DNA of 64,000 nucleotides from a bacterium. Lineage in GTDB: Bacteria > Hydrothermota > DG-26 > JAUXAN01. Below the pieces are notes generated by a model. That model had not been told where the DNA came from and did no database searches. It worked only from the letters and a program-made list of their open reading frames with translations. Made by a program: the position numbers and the translations under genes. Positions 1 to 64,000 of the stretch are shown here, piece after piece; positions within the stretch are counted from its first letter, which is position 1, and each line of letters starts with the position of its first letter. The stretch is from assembly GCA_030619885.1 (NCBI GenBank), contig JAUXAN010000007.1:1-64000 (forward strand). Direction: 5' to 3'.

Positions 1-71
1 GATTGAGTTTTGATAGGCCGTCTCCATATCCTTTGCCACAGTCACTCTTAATAGGGTTCTGGGATAAATAA
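1..71 (+). repeat. Dispersed repeat copy A (partner at 26015-26082); translates in frame to ..LSFDRPSPYPLPQSLLIGFWDK*
   Basis: Near-identical text gattgagtttt.atagg..tctccatatccttt.cc.cag..actcttaatagggttctggg at both places. Confidence 0.75.
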
Positions 72-169
72 TAAACTCCGAGTCTCAAATCAAGACGAAC
101 AAAAGCCCCATCTTCTAATAAAGGATGGGGCACACCCTTAATATGTACTCCCGCCAAACTTCGCTTTGA

Positions 170-226
170 AGGAGAAAAAGGGGACAGGCTACTTTTAAGA
201 GAATTGAAAGATTAGAAAAATGGCGA
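170..226. repeat. REP-like 'aaaaaggggacaggctactttta' element
   Basis: Similar text ctttgaa..aaaggggacag..tacttttaa.agaattgaaagatt at 44394-44446; related ggggacagg fragments at 5995-6030 and 4235-4262. Confidence 0.6.
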
Positions 227-485
227 CAGTGATTAGATTCTTTGTTATCCATTTGGTGTAATGCCTTTTGGATAATCTATAATCTCCTTTCTATTTGAAA
301 ATAAACTATAAGACCAAGACCTGCAGGCTGTCCGAAAAACCATGCTGACCCTAAAACCTATAAAAATCTAAAAGGGTGACCCCAAATTCCCACACATATT
401 TTCATATTGGGACGCAGATGGACCCCGTGAGATATAAAAATTATCTAACGGGGTGAACGCAGATGGACAGGATTTTAAAAGATGG

Positions 486-505
486 GGAACAGGCATGCCT
501 GTTCC
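486..505. repeat. 20-bp perfect palindrome GGAACAGGCATGCCTGTTCC, copy 1
   Basis: Exact self-complementary sequence, four copies in the window. Confidence 0.9.
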
Positions 506-711
506 CTACGTAATCTGCGGTTATCCGCGGAAATCTGTCATACGACCCGTCCCTACGGTCACAGACCCGTATGGGATCCGTATGGATATGGGCGTCCTGT
601 TAAATAAAAATCCTGTCAAATAATTTTTAATTGACATTCATCTAAAATCATTATAAAGTTAACCATGATTATTATGCTTCTTTTCATAAAAAATAAGAGA
701 AGGAGGTTGAA

Positions 712-1137
712 ATGAGATACGAAGAGGAAAGAAAAAGAGCGCTAAGTTATTGTGGCGCTTACTGCCACAGATGCGACTGGTATATGGGAAGAATCAAAGA
801 GCCAGCAGATGAACTCTTGGCATTGATAGAAAAACGTCCCGAACTTGAGGGCTGGATAAAAGAAGGATGCGATTCTGACAACTTTACCAAAGGTTTAAAA
901 TGGCTTTCAAAATCTGGGTTCTGCACATACACTTGCAAAGGGGGTTCGGGTTGGAAAGGCTGCCCTGTGCGTAAATGCTGTGAAGAAAAAGGGCTCTCAT
1001 TTTGCTATGATTGCGATAAGTTTCCCTGCAAAATATGGGGTAGGTGGCCTTTTGACAAGTACAAGATAAAAAGTCTTAAGGAAATAAAAAAAGTAGGTGT
1101 TGAAGCATGGATTAAAAAACAATGGGAAAGGAGATAA
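712..1137 (+). CDS. DUF3795-like cysteine-rich protein
   Basis: ORF with RBS gaaggagg; CGAYCHRCDWY...CPVRKCCEEKGLSFCYDCDKFPC pattern. Confidence 0.7.
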   Translation: MRYEEERKRALSYCGAYCHRCDWYMGRIKEPADELLALIEKRPELEGWIKEGCDSDNFTKGLKWLSKSGFCTYTCKGGSGWKGCPVRKCCEEKGLSFCYDCDKFPCKIWGRWPFDKYKIKSLKEIKKVGVEAWIKKQWERR

Positions 1138-1200
1138 ATTATGGTTAATGGAAATATACTTTGCCTTTTGTAATGGAAAGAAAAATAAAGAGGTGATCAT

Positions 1201-1680
1201 ATGAGAAGGCGCAAACCAAAACAAGGTGAAAATATATACCTGATTAAAGCAATACTGAGTGATTGGGATGGTCATGTTATGGGAATGCCTTATAGAGTTT
1301 TGGCAATTCCAGAAGATTTTACATTGTACAATTTAGCAGAAGCAATCGTGGACAGTTTTAACTTTTATTTCGACCATGCTTTCGGGTTTTATGACAACAT
1401 AAAAAGATGGACAAAATCTGTGGAAGGTTATGAACTGTTTGCGGATATGGGAGAAGAGAGCAAGTTTAAAGGTGTGAAGAGAACGAAGGTAAACAGGGCT
1501 TTTGACAAGATTAAGAAGAAGATGCTATTTCTTTTTGATTACGGGGATAATTGGCTTTTTATTGTTGAACTCAAAGGAATAGAATCGCCTAAAGAAGACG
1601 CCAAGTATCCATTTGTTGTAGAGTCCGTTGGAGATACTCCGCCTCAATATGGAGAGGTGGACGAAGAAGATGAATTTTAG
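1201..1680 (+). CDS. pRiA4b ORF-3-like (IS1096 TnpR-like) protein
   Basis: YLIKAILSDW...HAFGFYDN...FLFDYGDNWLFIVEL...PPQYGEVDEEDEF motif. Confidence 0.7.
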   Translation: MRRRKPKQGENIYLIKAILSDWDGHVMGMPYRVLAIPEDFTLYNLAEAIVDSFNFYFDHAFGFYDNIKRWTKSVEGYELFADMGEESKFKGVKRTKVNRAFDKIKKKMLFLFDYGDNWLFIVELKGIESPKEDAKYPFVVESVGDTPPQYGEVDEEDEF

Positions 1681-1701
1681 AAACGGAAGTCAATCTGAAA
1701 A

Positions 1702-2343
1702 ATGAAGAACTCGGGGAAATATCTGAGAAATATTTGGAAAAAGTTAGGGGTTAACCCCAACTTTCTGATACTATCTATTTCTTTAGTTATTCCCTATTGT
1801 TTACCTGCTCATCCACATATTTTTATTGACAATATAGTAACTATTGTTTTTGACCAAAATGGACTGGCAGGGATACAAGTGAAATGGATTTTTGATGAGA
1901 TGTACAGTACTGCGATAACACATGATTTTGACGAGAATAAGGATGGTACATTCAGTGATACTGAAATAGAAAAAATAAAGCAAGAAGCATTCTCAAACCT
2001 GGAAGATTATGATTACTTTACTCATATAGTAATAAATGGCAAAAAGTTCAAAGTAAAATATGTCAAGGATTTCTCTGCTCATTTGAGTGAAAACAGGGTT
2101 GTTTACAATTTTTTCATTCCCTGCCGCGTATCTGCAATCTCGTCATATAAAGAAATTAAAATATCTATGTATGATATAACATATTATGTAAGTGTCTCAT
2201 TGGCAGATGAAAATCCTGTTCGTTTTAAAAATACTTCTCATGTCGATTTTACTTACAGGATATTTGAAGATACTAAAAATGCTTATTACTATGGCCAAGT
2301 ATTTCCTCATGCGATACTTTTAAAGTTCAGAGAGAAGAAATGA
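1702..2343 (+). CDS. DUF1007-family periplasmic protein
   Basis: Signal peptide then AHPHIFIDN, typical of DUF1007; overlaps the downstream NicO gene (ATGA). Confidence 0.75.
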   Translation: MKNSGKYLRNIWKKLGVNPNFLILSISLVIPYCLPAHPHIFIDNIVTIVFDQNGLAGIQVKWIFDEMYSTAITHDFDENKDGTFSDTEIEKIKQEAFSNLEDYDYFTHIVINGKKFKVKYVKDFSAHLSENRVVYNFFIPCRVSAISSYKEIKISMYDITYYVSVSLADENPVRFKNTSHVDFTYRIFEDTKNAYYYGQVFPHAILLKFREKK

Positions 2344-3245
2344 AAAAGATCTTTGTAGTAATAATTCTGATATTGATTTTTACTACACACCTTACAGTTT
2401 TCGCGCAGGATAACCCTTTCATTTCCAAGAAACCAGCCAAAAGGAATGAGGAGTATATCCAATACCCACATTTCATCCAGGGATTTCTTGGAAAAATTTC
2501 TGTACTTCAACATAAACTCAATCATAGACTTTCCGAGTTAGCCAGAGAAATAAAGGATAAAAATTCCCCAAAGCCTATCTTCGTTATTATTTTCGTCACA
2601 TTTATCTATGGTATGATTCATGCACTTGGACCTGGACATGGAAAGACAATAATATTCTCATATTTTTTAGCAAATAGGGCTGATGTTAAAAAAGGAATAA
2701 TTGTAGGTAGTTTAATAGGATTCCTCCATGCTGGTTCTGCATTAATCGTGGTATTAATTTTGTATTTTATTATCAAGCAATCTTTTTTACACTCCTTCGA
2801 GGATTCAAGTAGAATAATAAAATTGTCAAGTTACGGTTTAATTACATTGATAGGTCTGTTTTTATTAATTAAAGCATTAATTGATATAAGAAGTAAAGAG
2901 GACTCTGAAGAAAGAAGTGTTCATGGTGTCGAAAATAACAAAAGTATAATTCCTTTTTCGATTGCTGTTGGTATGATTCCTTGTCCTGGTGCTACGATTA
3001 TACTATTATTTTCGCTCTCTATGAGTATTCTGGTAATTGGTATAATTTTAACACTATTTATGGCCCTGGGTATGGCAACTACTATTTCTTTAGTTGGAGT
3101 CTTAACAATTCTTACAAAACAGGGAGTATCAAAATTTGTTTTCAGAAAGAGTAAAATGAGAGCAATTTTCCAGACGGCTATGTCTATAATCGGATCCTTA
3201 TTAATTCTATTTTTGGGAGTTTTGTTGTTTATAGCCACTATGTAA
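2340..3245 (+). CDS. NicO/RcnA-type nickel/cobalt efflux transporter
   Basis: Multi-TM; GMIHALGPGHGKTIIFSYFLA and GMIPCPGATIILLFSLS motifs. Confidence 0.75.
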   Translation: MKKIFVVIILILIFTTHLTVFAQDNPFISKKPAKRNEEYIQYPHFIQGFLGKISVLQHKLNHRLSELAREIKDKNSPKPIFVIIFVTFIYGMIHALGPGHGKTIIFSYFLANRADVKKGIIVGSLIGFLHAGSALIVVLILYFIIKQSFLHSFEDSSRIIKLSSYGLITLIGLFLLIKALIDIRSKEDSEERSVHGVENNKSIIPFSIAVGMIPCPGATIILLFSLSMSILVIGIILTLFMALGMATTISLVGVLTILTKQGVSKFVFRKSKMRAIFQTAMSIIGSLLILFLGVLLFIATM

Positions 3246-3332
3246 AATGGTAGCCCCGTTGGGGAGGGTGCTTGAGAATGTGGCATTCATTTTTTAAACA
3301 AGTTATCGGAAATTACCTGAGGAGGTCAATAT

Positions 3333-3843
3333 ATGGATTTGCGGTTTGAGACCAACCCTGTTCTGAAGGCTGAACAAATTGCTGGTCTGCGGGATGCAGT
3401 CGGCTGGGATGGCAGGGTTGTAAATTATAAAAGAATTCTTGGGAATACTTACTTCTGTGTGTGGGACGTATATGGGTATATGGGGGTATATGGGGACGGT
3501 TCATTCATTATTCATAAAGTTGTAATTGTTTGAAAGTTTATTGTATAGAAAATAGGGACGGTTTTAATTTTTATTAGTCTTCGAAAAAGAGAACCGTCCC
3601 CAATTTAGTCCTGTGGATGTAGTCAGCGATGGCATTGATGATGATTATATTCGAGATTTGGTGGTTCATCCTGATTATCAACACCGAGGCATCGGGTCAA
3701 AACTACTTGCTATAGTCGTTGGACGCATTAAATCTGACGGAATAAAAATGGCAAATGTTGTCTTCGAGCCGGAACTTGGCGAGTTTTTTAAAAAAGCAGG
3801 TTTCACCATTATGGCAGGTGGTGTGATAGATAATGAGACCTGA
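3333..3843 (+). pseudogene. GNAT acetyltransferase split by an inserted repeat
   Basis: N-terminal part 3333-3470 (MDLRFETNPVLKAEQIAGLRDAVGWDGR) and C-terminal acetyl-CoA-binding part 3613-3843 (DDYIRDLVVHPDYQHRGIGSKLL) separated by ggtatatggggacggttc...gaaccgtcccc. Confidence 0.75.
3473..3604. repeat. Insertion inside the GNAT gene; contains ggggacggttc/gaaccgtcccc inverted ends
   Basis: Left part gggtatatggggacggttcattcattattcataaagttgtaattgtt recurs at 3880-3924. Confidence 0.65.
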
Positions 3844-4340
3844 ATGAAGAAGATGGGTATATGGGTAGGTATATATATGGGTATATGGGGACGGTTCATT
3901 CATTATTCATAAAGTTGTAATTGTTGAAAAATAAATATGGGGACAGAGCCCATATTTTAAAATCCCAATATTACAAAATTCAAAATCCAAATTAAATCCC
4001 AATTTCCAAATCCCAACAAGAAGGAATGTGGTCGAGTTCAACTATTTGACTTGAATAGTTTTCTTTGTTTCTTAAGAAAGTGAGAAAATGAAATCAAAAA
4101 CAAGTTCTGGGGTCAATCTTTTATAATTTGATATTTATCGAATGGTCTAATGGTGTCGGACGTTGACATTTAACTCGGTTATCGGACTTCGGCGAGCTCA
4201 GTCGAGCCGTTAGCGGTAATCGTTTGTCGAATTATATGGAAATATGGGGACTGTCCCCATATTTTGAGAATAAAGACATTAAACGAAATCGAAAAAAAGA
4301 CCTTGACCCCAAAAGATTTATATAAATAATTATTTAACTT

Positions 4341-4652
4341 ATGGATAAGGAGGAAAAACATATGAATAAACAAACAAACCAGATAGAAAGGGAAAGAAAA
4401 ACACTTGCAATTATAATGGCAGTTGCAGGAGCAATAGTACGGATATTCACTTCTTATAAGAAAGGGTTTGTTGATGACATAGTACGTGGAGTAGGTATCT
4501 TTCTTCTCGTGTTTGGAGTGAGTAAAATTAGTGAACAAAAACAATGGTCGGAATTATCAGCAAAAGAAAAAAAGATTAAAATAGCAATAATAGTTGCTCT
4601 TGCCCTATCAGTTATTGCTGGGATTGTTGTATACTTCTTGGTTAAAAAATAG
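4341..4652 (+). CDS. Small two-TM hypothetical membrane protein
   Basis: ORF with aaggagg upstream; two hydrophobic helices. Confidence 0.55.
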   Translation: MDKEEKHMNKQTNQIERERKTLAIIMAVAGAIVRIFTSYKKGFVDDIVRGVGIFLLVFGVSKISEQKQWSELSAKEKKIKIAIIVALALSVIAGIVVYFLVKK

Positions 4653-4803
4653 CTATTTTTTGATGAACGGGATAAAGGGGTCAGGTCTTGATTTTTGCAT
4701 ATTTTCGGGATGAACGAACTTTTTATGAATAAAAATGTTAGACGAAATTCACGCCGCCCCTTATAATAAAACCATGGAAATATATTAAAATAAGGTAGTA
4801 TTT

Positions 4804-5323
4804 ATGGAAACAATGTTTTTTATCTGGTTTGGAGTATGTTTTGTATGTTATATGATCCGTACAGTATTTAATGTACTAAACTACAAAAAAAAGCCCATTA
4901 GCAGAGAACAGAAAAATTTTGACCTCAATATTCATTGTCATGGGTATTTTGTGGTTTTCATGGTTCCAAATGTGTTTTTCAGATCCGATTAAAATTAATA
5001 TTCCTGGTTGGATTAGATATATTGGCTTCTTGTTATTTTTAATAGGGGTTTTCCTTTTCATTTTTTCACATATAAAACTGAAGGGATTTGAAGATAAAGG
5101 TGGGCTTATTACAGGTGGTATCTATTCAAAGATAAGGAATCCAATGTATTTAGGATTTATAATATGGATTATTGGTTTTTCGATATTTACACAAAGTCTT
5201 ATTACACTCGCCTCCTCTGCTATATGGATATCGCATATTATTTATTGGAAGATATTAGAAGAAAAGGAGTTAGAGAAGAAATACAAGGAGTATAGGGAAT
5301 ATAAAAAGAAGACATGGTTTTAG
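4804..5323 (+). pseudogene. Isoprenylcysteine carboxyl methyltransferase (ICMT/PEMT)-like protein, frameshifted
   Basis: 4804-~4920 frame 1 continues in frame 2 from ~4919; GGIYSKIRNPMYLGFIIW and EEKELEKKYKEYREYKKKTWF are typical of the family. Confidence 0.7.
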
Positions 5324-5519
5324 TATCTATAAATAAATCTTCTATGAGGGGGCGTGAACTCAATTATTCCGCAATTTTGCCTCCTTCGTCGGCAGAACAT
5401 CAGAAACACTCAAAACGTTATAAGAAAGCCTGGCTACATGTTCAGAAAATGTACTAAAATACTGGTGTATTATATAATTTGCATTAGCAAGGTCTTTTTA
5501 TAAAAGGGGAGAGGAAAAA

Positions 5520-5969
5520 ATGAGCGGTGATACTATCAAGAGGCTACTCAATGAGGATAAAAAACCAAGAGATAAAGAAATTTTAGGTGCTATCGGTGAA
5601 AAAGGATTCAAAGCATGGAATGATATTAGAAAGTTTATAGAGACTTACTACGACTTCTCACCAGAATTGAAATTTTATGGAAAAAAATATGGATGGACTG
5701 TACAATATCGCAAGAGCGGCAAAACGCTGTGTTCAATGTTTCCTGAGATGGGAGCATTTACAGTTTTGTTAACCTTAGGGAAAAAAGAAGTTGAAATGGC
5801 AATGAAACAACTTGGTGGCTTTAATGAGGAGGTGAAAGATAAAATAATCAAAACACCTCAATTGCATGATGGAAAATGGTTATGGATACGGTTGTCAGAT
5901 ATGAGCAATGTTGATGATATTAAAAAACTGATAAAGTTAAAAAGAAGACCTAAAGCGGTAAAGACATAA
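5520..5969 (+). CDS. DUF3788-family protein
   Basis: KFYGKKYGWTVQYRKSGKTLCSMFPEMGAFTVLLTLGKKE; DGKWLWIRL. Confidence 0.65.
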   Translation: MSGDTIKRLLNEDKKPRDKEILGAIGEKGFKAWNDIRKFIETYYDFSPELKFYGKKYGWTVQYRKSGKTLCSMFPEMGAFTVLLTLGKKEVEMAMKQLGGFNEEVKDKIIKTPQLHDGKWLWIRLSDMSNVDDIKKLIKLKRRPKAVKT

Positions 5970-6165
5970 AAATTGGCCAGTCCCTCCGTGTGAAAAAGGG
6001 GACAGGCTTCCTTTTTCTTCCTGTCCCCATATTAAAATCAATCTGCGAACATCTGTGTTAATCTGTCATACGACCCGTATGGGCGTCCTCTTTCTCTAAA
6101 AAAAATTCTTGACATTTTAGAAAACGTTAATATGAAAGATTTATACATTATATAAGGAGGTAAAG

Positions 6166-6822
6166 ATGAAGATTAAATGGTTAGGTCATTCCTCTTTTTT
6201 AATAGAGGCTGGAGATGGGAAAAGAATTATAACCGACCCGTACGAACCGGGCTCATACGGTGGTGCCGTCGGTTATAAAAAAATAGAAGAGTCTGCCGAT
6301 ATAGTTACTGTCAGTCATGAACACGAAGACCATAACTGTTGCAAAGATATGAAAGGCAGCCCTGAAATTGTCAAAGGTACAGGGGAGAAAGCCATTAAAG
6401 GTATCAAGATTTCAGGTGTCCCTTCTTATCATGACTCATCTGGTGGTTCTGAACGGGGTGAAAATACGATATTCAGTTTCGAGATCGATGGGATGAAAGT
6501 CTGTCATCTTGGTGATCTTGGACATCTTCTTTCTGATGAGGATAGTTCTAAAATTGGAGATGTGGATGTTCTGCTCATACCTGTGGGTGGTTTCTATACC
6601 ATCGATGCGGCTGAGGCAACGAAGGTTGTGGGAAAATTGAATCCCAAAGTTGTTGTGCCGATGCACTATAAAACGGAAGTGCTGGGGTTTGATATAGCAG
6701 GTGTTGATAATTTTTTAGCGGACAAGAAGAATGTTAAAAGACTCGATTCGTCAGAAATAGAACTAAAAAAAGAGAGTCTGCCTGCTGAGAGCGAGATAGT
6801 AGTCCTAAAACATGCACTTTGA
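6166..6822 (+). CDS. MBL-fold metallo-hydrolase (UlaG-like)
   Basis: MKIKWLGHSSFLIE, VSHEHEDHN, CHLGDLGH, VVVPMHYKT motifs. Confidence 0.85.
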   Translation: MKIKWLGHSSFLIEAGDGKRIITDPYEPGSYGGAVGYKKIEESADIVTVSHEHEDHNCCKDMKGSPEIVKGTGEKAIKGIKISGVPSYHDSSGGSERGENTIFSFEIDGMKVCHLGDLGHLLSDEDSSKIGDVDVLLIPVGGFYTIDAAEATKVVGKLNPKVVVPMHYKTEVLGFDIAGVDNFLADKKNVKRLDSSEIELKKESLPAESEIVVLKHAL

Positions 6823-7032
6823 TTTAAACATTTTAAAAATGGGGACGCAGATGAACGCAGATTTACAGGATTTTGTTAACCACAAAGCATGTCCTGAGCG
6901 GAGCCGAAGGGACTCCAATGCAAAGAAGAAAACATTTTTTCTTATTAGTTTTGTGCATTGGTAGTAAAAATTATCTGCGATTATCTGCGGAAATCTGCGT
7001 TCTATTAATTTTGTCGATAATGTGAGGTGTTT

Positions 7033-7878
7033 ATGCGAGAGATAGATTATGAACTTGTTGTTAATAAAGTAAAAGAGTTGTGTATGGATGCAAACTATAA
7101 TCTGGGCAGTGATGTAGAGAATGCGTTGAAGAAAGCTTATGAGAATGAGGAATCACCCACAGGTAAGGAGGTTCTCCGTCAGATCCTTGAGAATGCAAAG
7201 ATAGCCAGGGAGGAGAAACTTCCCATGTGCCAGGATACGGGTTTTGCTGTCTTCTTTATAGAACTGGGTGACGAGGTTAAAATAAATGGTGGAATCCTGC
7301 CAGATGCGATCGCAGAGGGTGTGCGAAAAGGGTATACCGATGGATATTTGAGAAAATCCATCGTAGACGACCCTACTATAGATAGAAAGAATACGAAAGA
7401 TAATACGCCGCCAATAATCCATCTCGATATAGTGAGGGGTGATAAATTGAAGATTGTATGTGTACCCAAAGGTGGTGGTGCAGAGAATATGTCCGAGGTG
7501 AAGATGATGAAACCTGCAGATGGACTGGAGGGGATCAAGGACTTTGTTGTGGATAGGGTGAGGAGATCGGGTGGAAACCCCTGTCCACCTGTTATTGTTG
7601 GCGTTGGTATAGGCGGTACTTTTGAACGGTGTGCTATGCTTGCTAAAAAAGCACTTTTACGAACAGTTGGTGAGCATAACCGAGACCCGAGATTTGCAGC
7701 GGCAGAGAGAGAACTATTAGAAAGAGTGAATAACCTCGGAATAGGACCTATGGGTTTAGGTGGAAGGACTACGGCATTGGCAGTCAATATAGAAACCTTT
7801 CCCTGCCATCTTGCAACGATGCCAGCTGCGGTGAATATGAACTGCCATGCAACAAGACATAAAGAGATTGTAATTTAG
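7033..7878 (+). CDS. Fumarate hydratase, class I, alpha subunit
   Basis: REEKLPMCQDTGFAVFF, KGGGAENMSEVKMMKPADG, GVGIGGTFE; ATG 7033 preferred to GTG 7027. Confidence 0.9.
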   Translation: MREIDYELVVNKVKELCMDANYNLGSDVENALKKAYENEESPTGKEVLRQILENAKIAREEKLPMCQDTGFAVFFIELGDEVKINGGILPDAIAEGVRKGYTDGYLRKSIVDDPTIDRKNTKDNTPPIIHLDIVRGDKLKIVCVPKGGGAENMSEVKMMKPADGLEGIKDFVVDRVRRSGGNPCPPVIVGVGIGGTFERCAMLAKKALLRTVGEHNRDPRFAAAERELLERVNNLGIGPMGLGGRTTALAVNIETFPCHLATMPAAVNMNCHATRHKEIVI

Positions 7879-7886
7879 GAGGAGAA

Positions 7887-8441
7887 ATGGGAGCGATTAA
7901 GTTGACTACACCTTTGAAAGTTGAGGATGTTGAGAGATTGAAGATTGGTGATGCGGTCTTATTGAATGGGGTCATATATACGGGTAGGGACGCTGCTCAT
8001 AAGAGACTCTTTGAACTTTTGAAGAAAGGAGAGGATCTGCCAATAGATATAGAAGGTCAGGTGATATATTATGTAGGACCTACTCCCGCGAAGCCTGGTT
8101 ATGTTATAGGGTCTGCCGGTCCTACCACATCTTACAGGATGGACCCTTATGCGCCTGCACTCATCGAGCGCGGGCTGAAGGGTATGATTGGGAAGGGAAA
8201 TAGGGGAGAGGAAGTAAAAGAAGCGATGCGGAAACACAAGGCGGTCTACTTTGCTGCAACGGGCGGTGCTGGTGCTCTGATTGCAAAATCTATTAAATCT
8301 TCTGAGATAGTCGCGTACGAAGATTTGGGTCCAGAGGCTGTAAGGAAGTTAGTAGTTGAAAACTTTCCAGTAATAGTCGCAAATGACTGCTATGGCGGTG
8401 ATCTATTTGAAGAGGGTATGAAAAAATACTCAAAGAGATAG
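7887..8441 (+). CDS. Fumarate hydratase, class I, beta subunit
   Basis: GAIKLTTPL, GRDAAHKRL, GPTTSYRMDPYAP, ATGGAGALIAKSI. Confidence 0.9.
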   Translation: MGAIKLTTPLKVEDVERLKIGDAVLLNGVIYTGRDAAHKRLFELLKKGEDLPIDIEGQVIYYVGPTPAKPGYVIGSAGPTTSYRMDPYAPALIERGLKGMIGKGNRGEEVKEAMRKHKAVYFAATGGAGALIAKSIKSSEIVAYEDLGPEAVRKLVVENFPVIVANDCYGGDLFEEGMKKYSKR

Positions 8442-8479
8442 TCCGAATGGCTTACCTCTCCGGCTTAAAGGAGGATAAA

Positions 8480-9775
8480 ATGACCAAAGAAGCATTTGAT
8501 TCGTCTGTTCATGAGAGAGAAAAATTGAATACATTCGATAATGCTCTTAAACAGTTTGATATAGCAGCAAAGATATTAAATATTTCAGAGAATCAGATTG
8601 CAATGATTAAGGAACCGAGAAGGATAACAGAGGTAAAACTGCCAGTCAGGATGGATGATGGTAGTATAAAAATATTCACTGCTTATCGGGTGCAACATTC
8701 TGTAGCGAGAGGACCTGCCAAAGGTGGGATAAGATTCCATCCAGATGTGACTGTGGATGAAGTAAAGGCATTGGCTTTCTGGATGACCTATAAATGTGCT
8801 GTCGTTGGAATTCCAATGAGCGGAGGCAAGGGTGGTGTTGTGGTAGACCCGAGTAAACTTTCCAAAAGTGAACTTGAAAGACTTTCCCGAAGATATTTCG
8901 CCGAGTTGTTAGACCTTTTTGGAGAGAATAAGGATGTCCCTGCTCCTGATGTAAATACCAATCCTCAGATTATGGGATGGATGATGGATACCTATTCAAT
9001 GCATCATCAGCAGTATCTGCCTGGTGTAATAACTGGTAAGCCTTTAGAGATTGGCGGTTCTGCCGGGAGGGCTTCGGCTACTGCCCAGGGAATGGTCTTC
9101 TGTGTTCGTGAAGCCGCTAAACATCTTAAGATAGATTTGAAATCATCTACGGTTGCTATTCAAGGTTATGGAAATGCAGGGTCTTTTGCCGCAAAACTTC
9201 TGCACGAAGATGGATGTAAAATTGTAGCTATATCCGACATAGATGGGGCATTTTATGATGAAAATGGTATCTTGCCCGAAGAGGCTATTAAACATGTAGC
9301 GAAAAATAAAACTCTAAAAGGGTTCGAAAAAGTCTCCAAAGCTAAAAGAATGGACGACCCGATGGAGTTGTTAGAGCTGGATGTAGATATTCTCGTTCCT
9401 GCTGCATTGGAAAATCAGATAACAAAAGAAAATGCCAAACGAGTTAAAGCAAAGCTTATTGCTGAATGTGCTAATGGACCACTTACACCGAAGGCTGATG
9501 AGACCGTTACAAGAAATGGAATATTTATTATTCCTGATATTTTATGCAATGCTGGCGGTGTGACCGTCTCTTATCTGGAGTGGGTTCAAAACAGAATGGG
9601 ATACTACTGGGCAGAAGAGAGGGTATTAGAGGATTTAGAGAGAATTATTACGAATTCTTTTAAAACTGTTCTTGAGACTTCGTTGGAATACAAAGTGAAT
9701 ATGAGGGTGGCAGCCTTTATCGTGGCAATTTCGAGGGTAACAAAAGCGGCTGAGATTAGAGGACTGTATGCGTAA
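8480..9775 (+). CDS. gdhA: Glu/Leu/Phe/Val dehydrogenase
   Basis: RGPAKGGIRFHPDVTVDEVKALAFWMTYKCAVVGIPMSGGKGG; start ATG 8480 with aaaggagg. Confidence 0.9.
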   Translation: MTKEAFDSSVHEREKLNTFDNALKQFDIAAKILNISENQIAMIKEPRRITEVKLPVRMDDGSIKIFTAYRVQHSVARGPAKGGIRFHPDVTVDEVKALAFWMTYKCAVVGIPMSGGKGGVVVDPSKLSKSELERLSRRYFAELLDLFGENKDVPAPDVNTNPQIMGWMMDTYSMHHQQYLPGVITGKPLEIGGSAGRASATAQGMVFCVREAAKHLKIDLKSSTVAIQGYGNAGSFAAKLLHEDGCKIVAISDIDGAFYDENGILPEEAIKHVAKNKTLKGFEKVSKAKRMDDPMELLELDVDILVPAALENQITKENAKRVKAKLIAECANGPLTPKADETVTRNGIFIIPDILCNAGGVTVSYLEWVQNRMGYYWAEERVLEDLERIITNSFKTVLETSLEYKVNMRVAAFIVAISRVTKAAEIRGLYA

Positions 9776-9849
9776 TATGTTACTCAAATTATTTGACAGG
9801 ATTGACAGGATTTTTATTCAAAAAACATTTTAATAGGATACAGATTTAA

Positions 9850-9869
9850 GGAACAGGCATGCCTGTTCC
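9850..9869. repeat. 20-bp palindrome GGAACAGGCATGCCTGTTCC, copy 2
   Basis: Exact match to copy 1. Confidence 0.9.
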
Positions 9870-9950
9870 TTACGGGACAACAAATCAGTAGATCGGGTTT
9901 CCCATATCCCTACGGATCCTTATGGATGGGCTGTATAGCCATACCCGACA

Positions 9951-11318
9951 TCACTCTGTTCGCATTCTATATTTTTTGATTTTGTTTCGTAGGGTATGAC
10001 GGTGAATCCCAAGTATCCTGGCAGCTTTTGTCTTGTTGCCTTTCGTCTTATCTAATATTTTGACAATCAATACCCTCTCTATTGATGGGAGTAAATTTTC
10101 CTTGGATCTTTCAACAAGTTCCTCGAGATTGTTCTCGTATTTTTTTTCTCCTCTCCGTATTGATAGATCTTCTGGCAAGATTCTATCTGATTTTGTAACC
10201 AAGACAGCTCTCTTTATTACATTCTCAAGTTCTCTGCAATTTCCACTCCATCTGTATTCTTCGAGAATACGCATCGCTTCGTCAGAAATTTTTTTTACCT
10301 TTTTCTTCAATTCCATGTTGGAATTTTTCAAGAAATGCTCTGCAAGTTCTCTTATATCTTCTCTCCGTTCCCTGAGAGGGGGCAAGTTTATAGTGGCAAC
10401 TCTTAAACGATAATATAGGTCTTCTCTGAATTTATTCTCCGCTATAAGATGTTCTAAATTTCTATTGGTAGTAGCGATAATTCTTGTGTTCACTTTTATC
10501 GTCTCCGTTCCTCCGACTCTTTCGAATTCACCTTCCTCCAGCACCCGTAATACCTTACTTTGAATATTGGGTGATATGTCACCTATCTCGTCTAAAAAGA
10601 TCGTTCCCCCATTTGCAAGTTCAAATTTTCCTATTTTTCTTTTGTAGGCTCCTGTAAATGCACCTTTCTCATATCCAAAAAGTTCGCTTTCAAGAAGGGT
10701 TTCAGGTATAGCAGCACAGTTAACGATGATGAATGGTTTATTTGTTCTTGAACTGTGGTGGTGTATTAGGCGTGCAATCAGTTCTTTGCCAGTGCCGCTC
10801 TCCCCACAGATGAGTACTGTTATGTCATTTACAGCTACCCGTCCAACTATCTTGTAAACCTCCTGCATCTTTTTGCTACTTCCGATTACTCGATACTTTC
10901 CTTCTGTATTGGTCAACTGCTTCTTTGACTCGCCTTCTCTTTCTGTTAGCATGGAGGTTTTCAATGCTTTTTCAATCAGCTGTTGCATTTCGACAATATT
11001 GAACGGTTTAAGAACATAATCGTAAGCGCCTATCCTCATCGCATCTATGGCGATGTCGGTAGTTCCATAAGCAGTCATAATGATGATAGGTATTTCAGAA
11101 TTTATCTCTTTTATCTTTTTAAATGTGGAAAGCCAGTCCATTTCAGGAAGTTTGACATCCAATATGACGAGGTTTGGGCCCTTCTTCTGTAATTTTTGGA
11201 TTGCTTGCTTCCCACCCGATGCTTCTAATATATAATATTTTTTATCCCGCAGCATCTTTCGGAATGAATACCTGACATTCTTATCGTCGTCCACTACAAG
11301 AATTTTACTTTGTCTCAT
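9951..11318 (-). CDS. NtrC-family sigma54-dependent response regulator
   Basis: Receiver domain, GESGTGKELIARLIHHHS, GAFTGA, Fis-type C-terminal HTH. Confidence 0.95.
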   Translation of the reverse strand: MRQSKILVVDDDKNVRYSFRKMLRDKKYYILEASGGKQAIQKLQKKGPNLVILDVKLPEMDWLSTFKKIKEINSEIPIIIMTAYGTTDIAIDAMRIGAYDYVLKPFNIVEMQQLIEKALKTSMLTEREGESKKQLTNTEGKYRVIGSSKKMQEVYKIVGRVAVNDITVLICGESGTGKELIARLIHHHSSRTNKPFIIVNCAAIPETLLESELFGYEKGAFTGAYKRKIGKFELANGGTIFLDEIGDISPNIQSKVLRVLEEGEFERVGGTETIKVNTRIIATTNRNLEHLIAENKFREDLYYRLRVATINLPPLRERREDIRELAEHFLKNSNMELKKKVKKISDEAMRILEEYRWSGNCRELENVIKRAVLVTKSDRILPEDLSIRRGEKKYENNLEELVERSKENLLPSIERVLIVKILDKTKGNKTKAARILGIHRHTLRNKIKKYRMRTE

Positions 11319-12571
11319 TAAGGAAATATCCCTCTTTGTTGGAGCGCTTTTGCTACTCTGTCAACACCGAGCATATACGCCCCTGTCCGTAGATTTACTC
11401 TCTTTTCTTTTGAAAACGACCATACTTCCTCAAAGCTCTTATTCATAATTCGATTAAGATTTCTGTTCACTTCATCAATATTCCAGAAAAATGATTGTAT
11501 ATTCTGTACCCACTCAAAATAAGAAGTAACAACCCCACCAGCATTAGCCAGTATATCTGGAATTACAACGACTCCTCTGTCTTCCAAAATTTTGTCGGCT
11601 TCTGGAGAGGTTGGGCCATTGGCACCTTCTGTAATAACTTTGGCTTTCAGATTCTTTGCAATGTTCTCCGTAATTTGGTTTTCCAGTGCTGCTGGGATGA
11701 GGACATCAGCATCCAAAACTAAAATTTCTTCATTAGAGACAGGTTCAGCATCTCCTTTATACCCTTCAAGAAGATGATTCTTGGAGGTGCTCACATATTC
11801 ATTTATGTCTTTTAGATCTAAACCCTTTGAATTGTAGAATCCGCCCGATACATCACTCACGGCTACAACCTTACATCCATTCTGGGCGAGTAAATTTGCT
11901 GCTATTGAACCAACATTTCCGTATCCCTGAACAATTATCGTAGCATCTCCAGAGTTCATATTCAATTTTTTCAAGGTATTCAAAGTAACAATCATTACCC
12001 CTCTTCCAGTTGCTTCCCGTCTGCCCAGGGAACCACCCAGATCAATCGATTTTCCTGTGACGATCTCCAAAGAGGTCTGTCCTGTGAACATGCTCACAGT
12101 ATCCATAATCCAGCCCATTACTTCTGCATTAGTATTTACATCAGGTGCAGGTATATCTCTCTTTGGTCCCAGGATTGGCATGACCATAACCGTATATCGC
12201 CTCGTCATTCGTTTGAGTTCTTCTTTTGACATTTTGAAAGGGTCGCATCTGACACCCCCTTTAGCACCGCCGAATGGGATATTAACAACAGCACATTTCC
12301 ATGTCATCCACGCTGCAAGAGCCTTAACTTCATCGAGGGTAACATCGGGATGGTATCTAATCCCACCCTTACAGGGTCCCCTTACGCTCGAATATTGGAC
12401 TCGATGTCCGGTAAACACTTCTACTTGTCCATCGTCCATTACTACAGGGACTGAAACTGTAAGTTCTCTTTCAGGTTGTCTGAGAATGGGGTAGATGTTT
12501 TTATTCAGGTCGAGTTTTGCAGCGGCGATATCTAACTGCTCCAGAGCCATTGAAAATAGATTGTTTTTCAT
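11318..12571 (-). CDS. Glutamate dehydrogenase (second paralogue)
   Basis: RGPCKGGIRYHPDVTLDEVKALAAWMTWKCAVVNIPFGGAKGG. Confidence 0.93.
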   Translation of the reverse strand: MKNNLFSMALEQLDIAAAKLDLNKNIYPILRQPERELTVSVPVVMDDGQVEVFTGHRVQYSSVRGPCKGGIRYHPDVTLDEVKALAAWMTWKCAVVNIPFGGAKGGVRCDPFKMSKEELKRMTRRYTVMVMPILGPKRDIPAPDVNTNAEVMGWIMDTVSMFTGQTSLEIVTGKSIDLGGSLGRREATGRGVMIVTLNTLKKLNMNSGDATIIVQGYGNVGSIAANLLAQNGCKVVAVSDVSGGFYNSKGLDLKDINEYVSTSKNHLLEGYKGDAEPVSNEEILVLDADVLIPAALENQITENIAKNLKAKVITEGANGPTSPEADKILEDRGVVVIPDILANAGGVVTSYFEWVQNIQSFFWNIDEVNRNLNRIMNKSFEEVWSFSKEKRVNLRTGAYMLGVDRVAKALQQRGIFP

Positions 12572-12573
12572 CT

Positions 12574-12756
12574 TTACCTCCTGTCAATTGAGTCGTGTTT
12601 TCTTCGGCTGATAGAATAGCCAAAACAGTACGGACAGAAATAGTATCTCTCTTCGGTCTCTTCAATTTTACAGACGACCTTCTCGGCTGGCATCAATTTG
12701 AACCCACAAACCGGACATATTTCTTTTTTATCCTCCGTCTCTTTTGTTTCAGTCAT
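12574..12756 (-). CDS. Small CxxC/CxxC zinc-ribbon protein
   Basis: CPVCGFKLMPAEKVVCKIEETEERYYFCPYCFGYSI; directly upstream of gdh paralogue. Confidence 0.65.
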   Translation of the reverse strand: MTETKETEDKKEICPVCGFKLMPAEKVVCKIEETEERYYFCPYCFGYSISRRKHDSIDRR

Positions 12757-12925
12757 ATTTCCCTCCTCTCAAAATCCTCGGTTCAGGCGATTTTCCCTTT
12801 TGCCTTGTTTTTTTTGGTCTCTCGGCTATGCGTTCAAAACAGTAAGGGCAATAATATCTGCCTTTAATTTTGTATAAAAGTTCCTGCCCAACAGGGATTG
12901 CACGTCCGCATACCTGACATTTCAT
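12749..12925 (-). CDS. Second small zinc-ribbon protein, 58 aa, below the ORF-track cutoff
   Basis: Translation MKCQVCGRAIPVGQELLYKIKGRYYCPYCFERIAERPKKTRQKGKSPEPRILRGGKYD*; overlaps next start (ATGACTGA). Confidence 0.7.
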   Translation of the reverse strand: MKCQVCGRAIPVGQELLYKIKGRYYCPYCFERIAERPKKTRQKGKSPEPRILRGGKYD

Positions 12926-12938
12926 ACCTACTATATTT

Positions 12939-12953
12939 GCAAACTCTGTGCCA
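12939..12953 (-). promoter_or_regulatory. Sigma54 (-24/-12) promoter TGGCACAGAGTTTGC
   Basis: Matches TGGCACN5TTGC spacing; points into zinc-ribbon/gdh/ntrC-like genes. Confidence 0.75.
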
Positions 12954-13309
12954 GAAGGAATGAAATCTTCAAATCCCTATAAGTCAAAGACTTATGGGAT
13001 ATAACCGAGTTAAAGTTATAGCCACAGATTTATTAAATTGGGAGATTCAAGACAGCAAAAAAAGGTAGGATATTTCCAAGTCTATACTGTATATAAAGTT
13101 ATGCGACTGTCCTCTTTTATACAGGAAGGTAAAAACGGGACACGGAAACTGAATTTTGTGATAACTGGACCCAGATTCTATGTGAGAAAATAACAATAAA
13201 AAATATCTTTTTCAGACAGCCCCCCATGTCCCTACGGTCACAGACTCGTATGGGATCCGTATGGATAGGCAGGGGAAGGTTAAAATCTGTCCATACGGAT
13301 CCTGAGATG

Positions 13310-14725
13310 TTAATATGTGTAATCTTGTGGTTTCTTTTCTCTTAAATTGTACTTTTTCATCTTATTTCGTAAACTATGGCGGCTTATCCCTAATATCTTT
13401 GCCGCCTTCGATTGATTCCAATCCACTTTTTTTATTGTTTCCTGAATGACAATTTTTTCGATGGCTGGAATTAATGGAGCGTCAGAATATTCAGTTATCT
13501 TATGAACGAAAGATTTTAGGGTCTCATCGAATTTTTTTGTTTTGAGGGTATGCGATGGTTCTTCAAGAGAGCTTACTTCAAAGTCATCCACATCGAGTAT
13601 CGCACCTTTACTTGTTACTACAGTCCGTTTGATGGTGTTTTCTAATTCCCGCACATTTCCTGACCACGAATATTCTGTTAACTTTTTCACCGCAGCCTTT
13701 GAGATACCCGTAAGATGTTTAGCAAATTCTCTGTTAAATCTTCGTAGAAAGTGACTTATCAGTTCTGGTATATCTTCAGGTCTTTTACGAAGTGGTGGTA
13801 TATCTATTGAAAAGACATTCAATCTATAGTAAAGATCTTCTCTTAATGTGCCGTCACGAATCGCATCATCTAAATTTATGTTGGTAGCTGATATGATTCT
13901 AACATCAACCTTAATCGTCTTCGTCCCTCCGACCCTCTCAAACTCGCCCTCCTGAAGAACACGCAGTATTTTGGACTGAGTTGCAGGTGACATATTGCCT
14001 ATCTCATCTAAAAAGACCGTTCCATGATTACACTTTTCAAATTTTCCTATTTTTGTATGACTCGCTCCCGTAAAAGCTCCTTTTTCATATCCAAACAGTT
14101 CACTTTCTATCAAGTTATCCGACATAGCGGCACAGTTCATTGCCAGAAAGGGTTGCATGGCTCGTGAACTGTGATTGTATATTGCCCGTGCCACGAGTTC
14201 TTTCCCTACGCCGCTCTCTCCTGTTATCAAAACGGTCATGTCGGTCCCAGCCACCTGTCCTATCATTTTATATACTTGTTGCATCTTCCGACTGTTACCA
14301 ATTATTAAGGAACATCCCTCTTTTTCACCATCTACTTTACATATCACTACGGGCTTCATCAAGTCACAGGTCTTCAGTCCTTTTCTCACCAATTCCTGCA
14401 TCTCATTCACATCGAAAGGCTTGAGTATATAATCATAGGCACCAAATTTCGTCGCTTCTATGGCAGTATCGGTAGTTCCGTATGCGGTCATGATGATTAT
14501 TGGCAATTTTGGCTCGATTTTCTTAATTCTTTTGAGTGTCTCCAACCCGCTTATCCCAGGTAGTTTGATGTCTAATATCACCAGATCAGGTTTTTGTAGA
14601 TACACTTTTTCCATGGCTTCCTCACCACTTTCTGCTTCTGTTACCGAGTAGTCTTTAGCCGATAGAACTTTGTGGAGGGAATAGCAAAGATTTCTGTCAT
14701 CGTCAATAATTAAAATCTTATTCAA
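13310..14725 (-). CDS. NtrC-family sigma54-dependent response regulator
   Basis: Receiver, GESGVGKELVARAIYNHS, GAFTGA, C-terminal Fis HTH. Confidence 0.95.
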   Translation of the reverse strand: MNKILIIDDDRNLCYSLHKVLSAKDYSVTEAESGEEAMEKVYLQKPDLVILDIKLPGISGLETLKRIKKIEPKLPIIIMTAYGTTDTAIEATKFGAYDYILKPFDVNEMQELVRKGLKTCDLMKPVVICKVDGEKEGCSLIIGNSRKMQQVYKMIGQVAGTDMTVLITGESGVGKELVARAIYNHSSRAMQPFLAMNCAAMSDNLIESELFGYEKGAFTGASHTKIGKFEKCNHGTVFLDEIGNMSPATQSKILRVLQEGEFERVGGTKTIKVDVRIISATNINLDDAIRDGTLREDLYYRLNVFSIDIPPLRKRPEDIPELISHFLRRFNREFAKHLTGISKAAVKKLTEYSWSGNVRELENTIKRTVVTSKGAILDVDDFEVSSLEEPSHTLKTKKFDETLKSFVHKITEYSDAPLIPAIEKIVIQETIKKVDWNQSKAAKILGISRHSLRNKMKKYNLREKKPQDYTY

Positions 14726-16410
14726 TGTTTCTCCCCTTCGATGGGTAGATATATGAGAAAAATTGACCCTTCCCCTTCCTTACTGTGAAATTCAATCATC
14801 CCGTTGTGTTTCTCAATAATAACCTTGGTAATCGCCAGTCCTAAACCAGTTCCTGAAGTTTTGGTAGTGAAAAACGGATCGAATATCTTCTTCTGCAAAC
14901 TGGCAGGGATTCCTACGCCCGTATCTTCAATCGTAATCTGAGTATAAGATTTCGTATTTATGTTAACCCTTTTTGTAGATATTTTAAGTTTACCATTGTC
15001 AGGTGTTGCCTGGATTGCATTCATAATGGTGTTCATAAAAGACTGACCGATTTGTGAACCATCAATATAAAGTACAGGACCCTCTTCAAGATGCATGGAG
15101 AGTGTAATCTTTTGCTGATTTATCTGTGGTTTGAGTAAGTGAATTATCTTTTTTAATATCTCATTTATGTCCGTTGGCTCTAATTCCGGCTCTTTTGGAC
15201 GGGCAAATTGTAAAAATCTTAGTATAAGCATGTTTATCTTGTCTAACTCTTCCATAATTATACCAGTATCTTTTTTCATCTCTTGTTTTAGTTCGGGAAA
15301 GGTATGTATGGAATGGACAAGCGTTTTAACCGTAGTTAAAGGGTTATTTACCTCGTGGGCTAAACCTGCTGCCATTTCACCGACCGCTGCCAATTTACCC
15401 GAGTGGATAAGTTGTTCCTGCTTTTCTCTCAGTTCTCGATCTGCTTTCTGCAACCTCTGAACGATTTTTTTAGAAATTTGTAGTGTGATAATAAAAATGG
15501 TGATGATAGCGGTTAAACCAACTGCTAATGTCCTGTTCCTTAACCGGTGGATCTCTCTAAATGCTTCTGATCTGTCCTGTTCAGCAATCAAACACCATTT
15601 TCTTTCTGGTATCCAGTAATAAGCGCCGAGAACCATTTTGCCTCGATAATCAACATACTCTCCCACCCCATTTTTACCCTTCAGACATTCGGATGCTCCG
15701 TAGGTCTCAATTTTCTCTTTTAGTGTATGTCCAGGTTCAAACTTGGATTCGGTGATGAAATATCCATTTTTATTTATGAGATAACTTTCCCCAGTCTTAC
15801 CTATTTCGATATCCTGCATTATCGTATTGATTGTATTCAGATCAATTCTACTCACTAACACGCCTATAATATTCAAAGACGCATCTTTGATAGGGCAGGA
15901 AACAAGCATAGTAGGTCGTCCAATGTGTTCTGACATTCTTATATCTGTAACTGTCGTTTTTCCTTGCTTTGCTTCTGTGAAGTAATCTCGCCCCACTTTA
16001 TTTTCTTGCAATTCGCCTGTGGATACCACAAAATTGCCTTCATTATCGAGAATGAATATCTCCTCATAACAGCCGTAGTAGGTTTTCATCGATTTTAAAT
16101 AGTTTGTAACTCTCTTTTTAGATTTAATCTTCATACTTTTTGAAATATCAGGATTGACTAAGGTGGTTATTGACTCTACTATCACTGGTGATTCGGATAT
16201 GAACTTTGCATCTGCACTTCGTTCAAACAACCATTTATCAATTGCGAGCGCCTTGTTTTTAGCAATCTCAAAAAGATTCTGCGTAACCACATGATAGATT
16301 GATTCTCGAAAACTGATAAACGACAACCATCCTATTGCAGAGAGTGGTATTATTGACAATGTTAAAAAGAGAATGATAAGATTTCTCTGTAAATTCTTAT
16401 AATTTTGCAT
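14722..16410 (-). CDS. Cache-domain sensor histidine kinase
   Basis: N-terminal TM/extracellular Cache-like region, GEMAAGLAHEVNNPLT H-box, GTGLGLAITKVIIEKHNG. Confidence 0.92.
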   Translation of the reverse strand: MQNYKNLQRNLIILFLTLSIIPLSAIGWLSFISFRESIYHVVTQNLFEIAKNKALAIDKWLFERSADAKFISESPVIVESITTLVNPDISKSMKIKSKKRVTNYLKSMKTYYGCYEEIFILDNEGNFVVSTGELQENKVGRDYFTEAKQGKTTVTDIRMSEHIGRPTMLVSCPIKDASLNIIGVLVSRIDLNTINTIMQDIEIGKTGESYLINKNGYFITESKFEPGHTLKEKIETYGASECLKGKNGVGEYVDYRGKMVLGAYYWIPERKWCLIAEQDRSEAFREIHRLRNRTLAVGLTAIITIFIITLQISKKIVQRLQKADRELREKQEQLIHSGKLAAVGEMAAGLAHEVNNPLTTVKTLVHSIHTFPELKQEMKKDTGIIMEELDKINMLILRFLQFARPKEPELEPTDINEILKKIIHLLKPQINQQKITLSMHLEEGPVLYIDGSQIGQSFMNTIMNAIQATPDNGKLKISTKRVNINTKSYTQITIEDTGVGIPASLQKKIFDPFFTTKTSGTGLGLAITKVIIEKHNGMIEFHSKEGEGSIFLIYLPIEGEKH

Positions 16411-16690
16411 CTTTTAATAATCTTACTATAAAAATAATGGCTTGTCAATACCCATATCAGAGATTGCTGAAAAACCACAGAGAACACAGAGATGGTAAAA
16501 AAGAAATTCACAGTCGCAGACCCGTATTGACAGGCAGGAGAGGGTTAAAATCTGTCCATACGGATCCTGAGATGTTAATCTGTGTAATCTTGTGGTTGTT
16601 TTTTCCTTGACTTTATTTTGTATAATTTTTATACACTTTACAAACTTTTTGGAAAACCCCAAGGAGTTCGATTAAATTGGATAAGGCATT

Positions 16691-17152
16691 ATGACCTGTA
16701 AGATGAAGAAAAAGGTTGATTCTCTGGTAGACAAATACGAAGGTGAGAGTTCAGCATTAATATCTATCCTGCAGGATATTCAGAGTGAATATAACTGGCT
16801 TCCCAAAGAGACAATTACTGAAGTTGCTAAAAAATTAGATATTCCTCTAATTGATGTTTATGGAGCAGCCACATTTTTTAAACAGTTCAGTTTGAAACCG
16901 AGAGGAAAACACCTTGTCACTGTTTGCCTTGGTACCGCCTGCCATGTGAGGGGTGGCCCCAGAATTGTGGGGGAAGTTGAAAGAAGGTTGAATGTTAGAC
17001 CAGGCAAGACGACTAAAAATAAAAGGTTTACACTGGAGACGGTCAACTGTTTGGGATGCTGTGCAATAGGACCAATTATGGTGATAGACGGCGAATATTA
17101 TGGAGGGATGACAACTACTGAAGTGAAACAGATATTGAAAAACTACCGATAG
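16691..17152 (+). CDS. NuoE/HydC-type NADH dehydrogenase 24 kDa [2Fe-2S] subunit
   Basis: ALISILQDIQSEYNWLPKE, CLGTACHVRGG, NCLGCCAIGPIM. Confidence 0.93.
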   Translation: MTCKMKKKVDSLVDKYEGESSALISILQDIQSEYNWLPKETITEVAKKLDIPLIDVYGAATFFKQFSLKPRGKHLVTVCLGTACHVRGGPRIVGEVERRLNVRPGKTTKNKRFTLETVNCLGCCAIGPIMVIDGEYYGGMTTTEVKQILKNYR

Positions 17153-17162
17153 CAATGAAATC

Positions 17163-17290
17163 ATGGGAGGAAAGTAGTTGGGTTAAGGTTAAGTAGCGAG
17201 TTTGGTAGTTGGGTAAGGTTGTTAGCAACAAGAAAGACCAACTACTTTACCTATATAAGCAAACCAATAACCTAACCTTAACCTAAGGAC
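17163..17290. repeat. Intergenic inverted-repeat region (gttgggttaaggttaag...ctaaccttaaccta)
   Basis: Self-complementary arms; related text at 21536-21650. Confidence 0.5.
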
Positions 17291-17300
17291 TGTTATAGAG

Positions 17301-17696
17301 ATGATTCAAGTAAATGTTAAATGTCCTCATTGTGGGAAGAGTTTAATGGATGAGGGGCATAAAATTGATAATCGTCCAGGGGTAAAAGTTTTAATTGAAT
17401 GGAAAGGAAAACGCGGTTGGGCATATTTATCCTCACTTTATGGTAGTTATACCACTGAATATGAATTTCCAAGACCAAAAGGAGAGATTGGAAAATTTTT
17501 CTGTCCTCATTGTGAGAGTGAACTTACATCTTCGCGGAGGTGCGAGGAATGTGAAGCTCCGATGGTAGGAATATCTCTTGTAGAAGGTGGTAAGATTCAG
17601 ATTTGTTCAAGGCGTGGATGTAAGCATCATCTTGTAGAATTTGAAGATTTGGAAACCGAGTTGCGGACATTTTATAATACATATAAGGTGTTTTAA
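17301..17696 (+). CDS. Conserved zinc-ribbon protein
   Basis: CPHCGKS, CPHCESE, CEECEAP, CSRRGCKHH motifs; 4 nt before the NuoF fusion. Confidence 0.65.
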   Translation: MIQVNVKCPHCGKSLMDEGHKIDNRPGVKVLIEWKGKRGWAYLSSLYGSYTTEYEFPRPKGEIGKFFCPHCESELTSSRRCEECEAPMVGISLVEGGKIQICSRRGCKHHLVEFEDLETELRTFYNTYKVF

Positions 17697-17699
17697 ATT

Positions 17700-20600
17700 A
17701 TGGGGAGACTAAAGAGTATCTGGGAAGTTAAGGATTTGCGTGAGAAATTGGAAAGAGAACCATCCCGAAAATTACCGTGTATTGTTGTATCTAATGGGAC
17801 ATGCGGACAGGCACGAGGTTCGGCTAAAGTTGTCAAGGCATTTCAGACTAAAATCAAGCGGCATAACCTACAAAATAAAGTTATGATTAGGATAACAGGA
17901 TGTCATGGGTTTTGTGAAGTAGAACCAAACATCATTATCCAGCCTGAGGGAATATTCTATCAGAAATTGAAACCAGAAGATGCAGAAGAAATTGTGGGGA
18001 AAACTGTTCTTAATGACAAAATTATAGATAGGCTTCTCTGGCAAGACCCTGAAAGTGGCAAAAAAGTTGTTTATGAAAAAGATATTTCATTTTTTAAGAA
18101 GCAGAACAGGTTGATTTCCGGAAATAGTCGGTTTGTTGACCCTACTTCTATAGATGATTATATGGCAATTGGTGGATATTCGGCTTTATGTAAAGTCATA
18201 TCTGATTTTTCATCTCAAGAAGTAATAAATGAGATAAAAAATGCAGGTCTTCGTGGTAGAGGAGGAGCTGGATTTCCAACAGGTATAAAATGGGAATTGT
18301 GTCGTAAAGCAAAAGGAGATATAAAATATATAATTTGCAATGCAGATGAAGGAGACCCCGGGGCTTATATGGATAGGAGCTTACTTGAAGGAAATCCGCA
18401 TTCTGTTATAGAAGGGATGATAATAGGAGCTTATGCAATAGGTGCAAATGAAGGAATTGTTTATGTACGGAATGAATATCCCCTCGCAGTAAAAAATGTT
18501 GGAATTGCAATTGAGCAGGCAAGAAAATATGGATTTTTGGGTGAGGATATATTAGGCACGGGCTTTAGTTTTGACATAAAGATAGCAAAGGGAGCAGGGG
18601 CATTTGTTTGCGGAGAAGAAACAGCACTCATTGCCTCAATTGAAGGCAGAAGAGGTGAACCACGGCAGAGACCTCCATTTCCTGCACAAAAGGGATTATG
18701 GAGAAAGCCAACAAATATAAATAATGTAGAATCATGGGCTAATGTTCCGTTCATAATACAGAAAGGTGCGAAATGGTATTCTAAAATTGGGAGTAATGGA
18801 TGTAAGGGGACAAAAATATTTTCTCTGGTAGGGAAAATAAATAATACAGGTCTTGTTGAAGTCCCGATGGGAATGCCTCTTTGGGAAATTATATATGATA
18901 TAGGAGGAGGAATTCCAGGTGGTAAAAAATTTAAGGCAGTTCAAACAGGTGGTCCTTCGGGTGGTTGTATACCAACTGAATTACTTAATCTGCCAGTAGA
19001 TTATGAGAAACTCACAGAGGTTGGCTCAATTATGGGTTCAGGTGGAATGATAGTAATGGATGAGAACACCTGTATGGTGGATATAGCAAAATATTTCCTC
19101 AATTTCCTTAAAGATGAATCCTGCGGCAAGTGTCTTGCCTGTCGTGAAGGTATAGACAGGATGTTCGAGATTGTAACCGATATTTCAGAAGGTCGCGGCA
19201 CTCTTGAGCAACTCGACTTACTCGAAGAATTAGCCAGAGTAGTGAAGGATGCAAGTATGTGTGGGCTTGGGCAGACCGCATCAAATCCAGTTTTGTCCAC
19301 ACTAACATATTTCAGAGATGAGTATCTTGCCCATATTAAATATAAAAGATGTGAAGCCGCTGTTTGTAAAGAGATTATATCCTCTCCCTGCCAGCATACC
19401 TGTCCCATAGATACAGAAGCGCCTGTTTATATATCTTATATTGCTAAAAAAGAATTTACTAAAGCACTTGAGGTAATCAGAAAGGATAATCCACTACCTT
19501 CTGTTTGTAGCCGTGTCTGCCACCATCCGTGCGAATCCAAATGTCAGTCAGGTGAGGAAGGCGAGCCAATTGCTATCCGCTCGCTGAAACGATTTGTCAG
19601 CGACTATGGAATCAAAAATCAGAAAGCAGCGAGCAGAAAGCAGAAAAGACCAACTATTCAGAAAAAGGTTGCTATTGTGGGTTCTGGACCGGCTGGATTA
19701 ACAGCAGGGTATTATTTAGCACAAAAAGGCTATTTAGTTACTATCTTCGAGGCTCTACCTGTAGTTGGAGGCATGCTTTCAGTAGCCATACCAGAATACA
19801 GGTTGCCAAGAGAGATTCTGAATTTTGACATTGAAAATATAAAAGATTCAGGAATTACGATTAAGACAAATGTTAAAATTGGCAAAGACCTCAGTATTAA
19901 CGATCTTTTTAAAAAAGGATATAAAGCAATATTCATTGCAACTGGCGCTCATAAATCGTTAAAATTAGGTATCTCTGACGAGAATATATCTGATGTAATT
20001 CCATCGATGAAATTTTTGACACGGGTAAATCTTGGGAAAACCGTGAAAATTGGTAAAAGGGTTGGGGTTATTGGTGGCGGCAATTCTGCAGTAGATGCTG
20101 CCAGAGTTGCTAATCGTATGGAAGGATGCGATCGGGTTACAATAATGTATAGAAGAACGAGATTAGAAATGCCTGCATTTAAAGAAGAAGTCGATGCAGC
20201 CATTGAAGAAGGAATTGACATCCACTTTCTATCTGCACCTGTTAGAATTTTGACCGAAAATGGAAAATTTAAAGGGGTTGAATGCATCAGGATGAAATTA
20301 GGAGATATTGATAAAAGTGGAAGGAGAAGACCTGTTCCAATTGAAGGTTCTGAGTTTACTATTAAATTAGATAACTTGATAGTTGCAATTGGGGAAAAGC
20401 CCGATTTATCATTTTTATCTAAAGATATTGAAATTTCAAAGTGGAATACGATTGTGGTCGATCCTGAAACATTATCTACTAATCGTGAAAGGATTTTTGC
20501 TGGCGGTGATGTCGTGACTGGTTCAAATACTGTTGTAGATGCGATAGCCTCTGGAAAACTGGTGGCAGAGTCCATTGATAAATATCTCAGAGGCGAAAGT

Positions 20601-20843
20601 CTGGCAAGAGAGTATAAAGTGACCAGACCATCAATCTATATTGAACCTGGGGAATTGACTGAAAAAGAAATAGCAGAAGCGAAGAGACCAAAGATGCCTT
20701 GTCTGAAAGTGGAGCGAAGAGTGAATAATTTCAAGGAGATAGAATTGGGGTTCACTCAAAAGATGACAGTTAAAGAAGCAAGACGTTGTTTGAGGTGTGA
20801 TTTAGAAACAGAAGATGGGAAAAAAGCAGTAGGGAGGGAATAA
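17700..20843 (+). CDS. NuoF/HydB-type flavoprotein fused to GltD-type NAD(P)H oxidoreductase
   Basis: N-term thioredoxin-like Cys set, GLRGRGGAGFPTGIKWE, ESCGKCLACREG, then CQHTCPIDTEAPVYI, GSGPAGLTAGYYLAQKGYLVTIFEALPVVGGML. Confidence 0.9.
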   Translation: MGRLKSIWEVKDLREKLEREPSRKLPCIVVSNGTCGQARGSAKVVKAFQTKIKRHNLQNKVMIRITGCHGFCEVEPNIIIQPEGIFYQKLKPEDAEEIVGKTVLNDKIIDRLLWQDPESGKKVVYEKDISFFKKQNRLISGNSRFVDPTSIDDYMAIGGYSALCKVISDFSSQEVINEIKNAGLRGRGGAGFPTGIKWELCRKAKGDIKYIICNADEGDPGAYMDRSLLEGNPHSVIEGMIIGAYAIGANEGIVYVRNEYPLAVKNVGIAIEQARKYGFLGEDILGTGFSFDIKIAKGAGAFVCGEETALIASIEGRRGEPRQRPPFPAQKGLWRKPTNINNVESWANVPFIIQKGAKWYSKIGSNGCKGTKIFSLVGKINNTGLVEVPMGMPLWEIIYDIGGGIPGGKKFKAVQTGGPSGGCIPTELLNLPVDYEKLTEVGSIMGSGGMIVMDENTCMVDIAKYFLNFLKDESCGKCLACREGIDRMFEIVTDISEGRGTLEQLDLLEELARVVKDASMCGLGQTASNPVLSTLTYFRDEYLAHIKYKRCEAAVCKEIISSPCQHTCPIDTEAPVYISYIAKKEFTKALEVIRKDNPLPSVCSRVCHHPCESKCQSGEEGEPIAIRSLKRFVSDYGIKNQKAASRKQKRPTIQKKVAIVGSGPAGLTAGYYLAQKGYLVTIFEALPVVGGMLSVAIPEYRLPREILNFDIENIKDSGITIKTNVKIGKDLSINDLFKKGYKAIFIATGAHKSLKLGISDENISDVIPSMKFLTRVNLGKTVKIGKRVGVIGGGNSAVDAARVANRMEGCDRVTIMYRRTRLEMPAFKEEVDAAIEEGIDIHFLSAPVRILTENGKFKGVECIRMKLGDIDKSGRRRPVPIEGSEFTIKLDNLIVAIGEKPDLSFLSKDIEISKWNTIVVDPETLSTNRERIFAGGDVVTGSNTVVDAIASGKLVAESIDKYLRGESLAREYKVTRPSIYIEPGELTEKEIAEAKRPKMPCLKVERRVNNFKEIELGFTQKMTVKEARRCLRCDLETEDGKKAVGRE

Positions 20844-21538
20844 TGATTACTATAAATTTAAATGGTGCGGATGTTCAGGTAGAAGAAGGATGGACTGTTC
20901 TCGATGCTTGTAAGTTCTATGGCATCCCCGTCCCTACACTATGCTACAATGATGGGCTCACTCCTTATGGTGCTTGCAGACTCTGTATAGTTGAAGTGGG
21001 ACCATCAGAAAATTTCAGAATTGTTTCATCTTGTACTTATCCTGCAAGCGAGGGATTAATGGTTCGCACTCATACAAAGCGTATAATTGAAACAAGGAAG
21101 ATGCTTATAGAAATGCTTGTGTCGCTATGTCCGCAGTCAAAGACTATTCAGGATTTAGCATCAAAATATGAAGTAACCCGTGTGAGATTCAAGCCCAAAT
21201 ATGAGGATTGTGTCCTATGCGGATTATGTGTCAGAATGTGTGCTGAGCAGATGGATGCAAAGGCTATAGGATTTGTCAACCGTGGAGCCGATAGAAAAAT
21301 TACAACCCCATTTGATATCAAATCCGAAGTCTGTAGAACCTGCGGTGGTTGTATCTATATCTGTCCTGCCTGTCAACTGAGGTGTCAGGGACCAGAGCCA
21401 CCTGGTGTGCTCTGTAATAGTTGTCTTAATATCTCTTATCCTTGCGTTGATGTGCATAATAATGTAATGTGCTATATGGACCCATGTGGGGCTTGTTTAT
21501 TAAAAGAAGCAGATGAGAAACGAAAGGAAAGTAAATAG
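20843..21538 (+). CDS. NuoG/HoxU-like iron-sulfur subunit
   Basis: N-term [2Fe-2S] ferredoxin, CVLCGLCVRMC and CRTCGGCIYICPAC clusters. Confidence 0.85.
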   Translation: MITINLNGADVQVEEGWTVLDACKFYGIPVPTLCYNDGLTPYGACRLCIVEVGPSENFRIVSSCTYPASEGLMVRTHTKRIIETRKMLIEMLVSLCPQSKTIQDLASKYEVTRVRFKPKYEDCVLCGLCVRMCAEQMDAKAIGFVNRGADRKITTPFDIKSEVCRTCGGCIYICPACQLRCQGPEPPGVLCNSCLNISYPCVDVHNNVMCYMDPCGACLLKEADEKRKESK

Positions 21539-21662
21539 GTTAGGATTAGGCAGTGGGTATGGTAGTTGGGTAATGTTGTTGGGAACAGATTAGAACTATG
21601 GATGGCAAAAAGAAGATAGTGAGTTTTTATGTTAACCATAACCTAAAAATTGGAGGTGCAAG

Positions 21663-23243
21663 ATGTCTTTTACAAAAATAAATGCAAGTGCAGCCACGCT
21701 GAGTAAAAATAGAACTGAAGAGTCAATTGTTCCATTGAGTGGAATGTGTGTTACATGCGTTGATGGATGTATAGGGATGTGCGAGATTGGTAAATCTGCT
21801 TATCGAGGTACTGAGGCAATGTATCCGCAGCCATTCGGTATAATCACATCTGCTTCGGAGAAGACATACCCGGTAGACCTCTCACATTTCACAATATTAG
21901 GAACCGCAGTTGGGGCTAAGGGGATTGAAGCTGACCCGGATAAAGCGATTTTCCCCAGTGTTAGACTGGAAACAAAAATTGGACATGCCCGGGGCATTAA
22001 AGTAAAACTTCCTTTTATTATCCCAGGACTGGGTTCTACCAATATTGCAAAGAATAACTGGGAAGGTTTAGCAATAGGCTCAGCTCTTTCGGGTGTACCA
22101 CTCACTATTGGAGAGAATGTCTGTGGTATGGATGTGGATTCTAAAATCGTTCGGGGGAAGGTAACCTATGCCCCTGACCTGGAGTGGAGGGTTAAATTAT
22201 ACAAAAGATGGCAGGCAGATGGGTACGGAGCGATAATCGTCCAGGCTAATGTAGAGGATACCAGACTTGGGGTTCAGGAATATGCTATCTCCAGTTTAGG
22301 CGTTGAGGCTGTTGAATTGAAGTGGGGTCAAGGAGCAAAAGATATTGGTGGTGAGGTTAAGATCAAAGATTTAAAAAAGGCACAGACATTGAAAAAGAGA
22401 GGATATGTTGTCCTCCCAGACCCAACGAATCCAGATGTAGTAAAGGCATTCGAACATGGGAGTTTCAAGGAATTTGAGCGCCATTCGAGGATAGGAATGG
22501 TCGAGGAAGAAAGTTTCTTAAAAAGGGCAGAGGAACTTCGTGAGAAAGGTGCAAAATATGTATTCTTAAAAACGGGGGCGTATAGACCTGCCGATTTAGC
22601 CCGGGCTGTGAAGTATGCGTCTTTGGCAAAGATTGACCTTTTAACGGTAGATGGTGCTGGTGGCGGAACAGGGATGAGTCCATGGCGGATGATGAATGAA
22701 TGGGGTGTTCCCGGAGTTGAACTCTGGTCATTGCTCTATCAATACGCTGATAGACTTGCTAAAAAGGGAGAGTATATCCCGGATATCGCTGTAGCAGGAG
22801 GATTTGTATTAGAAGACCAGATATTTAAAGGACTGGCTCTTGGTGCGCCATATTTTAAACTAATTGGAATGGCAAGGTCACCAATTGCAGCGGCTATGGT
22901 GGGTAAGACTATAGGAAAAAGAATCGACGAAGGTCAGATTCCAGTATACATTGAAAGATTTGGAAATACGAAGGAAGAGATATTCGTAACTGCGTCTGAT
23001 TTAAAGAAAAGACTTGGGAAGGACTTTGATAATGTTCCAACGGGGGCGCTTGGTCTGTATACCTACTATCAAAGGCTCGCTCAAGGTCTGCGACAGTTAA
23101 TGACTGGGAATCGTAAGTTTGCATTAGAATATATTACCCGCGATGATATTGCTGCTTTGACTAAAGAAGCAGCTGACATCAGTGGCATTGATTATGTGCT
23201 GGACGTTGACCGTGAAGAAGTAGACAGAATACTTGAAGGTTAA
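21663..23243 (+). CDS. FMN-binding glutamate synthase (GltB central domain, archaeal type)
   Basis: DGAGGGTGMSPWRMMNEWGVP, GLALGAPYFKLIGMARSPIAAAMVGK; no glutaminase domain. Confidence 0.85.
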   Translation: MSFTKINASAATLSKNRTEESIVPLSGMCVTCVDGCIGMCEIGKSAYRGTEAMYPQPFGIITSASEKTYPVDLSHFTILGTAVGAKGIEADPDKAIFPSVRLETKIGHARGIKVKLPFIIPGLGSTNIAKNNWEGLAIGSALSGVPLTIGENVCGMDVDSKIVRGKVTYAPDLEWRVKLYKRWQADGYGAIIVQANVEDTRLGVQEYAISSLGVEAVELKWGQGAKDIGGEVKIKDLKKAQTLKKRGYVVLPDPTNPDVVKAFEHGSFKEFERHSRIGMVEEESFLKRAEELREKGAKYVFLKTGAYRPADLARAVKYASLAKIDLLTVDGAGGGTGMSPWRMMNEWGVPGVELWSLLYQYADRLAKKGEYIPDIAVAGGFVLEDQIFKGLALGAPYFKLIGMARSPIAAAMVGKTIGKRIDEGQIPVYIERFGNTKEEIFVTASDLKKRLGKDFDNVPTGALGLYTYYQRLAQGLRQLMTGNRKFALEYITRDDIAALTKEAADISGIDYVLDVDREEVDRILEG

Positions 23244-23632
23244 ATTTTGCAGGAAGTTATTCTAACCGCAGATGAACATCTCAATATCCGTATGGACAGA
23301 TAGACACAGATTACTAAAAACCACAGAGACCACAGGCAGGTCTTTCAGGACTTCAGAGGACTTCAGAGTAAGGTCTTGACACAGAGACATAAGAGTTAAT
23401 GTAGCAGATTGAACTCACCTTCCATAAAGGGCTGAATTTTATACCCTGCGAAGAAATCTATGACAGGTGTCGAAAGGAAAGCAACAATAGATAAAGACAA
23501 CGATGATCAAGTAAAAGAGAGATTGACAGGAGATAAAAGAACCTTTATAATGGGGAGTATCAAGTTATAAATAAGGGTTCTAAAGGAAGAATCTGGCAGG
23601 AAGGATATCCGACACTATAGGAGGAAACTACT

Positions 23633-24163
23633 ATGGATAAACCAAAATCAAATCTTGGCTTCAAACTCATGTCTCTCACCTACAGATTTCGCGATTTTTT
23701 TTTACCCCGAATGAATATCTTGAAAGAGGTGGGGATAAAACCAGGGTCCCATGTCCTCGATTATGGCTGTGGTCCCGGGGGGTATATAACCGCCGCTGCG
23801 GAATTGGTGGGTAAATCAGGGAAAATTTACGCTCTGGATATTCATCCACTTGCAATTCAGAAGGTTCAGAGTATCGCTTCAAAAAAACAACTGACGAATG
23901 TGGATACCATTTGTTCCGATTGCAAAACTGGATTGCCAGATAAGAGCCTGGATGTGGTCCTGTTGTATGATACATTTCACAACCTGAGTGAGCCTGACGG
24001 AGTTCTCGAAGAGCTCCATCGGGTATTGAAACCGAACGGGGTCCTATCCTTCAGTGACCATCATATGAAAGAAAATGAAATAGTGTCTAAGGTAACAAAT
24101 AGAGGATTGTTTATCCTATCGAGAAAAGGCGAAAAAACATATAGTTTCTTGAAAGAGGAATAA
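23633..24163 (+). CDS. Class I SAM-dependent methyltransferase
   Basis: VLDYGCGPGGYI, LDIHPLAIQKVQ, LKPNGVLSFSDHHM. Confidence 0.85.
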   Translation: MDKPKSNLGFKLMSLTYRFRDFFLPRMNILKEVGIKPGSHVLDYGCGPGGYITAAAELVGKSGKIYALDIHPLAIQKVQSIASKKQLTNVDTICSDCKTGLPDKSLDVVLLYDTFHNLSEPDGVLEELHRVLKPNGVLSFSDHHMKENEIVSKVTNRGLFILSRKGEKTYSFLKEE

Positions 24164-24280
24164 TCTTTTGGGGTAAGTCCACATGATCCTGCGGAAAAAA
24201 ATCGCATTAGGTCGTTTTTCTTGACAAAACTTAATCTATATTTTATATTTACCATAATTTGCCCCTACGGATCTATATGG

Positions 24281-24373
24281 CACGACCTTTTGAAGGAAGT
24301 AGGATTTGAACCAAAGCAGATCAAGTTCGAGGGAGACTACTGTCCTACATTTGTATGTACTAAGGTTTTGTGA
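24281..24373 (+). pseudogene. C-terminal methyltransferase remnant
   Basis: Translation HDLLKEVGFEPKQIKFEGDYCPTFVCTKVL* with no start. Confidence 0.45.
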
Positions 24374-24512
24374 TGGTGCTTATTGGAAGCGTATCATGAA
24401 ATATATTTGCGTTTCGTTAATCCAGAATGCCTTGACCACTTTCCAAAGAGTTAAGGTGTTGCTTGTAATTACTTGAATTTAGAAGGAATTATTAATCATA
24501 GGGGGTATTGTT

Positions 24513-25094
24513 ATGGATAATAACACAGAAAAAATTTGGAAAGAATTTAGTACTAAACTTAAACAATTTATTCTTAAGCGTGTTTCGGACAAAGATGATG
24601 CAGAAGATATTCTCCAGGAAGTTTTTATGAAGATCCATTCTAATATTGGAACCCTCAGAGATAAAAGCAAAATCCAGAGTTGGATATATACAATTACCCG
24701 AAATACTATCATTGATTATTATCGTTCTCAAAAGCCTATGTTAGAACTATCCGAAACGCTTCTTGAGACACTTCCCGTAAAAGAAGACCCAATTAAGAGC
24801 GATGTCATCAAGGAAGTTTCTCAATGTATTAAAACTTTGGTTAATTATCTGCCTGATAAATACCGAAAGGCTCTCATATTGACAGAATATCAAGGATTGA
24901 TACAGAAGAAAATGGGCGAAAAACTTGGATTATCTCCATCTGGAGCTAAATCCAGAGTTCAGAGGGCAAGGGCAAAACTTAAGGAAATGCTTTTACAAGG
25001 CTGTCATCGTCAACTTGAGCAGATTGGAATCCCAGTTGACTATCAAACTGAATGCCATTGTTGTTGTCCGAATGTAAGCAATAATGTAAAGTAG
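24513..25094 (+). CDS. SigZ-like ECF RNA polymerase sigma factor with Cys-rich tail
   Basis: DAEDILQEVFMKIHSNIGTLRDKSKIQSWIYTITRNTIIDYYR; C-term ECHCCCPN. Confidence 0.85.
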   Translation: MDNNTEKIWKEFSTKLKQFILKRVSDKDDAEDILQEVFMKIHSNIGTLRDKSKIQSWIYTITRNTIIDYYRSQKPMLELSETLLETLPVKEDPIKSDVIKEVSQCIKTLVNYLPDKYRKALILTEYQGLIQKKMGEKLGLSPSGAKSRVQRARAKLKEMLLQGCHRQLEQIGIPVDYQTECHCCCPNVSNNVK

Positions 25095-25161
25095 TTTTGC
25101 GTCCTTTTTTATAATTCTTCGTCTATTAAATAGAGTAACAGAATAAAATTGGAGGTGTATC

Positions 25162-25920
25162 ATGAAAGATAAAAAAGAGATTAAAAAATTTGTTAAGAAG
25201 CGATATGGTAAATTCGCATCAAAAAGCGGATCTTGCTGTCCAAGTTGTTGCTCCAATGAGGTAATAGAGCAGAGAAAAGATATAGGATATTCTAAAGAGG
25301 AAATCACAACTGTTCCTCCAGAAACTGCTGCGATTGGAGCGGGTTGTGGCAATCCAACAGCGCTTGCTGAACTTAAAGAAGGTGAAACCGTTTTGGACCT
25401 TGGCTCGGGTGGAGGTATAGATGTTTTCCTTGCAGCCCAAAAAGTTGGTGAAAAGGGTAAAGCTATTGGTGTGGACATGACGCCTGAGATGTTTGAAAAG
25501 GCTAAAAAAAGTGCCAGGAAGGGTAACTACAAAAATGTTGAGTTCAAACTTGGCGAAATAGAAAACTTACCTGTTGAGGATGAGTCCATCGACGTCATTA
25601 TAAGCAATTGCGTCATCAATCTTTCGCCGGATAAATTAGTCACTTTTAAAGAAGCCTTCAGAGTTTTGAAGCCGAACGGGAGGATCCTTATCTCGGACCT
25701 GGTAACTGAAGGGGAACTTCCTGAAGATATACGGCAGAGCTTTGAAGCCTTGGCGGGGTGTATAGCCGGTGCTCTGGAGAGGCATGAATATTTGAACACG
25801 ATAAAGGAAGCGGGCTTCCGAGATGTTACTATCGTTGCCGAACACTCTTTTAGCGAGCATGGAATGGACAATAGGTTAAAAGGAAAAATCATCAGTGTTC
25901 AAGTGAAAGCATACAAATAG
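25162..25920 (+). CDS. arsM: Arsenite methyltransferase
   Basis: SCCPSCCSNEV, CGNPTALAELKEGETVLDLGSGGGIDVFLAAQKVG, NCVINLSPDK. Confidence 0.88.
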   Translation: MKDKKEIKKFVKKRYGKFASKSGSCCPSCCSNEVIEQRKDIGYSKEEITTVPPETAAIGAGCGNPTALAELKEGETVLDLGSGGGIDVFLAAQKVGEKGKAIGVDMTPEMFEKAKKSARKGNYKNVEFKLGEIENLPVEDESIDVIISNCVINLSPDKLVTFKEAFRVLKPNGRILISDLVTEGELPEDIRQSFEALAGCIAGALERHEYLNTIKEAGFRDVTIVAEHSFSEHGMDNRLKGKIISVQVKAYK

Positions 25921-25986
25921 GAAATATCGATTGACCTGCCAAAAACCAAGCACGAAAAAAAATTCAATCCAGAAGGAGGATCAAAA

Positions 25987-26082
25987 ATGTTTACAACTCG
26001 AAATAAGAGAACAAGATTGAGTTTTCATAGGTCATCTCCATATCCTTTACCGCAGGGACTCTTAATAGGGTTCTGGGGTTAG
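25987..26082 (+). pseudogene. Truncated 31-aa ORF whose 3' part is dispersed repeat copy B
   Basis: RBS aaggaggatc; MFTTRNKRTRLSFHRSSPYPLPQGLLIGFWG*; 3' two thirds match window positions 1-71. Confidence 0.45.
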
Positions 26083-26143
26083 GGGGATGTCCGGCGACTC
26101 GACATTATGATGACGGCTAACAGCCCAACCGAGTTATACGAGA

Positions 26144-26840
26144 ATGAAAAATATTTTTTTTGTGGAAGAGAAAAAGACTTGGTTGAAATGTTTAAGCAAA
26201 TATGTAAAACCTGGCAAAATTGTCGAGTTTGGTTGTGGCAGTGGTTTTGTTCTCGAAGTATTGTCTATGGATTTCGCTGATAGTATTATAGTAGGGGTAG
26301 ATAAGTCTATGGAACGATTGGAAAAAGTAGTTGAAAAAGGTCTCAAAAATGTCATTCTTGTAAAGGCTGATATAACTCAAAATATTTTTCCTGATGGCAC
26401 CTTTGATACTGCCCTCTTCGTAGGAAGTCTCCATGAAGTATTTTCTGAAACCTTCATCAAGATTGGTAGAGATAGCCCTTAAAAACGAAGAAATCCGGAG
26501 AAGATTTCTCAGATTCGCCAGTGAATTCCATCCAAGAAAAGTGAAATTTGAGAAAACAATACATGGAGTAAAACTCGATATTGTAGATGCTACTGAATTT
26601 ATCAGCAAATATCGCTCTCCTGATGAGGAAGATTGGAAAGAAGAGATGGGCGAAACTCATTTTTTCTTTACCAAGGAAGAGTATCAAGAGGTAGCTCAAC
26701 GAACAGGGTTTATTATTAAAAACTCGAAGAAATTACCAAAAAGTGAAAAATGGTGGGTTAAAATCAGAGAGGATATCGAATTTAGATCCGAGTCTGATTA
26801 TCGATGGATTCAGTTAGTTTTAACAAAGAAACAAGACTGA
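26144..26840 (+). pseudogene. Class I SAM methyltransferase with internal deletion/frameshift
   Basis: VEFGCGSGFVLEVL..ALFVGSLHEVFS (frame 1) resumes as KPSSRLVEIALKNEEIRRRF (another frame); MTase linker missing. Confidence 0.7.
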
Positions 26841-27086
26841 CTGATAAAGAGTCAGGACTAATTTTTTTTATTAATTTTTTCATTTACCTCTTGACAAGAT
26901 TTTTATTTATTTTACAATAAAAAAAATTGTAAAAAGAATCTAATACCGCTCTAATTATACGATCCGTTTATACGGATTCGTAGGAATATAGGCGGAAAAG
27001 GGGGTGAAAAGCAGTAGTTAGTTGTTAGTATTTAGCAGTTAGCGAAGAATAGCTAAATGCTAAAAATTTTTCAAAGGAGGTAAACA

Positions 27087-27896
27087 ATGAAAAAAATTTT
27101 ATCCATAACTTTAGTGCTGATAGTATTCCTTGTCACCAATACTTCAGCACAACTTCTGCAGGAGATAGAGGGCGCAGGCGAGATAGATTGGTCTGTTCAG
27201 GTAATAAAATGCACAGGCATTGGCGGTGTGAATCCCGATGTTCCAGAATCTGCACGAAGAGCAGGTGCAATCAGAGCAGCCAAGTTAGATGCCCTTCGTA
27301 ATATACTGGAAACGGTCAAAGGTGTTTACATAGATGCACAGACTACTGTCGAGAATGCCATCACTGCAAGCGATGTGATATACTCAAGGGTAGAGGGTGT
27401 ATGTAAGGCATTTAAGATTGTTGATACCAGATATATGTCGGATGGTTCGGTAGAAGTGGATGTTGAGATGTCTATAAGAGGAGTACTCGCCGACATCTTT
27501 CTCCCTCAAGAGACAGGTGGAGGTACAGCCCTCACTGCTGAAGGCATCAAAGGGAAAGTCTTTACAGGTCTGGTGGTCAATGCTACAGGGTTGGAAGTTC
27601 AGCCCGCTATGTCACCCAAAATTATTAATGAAGACTCCGTTGAGGTATATGGGACCGGATTCGTCTCCAGAGAGTATGCAATCGAACAGGGTGTGGTTGG
27701 ATATGCGAAGGATGTTGCATCGGCAAAGAAAGAAGATAGAGTTACAGATAAACCCGCTGTTATAAAGGGAATCGCCGCTACAGGACCGAATAAGACGGAT
27801 GTTGTAATTTCAAATAAAGATGCGATGCTTCTTCACTCGATGAGCGAAAATCTGAGTTTTATGGACAAGTGCAGGGTGATAATCGTCGTTGACTAA
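27087..27896 (+). CDS. LPP20-like exported protein
   Basis: Signal peptide; GTGIGGVNPDVPESARRAGAIRAAKLDALRNILETVKGV. Confidence 0.55.
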   Translation: MKKILSITLVLIVFLVTNTSAQLLQEIEGAGEIDWSVQVIKCTGIGGVNPDVPESARRAGAIRAAKLDALRNILETVKGVYIDAQTTVENAITASDVIYSRVEGVCKAFKIVDTRYMSDGSVEVDVEMSIRGVLADIFLPQETGGGTALTAEGIKGKVFTGLVVNATGLEVQPAMSPKIINEDSVEVYGTGFVSREYAIEQGVVGYAKDVASAKKEDRVTDKPAVIKGIAATGPNKTDVVISNKDAMLLHSMSENLSFMDKCRVIIVVD

Positions 27897-27916
27897 ATGT
27901 TCAAAAGGAGGTAAAG

Positions 27917-29032
27917 ATGTTTAAAAAAATCGTTCCACTCAGTCTTTTGGCTCTTTTCATCTTCTTCTGTGGTTGTGGACCGAAGGCTGCGAAGCCGGGT
28001 GGAATCCTCGATACCCCACAGGGACACTACGAACAGGGGAAGAAATTTCTTGAGAAGGGCAACTACGACCAGGCATTGAGCGAGTTCCAGCGCTCAAAAG
28101 CGCTCGACCCTAAATATGCACCGGCATACGAAGGTCTTGCACTCGCCTATCTTGGACTTGGAGACCTCGATTCAGCATGGAAGAATGTTAAAGAGTGCAA
28201 AAAACTCGATAGGAAATATTCGCCCGGTTATGTGGCAGCAGGAAGAATATATGACGCAGAAGGTAAATATAAGAAGGCGATCAGCGAATATAAAAAGGCG
28301 CTCCGCTACGACAGTAAAAATACTGACGCCTACTACCATATGGGAAAGACTTATGTGAACTGGGATAAATACGATGATGCTGAAAAATCTTTCAAAAAGG
28401 GGCTCGAGATAGAACCGACCAATTTGAAACTCGATGAGGAATGGAAGAGACTCCAGGATATAAGGAGGGCTGCAGCAGGTATGCCTCCAGAATATGTGAA
28501 AATTGCCAAGTGCCCTGCAGTCACAAGAGCAGACATCGCTGCCCTCTTTGTGCATGGACTTGAACTTCCAAAACTTCTCAAAAAAGCGCCAGTTTCTAAA
28601 GAGAAAGAATTCAAAGCACCTGAAACCGTTATGGGCAAAAAACCGACTGCCAAAACGGTTGAGGAGATTCCAGACATCCAGGGACACTGGGCAAAGTCCT
28701 ACATCGGTGAGGTAGTGAAGCTTGGAGTCATTGAACTCTATCCTGACGGCACATTTAAACCCGATGAGAAGATAACAAGGGCGAACTATGCGAAGATGAT
28801 TGAATTGCTCATTACAAAGGTTACAGCCGACCCAAAACTCACAACCCGTTTCATCGGAAGCAGATCCCCATTCCCTGATGTTTCGAAATCTCACTATACA
28901 TTCAACGCAGTAATGGTCGTCACCACCAGAGGTATAATGAAGGCTAAAATGGATGGAAACTTTGGACTGATGGATGTAGTTCCTGGTACCAGTGCTCTTG
29001 ATATAATAAAGAAGCTGAAAGACCAACTGTAG
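27917..29032 (+). CDS. TPR lipoprotein with SLH domain
   Basis: Lipobox FFCGCG, TPRs, then IPDIQGHWAKSYIGEVVKLGVIELYPDGTFKPDEKITRANYAKMIE (SLH). Confidence 0.8.
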   Translation: MFKKIVPLSLLALFIFFCGCGPKAAKPGGILDTPQGHYEQGKKFLEKGNYDQALSEFQRSKALDPKYAPAYEGLALAYLGLGDLDSAWKNVKECKKLDRKYSPGYVAAGRIYDAEGKYKKAISEYKKALRYDSKNTDAYYHMGKTYVNWDKYDDAEKSFKKGLEIEPTNLKLDEEWKRLQDIRRAAAGMPPEYVKIAKCPAVTRADIAALFVHGLELPKLLKKAPVSKEKEFKAPETVMGKKPTAKTVEEIPDIQGHWAKSYIGEVVKLGVIELYPDGTFKPDEKITRANYAKMIELLITKVTADPKLTTRFIGSRSPFPDVSKSHYTFNAVMVVTTRGIMKAKMDGNFGLMDVVPGTSALDIIKKLKDQL

Positions 29033-29047
29033 TTTTACATATGGGGA

Positions 29048-30283
29048 GTGTGCTATGCACTCCCCAGTTTCCCTGATGGAGGAGATATGATGAAGAGAAT
29101 AATCGTCTCACTTCTTCTGGTTCTGCTTTCCATCCCTGCTATTTCTGCTGAGGTAAAAGAGGTAATCGCAACAGGAATGGGAAATATAATCGCTGGCGAT
29201 ATTGCACATGCCAAAGATGATGCGGTTGAGGATGCACTCAGAAATGCGGTGGAGGAGGCAGTCGGAACCCTGGTCTCTTCACAGAGTCTTGTCGAAAATT
29301 ATCAGTTAGTAGAGGATCGGATTTATTCAGAGTCGAGTGGATATGTCAAGTCCTACAAAATCATCAGTAAGACGAAAAGCACTGACACTTATACCGTCAA
29401 GATAAAGGCGAAGGTCAAACTCGCAAATCTGGAAAAGGACCTCGTTGCAATAGGTCTAATTATTAAACGAAAGGGTATGCCTCGAATGATGGTTATAATA
29501 GATGAACGAACAATAGGCGTCTACGACTATGCCGACTACTGGATCAATATGAACATATCGGAGAACACCATCATCGACTGCTTCAAGGAAAAGGGTTTTC
29601 ATTTCGTAGACCAGGCGGTAGCAAAGCGTAATGTCGATAGAGAAAAGGCATTGGCCGCTATCGCCGGTAATGATGCTATGGCGACGGCGATCGGCTTAAC
29701 CTACAAAGCTGAGGTCGTAATCGTAGGCAAAGCGATCGCAAAGACAGCATCAGGTGCATCAGATGTGCTTGGAGGTATGAAATCCTGCCAGGCGAATATC
29801 AGTGCAAGAGCCATCAATGTAGATAATGGCAAAATACTGGCAACAGGAATGGAAAATGCTGCGAAAGTTCATATAGATGAGGTCACGGGTGGAAATCAGG
29901 CACTCGAAGAGGCAGCAAAAAAATTCTCTGATAAATTAATCAGAAAGATCTTGAAAGAATGGGTCGGTGAACTATCTGGAACTACAACCATTCAGCTCGT
30001 CGTGAATGGACTCAAGTCTTTTGATGACCTTGATGACTTCACAACCGCTCTGAAGTATTATATTCGTGGGGTGAAGGATGTCCATACGAGAGATTTTGTG
30101 GCCGGTGTCGCGATTTTAGATGTGGAGACAAAGGGAAGCGCAAAAGGGTTGGCAAGAGAATTGAAGAAAAAGGATTTGAAAGATTTTACTGTGAAAGTTA
30201 CTGGTGTCTCTGCCAACAGGGTATCCATTGAGATATCGAGAAAAGGAGTTGAAGGGGAGGTAGAAAAGACCCAACCCGAATAG
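29048..30283 (+). CDS. FlgT N-terminal-like secreted protein
   Basis: Signal peptide at internal ATG; EDALRNAVEEAVGTLVSSQSLVENYQLVEDRIYSESSGYVKSYKII. Confidence 0.55.
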   Translation: MCYALPSFPDGGDMMKRIIVSLLLVLLSIPAISAEVKEVIATGMGNIIAGDIAHAKDDAVEDALRNAVEEAVGTLVSSQSLVENYQLVEDRIYSESSGYVKSYKIISKTKSTDTYTVKIKAKVKLANLEKDLVAIGLIIKRKGMPRMMVIIDERTIGVYDYADYWINMNISENTIIDCFKEKGFHFVDQAVAKRNVDREKALAAIAGNDAMATAIGLTYKAEVVIVGKAIAKTASGASDVLGGMKSCQANISARAINVDNGKILATGMENAAKVHIDEVTGGNQALEEAAKKFSDKLIRKILKEWVGELSGTTTIQLVVNGLKSFDDLDDFTTALKYYIRGVKDVHTRDFVAGVAILDVETKGSAKGLARELKKKDLKDFTVKVTGVSANRVSIEISRKGVEGEVEKTQPE

Positions 30284-30285
30284 AA

Positions 30286-31203
30286 GTGGAGGTAGTTATG
30301 AAAAAGACTGTTTTTATTCTGTTTCTGGTCTTTTGTGTTTGTTTTAATCTGTATGCACAGAAGAAGAGTGGAGAATCCAAATACAAGGGTTTGAAAAAGC
30401 GAATAGCAGTGGTCGAGTTCGAAAACAAATCAGATTATGGAAGATATAATGTAGGACAGGGGATGTCCGATATGCTCACCACCGCTTTAGTGAAATCAGG
30501 ACGCTTCCAGGTGATAGAAAGGCAGGCGTTGGAAAAAGTTATGAAGGAGCAGAAACTTGGACTTACAGGTGCAGTCACACCACAATCTGCTGCACAGATA
30601 GGCAAGATTTTAGGTGTAGAGGTCATATGTGTAGGGAGTGTGAGTGAATTCGGAGAGAAGAAAGAGAAGACAGGAATAGGTTCAAAGAAAGTTGGTGGAC
30701 TTGGTTTAAAGAAGACGACTGCAAGGGTTGCAGTCGATGTCCGACTTATCAATACCACAACCGCTGAGATAATCACTGCAGAATCAGTTGCAAAAGAATC
30801 GTCAAAGAGGGGAATATCAGTTGCAACCCAGGAATTCCATTTCGGAACAGGTGCAGATTTTGATAAGACACTTGTAGGAAAAGCGACCAGAGAGGCGATA
30901 AATGAAATCGTTCATCTCGTAACCGAATCTATGAAAGGTATAGAATGGAAAGGAAAGATCATCAAAGCGAATGGAAAAATCTATATGAAGCCGGGAAGTG
31001 CAGCAGGTGTAAAAGTTGGCGATACATTCACAGTCTATTCTAAGGGAGAGGAACTGATCGACCCCGATACGGGGCTCGTCCTTGGAGCAGAAGAAGAGAA
31101 GATCGGCAAGATCAAGGTTATTGCGGTAAAAGATCAGTTTTCTACAGCGGTCGTCATATCCGGGAGTGGATTAAAAAAAGGCGATATAGTGAGAGTAAAA
31201 TGA
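30286..31203 (+). CDS. CsgG/HfaB-family protein with FlgT C-terminal-like domain
   Basis: IAVVEFENKSDYGRYNVGQGMSDMLTTALVKSGRFQVIERQALEKVMKEQKLGLTGAV. Confidence 0.75.
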   Translation: MEVVMKKTVFILFLVFCVCFNLYAQKKSGESKYKGLKKRIAVVEFENKSDYGRYNVGQGMSDMLTTALVKSGRFQVIERQALEKVMKEQKLGLTGAVTPQSAAQIGKILGVEVICVGSVSEFGEKKEKTGIGSKKVGGLGLKKTTARVAVDVRLINTTTAEIITAESVAKESSKRGISVATQEFHFGTGADFDKTLVGKATREAINEIVHLVTESMKGIEWKGKIIKANGKIYMKPGSAAGVKVGDTFTVYSKGEELIDPDTGLVLGAEEEKIGKIKVIAVKDQFSTAVVISGSGLKKGDIVRVK

Positions 31204-31213
31204 AGGGGGCGGA

Positions 31214-31945
31214 ATGAAGAATATAGTCACATTGGGGATTATCCTTTCAGGGATAGCCATCTGTGCTATAATGACTGATGCGAAGAAAGAGTCTGTCTGT
31301 GAGATCAGTTTCTACTACGGGGATGTTGAACTCAAGGGCAAAGGTGAGGACAAATGGGAAGAGGTGGACCTGGATCAGCCAGTTTACGAAGGCGATGCGG
31401 TTAAGACAATGGAGGATTCGAGGGCTGAACTTACCTTGATAGAAGGGAGTGCAATAAGGATTGATGAGAATTCTACTTTCAACATAACTACTTTAGCCAG
31501 AGAGGAAGATAAGATAGAGACAAAAACCGAACTGGTTATGGGAAGGATATGGAGTAATGTGAAAAAGTTGGCTACCGGGTCAAAACTGGAGATGGGCTCA
31601 CCCGTAGCAGTAGCTGCGGTTAGAGGAACTGTTTACAGAATGGATGTTGCACAGGATAAATCCACTAATTTGAAAGTATATGAGGGAGAAGTCGCAGTCT
31701 CAAATGTGCCTATTGAAAAGGGAGAGATAAAAAAGCCCGGAGTAGAAAGACCTACAGAGGTCGCTGGACCGCGCGAGGTAGAAGGACCAAAAGAAGTCAG
31801 TATGGAGGAGTGGATAGTCATAGTCCGTGCACAGATGGAAATTCATATTGCTCCAGACGGAAAGTATAGGATGAGAAAATTTGATTTAGTGGAAGATGCA
31901 AAAGATGAATGGGTAGCATGGAATAAAGAGAGAGATAAAAAGTAG
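31214..31945 (+). CDS. FecR-domain protein
   Basis: VYEGDAVKTMEDSRAELTLIEGSAIRIDENSTF; SPVAVAAVRGTVYRMDV. Confidence 0.75.
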   Translation: MKNIVTLGIILSGIAICAIMTDAKKESVCEISFYYGDVELKGKGEDKWEEVDLDQPVYEGDAVKTMEDSRAELTLIEGSAIRIDENSTFNITTLAREEDKIETKTELVMGRIWSNVKKLATGSKLEMGSPVAVAAVRGTVYRMDVAQDKSTNLKVYEGEVAVSNVPIEKGEIKKPGVERPTEVAGPREVEGPKEVSMEEWIVIVRAQMEIHIAPDGKYRMRKFDLVEDAKDEWVAWNKERDKK

Positions 31946-32127
31946 ACCAACGGGGTCAATCTGTAACTAATGTAGATTAAAAATTGGAAAATTTTCCATG
32001 ACCGGCAGTTTGACCCCATCTTGATTTTATGTAATATACAAGTCATTCTATATCCGACAGGATGAACGGGATAGGCAGAATTAGATAAAAATCCTGTTTA
32101 TCCTGTCCATTCCATACGGGTCTCAAG

Positions 32128-33924
32128 ATGAGAATTTGTGGAATTTTGTGGGTTCTTTCCATCCTAATAGTAAACATCGCATCTGCGGGAAATTCAATTG
32201 TCAGTAAGATTTCGTTCTCAGGAAACAAGGCGTTTTCTACAGAGGATTTAAAAAAGGTTATGAATTTGAAAGAAGGTATGGAATATGATGAGTATACCAT
32301 CAATCAGGATCTGAATAATATAATAAAATTGTACAAGAGAAAAGGTTATATCGAAGCAGAGATAGTGGATAAGCAGCTATCCTTCGATCCGGTTTCACAG
32401 ACAATAGAATATCTCTTTATTATTTCTGAGGGAGAGAGGGTGAAGGTCGGTGAAGTAAAAGTTGTTGGTGTAGAAACCATCTCTGAAGAAAAAATATTGA
32501 AATTGATTGGAATAAAAAAAGGTGAACAATTTGAATCTCCAAAACTCACAGTTTCAGAATATAAGATTGCGTCACTCTATTCAAATATGGGATATCTATA
32601 TTGCACTGTAAAAAATGAGGTTTTAACTATTGAAAAAGAAGCATTCATTACTTTCAAAATTGAAGAAGGACCAATCGTTGAGATTGGGAAGATAAAAATT
32701 GAAGGAAACAAAATTACGAGGAATGAAATTATAGAAAGAGAATTGACAATAAAGGAAGGGGATAAGTATATTCCTGAAAAGGTTTATGAAAGTCAGAAAA
32801 AAATCTACGGAACAAATCTGTTCAAAGATGTGGATTTCGAAAGCAGAGGTATAGAGGAGAGGAAAGAGGTCGTGGATATTGTCTTCATAGTAGAAGAAGT
32901 ATCTCCTATATGGATGGCTGTAGGAGCAGGTTATCAATCTCCTGACAGAGCATCTCTGGACATCGAAGTAGGGCATGACAATCTTTTTAACAATGGACAG
33001 AAAGCCTCACTCTCCTCATCATTTTTCTACGGTTTCAAAAATGTTGACGGAGAGATGAAGAATGAAGATGGTGAAAAAATTGGGCTCGACTATCTTGAAC
33101 CATATTTTTTAGGCTCGAAGTTCAAATTTATGCTCCATCTGTTTTATGAAAGAGACAGATTATACAGTATCGATAAAAATATGTACACAACCCAAATTGA
33201 GAAAGGTGCGAATGCTAAGATAGGTAGGTATATAGGTAAAGAACTTCAGTCTTATCTTCAGTACCAATACAAGGCAGCTTCAGTAGATACGGGTGGTGAA
33301 ATAACAGGAATAACTAACAGTCTCCTTTTTTCTATATCGAGGGACCAGAGGGACAATGTGTTTGACCCTCACCGTGGGAGTTACACATCTCTCTCATTAG
33401 AATATGCGGGCGGCATATTAAGCGGTAATAACCATTTCAAGAGGGCAATTACAGACATCAGTCTCTTCATTCATCCATTTAAATTTCTTGTAGTGGCTAT
33501 GCGAGTGAAGGGTGGGTGGCTTTCCCCTTTCGGAAAGAGTAAAAGTAAAGGAGTCTCTGGGACTGAAAAATTCGAGCTGGGAGGTTCTGAATCGATTAGA
33601 GGGTTTGATGAGGCTTCACTGGGTGTTTATGATGAAAGGGGAAGAAGGAGTGGGAATATAGTATTGAATGGGAATCTTGAACTCAGATTCACGCTCTTTG
33701 AAGTAAAGAAGTTTCCAGTAGGGATTGCAATTTTTAATGATTCAGGCGAGATATGGGAGAAGGAGGATGAAGTCAAATTGGACGATATAAAGTCTGGAGC
33801 AGGGGTAGGTATAAGGGTAGGAACACCAATTGGTCCTGCCAGGGTAGACTGTGCAATGGAGGCAAAACAGTGGGCTACAGGAGGAAGGGCAAAGTTGTAT
33901 TTCGCAATAGGTCACATATTTTAA
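32128..33924 (+). CDS. BamA/Omp85-family outer membrane assembly protein
   Basis: Multiple POTRA repeats then FELGGSESIRGFDEASLGVYD and C-terminal GPARVDCAMEAKQW. Confidence 0.85.
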   Translation: MRICGILWVLSILIVNIASAGNSIVSKISFSGNKAFSTEDLKKVMNLKEGMEYDEYTINQDLNNIIKLYKRKGYIEAEIVDKQLSFDPVSQTIEYLFIISEGERVKVGEVKVVGVETISEEKILKLIGIKKGEQFESPKLTVSEYKIASLYSNMGYLYCTVKNEVLTIEKEAFITFKIEEGPIVEIGKIKIEGNKITRNEIIERELTIKEGDKYIPEKVYESQKKIYGTNLFKDVDFESRGIEERKEVVDIVFIVEEVSPIWMAVGAGYQSPDRASLDIEVGHDNLFNNGQKASLSSSFFYGFKNVDGEMKNEDGEKIGLDYLEPYFLGSKFKFMLHLFYERDRLYSIDKNMYTTQIEKGANAKIGRYIGKELQSYLQYQYKAASVDTGGEITGITNSLLFSISRDQRDNVFDPHRGSYTSLSLEYAGGILSGNNHFKRAITDISLFIHPFKFLVVAMRVKGGWLSPFGKSKSKGVSGTEKFELGGSESIRGFDEASLGVYDERGRRSGNIVLNGNLELRFTLFEVKKFPVGIAIFNDSGEIWEKEDEVKLDDIKSGAGVGIRVGTPIGPARVDCAMEAKQWATGGRAKLYFAIGHIF

Positions 33925-33931
33925 AAGTTCC

Positions 33932-34909
33932 CTACTTGTCCTGATCTCGTGGCTCAGGACTCAAGAAAAAATCACTGACTTTGACACTGTCTTCTATCAA
34001 TCCTTCGGCGAAGTAAAAGTCTGCCAATTTCTGTATCGCATCTTCGGTTATCTCACCTAATTTTTGAACTTCGAGTAAACTTATTTTCCTCGACTCACTT
34101 CTCGTGACTTTTGTATAATTGGTCAGAGAATTTCTTGCCTCAGCAGAGTTCTCCCGTTTAAGATCTATTATACTATCTATCTGGTGTAAAAAGATGGATG
34201 CGCCTTCCATTTCAGTTTTGATGAAATTGGATGAGAAGATAGCAGCACAGATTGGATATGGGTCAAATAGAGCGCAGATCGGATCCTTAGAAAGTATTCT
34301 GTAATCCTTTCTTTCTAAACTTTTGGTAAGCCACGGCTCATAAATGAGCAGGGCATCTATCTTCTTTTCTCTTAACGAGTCTAACATCGTCGAAAAAGGG
34401 AGTTGCTCCAATGTGATATATTTCTCTTGTATGGAATCTACAAGTGTCTTCTTCAATAAAGTGTATTCAAAAGGATCTGTCCTGCAACCTACCTTCTTTT
34501 TTCCAAGTTGCTTCATCTTCTTCAATTTTGAATCACTGTTAACAATCAATGCACCGTAAGGAGAAAAGGTAGTAGGGCTGGAATAATATGATAGAAACAC
34601 TTTCATATCCTCCGGTGAACCGTGCTTGAGGAGCAACGACCATGGCAGACAGAAGAAGGCATCGATACCATTAGATTTGAAGGAATCCATCGCCTCTGTA
34701 TAAGATGAGAACTCAACCAGATTCACATCCAGATTTGCATCTTTAAATATGTATCGATCGTTACCAAGATAAAGAGGATAGTTTGGAATATCTGGTAGAT
34801 GTCCAACTTTCATCTTTATAGGTTTTTTCAGCGCCCACTGGGGAATAGTCACTAAAAGGGCAATCAGAACGATAAGGATTATTATTATAATATTCAATAA
34901 TTTATTCAT
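33932..34909 (-). CDS. Membrane-tethered NMT1/SsuA-like substrate-binding protein
   Basis: N-term TM; KVGHLPDIPNYPLYLGNDRYIFKDANLDVNLVEF; DALLIYEPW. Confidence 0.75.
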   Translation of the reverse strand: MNKLLNIIIIILIVLIALLVTIPQWALKKPIKMKVGHLPDIPNYPLYLGNDRYIFKDANLDVNLVEFSSYTEAMDSFKSNGIDAFFCLPWSLLLKHGSPEDMKVFLSYYSSPTTFSPYGALIVNSDSKLKKMKQLGKKKVGCRTDPFEYTLLKKTLVDSIQEKYITLEQLPFSTMLDSLREKKIDALLIYEPWLTKSLERKDYRILSKDPICALFDPYPICAAIFSSNFIKTEMEGASIFLHQIDSIIDLKRENSAEARNSLTNYTKVTRSESRKISLLEVQKLGEITEDAIQKLADFYFAEGLIEDSVKVSDFFLSPEPRDQDK

Positions 34910-34945
34910 TTTTCCTCCTTGTATGATTTTGTAATTTTATAAGTT

Positions 34946-36253
34946 CTATCCTTTGATACTGAATTTTCTGACTACATTTTTCTGTCGCTCGGCAGATTCG
35001 GCAAGTGATTGAGCCAGTGAAGATATCTCTTCCACACTTGCGGTCTGCTGTTCGACTGAGGCGGATACTTCTTCCATACTTGCTGCTGTTTCAGTCGCTA
35101 TTGCAGAGATTCCTTTTATCGTCTCCAGCAGTTTATTTGTAGTATGGGTCTGTTTTGACGTAGCATCAGCGATCTGTCCTATCATATTTTTGACGAGGTT
35201 TACCGTCTTATAAATATCTACAAAGTTTGCCTTTGCATTCAATACCGTATCCTTTCCCTGCTCAATCTTTACTGCATTTTTCTCCATCGCCTCGACAGTG
35301 GCATTTATATCGAACTGGGTCTTCCGTATGAGTTCACTCACATCTGTAGACGCTCTTTCCGATTCTATGGCAAGCCTGCGTATCTCATCAGCAACCACAG
35401 CAAATCCCTTTCCTTCTTCTCCGACTCTTGCGGCTTCAATTGCAGCGTTTAAAGCCAAAAGATCGGTCTGCTCTGCAATATCGGTAATAAATTCTATCAC
35501 ATTACCTATCTTACTGGAACTTTCTTTCAGCCCTTCTATAACCTTTGATACTTCAGTAGACATCGTATGTATTTCCTTCATCCTATCAACTGCGTTCTCC
35601 GCTACTTCCTGTCCTTTACTCGATGTAGTTTCAGCCTTTTTAGACGAGACAGTAGCCATATTTACCTGCGAATCTATTCCCTTTGCTAAAGATGACAAAT
35701 TCTCTGTCTCTTTCGAGAATCCCTTCACCTCCTCAGACTGTTTTGTCGCTCCCTGTGCAACATCCTGCACAGTCACTGATATTTCTTCAATAGATGCACT
35801 CATCTCTTCGATTGATGCAGAAAGACTCTGGGCAGTTTCAGCAACATTATCGGAAACTTTAATAACTTCTAAAACTAAATTTTTAATGTTCTCCACGAAT
35901 TTATTGAGATAACCGGCGAGTTTACCAAATACATCCTTTGTCTGGAATGAAAATTTCTGGGAGAAATCCAGTTTCCCTTCGGCAATTGTTTTCAATGCTG
36001 TTGCAAAATAGTATACTCTGTTCAGTATCAGTCTTTTGAAAAGATAGAAATTGACCATACCTACCCCAACTCCAATCGCAACTGAGATGGAGAAAAAAAT
36101 TATATATGTATATCTTTCCCATACAACGAAGGGGGAGACAATGAGTGCAAACAGAATTCCAATCGAAACACCCACAACGAGCATGAAGAATAGAAGTTGT
36201 TTTACCAGATCGGTCTTCAATTCTTCGTAAAATTTCTTTAAAAAATTCTGCAC
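34946..36253 (-). CDS. Methyl-accepting chemotaxis protein without large periplasmic domain
   Basis: [40 protein letters not shown]; two closely spaced TM helices. Confidence 0.92.
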
Positions 36254-36287
36254 TATTATATTTTAATACAAAAATAATCGTTCATTG

Positions 36288-36971
36288 TCAAGAAAAAACT
36301 TTATTGCCAGTCGTCTTCCGAAGTTCTACTGATAACTCCTCCACTTCAGAAGGCTTGAGTGTCTGTTCCACATCTAAAAGGATTATTATTCTATTATCAA
36401 GCCTTCCGATACCTGTAAGATAACCAGGTTCTCTGTCTGCAAAAGGATGGGGTAGAGGATGCTGGTCACTTTCGGCTAATTTTACTATCCCGGTTAAAAC
36501 ATCCACTAAAACCCCAACCTCTTCGTTGCCAATCTTGACGATGATTATCATCTCTGGCTTATGGGTAGAAGATATGTTAAGTCTTTTCTTTAAATCAATT
36601 ACAGGAACCACTTTACCAAGAAGGTGTATAACACCGAGGACAAAAGACGGAAGATGAGGCAGTGGGGTGGTCTCCTGATTTTCAACTACCCTCACCACAT
36701 TCAAAATATTGATACCATACTCCTCATCCGCTACTTTAAAACAGACCACCTGGACCTCCTTTGGAATAACAAATGGCTTGGGTGAAGGAACTGGTTTAAT
36801 GGATAGCTTGGGTGTGGGAACAGGTTCGACCTTTTTGAGGGCTGAAGGTTTTATTTTGTTCTTTTTCTCTTTGGGTATCTTTGGCTTCTCCTCTACGATC
36901 TCCTTCTTCTCAACTCCTTCCTTTTTTATCTCGTATCTCTCTAAAATCTTCTTAAAACTAATCTTTGGCAT
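36288..36971 (-). CDS. CheW-domain protein with Pro/Lys-rich N-terminus
   Basis: ADEEYGINILNVVRVVENQETTPLPHLPSFVLGVIHLLGKVVPVIDLKKRL. Confidence 0.88.
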   Translation of the reverse strand: MPKISFKKILERYEIKKEGVEKKEIVEEKPKIPKEKKNKIKPSALKKVEPVPTPKLSIKPVPSPKPFVIPKEVQVVCFKVADEEYGINILNVVRVVENQETTPLPHLPSFVLGVIHLLGKVVPVIDLKKRLNISSTHKPEMIIIVKIGNEEVGVLVDVLTGIVKLAESDQHPLPHPFADREPGYLTGIGRLDNRIIILLDVEQTLKPSEVEELSVELRKTTGNKVFS

Positions 36972-37779
36972 CGCTCTCTACCATCAATTCATTGACAACA
37001 TCGCAGATTATATCTTTGGTAATTAGCTTTACATTCTGGGAATAACCGACAAATAAAGCATTCTGACAGATATGGTTTATCAACCTTGGTATCCCTTTCG
37101 AAAACCTGTAAATCTCTCGTATGGATCTCTTATCGAATATCTGTCTTTTCACTCCTTTTGCAATTTTCAGTCGGTGGTTTATATACTCTTCGGTCTCCTT
37201 TTGTGAAAGCGGACCAAGATGGTATCTTATTGCTATCCTCTGCAGAAATGCTTTGAAATCCTTAATTTTTTTATCAAGCTCTGGCTGTCCGAACAGGATG
37301 ATCTGAAGTAATTTTGAATCTTCTGTTTCATAGTTGGAGAGAAGTCTTATCTCTTCCAATACCCGTCTACATAGAAGTTGTGCCTCATCTATTAAAAGTG
37401 TTAGAGTCAAACCTTCATTCTTTCCCGCGTACAGAATCTTTTCCAACTGTCTCAAAATGCGAAATTTCGACCTGGCAGGGTTTTCTTCTCCAAATGATTG
37501 AATTGCATTACATAGAAATTGATTGGGCGTTAAGACGGGATTGATGATTGTTGCAATTTTGAATTTGTCTTTTTCAAGTGTAGATGCAATGGATCTCAAG
37601 AGCATGGTCTTACCTGTTCCAATTTCACCTATAATGAGAGCAATTCCACCTTTTATCTCTTTGATGTTGTAAATCAATCTGGCGAAGGATTCAGTATATT
37701 CTGAAGATGGATAAAGAAACTTCAAATCAGGTGTATTTAGGAAAGGTTTAAGTTTAAGACCCCAATATTTTTCAATCAT
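36958..37779 (-). CDS. ExeA/GspA-type AAA ATPase
   Basis: YWGLKLKPFLNTPDLKFLYPS, GEIGTGKTMLLRSI, LLIDEAQLL. Confidence 0.88.
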   Translation of the reverse strand: MIEKYWGLKLKPFLNTPDLKFLYPSSEYTESFARLIYNIKEIKGGIALIIGEIGTGKTMLLRSIASTLEKDKFKIATIINPVLTPNQFLCNAIQSFGEENPARSKFRILRQLEKILYAGKNEGLTLTLLIDEAQLLCRRVLEEIRLLSNYETEDSKLLQIILFGQPELDKKIKDFKAFLQRIAIRYHLGPLSQKETEEYINHRLKIAKGVKRQIFDKRSIREIYRFSKGIPRLINHICQNALFVGYSQNVKLITKDIICDVVNELMVESDAKD

Positions 37780-38609
37780 CCAAGTTCCTCTTTAGCTAAT
37801 TTCCCCCACTGGGATTTTGGATTTATCTTGATGCATTTATGTAAAGCATCTTTCCCTTCTTTTTTCATCCCTTTTTTAAAATAGGTTAACCCCAGTTGAT
37901 AATATGCTTCCTGGAGATTCGGACCAATCTTTATGGCTTGGTTCAGAAAGTTTACTGCGTCGTCCAACATATCCCTATCGAAGTAAACGAGGCCAAGATA
38001 ATAATGTGCATAAAGGGTGGCGGTTCTATCTCTATTTAGTTTTATTACCTTGCTCAGATGTTCAATAGCTTCACCAAATATATTTTTTTTATAACAGATC
38101 AAACCGATATTACTTCGTGCTATGCAGTCATTGGGATCGAGACGGAGTACCTTCGAGTATATGGATAGTGCACGGTCGTAGTCTTCCTTTTTCATATAAG
38201 CCCAGCCCAAGAGTCCCAATATCTTCTTATTTTCAGGTGAGAGTTTGTTGCTTTTTTCCAATACCTCAACGGCGGCATCATAGTTACCTATGGCTATATA
38301 GTTCCATCCCTTGTCTATAAGTGTTAAAATATTGACAGGGGAAATCTTAATAGCCTGAACAAAGGAACTCAAACCTTCGGGAGATCCTTTACTACTTATC
38401 ACTTCAACAGCCTTCAACTCCTTTGCCACATCTTCAACATATTTTTTTAACTCGGTAAATTTATCAATGTAGATTCCGAGCTCTTTGTAAAAAATCGCAA
38501 TCTCTCTTTTCAAGGAATTCTTCTCTCTATCGGTCTTCACCTTGCTCAATTTATTCTCGAGTTTAAGAAATCTCTCCTGCAGGTCTTTAAATAGAGAACT
38601 GAAAGGCAT
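37776..38609 (-). CDS. TPR protein
   Basis: Tandem TPRs; stop/start overlap with ExeA-like gene. Confidence 0.8.
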   Translation of the reverse strand: MPFSSLFKDLQERFLKLENKLSKVKTDREKNSLKREIAIFYKELGIYIDKFTELKKYVEDVAKELKAVEVISSKGSPEGLSSFVQAIKISPVNILTLIDKGWNYIAIGNYDAAVEVLEKSNKLSPENKKILGLLGWAYMKKEDYDRALSIYSKVLRLDPNDCIARSNIGLICYKKNIFGEAIEHLSKVIKLNRDRTATLYAHYYLGLVYFDRDMLDDAVNFLNQAIKIGPNLQEAYYQLGLTYFKKGMKKEGKDALHKCIKINPKSQWGKLAKEELG

Positions 38610-38761
38610 GATAAAATATTAACATTCTTTTAAAAAAAGTCAACCAAAAACTTGTCGATTACGTACCACAAAACTTTTTTCTGTGTTTATCCCTGTCAAC
38701 GTCAGTGGTACTCCGCTTCTTTTTCTCTTGACATTTTGTATTATACATAGTAGATAAAAAT

Positions 38762-38941
38762 ATGCCTGTACCTAAGAAGAAACATTCGAAGTCACGAACA
38801 AGGAAAAGAAGGGCAAACTGGAAGGTTAAGCAAATACACTTCTGTGAGTGTCCCAGGTGTCATCAGCCCAAACTCCCTCATAGGGTATGTCAGAACTGCG
38901 GTTATTACAAAGATGTAGAGTATATAACACCAAAAGAGTGA
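38762..38941 (+). CDS. rpmF: 50S ribosomal protein L32, 59 aa, missing from ORF track
   Basis: MPVPKKKHSKSRTRKRRANWKVKQIHFCECPRCHQPKLPHRVCQNCGYYKDVEYITPKE*. Confidence 0.93.
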   Translation: MPVPKKKHSKSRTRKRRANWKVKQIHFCECPRCHQPKLPHRVCQNCGYYKDVEYITPKE

Positions 38942-38942
38942 T

Positions 38943-39932
38943 ATGAAGGTTGTAGTCGATGCAATGGGAGGAGACAATGCTCCTGATGCTTTAATTGAAG
39001 GGGCAGTTCAATCTCTTGAACTCTCGAAAGAACCACTTCAAATTATCCTCACAGGCGATGAGAGTTTAATCAAGTCTAAACTCAACGGAAAAGTTAGTGG
39101 ACTTGAAATCGTACATACGACAGATGTAGTCTCATCTGATGAATCCCCAACCTCTGCATTAAAACAAAAAAAGAATTCTTCAATCGCTGTTGGTATAAAA
39201 TTACAGAAGCAAGGAAGAGCGGATGCGTTCATTTCAGCAGGAAATACGGGTGCGGTTATGGCATCTTCTCTCTTCATTCTCGATAGACTAAAGGGTGTAT
39301 CGAGACCTTCTCTGGCAGCCTTCTTCCCTACTTTGAGAGAATATATCATCGTAATTGATGTCGGTGCCAATACAGATTGTAAGCCATTAAATCTTCTCCA
39401 ATTTGCAATTATGGGTTCAATCTATGTCGAATATGTGCTTGAGAGAAAGAATCCTAAAGTGGGTCTTTTAAATATTGGTGAGGAACCTTCAAAGGGGGAC
39501 GAGTTGACCCGGGAGGCTTATAAGTTACTCTCTAAAAGCAATTTGAACTTTTCAGGGAATATCGAAGGACAGGATGTTCTCACGGGTGAGGCGGATGTAG
39601 TTGTTTGCGATGGGTTCACCGGAAATGTCATCCTTAAATTCACAGAGAGTTTGAGGAACCTTCTGCTTAACTATCTCCGTATCTACTCCAGAAAAAAACC
39701 GAGGGTCAAGATGGGTATAAGCCTTCTTACACCATTTCTTGATGACTTGAAGAATAAATTGAATTATGAGGAATACGGTGGTGCACCTCTGTTGGGTGTT
39801 AATGGTATAAGCATAGTCTGTCATGGCAAGTCCTCACCAACAGCAATAAGAAATGCAATTTTTGTAGCCAATCGATGCGCTGCCCAGAAAATTCATAAGA
39901 AGATAGAAAAAGAACTCAGAGCCACCTCTTGA
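38943..39932 (+). CDS. plsX: Phosphate acyltransferase PlsX
   Basis: VVVDAMGGDNAPDALIEGAV, SAGNTGAVMA, VCDGFTGNVILK; adjacent to rpmF. Confidence 0.95.
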   Translation: MKVVVDAMGGDNAPDALIEGAVQSLELSKEPLQIILTGDESLIKSKLNGKVSGLEIVHTTDVVSSDESPTSALKQKKNSSIAVGIKLQKQGRADAFISAGNTGAVMASSLFILDRLKGVSRPSLAAFFPTLREYIIVIDVGANTDCKPLNLLQFAIMGSIYVEYVLERKNPKVGLLNIGEEPSKGDELTREAYKLLSKSNLNFSGNIEGQDVLTGEADVVVCDGFTGNVILKFTESLRNLLLNYLRIYSRKKPRVKMGISLLTPFLDDLKNKLNYEEYGGAPLLGVNGISIVCHGKSSPTAIRNAIFVANRCAAQKIHKKIEKELRATS

Positions 39933-40177
39933 TTTTTACTCAATAGATGTAGTATGTAAGTCATTTTAAAAATATGGACGCAGGTATACACAGATTCGGA
40001 GTCGTTAAAAGTTTGACGGTAACGAAGCCCGCATCGTGAAGCGGTCAACGGTTACGGTTATAAAGAAGGATCAAAAAAGACAGATTCCGTCACCGACGGA
40101 CGAAACGGGCATCGTAACCGATTAACGTAACCGAGTGACTGTAGCTAAAAATCAGTGGTTTAAATTTATGTTTTTAA

Positions 40178-40921
40178 ATGGATAAAGATATAAAGTTTCT
40201 GCTTGAAAAACTGAAAGATAAGAAATATCTCGTCGTTTTAACTGGCGCTGGCGTGTCAGCCGAATCAGGGATACCTACATTTAGAGGGACCGATGGCTTA
40301 TGGAAGGAGTTCAAGTCAGAAGAACTTGCTACCCCACAAGCATTTTCACAGAACCCAGAATTAGTATGGAAATGGTATGAACATAGAAGAGAGATTATTA
40401 AAAAGGCAGAACCTAACCCCGCACATCTGGCAGTCGCCAGACTTGAAGAACTCTTCCCCGAATTTATGTTAATTACCCAGAATATAGATAACCTTCACAG
40501 GAAGGCAGGAAATAAAAAAATCGTGGAACTTCACGGGAATATATTCAGGTACAGATGCTCAAATGATGGAAGAATCTTCACCAACCTTCCAGAGTCAGAT
40601 GAGATTCCACCGAGATGTGAATGCGGCGGTTATATCAGACCAGATGTTGTATGGTTTGGTGAGAGTCTACCCGAAGATGCTTTGAATGTCGCTTTTCAAT
40701 CTTCTTCTAGTTGTGATGTTATGTTCGTTGTTGGTACATCGGCACTTGTTCAACCAGCTGCATCACTGCCAGCTCTCGCAAAAAGAAATGGCAGTTTTCT
40801 TGTAGAGATAAATTTAGAACCGACCCCTATAAGCAGTATAGTGGATAAATCATTTTTTGCAAAGGCGGGTGAAATCCTGCCAGAAATCGTAACAAAATTA
40901 TGCGATACGATGTCATCATAG
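40178..40921 (+). CDS. Sirtuin (SIR2) NAD-dependent deacylase
   Basis: LTGAGVSAESGIPTFRG, TQNIDNLHRKAG, ELHGN, PDVVWFGE. Confidence 0.95.
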   Translation: MDKDIKFLLEKLKDKKYLVVLTGAGVSAESGIPTFRGTDGLWKEFKSEELATPQAFSQNPELVWKWYEHRREIIKKAEPNPAHLAVARLEELFPEFMLITQNIDNLHRKAGNKKIVELHGNIFRYRCSNDGRIFTNLPESDEIPPRCECGGYIRPDVVWFGESLPEDALNVAFQSSSSCDVMFVVGTSALVQPAASLPALAKRNGSFLVEINLEPTPISSIVDKSFFAKAGEILPEIVTKLCDTMSS

Positions 40922-42294
40922 TTGGCGCAGGCCCTGCAGGGATATTCTCCGCATTGGAACTTTCTAAAAGAAAAAAGAGTATAGTCATATTAGAGAAGGG
41001 AAAGGATATAACAAAAAGGAGATGTCCTGCCCGAGAAGAGAAAAAAGAATGTCAGAGATGCAAAGTTTGTGAGATAATCTACGGATGGGGTGGCGCAGGT
41101 GCATTCAGCGATGGAAAACTCATCCTTTCTCCAGATATTGGTGGATTGCTCCCACATTTTGTAGGCACTGAGATAGATAAATTGATAAAAGAAGTGGATA
41201 AGATATTCTTGCACTATGGTGCAACGAATGAGGTCTATGGAGAAAATGAAGATGAAGTAGAGAAACTCCAAAGGGCAGCATTAAAAGTAAACTTAACCCT
41301 CACCCCAGGCAGGGTGAGACACCTCGGAACAGAAAGTTGCAGAGAGATTCTATCAAATATGAAAAGAGAGATAAATGGCAAAGTTGACATAAGAACTAAA
41401 TTTGATGTGGATGAGATTATTACTGAAGACAAAAAAGTGATAGGAGTGAGAGGGAAAAATGGAGAAAAGGTAAGGGGGAAATATGTGATATGTGCTCCAG
41501 GTAGAGGTGGGGCAGACTGGCTGCAAAAAGAGGCTACGAGGTTAGGTCTCACCACCAAAAGTAACCCTGTAGATGTAGGCGTAAGGATAGAATTACCTGC
41601 GGTGGTTATGGAAAAAATCACCTCTGTTGTGTACGAACCAAAACTGACCTACTATTCAAAATACTTCGATGACAGAGTAAGGCTTTTCTGTATGAACCCT
41701 TATGGTGAGGTAGTAACAGAATATTCGAATGGCATAGTTACCGTAAATGGACACAGCTATAAAGACAGAAAGACAAACAATACAAACTTTGCACTTTTAG
41801 TCAGCACCACTTTCACAGAGCCTTTCAATGAACCGATAAAATATGGAGAATACATTGCAAGTTTAGCGAATATGCTTGGAAAGGGGGTAATAGTTCAAAG
41901 ACTTGGCGATTTAAGGTCTGGAAGGAGATCCACTCACGAGCGAATGCAGAGGGGGATAGTGAAACCGACTTTGAAGGATGCGACCCCTGGTGATTTAAGT
42001 TTCATTCTACCTTATCGTTATCTACCAAGCATCCTTGAAATGCTCGATGCGTTAGACCGTCTTGCACCTGGGGTCAATTCACCCCATACACTTCTATACG
42101 GTGCCGAAGTCAAGTTCTACTCTTTGCAACTGAAAATAAATTCCAGGTTGGAGACCGAGATAAAGAATCTCTATACTATAGGTGATGGTGGAGGCATAAC
42201 GAGGGGGTTGGTGCAGGCAGCAGCCTCTGGACTCTATGTAGGAAGGATGATTCGCAATGGGGTCAGTCCAACAAATTACAAAACGACTCTGTGA
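40900..42294 (+). CDS. FAD-dependent oxidoreductase/dehydrogenase
   Basis: VIIVGAGPAGIFSALELSKRKKSIVILEKG; YTIGDGGGITRGLVQAAASGLYVGR. Confidence 0.85.
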   Translation: MRYDVIIVGAGPAGIFSALELSKRKKSIVILEKGKDITKRRCPAREEKKECQRCKVCEIIYGWGGAGAFSDGKLILSPDIGGLLPHFVGTEIDKLIKEVDKIFLHYGATNEVYGENEDEVEKLQRAALKVNLTLTPGRVRHLGTESCREILSNMKREINGKVDIRTKFDVDEIITEDKKVIGVRGKNGEKVRGKYVICAPGRGGADWLQKEATRLGLTTKSNPVDVGVRIELPAVVMEKITSVVYEPKLTYYSKYFDDRVRLFCMNPYGEVVTEYSNGIVTVNGHSYKDRKTNNTNFALLVSTTFTEPFNEPIKYGEYIASLANMLGKGVIVQRLGDLRSGRRSTHERMQRGIVKPTLKDATPGDLSFILPYRYLPSILEMLDALDRLAPGVNSPHTLLYGAEVKFYSLQLKINSRLETEIKNLYTIGDGGGITRGLVQAAASGLYVGRMIRNGVSPTNYKTTL

Positions 42295-42651
42295 GCAACC
42301 GTAATGAGAGGATTGGCAGGATTTTTATTCACAGGGTCTGAAGACCCTGTGCTATCTTTTCTCTTTACATCTTCCATATCCCTACGGTCACAGACTCGTA
42401 TGGGATATGTTGTGCAGGATGCTGTGTAATGGAAGGGTTATTCCAAACAAGCCTGTCCTGGCGACAGTCCAGGGTTCGGGACTCCTTAACTTTAAAAGTT
42501 TATGTACTATACTTTCCTTCGGGTGCTCCGTATCTCGTGTTTTTTACTTGACAAGTTTTTTATTTTTATTTGAATAGAATCTATAATATGTAGGTTCTTT
42601 ATTTAAGGAGTTATAGATGTTAAACAGGCTCTTGCATTGAAAGGAGGTACC

Positions 42652-42840
42652 ATGACCAAGACATCATTGATTTGTAGGACAATAGCAACCATTGCTGTGG
42701 TTATTGGCTTATCCAGTGTAATGGTTAAACTGGAGCCATCAATCGGTCCTATTGTAGCTTTATGTGTAACTCTTATAGCATGCGTAGGTGCAATATGGGG
42801 TACAGCAGGGATTAGAGGAGCATCTAATAAAAAGGGATAG
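42652..42840 (+). CDS. Small two-TM hypothetical protein
   Basis: aaaggaggt RBS; MTKTSLICRTIATIAVVIGL... Confidence 0.5.
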   Translation: MTKTSLICRTIATIAVVIGLSSVMVKLEPSIGPIVALCVTLIACVGAIWGTAGIRGASNKKG

Positions 42841-43053
42841 ACTTCTTGTTAATTTAAAGAGGCTTTATAGTAGCAATTTTGGGGAGTGTATATCCTGAAT
42901 CTGATACCTAAACACAGACATTGATCTACTAAAGAGGAGAGTAATACTGTAAACAAAAGTTACTTATATGTTGGTCTTAGGGGTCATTCGTCCACTTTGT
43001 CCATTTTACTGCGACAATACTGAGGAAGAAGAATGGGGACAGGCGTTCATTGG

Positions 43054-43141
43054 TTCGTTTCTAATTTCCGGAAGGTAATTGAAACTTTCTCGCTTTCGCA
43101 CGAAAGCGAGAAAGTTAATTAATCACAAAATCTCTCCATAC
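43054..43141. repeat. Degenerate CRISPR-like repeat / spacer-length hairpin / repeat unit (locus 1)
   Basis: tttctaatttccggaaggtaattgaaac + 36 nt + atcacaaaatctct; compare 61538-61625. Confidence 0.5.
43085..43114. repeat. Perfect 14-bp-stem hairpin CTTTCTCGCTTTCG-CA-CGAAAGCGAGAAAG, copy 1
   Basis: Exact inverted repeat; identical copy at 61234-61263. Confidence 0.85.
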
Positions 43142-43279
43142 AGATCTAAATTTATCATTCGATGATTCTAACATGTATTAAACCATCTACAAAAATATTT
43201 TGACAAGATATAGATAAAAAGTATAATTATATTGAAAAAAGTTGTTTTAATAAAAACTAATATAAAGGAAGGTAGAGAT

Positions 43280-44161
43280 ATGAAGCCATTTTCTAAAAGA
43301 ACTCATGGGGTATTAATATCGATCGCTATCTTATCAACCATAATTATGAATCCTATTGAAGGTTATGCAGAAGCAAAAGAAGGTGAACCACTCTTCCCGA
43401 TACAGAAAAAATTCAAAGTTAAAAAAGCACATATATGGAAACAAGGATTTATGGATAGAAGCGGAAAAATAGTGATTGAGCCTCAGTTTTCCCGAGTATA
43501 GCCTTTCTCAGATGGTTTATCTAGGGTAGCGCAATCCGGGGACTGGGGTTATATAAACCGGAGCGGTAAAGTTGTGATCGAGCCTAAATATAGGTGGGCA
43601 TGTGATTTTTCGGAAGGACTTGCTCAGGTACTTATGGTTAAAGTAATAGACGAGAAAAAAGAGCAATACGAATTTAAAACCGGATACATAGACAAAAGTA
43701 GCAAGATGGTGATCAAGCCTCAATTCGACTTCGACAGCAACAAAGAATCACCTTTCTCGCAAGGAATAGCCTGTGTAAGTATTAATGGGAAATGGGGTTG
43801 TATAGACAAGAGCGGAAAGTTTGTGGTTGAACCCAAGTTTGATGCGGCATCTAACTTTTCAGAAGGATTAGCCGGGGTAAAGGTCGACGAGAAATGGGGT
43901 TTTATAGACAAGAGTGAAAAGTTTGTGATCAAGCCGCAGTTTGCATACTGGGTACCCCCGGTTTTCTCAGAAGGGTTGGTCCAGGTAAAGATTGATAATA
44001 AATGGGGTTACATGGACAAGAGCGGAAAGATTGTGATCAAACCCAAGTTTGACTGGTCACAGAATTTCTCAAATGGGTTAGCTTATGTAACGATAGGCTC
44101 TTTCCCTATAAAATATGCTTATATAGATAAGAACGGGAAAATTATTTGGGAAACAGAATAG
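43280..44161 (+). pseudogene. WG-repeat secreted protein interrupted by in-frame TAG (43499-43501)
   Basis: 43232-43501 and 43574-44161 share the same frame; translation across TAG ...EPQFSRV*PFSDGLSRVAQSGDWGYINRSGKVVIEPKY. Confidence 0.8.
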
Positions 44162-44174
44162 TGTAAATAAATCA

Positions 44175-44309
44175 CATGAACCAGGATATTATCATGTTGT
44201 GTGGTACGGACAGGATTATAAAGGAAAAAAGTTACCGACCGGTGTGTATTCCTACAGGATAAATGCTGGTGAATATAAATCGATAAAGAAAATGATAATT
44301 ATACGATAA
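44175..44309 (+). pseudogene. Orphan FlgD-Ig/T9SS-type C-terminal sorting-domain remnant
   Basis: HEPGYYHVVWYGQDYKGKKLPTGVYSYRINAGEYKSIKKMIIIR* without start. Confidence 0.7.
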
Positions 44310-44393
44310 GGCTATGGAGTTTGATACAAGACCGTCACTTCGGATACAGAAGTTTCAGAAGTTTGGGAGTTTGGGGACGCTGCTTGACTCTGT

Positions 44394-44446
44394 GACTTTG
44401 AAAAAAGGGGACAGTATACTTTTAATAGAATTGAAAGATTTGAAGA
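44394..44446. repeat. REP-like element related to 170-226
   Basis: ctttgaaaaaaggggacagtatacttttaatagaattgaaagatt. Confidence 0.6.
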
Positions 44447-45043
44447 CAAGTAATGAGGTTGCCACTGACTTGGTCACTCGCAATGACGCTGTCGAGCATC
44501 TTCTGAAGCCATGCACTAAATAAGAGATTGCTTCCCTTCGCTTTCGCTCAGGACAGGCTCTGCTTTGCTCCTCGCAATGACAAGTGAGCAATCTTGCTCC
44601 TCGTAATGACACCTGAGTCATCTTCTTCTGTGTTTTAATCTGTGTTAACCTGTGTTCATCTGTGGTTAAATTTTTATTGACAAGTTTTCGGGAATTTTCA
44701 TAATCGAAAAAATGAGGGAATTTATTATTTCTGTCATCCCCCAGTCCTACTTAATGCTCGAATGTACATTCAAAATACCCACCTTTGCTAAGGGCGGATA
44801 CAGATACAATCTTGCACCATTCATCGGAGGGTTCTTTGTATTCTAAGAAATTTACTGTGATTCAAACATTAGACACTGATTTACATCTCAAGATCCGTAT
44901 GGACTGATGAACACAGACTGTAAAGATAGAAGTTTTAATAGGCATTGGTTTATACTGATTGTTGCAGATTATAAAAAGAATATTCTATCAGTGAGTATCT
45001 GTGTTAATCAGTGTCTGAATTACAAATAGATTTAGGGGGTAGG

Positions 45044-45145
45044 ATGAGTATATATGGTGCTCCATTATTGACATTCTTAGCGTGGATAGTTGCAGGATTA
45101 AGTGTCCTCATATCTATAATTTGGGCTATAAAAATGAAAAAATAG
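45044..45145 (+). CDS. 33-aa single-TM symporter small accessory protein
   Basis: MSIYGAPLLTFLAWIVAGLSVLISIIWAIKMKK* immediately upstream of SSS symporter. Confidence 0.65.
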   Translation: MSIYGAPLLTFLAWIVAGLSVLISIIWAIKMKK

Positions 45146-45160
45146 GGGTGTAGAGGAAGA

Positions 45161-46594
45161 ATGAGTGAAATTTTTGTCTATATAATCGTTCTCATTATCT
45201 ATATGGTTTTACTGCTCGCCATAGGGTTCATTACGGGTAAGAGGTTGAAGAGTGTAGAAGATTTTTATATAGGTGGAAGGAAGATAGGTCCGTGGGTAAC
45301 TGCCCTCTCCTTCATCGCTGCCTATTTCAGTTCTGTTGTCATAGTTGGAGGAGGAGGATTTGGTTACAAGTTCGGGATGTCAACTCTGTGGGTTGGTGCG
45401 ATAAATGTGTTGTTAGGCTGTACCCTGTGCTGGATTGTGCTTGGTAAACGCATTCGTGAATTCACAACGAAACTCCGCACGATGACCATTCCTGGATTTC
45501 TTGGAGAGAGATATAATGCAAATGAGGCGAGGATATTTTCGAGTATCGTAATATCTATCTTTATGATTGTCTACAATGTGAGCATTTTAAAAGGGATGGG
45601 GCATATCTTTGAGGTATTGATGGACATACCATATTTCTGGGGAGTCATACTATCTGGTGCGGTCATCATCTTCTATGTATCCATAGGTGGATACCTCGCT
45701 GTGGTATGGACGAGTTTCTTTCAGGCATGGGTAATGATATTCGGTTTACTCCTCCTCACCTTTGCGACTTTGTCTAAAGTTGGAGGCTATACACTTGCGA
45801 ATATAAAACTGGCTGAGATGGATCCCGGACTCGTCTCTACACCTGGTGTATGGGGATGGGCAGGACTCGCTTCGTTCGCCTTGATTGTCAGTTTTGGTGT
45901 ATGGGGTATGCCTCAACTCATCGTCAGATTCTACTCGATTAAATCAACTGATGTTTTAAGAATTGGAACAGTCGTTGTAACTTTAGGTGGCTGTATGGCA
46001 CTCCTGCCGTATTTCAATGGAGCCATATCAAGGGTACTCTTTCCGTCTTTAGAAAATCCTGACCTCGCAATCCCAACGCTTACAAAATATGTGCTCCCAC
46101 CCGTTGGAGCAGCGATTCTTCTTGCGGCAGTGATAGCAGCAGGTATGTCAACCTTCGCATCGGTTTTGATCATCGTGAGTAGTTCCATAGTAAGGGACTT
46201 TTATCAGAAAGGTTTGAAGAAAACCATAGATGAGAAGAGGGTCTTCCTCCACAGCAGAATCTGGAGTATAATTGTCGGGATTGTCTCACTTTTAATCGCA
46301 TTCAAACCCCCGTCGTTAGTGCTCGTTTTGTGTGCATTCGCATGGGCTGTGATAGCATCGAGCTGCCTGTGGCCGATTCTTTTTGGAATATACTGGAAGG
46401 GGGCAACTCGCGCAGGATGTACCGCATCTATGCTCGGTGGATGTGGGATGGCACTTTTGTGGATGGGTTTGGGAAAACCTTTTGGCATTCACGGATTCAT
46501 ACCAGGGATAATAACAGGATTCATCCTAATGATTCTGGTAAGTAAACTCACACCAAAACTCCCCACCGACCACATCAAAAAGATATGGGGGTGA
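45161..46594 (+). CDS. Sodium:solute symporter (SSS) family
   Basis: VEDFYIGGRKIGPWVTALSFIAAYFSSVVIVGGGGFGYKFG; multi-TM. Confidence 0.92.
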   Translation: MSEIFVYIIVLIIYMVLLLAIGFITGKRLKSVEDFYIGGRKIGPWVTALSFIAAYFSSVVIVGGGGFGYKFGMSTLWVGAINVLLGCTLCWIVLGKRIREFTTKLRTMTIPGFLGERYNANEARIFSSIVISIFMIVYNVSILKGMGHIFEVLMDIPYFWGVILSGAVIIFYVSIGGYLAVVWTSFFQAWVMIFGLLLLTFATLSKVGGYTLANIKLAEMDPGLVSTPGVWGWAGLASFALIVSFGVWGMPQLIVRFYSIKSTDVLRIGTVVVTLGGCMALLPYFNGAISRVLFPSLENPDLAIPTLTKYVLPPVGAAILLAAVIAAGMSTFASVLIIVSSSIVRDFYQKGLKKTIDEKRVFLHSRIWSIIVGIVSLLIAFKPPSLVLVLCAFAWAVIASSCLWPILFGIYWKGATRAGCTASMLGGCGMALLWMGLGKPFGIHGFIPGIITGFILMILVSKLTPKLPTDHIKKIWG

Positions 46595-46664
46595 ATAGAA
46601 TTTATAATGTGTAGAATTATTGGAAGGTTACTAATTAACTCGAGAAGGGAGGTAGTGCACAGAA

Positions 46665-47378
46665 GTGATTGCTTTCATAGGGATGTATATACGCAATTCC
46701 GATTTTCCGCTTGATCGTTTATATTTTTATCTTATTGGGTTATTAAGTATGAATTTTCACTACGACGAAAAATATTTTAGAAGGCATTATTCTACATTAT
46801 TTTATCGACACTATATTGCTATTAGGAATAAATTTATTAAGAGCGAAATAATCAAACTCATATCTTCCGGAAAATTTCTCGAAGTAGGATTTGGTGATGA
46901 TAACCTGATAAAATTTTTCAAAAATGACTTTGATGTTTTTGGAATTGATATATCTGAATTTGCCATTAAAAAAATTAAAGAAAAATACAACCGAACGCAT
47001 TTTAAGGTTTGTGATATCTCAAAAGAAAAAATCCTTTTCGATGAGAAGTTTGATGTCGTATGTGCGATAAATACAGTTGAACACTTCGAAAATCCCAAAT
47101 TTGCCTTACAAAACATTTTTAATTCATTGAAAAAAAATGGGTTTTTTGGAGTTTATCTACCAACCCAAAGTAACATCTTTTCTAATGCACAGTATAAAAT
47201 CCTCTACGATGTAGAAGAACATATCTTTAGGACATCAATCAAATCTCTTAAAGAATTGTTGACAAGATTAGGATTTAATGTATGTAAAGAATATGCAGTT
47301 AGTTTTATTCCATTAAAAATCAGCAACAAATTCATTCTTGAGTCGTTTAATTTATATTTTGGATTATGGAAAAAATAA
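46665..47378 (+). CDS. Class I SAM methyltransferase; real start probably 46749
   Basis: GKFLEVGFGDDNLIKFF, FDVVCAINTVEHFENP, LKKNGFFGVYLP. Confidence 0.8.
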   Translation: MIAFIGMYIRNSDFPLDRLYFYLIGLLSMNFHYDEKYFRRHYSTLFYRHYIAIRNKFIKSEIIKLISSGKFLEVGFGDDNLIKFFKNDFDVFGIDISEFAIKKIKEKYNRTHFKVCDISKEKILFDEKFDVVCAINTVEHFENPKFALQNIFNSLKKNGFFGVYLPTQSNIFSNAQYKILYDVEEHIFRTSIKSLKELLTRLGFNVCKEYAVSFIPLKISNKFILESFNLYFGLWKK

Positions 47379-47635
47379 TGAAAAATTGTTGCGGAAAATC
47401 GGAACTCATTGCTTTGTTCTACAAAGCTGGTCCCTATCGGGAGCGTTTAACAGCAGATAAAAGGGAAATCAAAGATTTTCCCAAATTCATCTGTCGGCGG
47501 GACTTCTTTTATCCGTAAATCGTTATCTGAAATTCCGAGCAGGTGGTTGGTAAGATGAGATTCAATTATACTTGAATATCAATTGATGGTGGTCAAGTAG
47601 TGCAAGTAAATTTTTCTCAGGGCATTATTATATAA

Positions 47636-48928
47636 GTGGAGGAGTTAATGATGAAAAAACATATGCCTGGCAGGAGAACGAACAATGTTGGATTTATATC
47701 AACTCGCTTGGCCGGAATGGATGGTGTCTCCATGGAGGCAGCAAAATGGGCTGATATCTTTGAAAGAGAAGGCTCCACTTGCTTCTATATGGCCGGCAAA
47801 CTGGATCGTCCACCTGATAGATCATTTCTGGTGGAAGAAGCTCATTTTAAGCATCCAGCAATTCAAGAAATCTACAAAGAATGCTTCGGTGTCCAGACCC
47901 GAAAGCCATCCGTTACACAGAAGATTCACCAAATGAAAGACAAGATTAAGGAAGAAATTTATGCATTCATCAAGAAATTTGAACTCGAGCTTTTAGTACC
48001 AGAGAACGCTTTATCCATCCCACTCAACATTCCTCTCGGTCTTGCTATTACCGAAGTTATTTCCGAAACCGGGATGCAAACCATTGCTCATCATCACGAT
48101 TTTTTCTGGGAACGCCAACGTTTCTTGACAAATGCCGTTTGGGAATACCTGAATATGGCCTTTCCTCCACATTTGCCATCTATTCACCATGTGGTACTAA
48201 ACTCTTCTGCCGATAATCAGCTAAGCTTTAGAACAGGCATTTCAGCTACGATAATTCCAAATGTTATGGATTTTGACAATCCACCACCACCTGTTGATGA
48301 TTATTCTTCTGATGTGCGAGAGGCACTTGGTGTCAAGGATGATGAACTTTTTATTCTCCAGCCAACCAGGGTGATAAAACGTAAAGGGATTGAACATGCC
48401 ATAGAACTGGTGAGTCGCCTGGATATGAAAGCAAAGCTGGTTATCTCGCATGCTTCGGGCGATGAAGGTTATGAGTACGAGGAAAGAATTCGAGATTATT
48501 CTTCAATCATGAATGTGAATACCCTGTTTGTATCTGATATTATTAAGGGGTATCGCGGTAAAACTGATAGTGGAAGAAAGATATACGCCCTTTCGGACAT
48601 TTATCCACACGCTAACTTGGTGACCTACCCATCCGATTTTGAAGGTTTTGGTAATGCGTTTTTGGAAGCCATCTACTTCCGTAAGCCAACAGTAGTTAAT
48701 ACCTATTCAATTTACACCATAGATATGAAACCGAAAGGCTTTAAGGTTATCGAGTTGAAAGGATATGTTACCGAGGAGGCAATTCGTCAGGTAAGAGAAG
48801 TTATGAGAAATCCTGATCTGTGTGAGGAAATGGTTGATTACAATTACGAATTAGCCAATCGATATTATTCATATTCTGTATTACAGCAAAAACTTAAAAA
48901 CCTGATATTAGGTTGCTTTGGTGGATAG
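47636..48928 (+). CDS. Family 4-type glycosyltransferase, possibly mannosylglucosylglycerate synthase-like
   Basis: GFISTRLAGMDGVSMEAAKWADIFE, HHHDFFWERQRF, LQPTRVIKRKGIEHAIEL, YPSDFEGFGNAFLEAIYF. Confidence 0.8.
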   Translation: MEELMMKKHMPGRRTNNVGFISTRLAGMDGVSMEAAKWADIFEREGSTCFYMAGKLDRPPDRSFLVEEAHFKHPAIQEIYKECFGVQTRKPSVTQKIHQMKDKIKEEIYAFIKKFELELLVPENALSIPLNIPLGLAITEVISETGMQTIAHHHDFFWERQRFLTNAVWEYLNMAFPPHLPSIHHVVLNSSADNQLSFRTGISATIIPNVMDFDNPPPPVDDYSSDVREALGVKDDELFILQPTRVIKRKGIEHAIELVSRLDMKAKLVISHASGDEGYEYEERIRDYSSIMNVNTLFVSDIIKGYRGKTDSGRKIYALSDIYPHANLVTYPSDFEGFGNAFLEAIYFRKPTVVNTYSIYTIDMKPKGFKVIELKGYVTEEAIRQVREVMRNPDLCEEMVDYNYELANRYYSYSVLQQKLKNLILGCFGG

Positions 48929-48987
48929 AGCTGCGGTGAATTCGATGTAATGGGTCCATTGCTGAGGGTCAGGTCCTGACAGAGGAC

Positions 48988-49022
48988 ATTACAAAACTTC
49001 CCATACATTCCTGTATGGGAAC
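48988..49022. repeat. attacaaaac + palindrome cccatacattcctgtatggg
   Basis: Same layout as the CRISPR-like unit at 61538-61574. Confidence 0.4.
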
Positions 49023-49177
49023 GTTCTCTTCGGCAGTCGTCTTGAAAAACGGAAACGGTCTCTATTTTATCATTCAGACCAAGACTCACTACCGCCGCAT
49101 CAAAAAGATATGGGTGATATAAATTCACAGGTTGGACAGAGTGTTGCAAGATCTAACGAAATCTACTATATTTTTTA

Positions 49178-51187
49178 CTACTTCTTGTATTGCAATTGAT
49201 ATAACCTGTAGTAGTATCCTTTTTTTGCGAGTAGTTGTTGATGTGTGCCTCTTTCTTTAATTCTCCCCTTGTGCATTACGATTATTCGGTCTACATTCTG
49301 TATGGTTGATAGACGATGCGCTACGACTATGGATGTCCTGTCGCGCAGGAGTTTTACCAGTGCATCCTGAATCAACTTCTCGGTCTCCGTGTCTATATTT
49401 GCTGTAGCTTCATCTAATACGAGTATCTTTGGATTGAAAGCTAATGCACGGGCAAAGGAGAGGAGTTGACGCTCACCTGTTGATAAGGTTACACCCCGTT
49501 CTTTCACCTCTTCATCATACTGCTTTGGCAATTTTTCTATAAATCGGTCTGCATTCACATAATTTGCTACCCTTCGTATCTCTTCCTCACTTATCTTCTC
49601 ATTCCCCAGACGAACGTTCCCCTTTATATCTTCTGCGAAGAGGAATACATCCTGCATTACCAATCCGATGTTTGCCCTGAGCCACTCTTTATCCATTGCT
49701 TTTATATTTACGCCATCGACTAAAATCTCCCCTCGATTCACATCGTAGAACCGTTCTAAAAGGTTCATCAACGATGTCTTACCTGCACCTGTGGCACCCA
49801 CTATTGCGATGCTCTCACCCTCGTTGACTGTAAAAGAGACATCTTCTAAAACCCACTCATCTTTATCGTAAGCAAACCAGACATTCTTGAATTCTATCTT
49901 TCCTTTCAAATCTTTGATTCTCTTGGGGGTTTCAGGATTTTTTATCATAGACTGGTTGTCCATTAACAGAAATACCCGTTCTGAAGATGCCATCGCTGAC
50001 TGCATTATGTTGTATTTTTCGGAAATATCCCTGATGGGTCTGAAGAACATCTCTATATAAGATATAAAAGCGACGAGTGCACCAAGCGATAGAGTCTGTG
50101 AGATGACCTCTCCACCCCCATACCATATTATCAGCGCAACACAGGCTGAACTTGCCACAGATATTAAAGGAGAGAAGACGGCAAATATCTTTATCTGTCT
50201 CATATTGGCAAGAAAGTTCTCATAATTTATTTCTTTAAAACGGCGGTAGTTCTCCCTCTCTCTTCTGAATATCTGCACAGCCCTCATCCCTGCTATGTTC
50301 TCCTGCAGGGAAGCATTGATTTTTGCTATCTTCAATCTCACCTCTCGAAAGGCAAGCCTTATTTTGCGAGAGAAGATGAGTGTAATCCAGATTATACCAG
50401 GAACGATTGCAAAACTCACCAAAGCGAGTCTCCAGTTCATCTTCAAAAGAACCACAACGATCCCCACAATTAAAAATATATCCTTGAAGAAGTATACTAC
50501 TACTTCTGTGAACATCTCATAGATAGCCTCTATATCGTTCGTCACCCTGGTGACCAACCTTCCAACAGGGTTTTTATCGAAGAATGAAAGGGACAATTTC
50601 TGGAGATGGGTAAAGACACTCATCCTCAAATCATACATCACCCTCTGTGCCATATATTCCATAACATATATCTGAACGAAGTTGAAGACAAAACTCACGA
50701 GCAAAACGACTAAAAAGACCAATGCTATTATGACTACTCCTTTTATATCTTCTTCTCTCAGACTCAGAAGTTGAGATTTGTCCAACTTTTTCATATCATC
50801 CCATCGGATTATTCGTCCGTCTTTTATATAGAAACTCTCTTTTAGAAATCCCTCCTTCTGCAACCTACCTAAATCCCCTCTCTCTAACTTTTTAACGAAT
50901 GTTCTACCATCAACACTGATGATCCTTGATGCGTATTTATCTTTAATAGACTTTGCAAATTCTGATTCATCGAGCACCAGTTCCCTTACCCCTACAATGA
51001 TATACCTGTCTATAGCAATTTTGGTAAGATATGGCAGTGATAGGTCGAATACGGTAATGACAATCAGTAAAGCTACAGAGAGTATGATGAGCCGTCTGTA
51101 AGGTTTTATATAAAGAAACAATCGCTTCATCAGCTTTGAATCGTAAGTCTTGCCGAGTTTCTCTTCTTCGTAATAGTATTCAGCCAT
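49178..51187 (-). CDS. ABC exporter half-transporter (TMD-NBD fusion)
   Basis: GATGAGKTSLMNLLERFYD, LSTGERQLLSFARALAFNPKILVLDEATANID. Confidence 0.93.
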   Translation of the reverse strand: MAEYYYEEEKLGKTYDSKLMKRLFLYIKPYRRLIILSVALLIVITVFDLSLPYLTKIAIDRYIIVGVRELVLDESEFAKSIKDKYASRIISVDGRTFVKKLERGDLGRLQKEGFLKESFYIKDGRIIRWDDMKKLDKSQLLSLREEDIKGVVIIALVFLVVLLVSFVFNFVQIYVMEYMAQRVMYDLRMSVFTHLQKLSLSFFDKNPVGRLVTRVTNDIEAIYEMFTEVVVYFFKDIFLIVGIVVVLLKMNWRLALVSFAIVPGIIWITLIFSRKIRLAFREVRLKIAKINASLQENIAGMRAVQIFRRERENYRRFKEINYENFLANMRQIKIFAVFSPLISVASSACVALIIWYGGGEVISQTLSLGALVAFISYIEMFFRPIRDISEKYNIMQSAMASSERVFLLMDNQSMIKNPETPKRIKDLKGKIEFKNVWFAYDKDEWVLEDVSFTVNEGESIAIVGATGAGKTSLMNLLERFYDVNRGEILVDGVNIKAMDKEWLRANIGLVMQDVFLFAEDIKGNVRLGNEKISEEEIRRVANYVNADRFIEKLPKQYDEEVKERGVTLSTGERQLLSFARALAFNPKILVLDEATANIDTETEKLIQDALVKLLRDRTSIVVAHRLSTIQNVDRIIVMHKGRIKERGTHQQLLAKKGYYYRLYQLQYKK

Positions 51188-52943
51188 AAGTCCTCTCTTC
51201 TGAAAAATCTTCCAACTCTTCTTCGAGTTGCTGTTTCTGATATATGTCGGAATAGATGCCGTTCAATCTGAGTAATTCTGTGTGGTTACCCTCTTCAACA
51301 ATTCTTCCATCTTCAAGGACTATAATTCTGTCTGCATCTTTTATAGAAGCGATTCGATGGGAAACGACGATGTTCGTCCTCCCTTTCATTATTCGTTTTA
51401 AACCCAAGAGTATCTTCTCTTCGGTATCGGTATCGACGGAGGAGAGGGCGTCGTCGAGTATGAAAATTTTGGGGTCTAACAAAATCGCCCTTGCAAGTGC
51501 AATCCTCTGTTTCTGACCGCCGGAGAGATTAACTCCCCTTTCTCCTATTATCGAATCAAATCCATCTGGAAACTCCATCACTTCATCATAAATCTGAGCA
51601 ATCTTTGCTGCCCTATGTATCTCATCTTCTGACACACCAAATCTTCCAAAAGCAATATTTTCTTTAACCGTATCCGAGAACAGGAAAGTATCCTGCGGAA
51701 TATAACCTATACTTCCTCTCAAATCGCTCAACGGGATAGTATGAATCTCACAACCATCGATGAATAACCGATTCTCTTTCACATCGAAGAGTCGTGGAAT
51801 GAGATTACACAGCGTTGTCTTACCTGCGCCTGTTCTGCCGACAATGGCAACTGTCTCACCCGGGATTATGGTTAAATTTATATCCTTCAATACAGGTGAA
51901 AGATTTTTGGCGTATGAAAAAATCACATCTGAAAACTCGACCTTCCCATTTATTTTGAGGCTCTTCACATCTTTACTATCCTTTATCTCAGGCTGTGTAT
52001 CGAATATTTTATTTATTCTACCCATTGATGCAGCGCCCCTTTGAAGCATGTTTATGACCCACCCGAGTGCCATCATAGGCCATGCGAGTATCCAAAGATA
52101 GCTTGAAAAAGCAACGAAATCGCCGGGTGTTATATTATTAAAGATAACCTGTTTACCACCAAGAAAGATTACAACAACTAAAGAGAGGTTAGCAAAGAAT
52201 ATAATCAGAGGAAAGAAAGCGCCCCAAATCTTTACAAGATGCATGTTCTTTCTCAGATAGTCCTTGCACATATCTCCAAACTTTCTTATCTGATTCTTTT
52301 CCTGAACATAAGATTTCACAACCCTCGTCCCCGCAACATTTTCCCTCGCCCTTTCAGTCATCGATGCAAAGGTCTCCTGAACCACTTCAAATCTGTGATA
52401 GATTAGTTTACCAAAGTAAGCTGATACAAGGGCAATGAACGGCATAGGGATAATAGCAAAGAGTGTGAGTTTAATATTGATATAGAGCATAAATCCAATA
52501 GAAGCCGCTCCCAGAAAGATCACATCAACTAAGAAGACGACCCCAAGTCCCGTAGCCCTTCTTACCGCATTCATATCGTTGGTGGCATGTGCCATCAGGT
52601 CACCTGTCTTCATCGAATTAAAATAGCTAAAAGAGAGCGTCTGAAGATGAGAAAAAAGTCTATTCCTCAGTTTCATCTCCACCTTCCTCGCAACGCCGAA
52701 TATGAAATATCTCCACCAGAATCGAAAAAATGCTATCGAGATTGCTATGCAGATGATATACAGTCCATATTTAATAAGATGAGACTGCACTATACCGCCT
52801 TTTGCAATGTCATCAACCGCCCACTTTATAACCCTTGGTATGAATAACTGGAGTGCATCTACCACGAGTAGGCAGATGAGACCCAGAAGGAGTTGCCATC
52901 TATACTCGTAAAAATATTCTTTCAATCTCTTAAAACTTTTCAT
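51180..52943 (-). CDS. ABC exporter half-transporter (TMD-NBD fusion)
   Basis: GRTGAGKTTLCNLIPRLFD, LSGGQKQRIALARAILLDPKIFILDDALSSVD; overlaps partner gene. Confidence 0.93.
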   Translation of the reverse strand: MKSFKRLKEYFYEYRWQLLLGLICLLVVDALQLFIPRVIKWAVDDIAKGGIVQSHLIKYGLYIICIAISIAFFRFWWRYFIFGVARKVEMKLRNRLFSHLQTLSFSYFNSMKTGDLMAHATNDMNAVRRATGLGVVFLVDVIFLGAASIGFMLYINIKLTLFAIIPMPFIALVSAYFGKLIYHRFEVVQETFASMTERARENVAGTRVVKSYVQEKNQIRKFGDMCKDYLRKNMHLVKIWGAFFPLIIFFANLSLVVVIFLGGKQVIFNNITPGDFVAFSSYLWILAWPMMALGWVINMLQRGAASMGRINKIFDTQPEIKDSKDVKSLKINGKVEFSDVIFSYAKNLSPVLKDINLTIIPGETVAIVGRTGAGKTTLCNLIPRLFDVKENRLFIDGCEIHTIPLSDLRGSIGYIPQDTFLFSDTVKENIAFGRFGVSEDEIHRAAKIAQIYDEVMEFPDGFDSIIGERGVNLSGGQKQRIALARAILLDPKIFILDDALSSVDTDTEEKILLGLKRIMKGRTNIVVSHRIASIKDADRIIVLEDGRIVEEGNHTELLRLNGIYSDIYQKQQLEEELEDFSEERTYG

Positions 52944-53135
52944 TGCCAGTTATTCTATCTTCACTTTTACAATATGTCAACACAAAAATTGAAAAAACAT
53001 TGATAATTAAATTTTGCAGGAAATTATTCTAACCGCAGATGAAACCCGCACCTATGCATAGGTGCGGGGTGAACACAGATAGACACAGATTGAATGAAAT
53101 ATTGGAGAAAATCATTGAATGTGCCTTCCAAGTAG

Positions 53136-53155
53136 GGAACAGGCATGCCTGTTCC
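53136..53155. repeat. 20-bp palindrome GGAACAGGCATGCCTGTTCC, copy 3
   Basis: Exact match. Confidence 0.9.
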
Positions 53156-53226
53156 CTACTACTTAGTCAATAAATTTTAGCCATCCGCGTTTATCCCGTG
53201 TGTCTGCGGTTTCCTGCCCAAAATGG

Positions 53227-53254
53227 TTGACAAGCACGGAGATTTTATTATAGT
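53227..53254 (+). promoter_or_regulatory. Sigma70-like promoter TTGACA-N16-TATAGT upstream of leader ORF
   Basis: ttgacaagcacggagattttattatagt. Confidence 0.5.
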
Positions 53255-53260
53255 AACAGT

Positions 53261-53395
53261 ATGAGAGGACAAAAGACATCCTCTATAATGAAAAGGGTTC
53301 TGAAACGAAGGCACATCCTGAGAATTCAGGAAAAATTCGATGAAATTTTCCGAGGAAAGTTGAAAGAAAAATCCATTTTATTTCGTATAATATAA
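53261..53395 (+). CDS. 44-aa basic leader ORF; stop overlaps sigma start (TAATG)
   Basis: MRGQKTSSIMKRVLKRRHILRIQEKFDEIFRGKLKEKSILFRII*. Confidence 0.4.
   Translation: MRGQKTSSIMKRVLKRRHILRIQEKFDEIFRGKLKEKSILFRII
53361..53390 (+). promoter_or_regulatory. ECF-like promoter motif, site 1: TGAAAGAAAAATCCATTTTATTTCGTATAA
   Basis: Same boxes and identical spacing as sites at 58917 and 59168. Confidence 0.65.
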
Positions 53396-54315
53396 TGGAA
53401 ACCCATAGGTATAAGGATCTCGACGAAAATGAACTCATAAAGCTTTGTGGTGAAAAAAAACATGAAGAAGCATGGTACGAGTTTCTTAATCGGTATAGCG
53501 AACATATCTGGAAATTTGCCAGATATAACAGCAGAACCATAGAGAGTAATGAATTCTATTTGTATGTATTCCAAAAACTTGAAGACGGAAAGCGACTGGC
53601 TAAATTTGACCCTTCGAAAGCTAAATTTATTACATGGTTCAACCGAGTCCTCAAAAATCTGTTGGTTGATCTTGCAAGAAAAAGGAGTAGAGAAAGTGTA
53701 GAATTTGTTTCTATAGAAAAGTTACCTGAACCTCCTACTCTAAGAGACCCAGCGAAGATTCATGAGTTGGAGGAAAAAGTAAGAATTGCCAAGTGGCCCT
53801 TTGAAGACTTGCCTCCGGAATATCGGATAACATGGAAATTAAGAAACTTGGTTGAACTTGAATTGGATACAGAAGATATTTCATGGATTGCAAGGGTAAG
53901 CGGACAATCAGTCCGAGAGGTGTTGGATAAGATTGAAAGTATTAAAGGCAAGTTAGATAAACAGAGAGAAAAAGGGCGGATAAAGGATGAGAAAATGCAA
54001 AGAGTCTTTAATAAAATTTTGAAATTAGAGAAAGAAGTCGAGAAATTGAGAAAAGAAACAGGGGCTTTTGACTTGGATGAAGAATGGGTAGTTAGAAAGT
54101 TGAGGATTAGATACCAGGAGATTCAGCAACGGCTTAGAAAGTTATACAAGCAACGAGATAACTTATTAGGGAGCAAGAAGAAAGACAAATTCACAGTGAA
54201 AGTCTTGACGAAAGATATTGCCTCTATACTGAATTGCAAGATGAACACTGTCTCCACCAGACTCAGCAGGACAGATAAGATTATAGAGAACAAGTTCGCA
54301 AAGGAGAAAGGATGA
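53395..54315 (+). CDS. Sigma-70 family RNA polymerase sigma factor (divergent, long coiled-coil insert)
   Basis: Region 2-like EEAWYEFLNRYSEHIWKFARYN..FDPSKAKFITWFNRVLKNLLVDLARKR; C-terminal HTH LTKDIASILNCKMNTVSTRLSRTDKIIENK. Confidence 0.75.
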   Translation: METHRYKDLDENELIKLCGEKKHEEAWYEFLNRYSEHIWKFARYNSRTIESNEFYLYVFQKLEDGKRLAKFDPSKAKFITWFNRVLKNLLVDLARKRSRESVEFVSIEKLPEPPTLRDPAKIHELEEKVRIAKWPFEDLPPEYRITWKLRNLVELELDTEDISWIARVSGQSVREVLDKIESIKGKLDKQREKGRIKDEKMQRVFNKILKLEKEVEKLRKETGAFDLDEEWVVRKLRIRYQEIQQRLRKLYKQRDNLLGSKKKDKFTVKVLTKDIASILNCKMNTVSTRLSRTDKIIENKFAKEKG

Positions 54316-54875
54316 AGAAAACCTTAAAGATATGCGGGAGAGAACAAACAGTAATTTTTTTCTATAATGATATTCAACGTAGGGGACACATATTGAAGCA
54401 CCTGTTGAAACAGAAAGAACACTGGGATGAATTAGTTCCTATGTTGCACATTCTACGAAACACACTTGAAGAAATCGGATGCAATCTCAAAGATTGTGAG
54501 CTAGGATGCAAGAACGAAGATGACTGCGACGGGATTTTCAGAGACCCAATAAAGTGGTATATGAATGTAGTTTTTGGGTGCATTGATGAAACATACGAAT
54601 ATAAACCACTGCATACACATAATTTGGAGCGTTGGAAAACAGGAAAATGGGTGGAGAGTATGTATTTCGTTTGTTCCAAAGGGATTTTTATCCATATTTG
54701 CCCTCTTTACATAATTTACACAGCATATCGACCAAAGCCGGGTACCACTTCTCAGGAATTTTACGAGAACGCAATAAATATAGTATGGAAAAAGAAAAGG
54801 CGTAGTGTAGAAAAATGGTGCCCGTCCTACGGGGATTGGCGCAAGGAATATTTCAAGATCGAAGGTTGGAGTTGA
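54312..54875 (+). CDS. Uncharacterised Cys-rich protein in the CHAT module
   Basis: ATGA overlap with the sigma gene; CNLKDCELGCKNEDDC; C-term ICPLYIIYTAYRPKPGTTSQEF. Confidence 0.55.
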   Translation: MKKTLKICGREQTVIFFYNDIQRRGHILKHLLKQKEHWDELVPMLHILRNTLEEIGCNLKDCELGCKNEDDCDGIFRDPIKWYMNVVFGCIDETYEYKPLHTHNLERWKTGKWVESMYFVCSKGIFIHICPLYIIYTAYRPKPGTTSQEFYENAINIVWKKKRRSVEKWCPSYGDWRKEYFKIEGWS

Positions 54876-54878
54876 GCA

Positions 54879-56567
54879 ATGGAAAAACAAAACAGAAAAT
54901 TCGATATTGAGTGGATGCGTTCTAAATTGGAGAAATACTTGACTCTATGGGAGCAGTATTATAAAAACCCCAAACTCAGAAAGCAGTATTCCAAGCCCTT
55001 TATTGTCTCTAATCTTCTGGAAACAATAGGGGCTCTTGAACGGATTGGGGATAAGGGTCGAGAGTTCAGCAATCTTAAGAACAAGTATAGAGTTGTCGTG
55101 ACGAGTTCTTTAGAGGAGATTGTTAAAGAAGCAGTCAAGGCTCTGAGACAAACTGATTATCCCTCATTGCTTAACATTTTTATAGAGAATATCAAATCTA
55201 CCCTCAAAAGAGGAGGAGATTACTATATGCTGAAGGATGAAGGCGAGGATATTCTTATTAAAAGGGATGAATTGGAACTGGTTCTTCAAGAGTTGGGCAA
55301 AATAGAATGTGGTAGCCTTGAGAAAAAAGAGATAGCGAAAATTCAAACCACACTTAACCAAGCAGACAAAAAGTTGAAGGAATCCATTCGTTATTTCAGT
55401 TTCTTGAAAGAATTTGCAGAGGATTATAGAGCAAGATTTAACATTCGGGAAAGGAACAAATTCTGGTGGTGGTTTGAAATACCGGAAAGGGCAGTAAAGG
55501 TTTTTTCTCTAAAGGAATGGGAAACTTTGTTGAAATTGTCGCATATGATGCCAGAGGCTACCGAATATTATGAGAAGACAGAAGAGTGTGAGCAATTTGA
55601 AGATGTAATACCTGGGTATATTGACGGAATGTTGCCGAAACAATTAGAACATAGATTTGAAAAACACCTTAAAAGTTGTAAATACTGTCTCTATCAAGTG
55701 ATGGACCTTTACAGAATCACACATGAAATGGAAAAGGCGAAACCCGAGAAAGTCCCTAAGGATATGCTCGAAAAGGCCAAGAAAATAGTAGCTCCTCGTC
55801 TTACAGAGGCAGAAGAGGAAATCAAAGAGATAATAAAAGAACTAATAAGAATCTCTACTCCTCGGCCGCGGTCGGAATTGCCACTCTATCCTGACCGTGT
55901 AGCTGAACGGGTAGAGGCAGCATACCCTGCGACACCGCTTCTTCCAATAGGAGCCTTCTTGATATCACTTATTACTATATCTGGATTGCGGAGAAAAGCA
56001 TTGACTTACCGTGGTAAGAAATTTAAATATGAGAAAAAGAAGTTGATTGAGGAAATTTTTAGCGAAATTGACTCTCCCAAAATGCTCTATGAATTATTGC
56101 TCAAACTCCTGGAAGGAAGACTCGAAGACAAACAAATGAAGAGAATATTCAGCAAGTTGCCCTCAGAAGTAAGACAGGAATTTGACCGGAAAATTCTTTC
56201 TGAACTACTCCAGCAAGTTCCTCGTGAGGATTTAGATCTGCTTAAAGCTTTGCTTTATCTTAAACTGGGTAAGTGGGGAAAAGCCAAAGATTCCTTTATT
56301 AATCTCCTTGGGAGTGAACAAAAAACACTCGCCTTACGCGGTTGCATCTGGAGTGCTATTAAGGCCAACCGGGCTCGATTCGCTATGAAACAGGCAAAAG
56401 TGCTTTGCCAGAGTGAAAGAATATCCATAAAACCTCAACAAATTTTGCAGGAAGCAAAGAAACAGTTGCCGGATGATTTCCTTCGCCTAGATGTGGATCA
56501 AGAGATTTCTTTGGAGATAAAAATCCTTAACAAAGTCTTAATGGGTTTAGACCAAAGGAAAGATTGA
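54879..56567 (+). CDS. zf-HC2 (anti-sigma-like) protein with possible hydrophobic segment and helical C-terminus
   Basis: CEQFEDVIPGYIDGMLPKQLEHRFEKHLKSCKYCLYQV matches HxxxCxxC anti-sigma zinc finger; LLPIGAFLISLITISGL. Confidence 0.65.
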   Translation: MEKQNRKFDIEWMRSKLEKYLTLWEQYYKNPKLRKQYSKPFIVSNLLETIGALERIGDKGREFSNLKNKYRVVVTSSLEEIVKEAVKALRQTDYPSLLNIFIENIKSTLKRGGDYYMLKDEGEDILIKRDELELVLQELGKIECGSLEKKEIAKIQTTLNQADKKLKESIRYFSFLKEFAEDYRARFNIRERNKFWWWFEIPERAVKVFSLKEWETLLKLSHMMPEATEYYEKTEECEQFEDVIPGYIDGMLPKQLEHRFEKHLKSCKYCLYQVMDLYRITHEMEKAKPEKVPKDMLEKAKKIVAPRLTEAEEEIKEIIKELIRISTPRPRSELPLYPDRVAERVEAAYPATPLLPIGAFLISLITISGLRRKALTYRGKKFKYEKKKLIEEIFSEIDSPKMLYELLLKLLEGRLEDKQMKRIFSKLPSEVRQEFDRKILSELLQQVPREDLDLLKALLYLKLGKWGKAKDSFINLLGSEQKTLALRGCIWSAIKANRARFAMKQAKVLCQSERISIKPQQILQEAKKQLPDDFLRLDVDQEISLEIKILNKVLMGLDQRKD

Positions 56568-58852
56568 TGAGAAAAATTAGGATTTCTTTGATTCTTGAAA
56601 AGGCTCAGAAGCTATTCAAAAAAGGAAAATACTCCGAGGCTGAGACAGAATTCCGCAAGGTATTGGCTCTCAAACCAACTAACAAAAAAATACTAATAGA
56701 CATCCACCGTGAACTGGGGGCATCGCTTTTCTATCAAGAAAAACATACTGAAGCTGAGAAAGAATTCCACAAGGCATTGGCACTCAAACCTAGAAGCAAA
56801 GAAACATTGGCAGGTATCCATAAGTGGTTGGGATCGGTGCTTTATTCTCAAGGAAAATTTGCTGAGGCTGAAGCAGAGTTCCGCAAGGTATTGGCTCTCA
56901 AACCCAGAAGCAAAAGAACATTGGCGGCTATCCATGGGTGGTTGGGACTTGTGCTTTATTCTCAAGGAAAATTTGCTGAGGCTGAAGCAGAGTTCCGCAA
57001 GGAATTGGCTCTCAAACCCAAAGATAAAGAAGTATTGGCGGATATCCATTGGTTGTTAGGAAAGGTGCTTTATTCTCAAGAAAAATTTGCTGAGGCCGAA
57101 GCAGAGTTGCACAAGGCATTAGCTTACAAACCTAAGGATAAAGAAATACTGACGGATATCCATAGCCAGTTGGGATGGGTGCTTTTTTCCCAAGAAAAAT
57201 ATGCTGAGGCCGAAGCAGAGTTACATAAAGCATTGGCTCTCGAACCCAGGGATAAGGAAATACTGGCGGATATCCATAGGCAGTTAGGGTGGATCCTTTC
57301 TTTCCAAAAGAAATATATCGAAGGTGAAGCGGAGTTCCGTATGGCATTGGCTCTCGAACCCAGGGATGAGGAAATACTGGCGGATATCCATCATCGGTTG
57401 GGATATTTGCATTCTTTCCGAGAAAAACACATTGAGGCTGAGGAGGAGTTCCGCAAGGCATTGGCTCTTAAACCCAAGGATAAAGAAATACTGGCAGATA
57501 TCCATAGACAGTTAGGGTGTACGCTTTCTCTCCAAAAGAAATACGATGAGGCTGAGGAGGAGTTCCGCAAGGCATTGGTTCTTAAACCTGCTGACAAAGA
57601 GGCACTTATAGCCATCCACTATTGGTTGGGGGTAGCACTTTTTTCCCAAAGAAAACACATTGAGGCTGAGGAGGAGTTCCGCAAGGCATTGGCTTTAAAT
57701 CCTGTTGACAAAGAAGCACTCTTAGTCATTGGTTATGGACTGGGGTTAACGATTTCTTCACAAAAAAAACGCACTGAACTTGAAACAGAACTCCTTCGTG
57801 AAGCATCTTCCATAACTATGCCAAAATTGGCACCTATTCCTCCGATCACAAAAATCAGTATAATACAATCTCCAAGTGAAATCTTTATTGATTCAACAAG
57901 TCTTCGACCATCGCTGCGTATATCCCCGGGTGAAAAGAAACGAATTCCCTTTGAGGAAGCAAATTTAAGAGACTCTATCCAAAGAGTTTTCAACTCTGCA
58001 TTCTGTTTTATTGATAATTGGAATGAAGAGGCTATAGAAAATTTAAGACATAATAGCAAAGTATTATCGAACTATGTATCCCTCGATTCTTGTATAACAG
58101 AAGAAGATTACATTGTTTTAGACCTGAGCGGTGAAGGGATCGTTGACTCCCCCTTGGAACTTCTGCATTTTAAAGACAACTTTCTCTGTTTAGAGAAATT
58201 TATTGGAAGAACTTGTTCTGAAAAACAGAAAACGCCCAATCTACAGGATACTCCTGTAAAAATGACAATTATTGCCAACCCATGTGGGACTGTCCCGGAG
58301 GCAGAAGATGAAGCAAAGACCATCAAAGAAGAACTTTCAGACTTGATCCGAAACAACCAAATCAGAATCGAAGTCATCAACTCTATTTCACCTTTAGATC
58401 TTCAGAAAATTATGGAGGAAGTAGATATCCTCCACTTTGCAGGGCACGCTGATTTCGACCCTCAAACAGGTAAGGGGTACTGGCTTCTGAGTGACAACAG
58501 AAAATTGACTCCTACTGAATTGGCAACCGTAGAGCATCCCCCTATGCTTATCTTTGCTAATGCGTGTGAATCAGGGAAAGTTAAGCATTTAGACCAAAAA
58601 AGGTGGTTCTATAAAAGTCTTGCAAATTTATTTATTAAGGAAGGATTTCCTCATTACATTGCTACTATGTTTCCTGTTCCGAGCAGTCTTTGTATTCCAC
58701 TTGCTGTGGATTTTTATCGGGAGTTGGCTAAAGGCAAATCCATTGGAGAATCATTAACTATCGCCCGACGCAAAGCCTATGATACCAGAAACCCTATATG
58801 GGTTGCTTACATGCTGTATGGAGACCCCAGAGATAAGATATGGAAAACTTAG
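56567..58852 (+). CDS. TPR-CHAT caspase-like protease
   Basis: About ten 38-aa TPR-like repeats, then CHAT domain with dyad motifs DILHFAGHADF and LIFANACESGK; ATG 56567 overlaps upstream stop. Confidence 0.85.
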   Translation: MRKIRISLILEKAQKLFKKGKYSEAETEFRKVLALKPTNKKILIDIHRELGASLFYQEKHTEAEKEFHKALALKPRSKETLAGIHKWLGSVLYSQGKFAEAEAEFRKVLALKPRSKRTLAAIHGWLGLVLYSQGKFAEAEAEFRKELALKPKDKEVLADIHWLLGKVLYSQEKFAEAEAELHKALAYKPKDKEILTDIHSQLGWVLFSQEKYAEAEAELHKALALEPRDKEILADIHRQLGWILSFQKKYIEGEAEFRMALALEPRDEEILADIHHRLGYLHSFREKHIEAEEEFRKALALKPKDKEILADIHRQLGCTLSLQKKYDEAEEEFRKALVLKPADKEALIAIHYWLGVALFSQRKHIEAEEEFRKALALNPVDKEALLVIGYGLGLTISSQKKRTELETELLREASSITMPKLAPIPPITKISIIQSPSEIFIDSTSLRPSLRISPGEKKRIPFEEANLRDSIQRVFNSAFCFIDNWNEEAIENLRHNSKVLSNYVSLDSCITEEDYIVLDLSGEGIVDSPLELLHFKDNFLCLEKFIGRTCSEKQKTPNLQDTPVKMTIIANPCGTVPEAEDEAKTIKEELSDLIRNNQIRIEVINSISPLDLQKIMEEVDILHFAGHADFDPQTGKGYWLLSDNRKLTPTELATVEHPPMLIFANACESGKVKHLDQKRWFYKSLANLFIKEGFPHYIATMFPVPSSLCIPLAVDFYRELAKGKSIGESLTIARRKAYDTRNPIWVAYMLYGDPRDKIWKT
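56600..57760 (+). repeat. Tandem 114-nt repeats encoding the 38-aa TPR-like units
   Basis: aaggaaaatttgctgaggctgaagcagagttccgcaagg recurs exactly 114 nt apart (about 56850 and 56964) with related units either side. Confidence 0.85.
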
Positions 58853-58916
58853 ACCTCTGAAAACCAAGAAATTAACTCTCCTTTCTTCCAAGAGATCCTC
58901 AATTTTTGCATTTTTT

Positions 58917-58946
58917 TGAAAGAAAATCCCAAGTTCTTTCGTATAA
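58917..58946 (+). promoter_or_regulatory. ECF-like promoter motif, site 2: TGAAAGAAAATCCCAAGTTCTTTCGTATAA
   Basis: Same spacing as sites 1 and 3. Confidence 0.65.
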
Positions 58947-58977
58947 GATAATAGAAGCATATAAGAGGAGGTAAAGA

Positions 58978-59163
58978 ATGCCGAGAAAATATAGAGGATT
59001 CTTACTTCAAAGACAAAAAGGCGAAAGTTACGAGAGATAGGCTGAGAGATGTCATAGATTTAATCTGGAAATGTGGAGAGAAAGCAAGAAAGAAAAGGGT
59101 GAGTGGTTGCCCAAAGAGGAGTATGAAAAACGGGCAGGAAAACCCGGAATGAAGGATTGGTAA
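58978..59163 (+). pseudogene. Small basic ORF with in-frame TAG at 59038-59040
   Basis: RBS agaggaggt; MPRKYRGFLLQRQKGESYER*AERCHRFNLEMWRESKKEKGEWLPKEEYEKRAGKPGMKDW*. Confidence 0.45.
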
Positions 59164-59167
59164 TTTA

Positions 59168-59197
59168 TGAAAGAAAAATGAATATTTGTTCGTATAT
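59168..59197 (+). promoter_or_regulatory. ECF-like promoter motif, site 3: TGAAAGAAAAATGAATATTTGTTCGTATAT
   Basis: Same spacing as sites 1 and 2. Confidence 0.65.
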
Positions 59198-59218
59198 AAT
59201 AATAGAGGAGGTGAAAAT

Positions 59219-59311
59219 ATGAAAAAAATAGTAGAAGAAGAAACCGTTCAGCGGATTTGGAAAATAGTCAAAGTCATCTTAGATTTATTAAAAGGACCCA
59301 TTATTGTATAA
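59219..59311 (+). CDS. 30-aa small amphipathic ORF
   Basis: RBS agaggaggtg; MKKIVEEETVQRIWKIVKVILDLLKGPIIV*. Confidence 0.5.
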   Translation: MKKIVEEETVQRIWKIVKVILDLLKGPIIV

Positions 59312-59381
59312 TAAGCGCAAATGGGTTATACGCATGAATTTTATTATCATTAAGAATAAACTTTTCAATAAGGAGGGATAG

Positions 59382-59687
59382 ATGTCCGTCAGAGAAGGAA
59401 GTAAAGAAGATAAGAGGTATGTGGAGGAAAATTTCTGGAATAAACTTGCACGAATAGGAAAATCCATTCCCTTTATCCGGGATGTTATTGCTCTTTATAA
59501 ATATATGAAAGACCCAAAAGTGCACTGGGCACGGAAGTCAATTGCTGTTGGAGCTCTTGTATATTTCATTGTTCCCACAGATGCTATACCCGATGCTATT
59601 CCTGTTGTCGGTTATCTCGACGATGCTGGAGTTGTTGCAGCCACAGTGAAATATCTTGATAGTGAACTTGAACCTTATTATGAATAA
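59382..59687 (+). CDS. DUF1232 (YkvA-like) membrane protein
   Basis: RKSIAVGALVYFIVPTDAIPDAIPVVGYLDDAGVVAATVKYL. Confidence 0.85.
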   Translation: MSVREGSKEDKRYVEENFWNKLARIGKSIPFIRDVIALYKYMKDPKVHWARKSIAVGALVYFIVPTDAIPDAIPVVGYLDDAGVVAATVKYLDSELEPYYE

Positions 59688-59710
59688 ACTTGTGAAAGGA
59701 GGTGAATAAA

Positions 59711-59812
59711 ATGCCGAAAGGCAAAAATAAAGGAAGCAAAAATAACTGGATATGGACAGCACTTGAAGTTTTAGCAACAGTAATAATTATTGTAGTTAAT
59801 AAGCATAAATAA
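59711..59812 (+). CDS. 33-aa single-TM small protein
   Basis: RBS aaaggaggtg; MPKGKNKGSKNNWIWTALEVLATVIIIVVNKHK*. Confidence 0.55.
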   Translation: MPKGKNKGSKNNWIWTALEVLATVIIIVVNKHK

Positions 59813-59831
59813 ATTCCATATCCAAAAATTT

Positions 59832-60434
59832 ATGCTTAAACTAATAATGGAAACATTTATGTTAAACGATTTAATGTATCCATTCATCTGTGCTGCCATT
59901 GGTTATCTAACCAACTGGATAGCAATCAAATGTCTATTCCATCCTCATAAATCATATATTTTGAAAGGTTTTAGAAATAAACAAATCCTTGTTATTCAAG
60001 GATTAATTCCTAAAAAGAAGGAAGAGATTGCTAAGAATGTATCAGAAAATATTACAAAATATTTTTTCGATAGTGATAAATTGCTTAAAAGGATTGAATC
60101 TGACCTGTTAAGAAGATTGACGAGAGAGAAGATAAAAAAGTTTGTTAAAAAGAATGTAAAAATGTGGAAGCCACTTGAATGGATTACAGAGTTTTATATT
60201 GATGAATGTTTATCCCTTAGTCAATTGAGAAAGAGATTTTTGGCTAATTTCGATGAAATAAGTGGACGGTCAATCAAATTTATTCAAAAGCATATCGAAC
60301 AGGAAATCCTAGATTACGATGAACGGCAGATAGAAGAGATTATGTATGAAAATGCTTCCAGGGAATTCAGGTTCATTATTATCTTAGGGGGGATTCTGGG
60401 TTTTATTTTTGGATGTATTTTGATTTTGGTTTAA
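59832..60434 (+). CDS. Short DUF445-family membrane protein
   Basis: AAIGYLTNWIAIKCLFHPHK...; C-term TM. Confidence 0.75.
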   Translation: MLKLIMETFMLNDLMYPFICAAIGYLTNWIAIKCLFHPHKSYILKGFRNKQILVIQGLIPKKKEEIAKNVSENITKYFFDSDKLLKRIESDLLRRLTREKIKKFVKKNVKMWKPLEWITEFYIDECLSLSQLRKRFLANFDEISGRSIKFIQKHIEQEILDYDERQIEEIMYENASREFRFIIILGGILGFIFGCILILV

Positions 60435-60449
60435 CAAGAAGGGGAATTA

Positions 60450-60851
60450 ATGAAGGGCAATCTGGTTAAAGATGAAAATGGGTGGTTAGTTAAAGTCATT
60501 AATTGGGTAATCGATAAGACATTTGACAACGCCATAGAATATGTAGAAGATTTGAAAAGAGATAATCCTAAAATGAATCAAGATGAACTTGCCGATGAAT
60601 GTATCAACGATGATGCATTATGGGCGGGTGTTGTTGGCGTTGGAATGGGGGCTCTACAAAGCATCCCAGGAATAGGACAGGCAGTCGCGGTAGCCTCAAT
60701 TGCACCTGAGGTTGCATATTTAACTAAATTACAGGTGGAAGGCATAATTAAAATAGCAGTTATCTATGATAGGAAAATTAGCAAAGAGAAACTTAGATAT
60801 TTAGTCCTTACCTGCTTGACGATTTATCTTGGTGGAGATTTTCTCAAGTAA
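60450..60851 (+). CDS. EcsC-like (N-terminal half) protein
   Basis: WAGVVGVGMGALQSIPGIGQAVAVASIAPEVAYLTKLQVEGIIKIAVIYDRK. Confidence 0.5.
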   Translation: MKGNLVKDENGWLVKVINWVIDKTFDNAIEYVEDLKRDNPKMNQDELADECINDDALWAGVVGVGMGALQSIPGIGQAVAVASIAPEVAYLTKLQVEGIIKIAVIYDRKISKEKLRYLVLTCLTIYLGGDFLK

Positions 60852-60869
60852 GTTGCAAAAGAGGCAGGT

Positions 60870-61187
60870 ATGCGTCTAACAAAACGCTTAATTATTAAAT
60901 ACATCAAGGGAACAACATTAAAAATGATCAAGAAGATTGCGATGAAATTGGGGATAAAGTTTACCAAGAAGGGCATTTTGAAAAGAATTCCTATTGTAGC
61001 AATACCTATAAATGCCGTAATGAACTACACAGAGATAAAGACTGGAGGTAAAATAGCTAAGAAATTTTTGTCTCCGAATTATATAATGTGTAGGAATTGT
61101 GGAGAGTTATACCCAAAACAAAATAAATTTTGCGATAAATGTGGTACTCCTATGCCCAGACGATTTTGGTTTTTTAAACGTCGATAA
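60870..61187 (+). CDS. EcsC-like C-terminal half with zinc ribbon
   Basis: ILKRIPIVAIPINAVMNYTEIKTGGKIAKKF; CRNCGELYPKQNKFCDKCGTPM. Confidence 0.5.
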   Translation: MRLTKRLIIKYIKGTTLKMIKKIAMKLGIKFTKKGILKRIPIVAIPINAVMNYTEIKTGGKIAKKFLSPNYIMCRNCGELYPKQNKFCDKCGTPMPRRFWFFKRR

Positions 61188-61233
61188 ATATTATCAAATG
61201 GTATCAGGTATTGACGAAGTCTGCATTTAACTT

Positions 61234-61263
61234 CTTTCTCGCTTTCGCACGAAAGCGAGAAAG
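61234..61263. repeat. 14-bp-stem hairpin CTTTCTCGCTTTCG-CA-CGAAAGCGAGAAAG, copy 2
   Basis: Identical to 43085-43114. Confidence 0.85.
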
Positions 61264-61315
61264 TGTTGGGGTTATTACAAAACCCTCCGTACGGTTGAAG
61301 ACCCGTATGGGATAC

Positions 61316-61397
61316 GTTTCTAAATTTATCATTCGATGATTCTAACATGTTAGAATGATGGAATGCAAAAATGCAAGGCTGAAGCCTTGCCCTACAT
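61316..61397. repeat. 80-bp mosaic repeat, copy 1 (partial copy at 43146-43175)
   Basis: ttctaaatttatcattcgatgattctaacatgttagaatgatggaatgcaaaaatgcaaggctgaagccttgccctacat. Confidence 0.9.
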
Positions 61398-61537
61398 AGA
61401 ATTATATGATTAGTGCCAGATGTTGACAAAGTTGACAAATTTTATAGTTGACATTCTTATGGAATTGTCTATAATTTTTATAGATGTTCGCAAAGTAGGT
61501 TCAAGTTCTTTGACAATTTAGAACTTGTGAAGGTGCT

Positions 61538-61625
61538 ATTACAAAACCTCTAATTCCCGTAAGGGAATTGAAACGATAATTTTCCTCTTTCCCCTTTAGG
61601 AAGATCTGGGTATTACAAAACCTCT
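61538..61625. repeat. CRISPR-like unit: 37-nt repeat, 37-nt spacer-length segment, 3'-degenerate second repeat
   Basis: attacaaaacctctaattcccgtaagggaattgaaac (61538-61574); attacaaaacctct again from 61612. Confidence 0.5.
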
Positions 61626-61637
61626 CAGTACAGGTCT

Positions 61638-61719
61638 GTTTCTAAATTTATCATTCGATGATTCTAACATGTTAGAATGATGGAATGCAAAAATGCAAGG
61701 CTGAAGCCTTGCCCTACAT
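61638..61719. repeat. 80-bp mosaic repeat, copy 2
   Basis: Same sequence as 61316-61397. Confidence 0.9.
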
Positions 61720-62423
61720 TTGCCATTTACAAGGTTAATAACTATGACCTTAAACTTTTAAAAACAGAAGCAATAGAACTTGCCGTTCAACATATTGGTA
61801 TTCGGAGAACAAGAACTGATAGATTCTTTGATGGATATTTAGGGAAACATCTTGTAAAAATTATTGACTTTAATCATCCATTAACACTTTTAGATTTACA
61901 ACTTCTTCAGGATGAGTTAAAGAAAAGACCAGATGAAGATAGAAACATAACTATAGTCTGTTTCGGCAAAGAATTAGTAGTCGACCCCTGGATTGAAGGA
62001 TGGAATAAGAAACATCTTGTAAATAAGATTAAAATAATTGAACTAAAAACAGATAAAAAATACGGTAATTTCTTAATCCATAAACCAGCAGAAGCCAAAA
62101 TTAAAGTTAAACGAAAAACAAAAGATAAAGCAGTAGTAGAAATCCAAAACTTTATCTCACCAACAATAATTGAACGCCTCAATATTGATAACAAACTCTT
62201 CAAAGTTAAAATCCCTGATTTTAGATGTATGATTGATACAGTTTTAATTGACAACAACTATGATGACAAAACCTTCCATATCGTCTGTTCTGATGTTCCA
62301 GAGAAGAAAAATGATTTGGTTGAAGGAAAATACGAAATGGAAATACCCAAAAAGAAGACCAAAGTGGCAGTAAAAGTCATTGATATGCTTGGCGAAGAAG
62401 TTCTATTTGTAAAACAGGTATAA
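61677..62423 (+). pseudogene. Probable 5'-truncated gene resembling the C-terminal region of adenine-specific DNA methyltransferases
   Basis: Start lies inside the repeat; YDLKLLKTEAIELAVQHIGIRRTRTDRFFDGYLGKHLVKIIDFNHPL...FISPTIIERL recalled from such proteins. Confidence 0.45.
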
Positions 62424-62442
62424 TTTGAGAAAAATCTTGTAG

Positions 62443-62462
62443 GGAACAGGCATGCCTGTTCC
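62443..62462. repeat. 20-bp palindrome GGAACAGGCATGCCTGTTCC, copy 4
   Basis: Exact match; contains ATG 62452. Confidence 0.9.
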
Positions 62463-62475
62463 CTACCTGTTCATT

Positions 62476-63624
62476 ATGAGGTTGAAAAAGAATGTTTTCG
62501 TTTTAGGATTGGTGAGTTTCTTCACCGACTTTTCAACGGAGATGATATATCCCTTACTTCCTGTATTTTTATCGGTTACACTTGGAGTTGATAAGGCATT
62601 TATTGGACTCATCGAAGGGATTGCAGAGACTACAGCAAGTATTTTGAAGGTCTTCTCCGGCTGGTTCTCTGACAGGATAAAGAAACGAAAGTTGTTGGTC
62701 GGGATTGGATACTCTCTATCCACGATTGCAAAACCACTTTTTGCATTGGCACAGAGGGGTTCACATGTGCTGGTTATCAGGTTTTCAGACAGGGTTGGCA
62801 AAGGTATACGCACAGCACCAAGAGACGCTTTAATCGCAGATTCAACCCCTTCTGATAGGATGGGTATGGCATTCGGTTTCCATAGGGCGATGGATACCCT
62901 CGGCGCAGTGTTTGGACCACTTACAGCATTTCTCCTCCTTCCCCTATTCAATGATAATTACAGAAGTATCTTCCTCATCTCTTTTTTCCCTGCCGTTGTT
63001 GCTATCTTACTCATCGTATTCTTTCTTAAAGAGATAAGACCCAAAAAGATAACTTCTACAATTCCCGCCCTATCCTTAAAATCTCTTCCTGCTGAATTCA
63101 AAATCTTCCTTTTGATAATGATTATCTTTACCCTTGGGAATTCGTCCGATGCATTTCTCTTACTGCGTGCACAAAATCTTGGCGTATCAATGAGGCTGAT
63201 ACCGATTCTCTGGTTACTATTCAATCTCGTCTACTCAATCATCTCCATACCAGGAGGCATGCTTTCAGATAGAATTGGAAGGAAACGGACAATCCTCATA
63301 GGGTTCATTATCTACACCGGGGTCTATTTTGGATTTGCCTTCGCTCATCTAACACTACATATCTGGACACTATTTGCAATCTATGGAATTTACTATGGGC
63401 TTTGTGAGGGGGTAATGAGGGCTTATGTAGCGGATTTAGTTCCTTCTCCTCTGCGTGCCACCGCCTTCGGCATCTATCATACAGCAGTGGGTTTAACAGC
63501 ATTTCCTGCAAGCCTCGTAATGGGTATATTATGGCAGGTATTCAGTGCACAGATAGCCTTCTCATTCGGCGCAATTCTCTCATTGGCATCAGTAATCCTG
63601 CTTTTAGTATTTATAAGAAAATAG
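62476..63624 (+). CDS. MFS transporter
   Basis: FFTDFSTEMIYPLLPVFL, SDRVGKGIRTAPRDALIADS; start 62476 preferred to 62452, which lies in the palindrome. Confidence 0.88.
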   Translation: MRLKKNVFVLGLVSFFTDFSTEMIYPLLPVFLSVTLGVDKAFIGLIEGIAETTASILKVFSGWFSDRIKKRKLLVGIGYSLSTIAKPLFALAQRGSHVLVIRFSDRVGKGIRTAPRDALIADSTPSDRMGMAFGFHRAMDTLGAVFGPLTAFLLLPLFNDNYRSIFLISFFPAVVAILLIVFFLKEIRPKKITSTIPALSLKSLPAEFKIFLLIMIIFTLGNSSDAFLLLRAQNLGVSMRLIPILWLLFNLVYSIISIPGGMLSDRIGRKRTILIGFIIYTGVYFGFAFAHLTLHIWTLFAIYGIYYGLCEGVMRAYVADLVPSPLRATAFGIYHTAVGLTAFPASLVMGILWQVFSAQIAFSFGAILSLASVILLLVFIRK

Positions 63625-63638
63625 GGGGATGTTTTGTA

Positions 63639-64000
63639 ATGGTTAATCTGCGAGATATTAAGGTTGAGTTTGGTGGAACCCCTCTCTTTCAAGACCTATC
63701 ATTGCAGATAAATGATGGGGATAGAATTGGACTGGTTGGAGCCAATGGTGTTGGCAAGACAACATTGTTGAAGATTATATGTGGACTCGCAACTCCCACT
63801 GAAGGGGAGGTTGAAGTTAGTAAATTCTCTACTTTTGGTTATCTCCCTCAGGAGGGGGTAATATTTAGTGGCAGAACCCTGTGGGAAGAAATGATGTCAG
63901 TTTTTCATACTATAACAGAATTATTCAAGGAGAGAGAAAAGATTGAAAAGGAGTTATGTAAAAATTCTAAAATAGAGAGACTTTTAAAAAGATATGGTAA
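63639..64000 (+). CDS. ABC-F family ATPase (partial, runs off window)
   Basis: MVNLRDIKVEFGGTPLFQDLSLQINDGDRIGLVGANGVGKTTLLKIICGLATPTEGEVEVSKFSTFGYLPQEG. Confidence 0.85.
   Translation, partial: MVNLRDIKVEFGGTPLFQDLSLQINDGDRIGLVGANGVGKTTLLKIICGLATPTEGEVEVSKFSTFGYLPQEGVIFSGRTLWEEMMSVFHTITELFKEREKIEKELCKNSKIERLLKRYG

Follow-up and report, generated by a model that had tools for sequence, protein, structure and literature searches.

A CRISPR-independent operon of an ECF-type sigma factor, a zf-HC2 protein and a TPR-CHAT protease as a candidate proteolytic switch with a predicted local regulon

The window analyzed here, a stretch of bacterial DNA of 64,000 nucleotides, carries a four-gene operon on the plus strand (53395–58852). 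Its first gene codes for an ECF-type sigma factor and its second for a Cys-rich orphan protein; genes for a zf-HC2 protein and for a TPR-CHAT protease follow. The genes are tightly joined. An ATGA overlap links the reading frames of the sigma factor and the Cys-rich protein, and a spacing of 3 nt separates the latter from the zf-HC2 gene. The CHAT start codon ATG (56567) lies inside a TGATG overlap with the zf-HC2 gene and shares its frame with a TTG at 56564. The initial annotation had described four coupled genes, and its coordinates, overlaps and 3-nt gap were all confirmed. The operon and the adjoining features are listed in Table 1.

Table 1. Features of the operon and of the predicted regulon (positions in the window)
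Feature	Position	Strand	Basis or remark
Sigma-70-type promoter TTGACA-N16-TATAGT, candidate basal promoter	53227–53254	+	Consensus scan, 11/12 matches
Site 1, TGAAAGAAA-N12-TTCGTATA, predicted autoregulated promoter	53361–53389	+	Motif scan; conserved upstream of the L076 sigma gene
ECF-type sigma factor, 306 aa	53395–54315	+	TIGR02937; alignment; homologue in L076 (63% identical)
Cys-rich orphan protein, 187 aa	54312–54875	+	No family match
zf-HC2 protein, 562 aa, candidate anti-sigma factor	54879–56567	+	PF13490; match to the zf-HC2 family of the triads
TPR-CHAT protease	56567–58852	+	CHAT aa 517–754; array of 38-aa TPR units
Site 2, second motif copy	58917–58945	+	Motif scan, 44-nt comparison
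Short ORF after site 2, 20 aa	58978–59040	+	Strong RBS, AGGAGGT before ATG
Site 3, third motif copy	59168–59196	+	Motif scan, 44-nt comparison
Amphipathic peptide after site 3, 30 aa, MKKIVEEETVQRIWKIVKVILDLLKGPIIV	59219–59311	+	Strong RBS
DUF1232 (YkvA-like) protein, candidate regulon member	59382–59687	+	PF06803, 53.7 bits
Peptide with one hydrophobic segment, 33 aa, candidate regulon member	59711–59812	+	Sequence; RBS
DUF445 membrane protein, candidate regulon member	59832–60434	+	PF04286, 89.5 bits

The CHAT domain scored 81.8 bits against PF12770 (cut-off 24). Its His (58445–58447, residue 628) and Cys (58565–58567, residue 668; numbering from TTG 56564) are both intact, in agreement with the dyad that had been read from the sequence before, and neither residue varies among ten aligned CHAT domains. 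The gene is the sole CHAT gene of the 2.46-Mb genome. Its TPR array consists of 114-nt units (38 aa) that are about 80% alike, and this similarity suggests a recent expansion of the array. PADLOC named no defence system; only TPR-type and SAVED-CHAT-type models were reported, plus a weak CARF match.

The finger of the zf-HC2 protein (H-x3-C-x2-C, aa 237–270) reached 33.7 bits against PF13490 with a cut-off of 22.2, which bears out its earlier assignment to the third gene. The finger is preceded by 230 aa of N-terminal sequence and followed by a long helical C-terminal part. Based on family and gene order, the protein is predicted to be an anti-sigma factor that binds the sigma factor. Single-sequence structure models of the Cys-rich protein (pLDDT 42) and of the zf-HC2 protein (pLDDT 39) were uninformative. 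A plasmid search with the zf-HC2 protein as query gave no match, and neither did scans of viral contigs with the CHAT and Cys-rich proteins as queries.

The sigma factor passed the ECF/sigma-70 family model TIGR02937 (51.8 bits, cut-off 42.9); the Pfam models r2 (22.9 bits) and r4 (15.8 bits) were both under their cut-offs. A long helical insert is present, and aa 265–304 form a second HTH. A homologue that is 63% identical was found in a deltaproteobacterial MAG (L076). The alignment revealed a long insert after the first HTH-like segment and a terminal second HTH as common to the sigma factors of the window, L076, Leptospira and L137. No further long-insert sigma factor was found in the window's own phylum. 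At L137, this rare sigma relative adjoins a fusion of a zf-HC2 protein with a protease domain of the Lon type (PF05362, 33.7 bits).

The motif TGAAAGAAA-N12-TTCGTATA ends 5 nt before the sigma ATG at site 1, and the transcript from this site is possibly leaderless. An exact scan with 17 fixed positions and allowed spacers of 12–14 gave exactly three matches in the 2.46-Mb genome, all of them on the plus strand of this locus (53361, 58917 and 59168). As a control, the reversed motif was scanned and gave 0 exact matches in the genome. Genome-wide, no extra sites appeared with one or two mismatches, and at the three-mismatch level the count was near the control (39 sites including the 3 exact ones, against 30). 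The motif letters had been picked after the sites had been seen. Therefore, a 44-nt comparison free of such a choice was carried out, in which the 44 nt upstream of the window sigma gene were compared ungapped with the 64-kb window. The other two sites ranked 1 and 2 (30 and 29 of 44; best elsewhere 26). Since the best score in shuffled windows averaged 26.4 and went up to 29, this test with the window's own sequence is modest when taken alone. A stronger test is the ranking based on L076. The element also precedes the L076 sigma gene, at almost the same spacing from the start, with 15/17 motif positions kept, and the 44 upstream bases of this gene ranked the three window sites 1, 2 and 3 on the plus strand of the 64 kb (35, 30 and 27; next 26). 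In the L076 genome, a shortened motif pattern matched only upstream of this sigma gene.

The spacers are unlike among the three window sites, and thus the sites are not simple copies. Site 1 could also be read as coding, as it falls in a short ORF (MKRVLKRR...LFRII) ending at the sigma start. We do not take coding to be the main cause, because both blocks and the distance between them recur at sites 2 and 3, whereas the spacer and the flanks do not. From location, uniqueness and conservation we infer that the window sigma factor reads the motif. The occurrence of the three-site motif at this locus only, and its retention before the homologue, is sequence evidence in favor of autoregulation of the sigma factor. 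Upstream of site 1, the sigma-70-like promoter may give basal expression; it is weak on its own, with scan totals no higher than those of shuffles.

The regulon is predicted to be small, local and self-activating, and would comprise the sigma factor's own operon and two adjoining short units. The unit after site 3 starts with the amphipathic peptide, which has a hydrophobic moment of 0.64, and possibly includes the DUF1232 gene, the 33-aa peptide and the DUF445 gene. In the unit after site 2, the frame of the short ORF is open past an in-frame TAG to 59163.

Recurrence of the neighbourhood was analyzed with a profile built from the CHAT domains of the window and of Leptospira and run on 395 genomes of the phylum of L076. 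This gave 18 strong matches to CHAT, with E from 1e-39 to 1e-54. The CHAT flanks were examined by profile search, with genomes sampled from two phyla only. The order sigma, zf-HC2, CHAT was observed in 10 of the 17 members of one CHAT clade of another phylum (L146–L153, L155 and L157). All ten triads have the zf-HC2 gene directly upstream of CHAT and the ECF sigma gene before it; the L157 sigma gene lies a few genes further up, and that of L151 is truncated by the end of its contig. The remaining seven members are without the triad. A more distant CHAT gene (L166) follows a sigma gene and a gene for a two-finger zf-HC2 protein in the same order, and none of the 29 CHAT loci of the window's own phylum had triad-type neighbours. 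Fisher's test of the clade (10/17) against the other loci (1/37) gave a p of about 8e-6, for related loci that are not fully independent. A neighbourhood that is not conserved had been set beforehand as a possible refutation; the sigma/zf-HC2/CHAT order is kept in relatives.

The window zf-HC2 protein matched the zf-HC2 family of the triads with an E of 7e-12 over aa 228–317, reaching beyond the finger, and by hhalign with an E of 2e-5. Within the window's own phylum, zf-HC2 matches span little more than the finger. The CHAT tree placed the window and Leptospira domains with the triad clade, apart from the CHAT domains of the window's own phylum; with SH-aLRT values of 80–87 and long branches, this placement has moderate support.

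On a plasmid of Leptospira interrogans (L077), the best plasmid matches for the sigma factor and for CHAT adjoin each other. The order there is sigma, a 242-aa protein, a CHAT protein without TPRs and then a zinc-ribbon protein with hydrophobic segments. No zf-HC2 finger was found in the middle protein, which is weakly like the C-terminal domain of the triads' zf-HC2 proteins (hhalign 34%). The L076 draft genome, in which the locus is broken at a contig end, gave neither a CHAT nor a zf-HC2 homologue. Three neighbourhoods are long enough for a judgement, and in each of them the rare sigma type occurs with a protease, either CHAT or Lon, and with a zf-HC2 protein or a similar partner. We found no description of the sigma/zf-HC2/CHAT triad in the open-access literature, an absence that is weak evidence as subscription papers mostly fell outside the search.

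The operon appears to be more than chance, because the neighbourhood recurs elsewhere and the 17-position promoter motif has its three matches in 2.46 Mb all here. It might be argued that an ordinary ECF sigma/anti-sigma pair merely lies next to a TPR-CHAT gene that is unrelated to it in function. zf-HC2 proteins adjoining ECF sigma factors are indeed common, and co-transcription alone is no proof of interaction. However, CHAT genes of this clade are linked to such pairs far more often than other CHAT genes are, the operon genes overlap or nearly so, and we regard such co-location as very improbable.

We favor a CRISPR-independent proteolytic switch, to which we assign a probability of roughly 0.53. 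The zf-HC2 protein would hold the sigma factor via its finger region. The TPR array would sense a protein or complex and activate CHAT, and activated CHAT would cut the zf-HC2 protein and release the sigma factor. For this cleavage we see an even or slightly better chance. From the three copies of TGAAAGAAA-N12-TTCGTATA, the freed sigma factor would drive transcription of its own operon and of both short units nearby, and the output would be small membrane-type peptides, possibly along with the DUF1232 and DUF445 proteins. The switch is suggested by the operon and its domains, the recurrent triad, the Leptospira operon and the three-site motif; in addition, L137 again joins sigma, zf-HC2 and a protease, and Csx29/Csx30 and CalpL/CalpT set precedents. 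Speaking against it are the Leptospira operon that lacks the zf-HC2 finger, the seven clade members without the triad and L076, where neither CHAT nor zf-HC2 was found. Moreover, zf-HC2 anti-sigma factors often work by redox or conformation, without a protease.

The main rival turns the order of events around. The zf-HC2 protein would sense stress (redox or ligand) and free the sigma factor, and the induced TPR-CHAT would act as an effector that cleaves other proteins of the cell. As CHAT belongs to the transcript of the predicted autoregulated promoter, it would be induced with the response, and the extra N- and C-terminal parts of the large zf-HC2 protein could be sensors. In addition, soluble zf-HC2/ZAS anti-sigma factors respond to oxidation by conformational change (PMC8999054). 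An effector of this kind is nevertheless rather unlikely, given that CHAT repeatedly adjoins the anti-sigma gene and not other targets, and that in two characterised protease/sigma systems the anti-sigma partner is what the protease cuts. It is improbable that CHAT controls the sigma factor directly or via the Cys-rich protein, with the role of the zf-HC2 protein lying elsewhere. Such control is proposed for ECF54 sigma factors, which have CHAT proteins in a conserved genetic context and no anti-sigma factor (PMC8999054), and the fingerless Leptospira operon would fit it. Against this, the zf-HC2 gene is directly upstream of CHAT in 10/10 triads, and the Cys-rich protein is missing from all of them. 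The only relative of this protein is a truncated start in L076 at 4194, and a search of the 395 genomes of that phylum, run without a positive control, found none. The Cys-rich protein is thus poorly conserved and unlikely to be the core substrate, and a part as core partner or as substrate, the latter put forward in the initial annotation, found no support.

To our knowledge, the roles of TPR-CHAT proteases outside CRISPR are largely unknown. The recurrent operon provides TPR-CHAT with a concrete candidate substrate and a readout, and the probable promoter and regulon of the sigma factor can be read from the sequence. If the proteolytic switch is true, the logic of Craspase would belong to a broader family of sigma switches that are controlled by proteases and independent of CRISPR. 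Tentatively, and with odds somewhat short of even, a widespread CRISPR-free sigma/zf-HC2/(TPR-)CHAT family may form a general switch from cytoplasmic sensing to dedicated transcription. Craspase would be its CRISPR-coupled branch or a parallel, and the locus studied here would use it as a three-promoter local regulon for small membrane-active peptides.

In Craspase, Csx29 cleaves the sigma inhibitor Csx30 and relieves CASP-sigma, and the locus holds three sigma motif sites (PMC10028731). Type III-E systems (Cas7-11, Csx29, Csx30, Csx31 and CASP-sigma) and the window operon have in common a TPR-CHAT protease, a sigma inhibitor, which in the window is a candidate, an ECF sigma factor and a small self-activating local regulon, which is predicted from sequence here. 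In contrast to type III-E, the inhibitor candidate of the window is a zf-HC2 protein. The III-E sigma model NF041236 gave 14.6 bits with the window sigma factor, far from the cut-off of 100. The CHAT protein had no Csx29-like sequence match among solved chains except one chance match (E 0.41). Neither Cas7-11 nor other cas genes were found among the neighbours at 49178–62423, which encode ABC transporters, DUF1232, DUF445 and small or unnamed proteins. Because the sigma model failed, a Csx29 match was missing and no cas genes lay among the neighbours examined, the locus is placed by its sequence outside type III-E, and the term CRISPR-independent analogue used for it at the outset fits.

The Calp system, in which CalpL cleaves CalpT and releases CalpS (PMC12751052), resembles the switch proposed here in that a protease cutting an anti-sigma factor frees the sigma factor, a cleavage that we infer for the window. 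Its protease is, however, of the Lon-SAVED type and triggered by cyclic oligoadenylate, whereas the window has CHAT and TPRs; the zf-HC2-Lon fusion of L137 is closer to Calp in protease type than the window operon. EACC2-caspase systems include an ECF sigma factor and a DUF1822 protein (Kaur et al. 2021). The window operon differs by its zf-HC2 partner, and no DUF1822 match was listed by Pfam for its four proteins. It likewise differs from the ECF54 group, as described, by a zf-HC2 gene placed between the sigma and CHAT genes, as is also the case in the 10 recurrent triads. With zf-HC2/ZAS proteins of the RsrA/ChrR/RshA type it shares the H-x3-C-x2-C finger and a gene near an ECF sigma gene; unlike these, the window protein is 562 aa long with extra N- and C-terminal parts and has a protease gene in its operon. 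The window operon would be a variant of the known protease-controlled anti-sigma systems, with testable predictions.

Identical copies of a 28-bp palindrome lie one on each side of the cassette. Because near copies also occur elsewhere in the window, at 482 and 9846, the palindrome is probably a dispersed repeat. Between the copies of an 82-bp direct repeat, a single CRISPR-repeat-like stretch, attcccgtaagggaattgaaac, was observed, and no CRISPR array was seen.

Features of the cassette surroundings and of related loci
Feature	Location	Remark
28-bp palindrome	window 53132-53159 and 62439-62466	identical copies
82-bp direct repeat	window 61316-61397 and 61638-61719	exact
Short ORF	window 58978-59163	past predicted promoter site 2; in-frame TAG at codon 21
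30-aa peptide	window 59219-59311	strongly amphipathic; strong RBS; immediately 3' of predicted promoter site 3
Cys-rich ORF homologue	L076 (deltaproteobacterial contig) 4194-4412	broken off after ~33 codons
CHAT gene	L077 (Leptospira plasmid) 5719-6930	intact 403-aa frame
Long-insert sigma factor and adjoining zf-HC2 protein	L137 5283-8134	zf-HC2 protein fused to Lon-type protease domain
CHAT protein with extra domains	L150 3259-6612	triad locus
Two-finger zf-HC2 protein	L166 10110-10994	between sigma and CHAT genes

Among the relatives, direct repeats resembling the ends of an insertion sequence come after the interrupted Cys-rich homologue of L076, at the contig end. Despite its intact frame, the Leptospira CHAT gene is not listed as a gene in the PLSDB table. 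The L137 fusion would possibly combine anti-sigma factor and protease in one protein. In the triad loci (L146, L147, L150 and L157), the extra domains of the CHAT proteins vary between class III cyclase, TPR, CsgG-like and DUF4384. Several triads have recJ upstream; downstream of them are encoded a CsgG-like lipoprotein and an outer-membrane protein of FadL-like type.

Within the cassette, the short ORF continues beyond its TAG for 40 further open codons until a TAA. It may be a decayed gene, encode a 20-aa peptide, or be subject to read-through. The amphipathic peptide resembles membrane-active peptides, a likeness of composition only.
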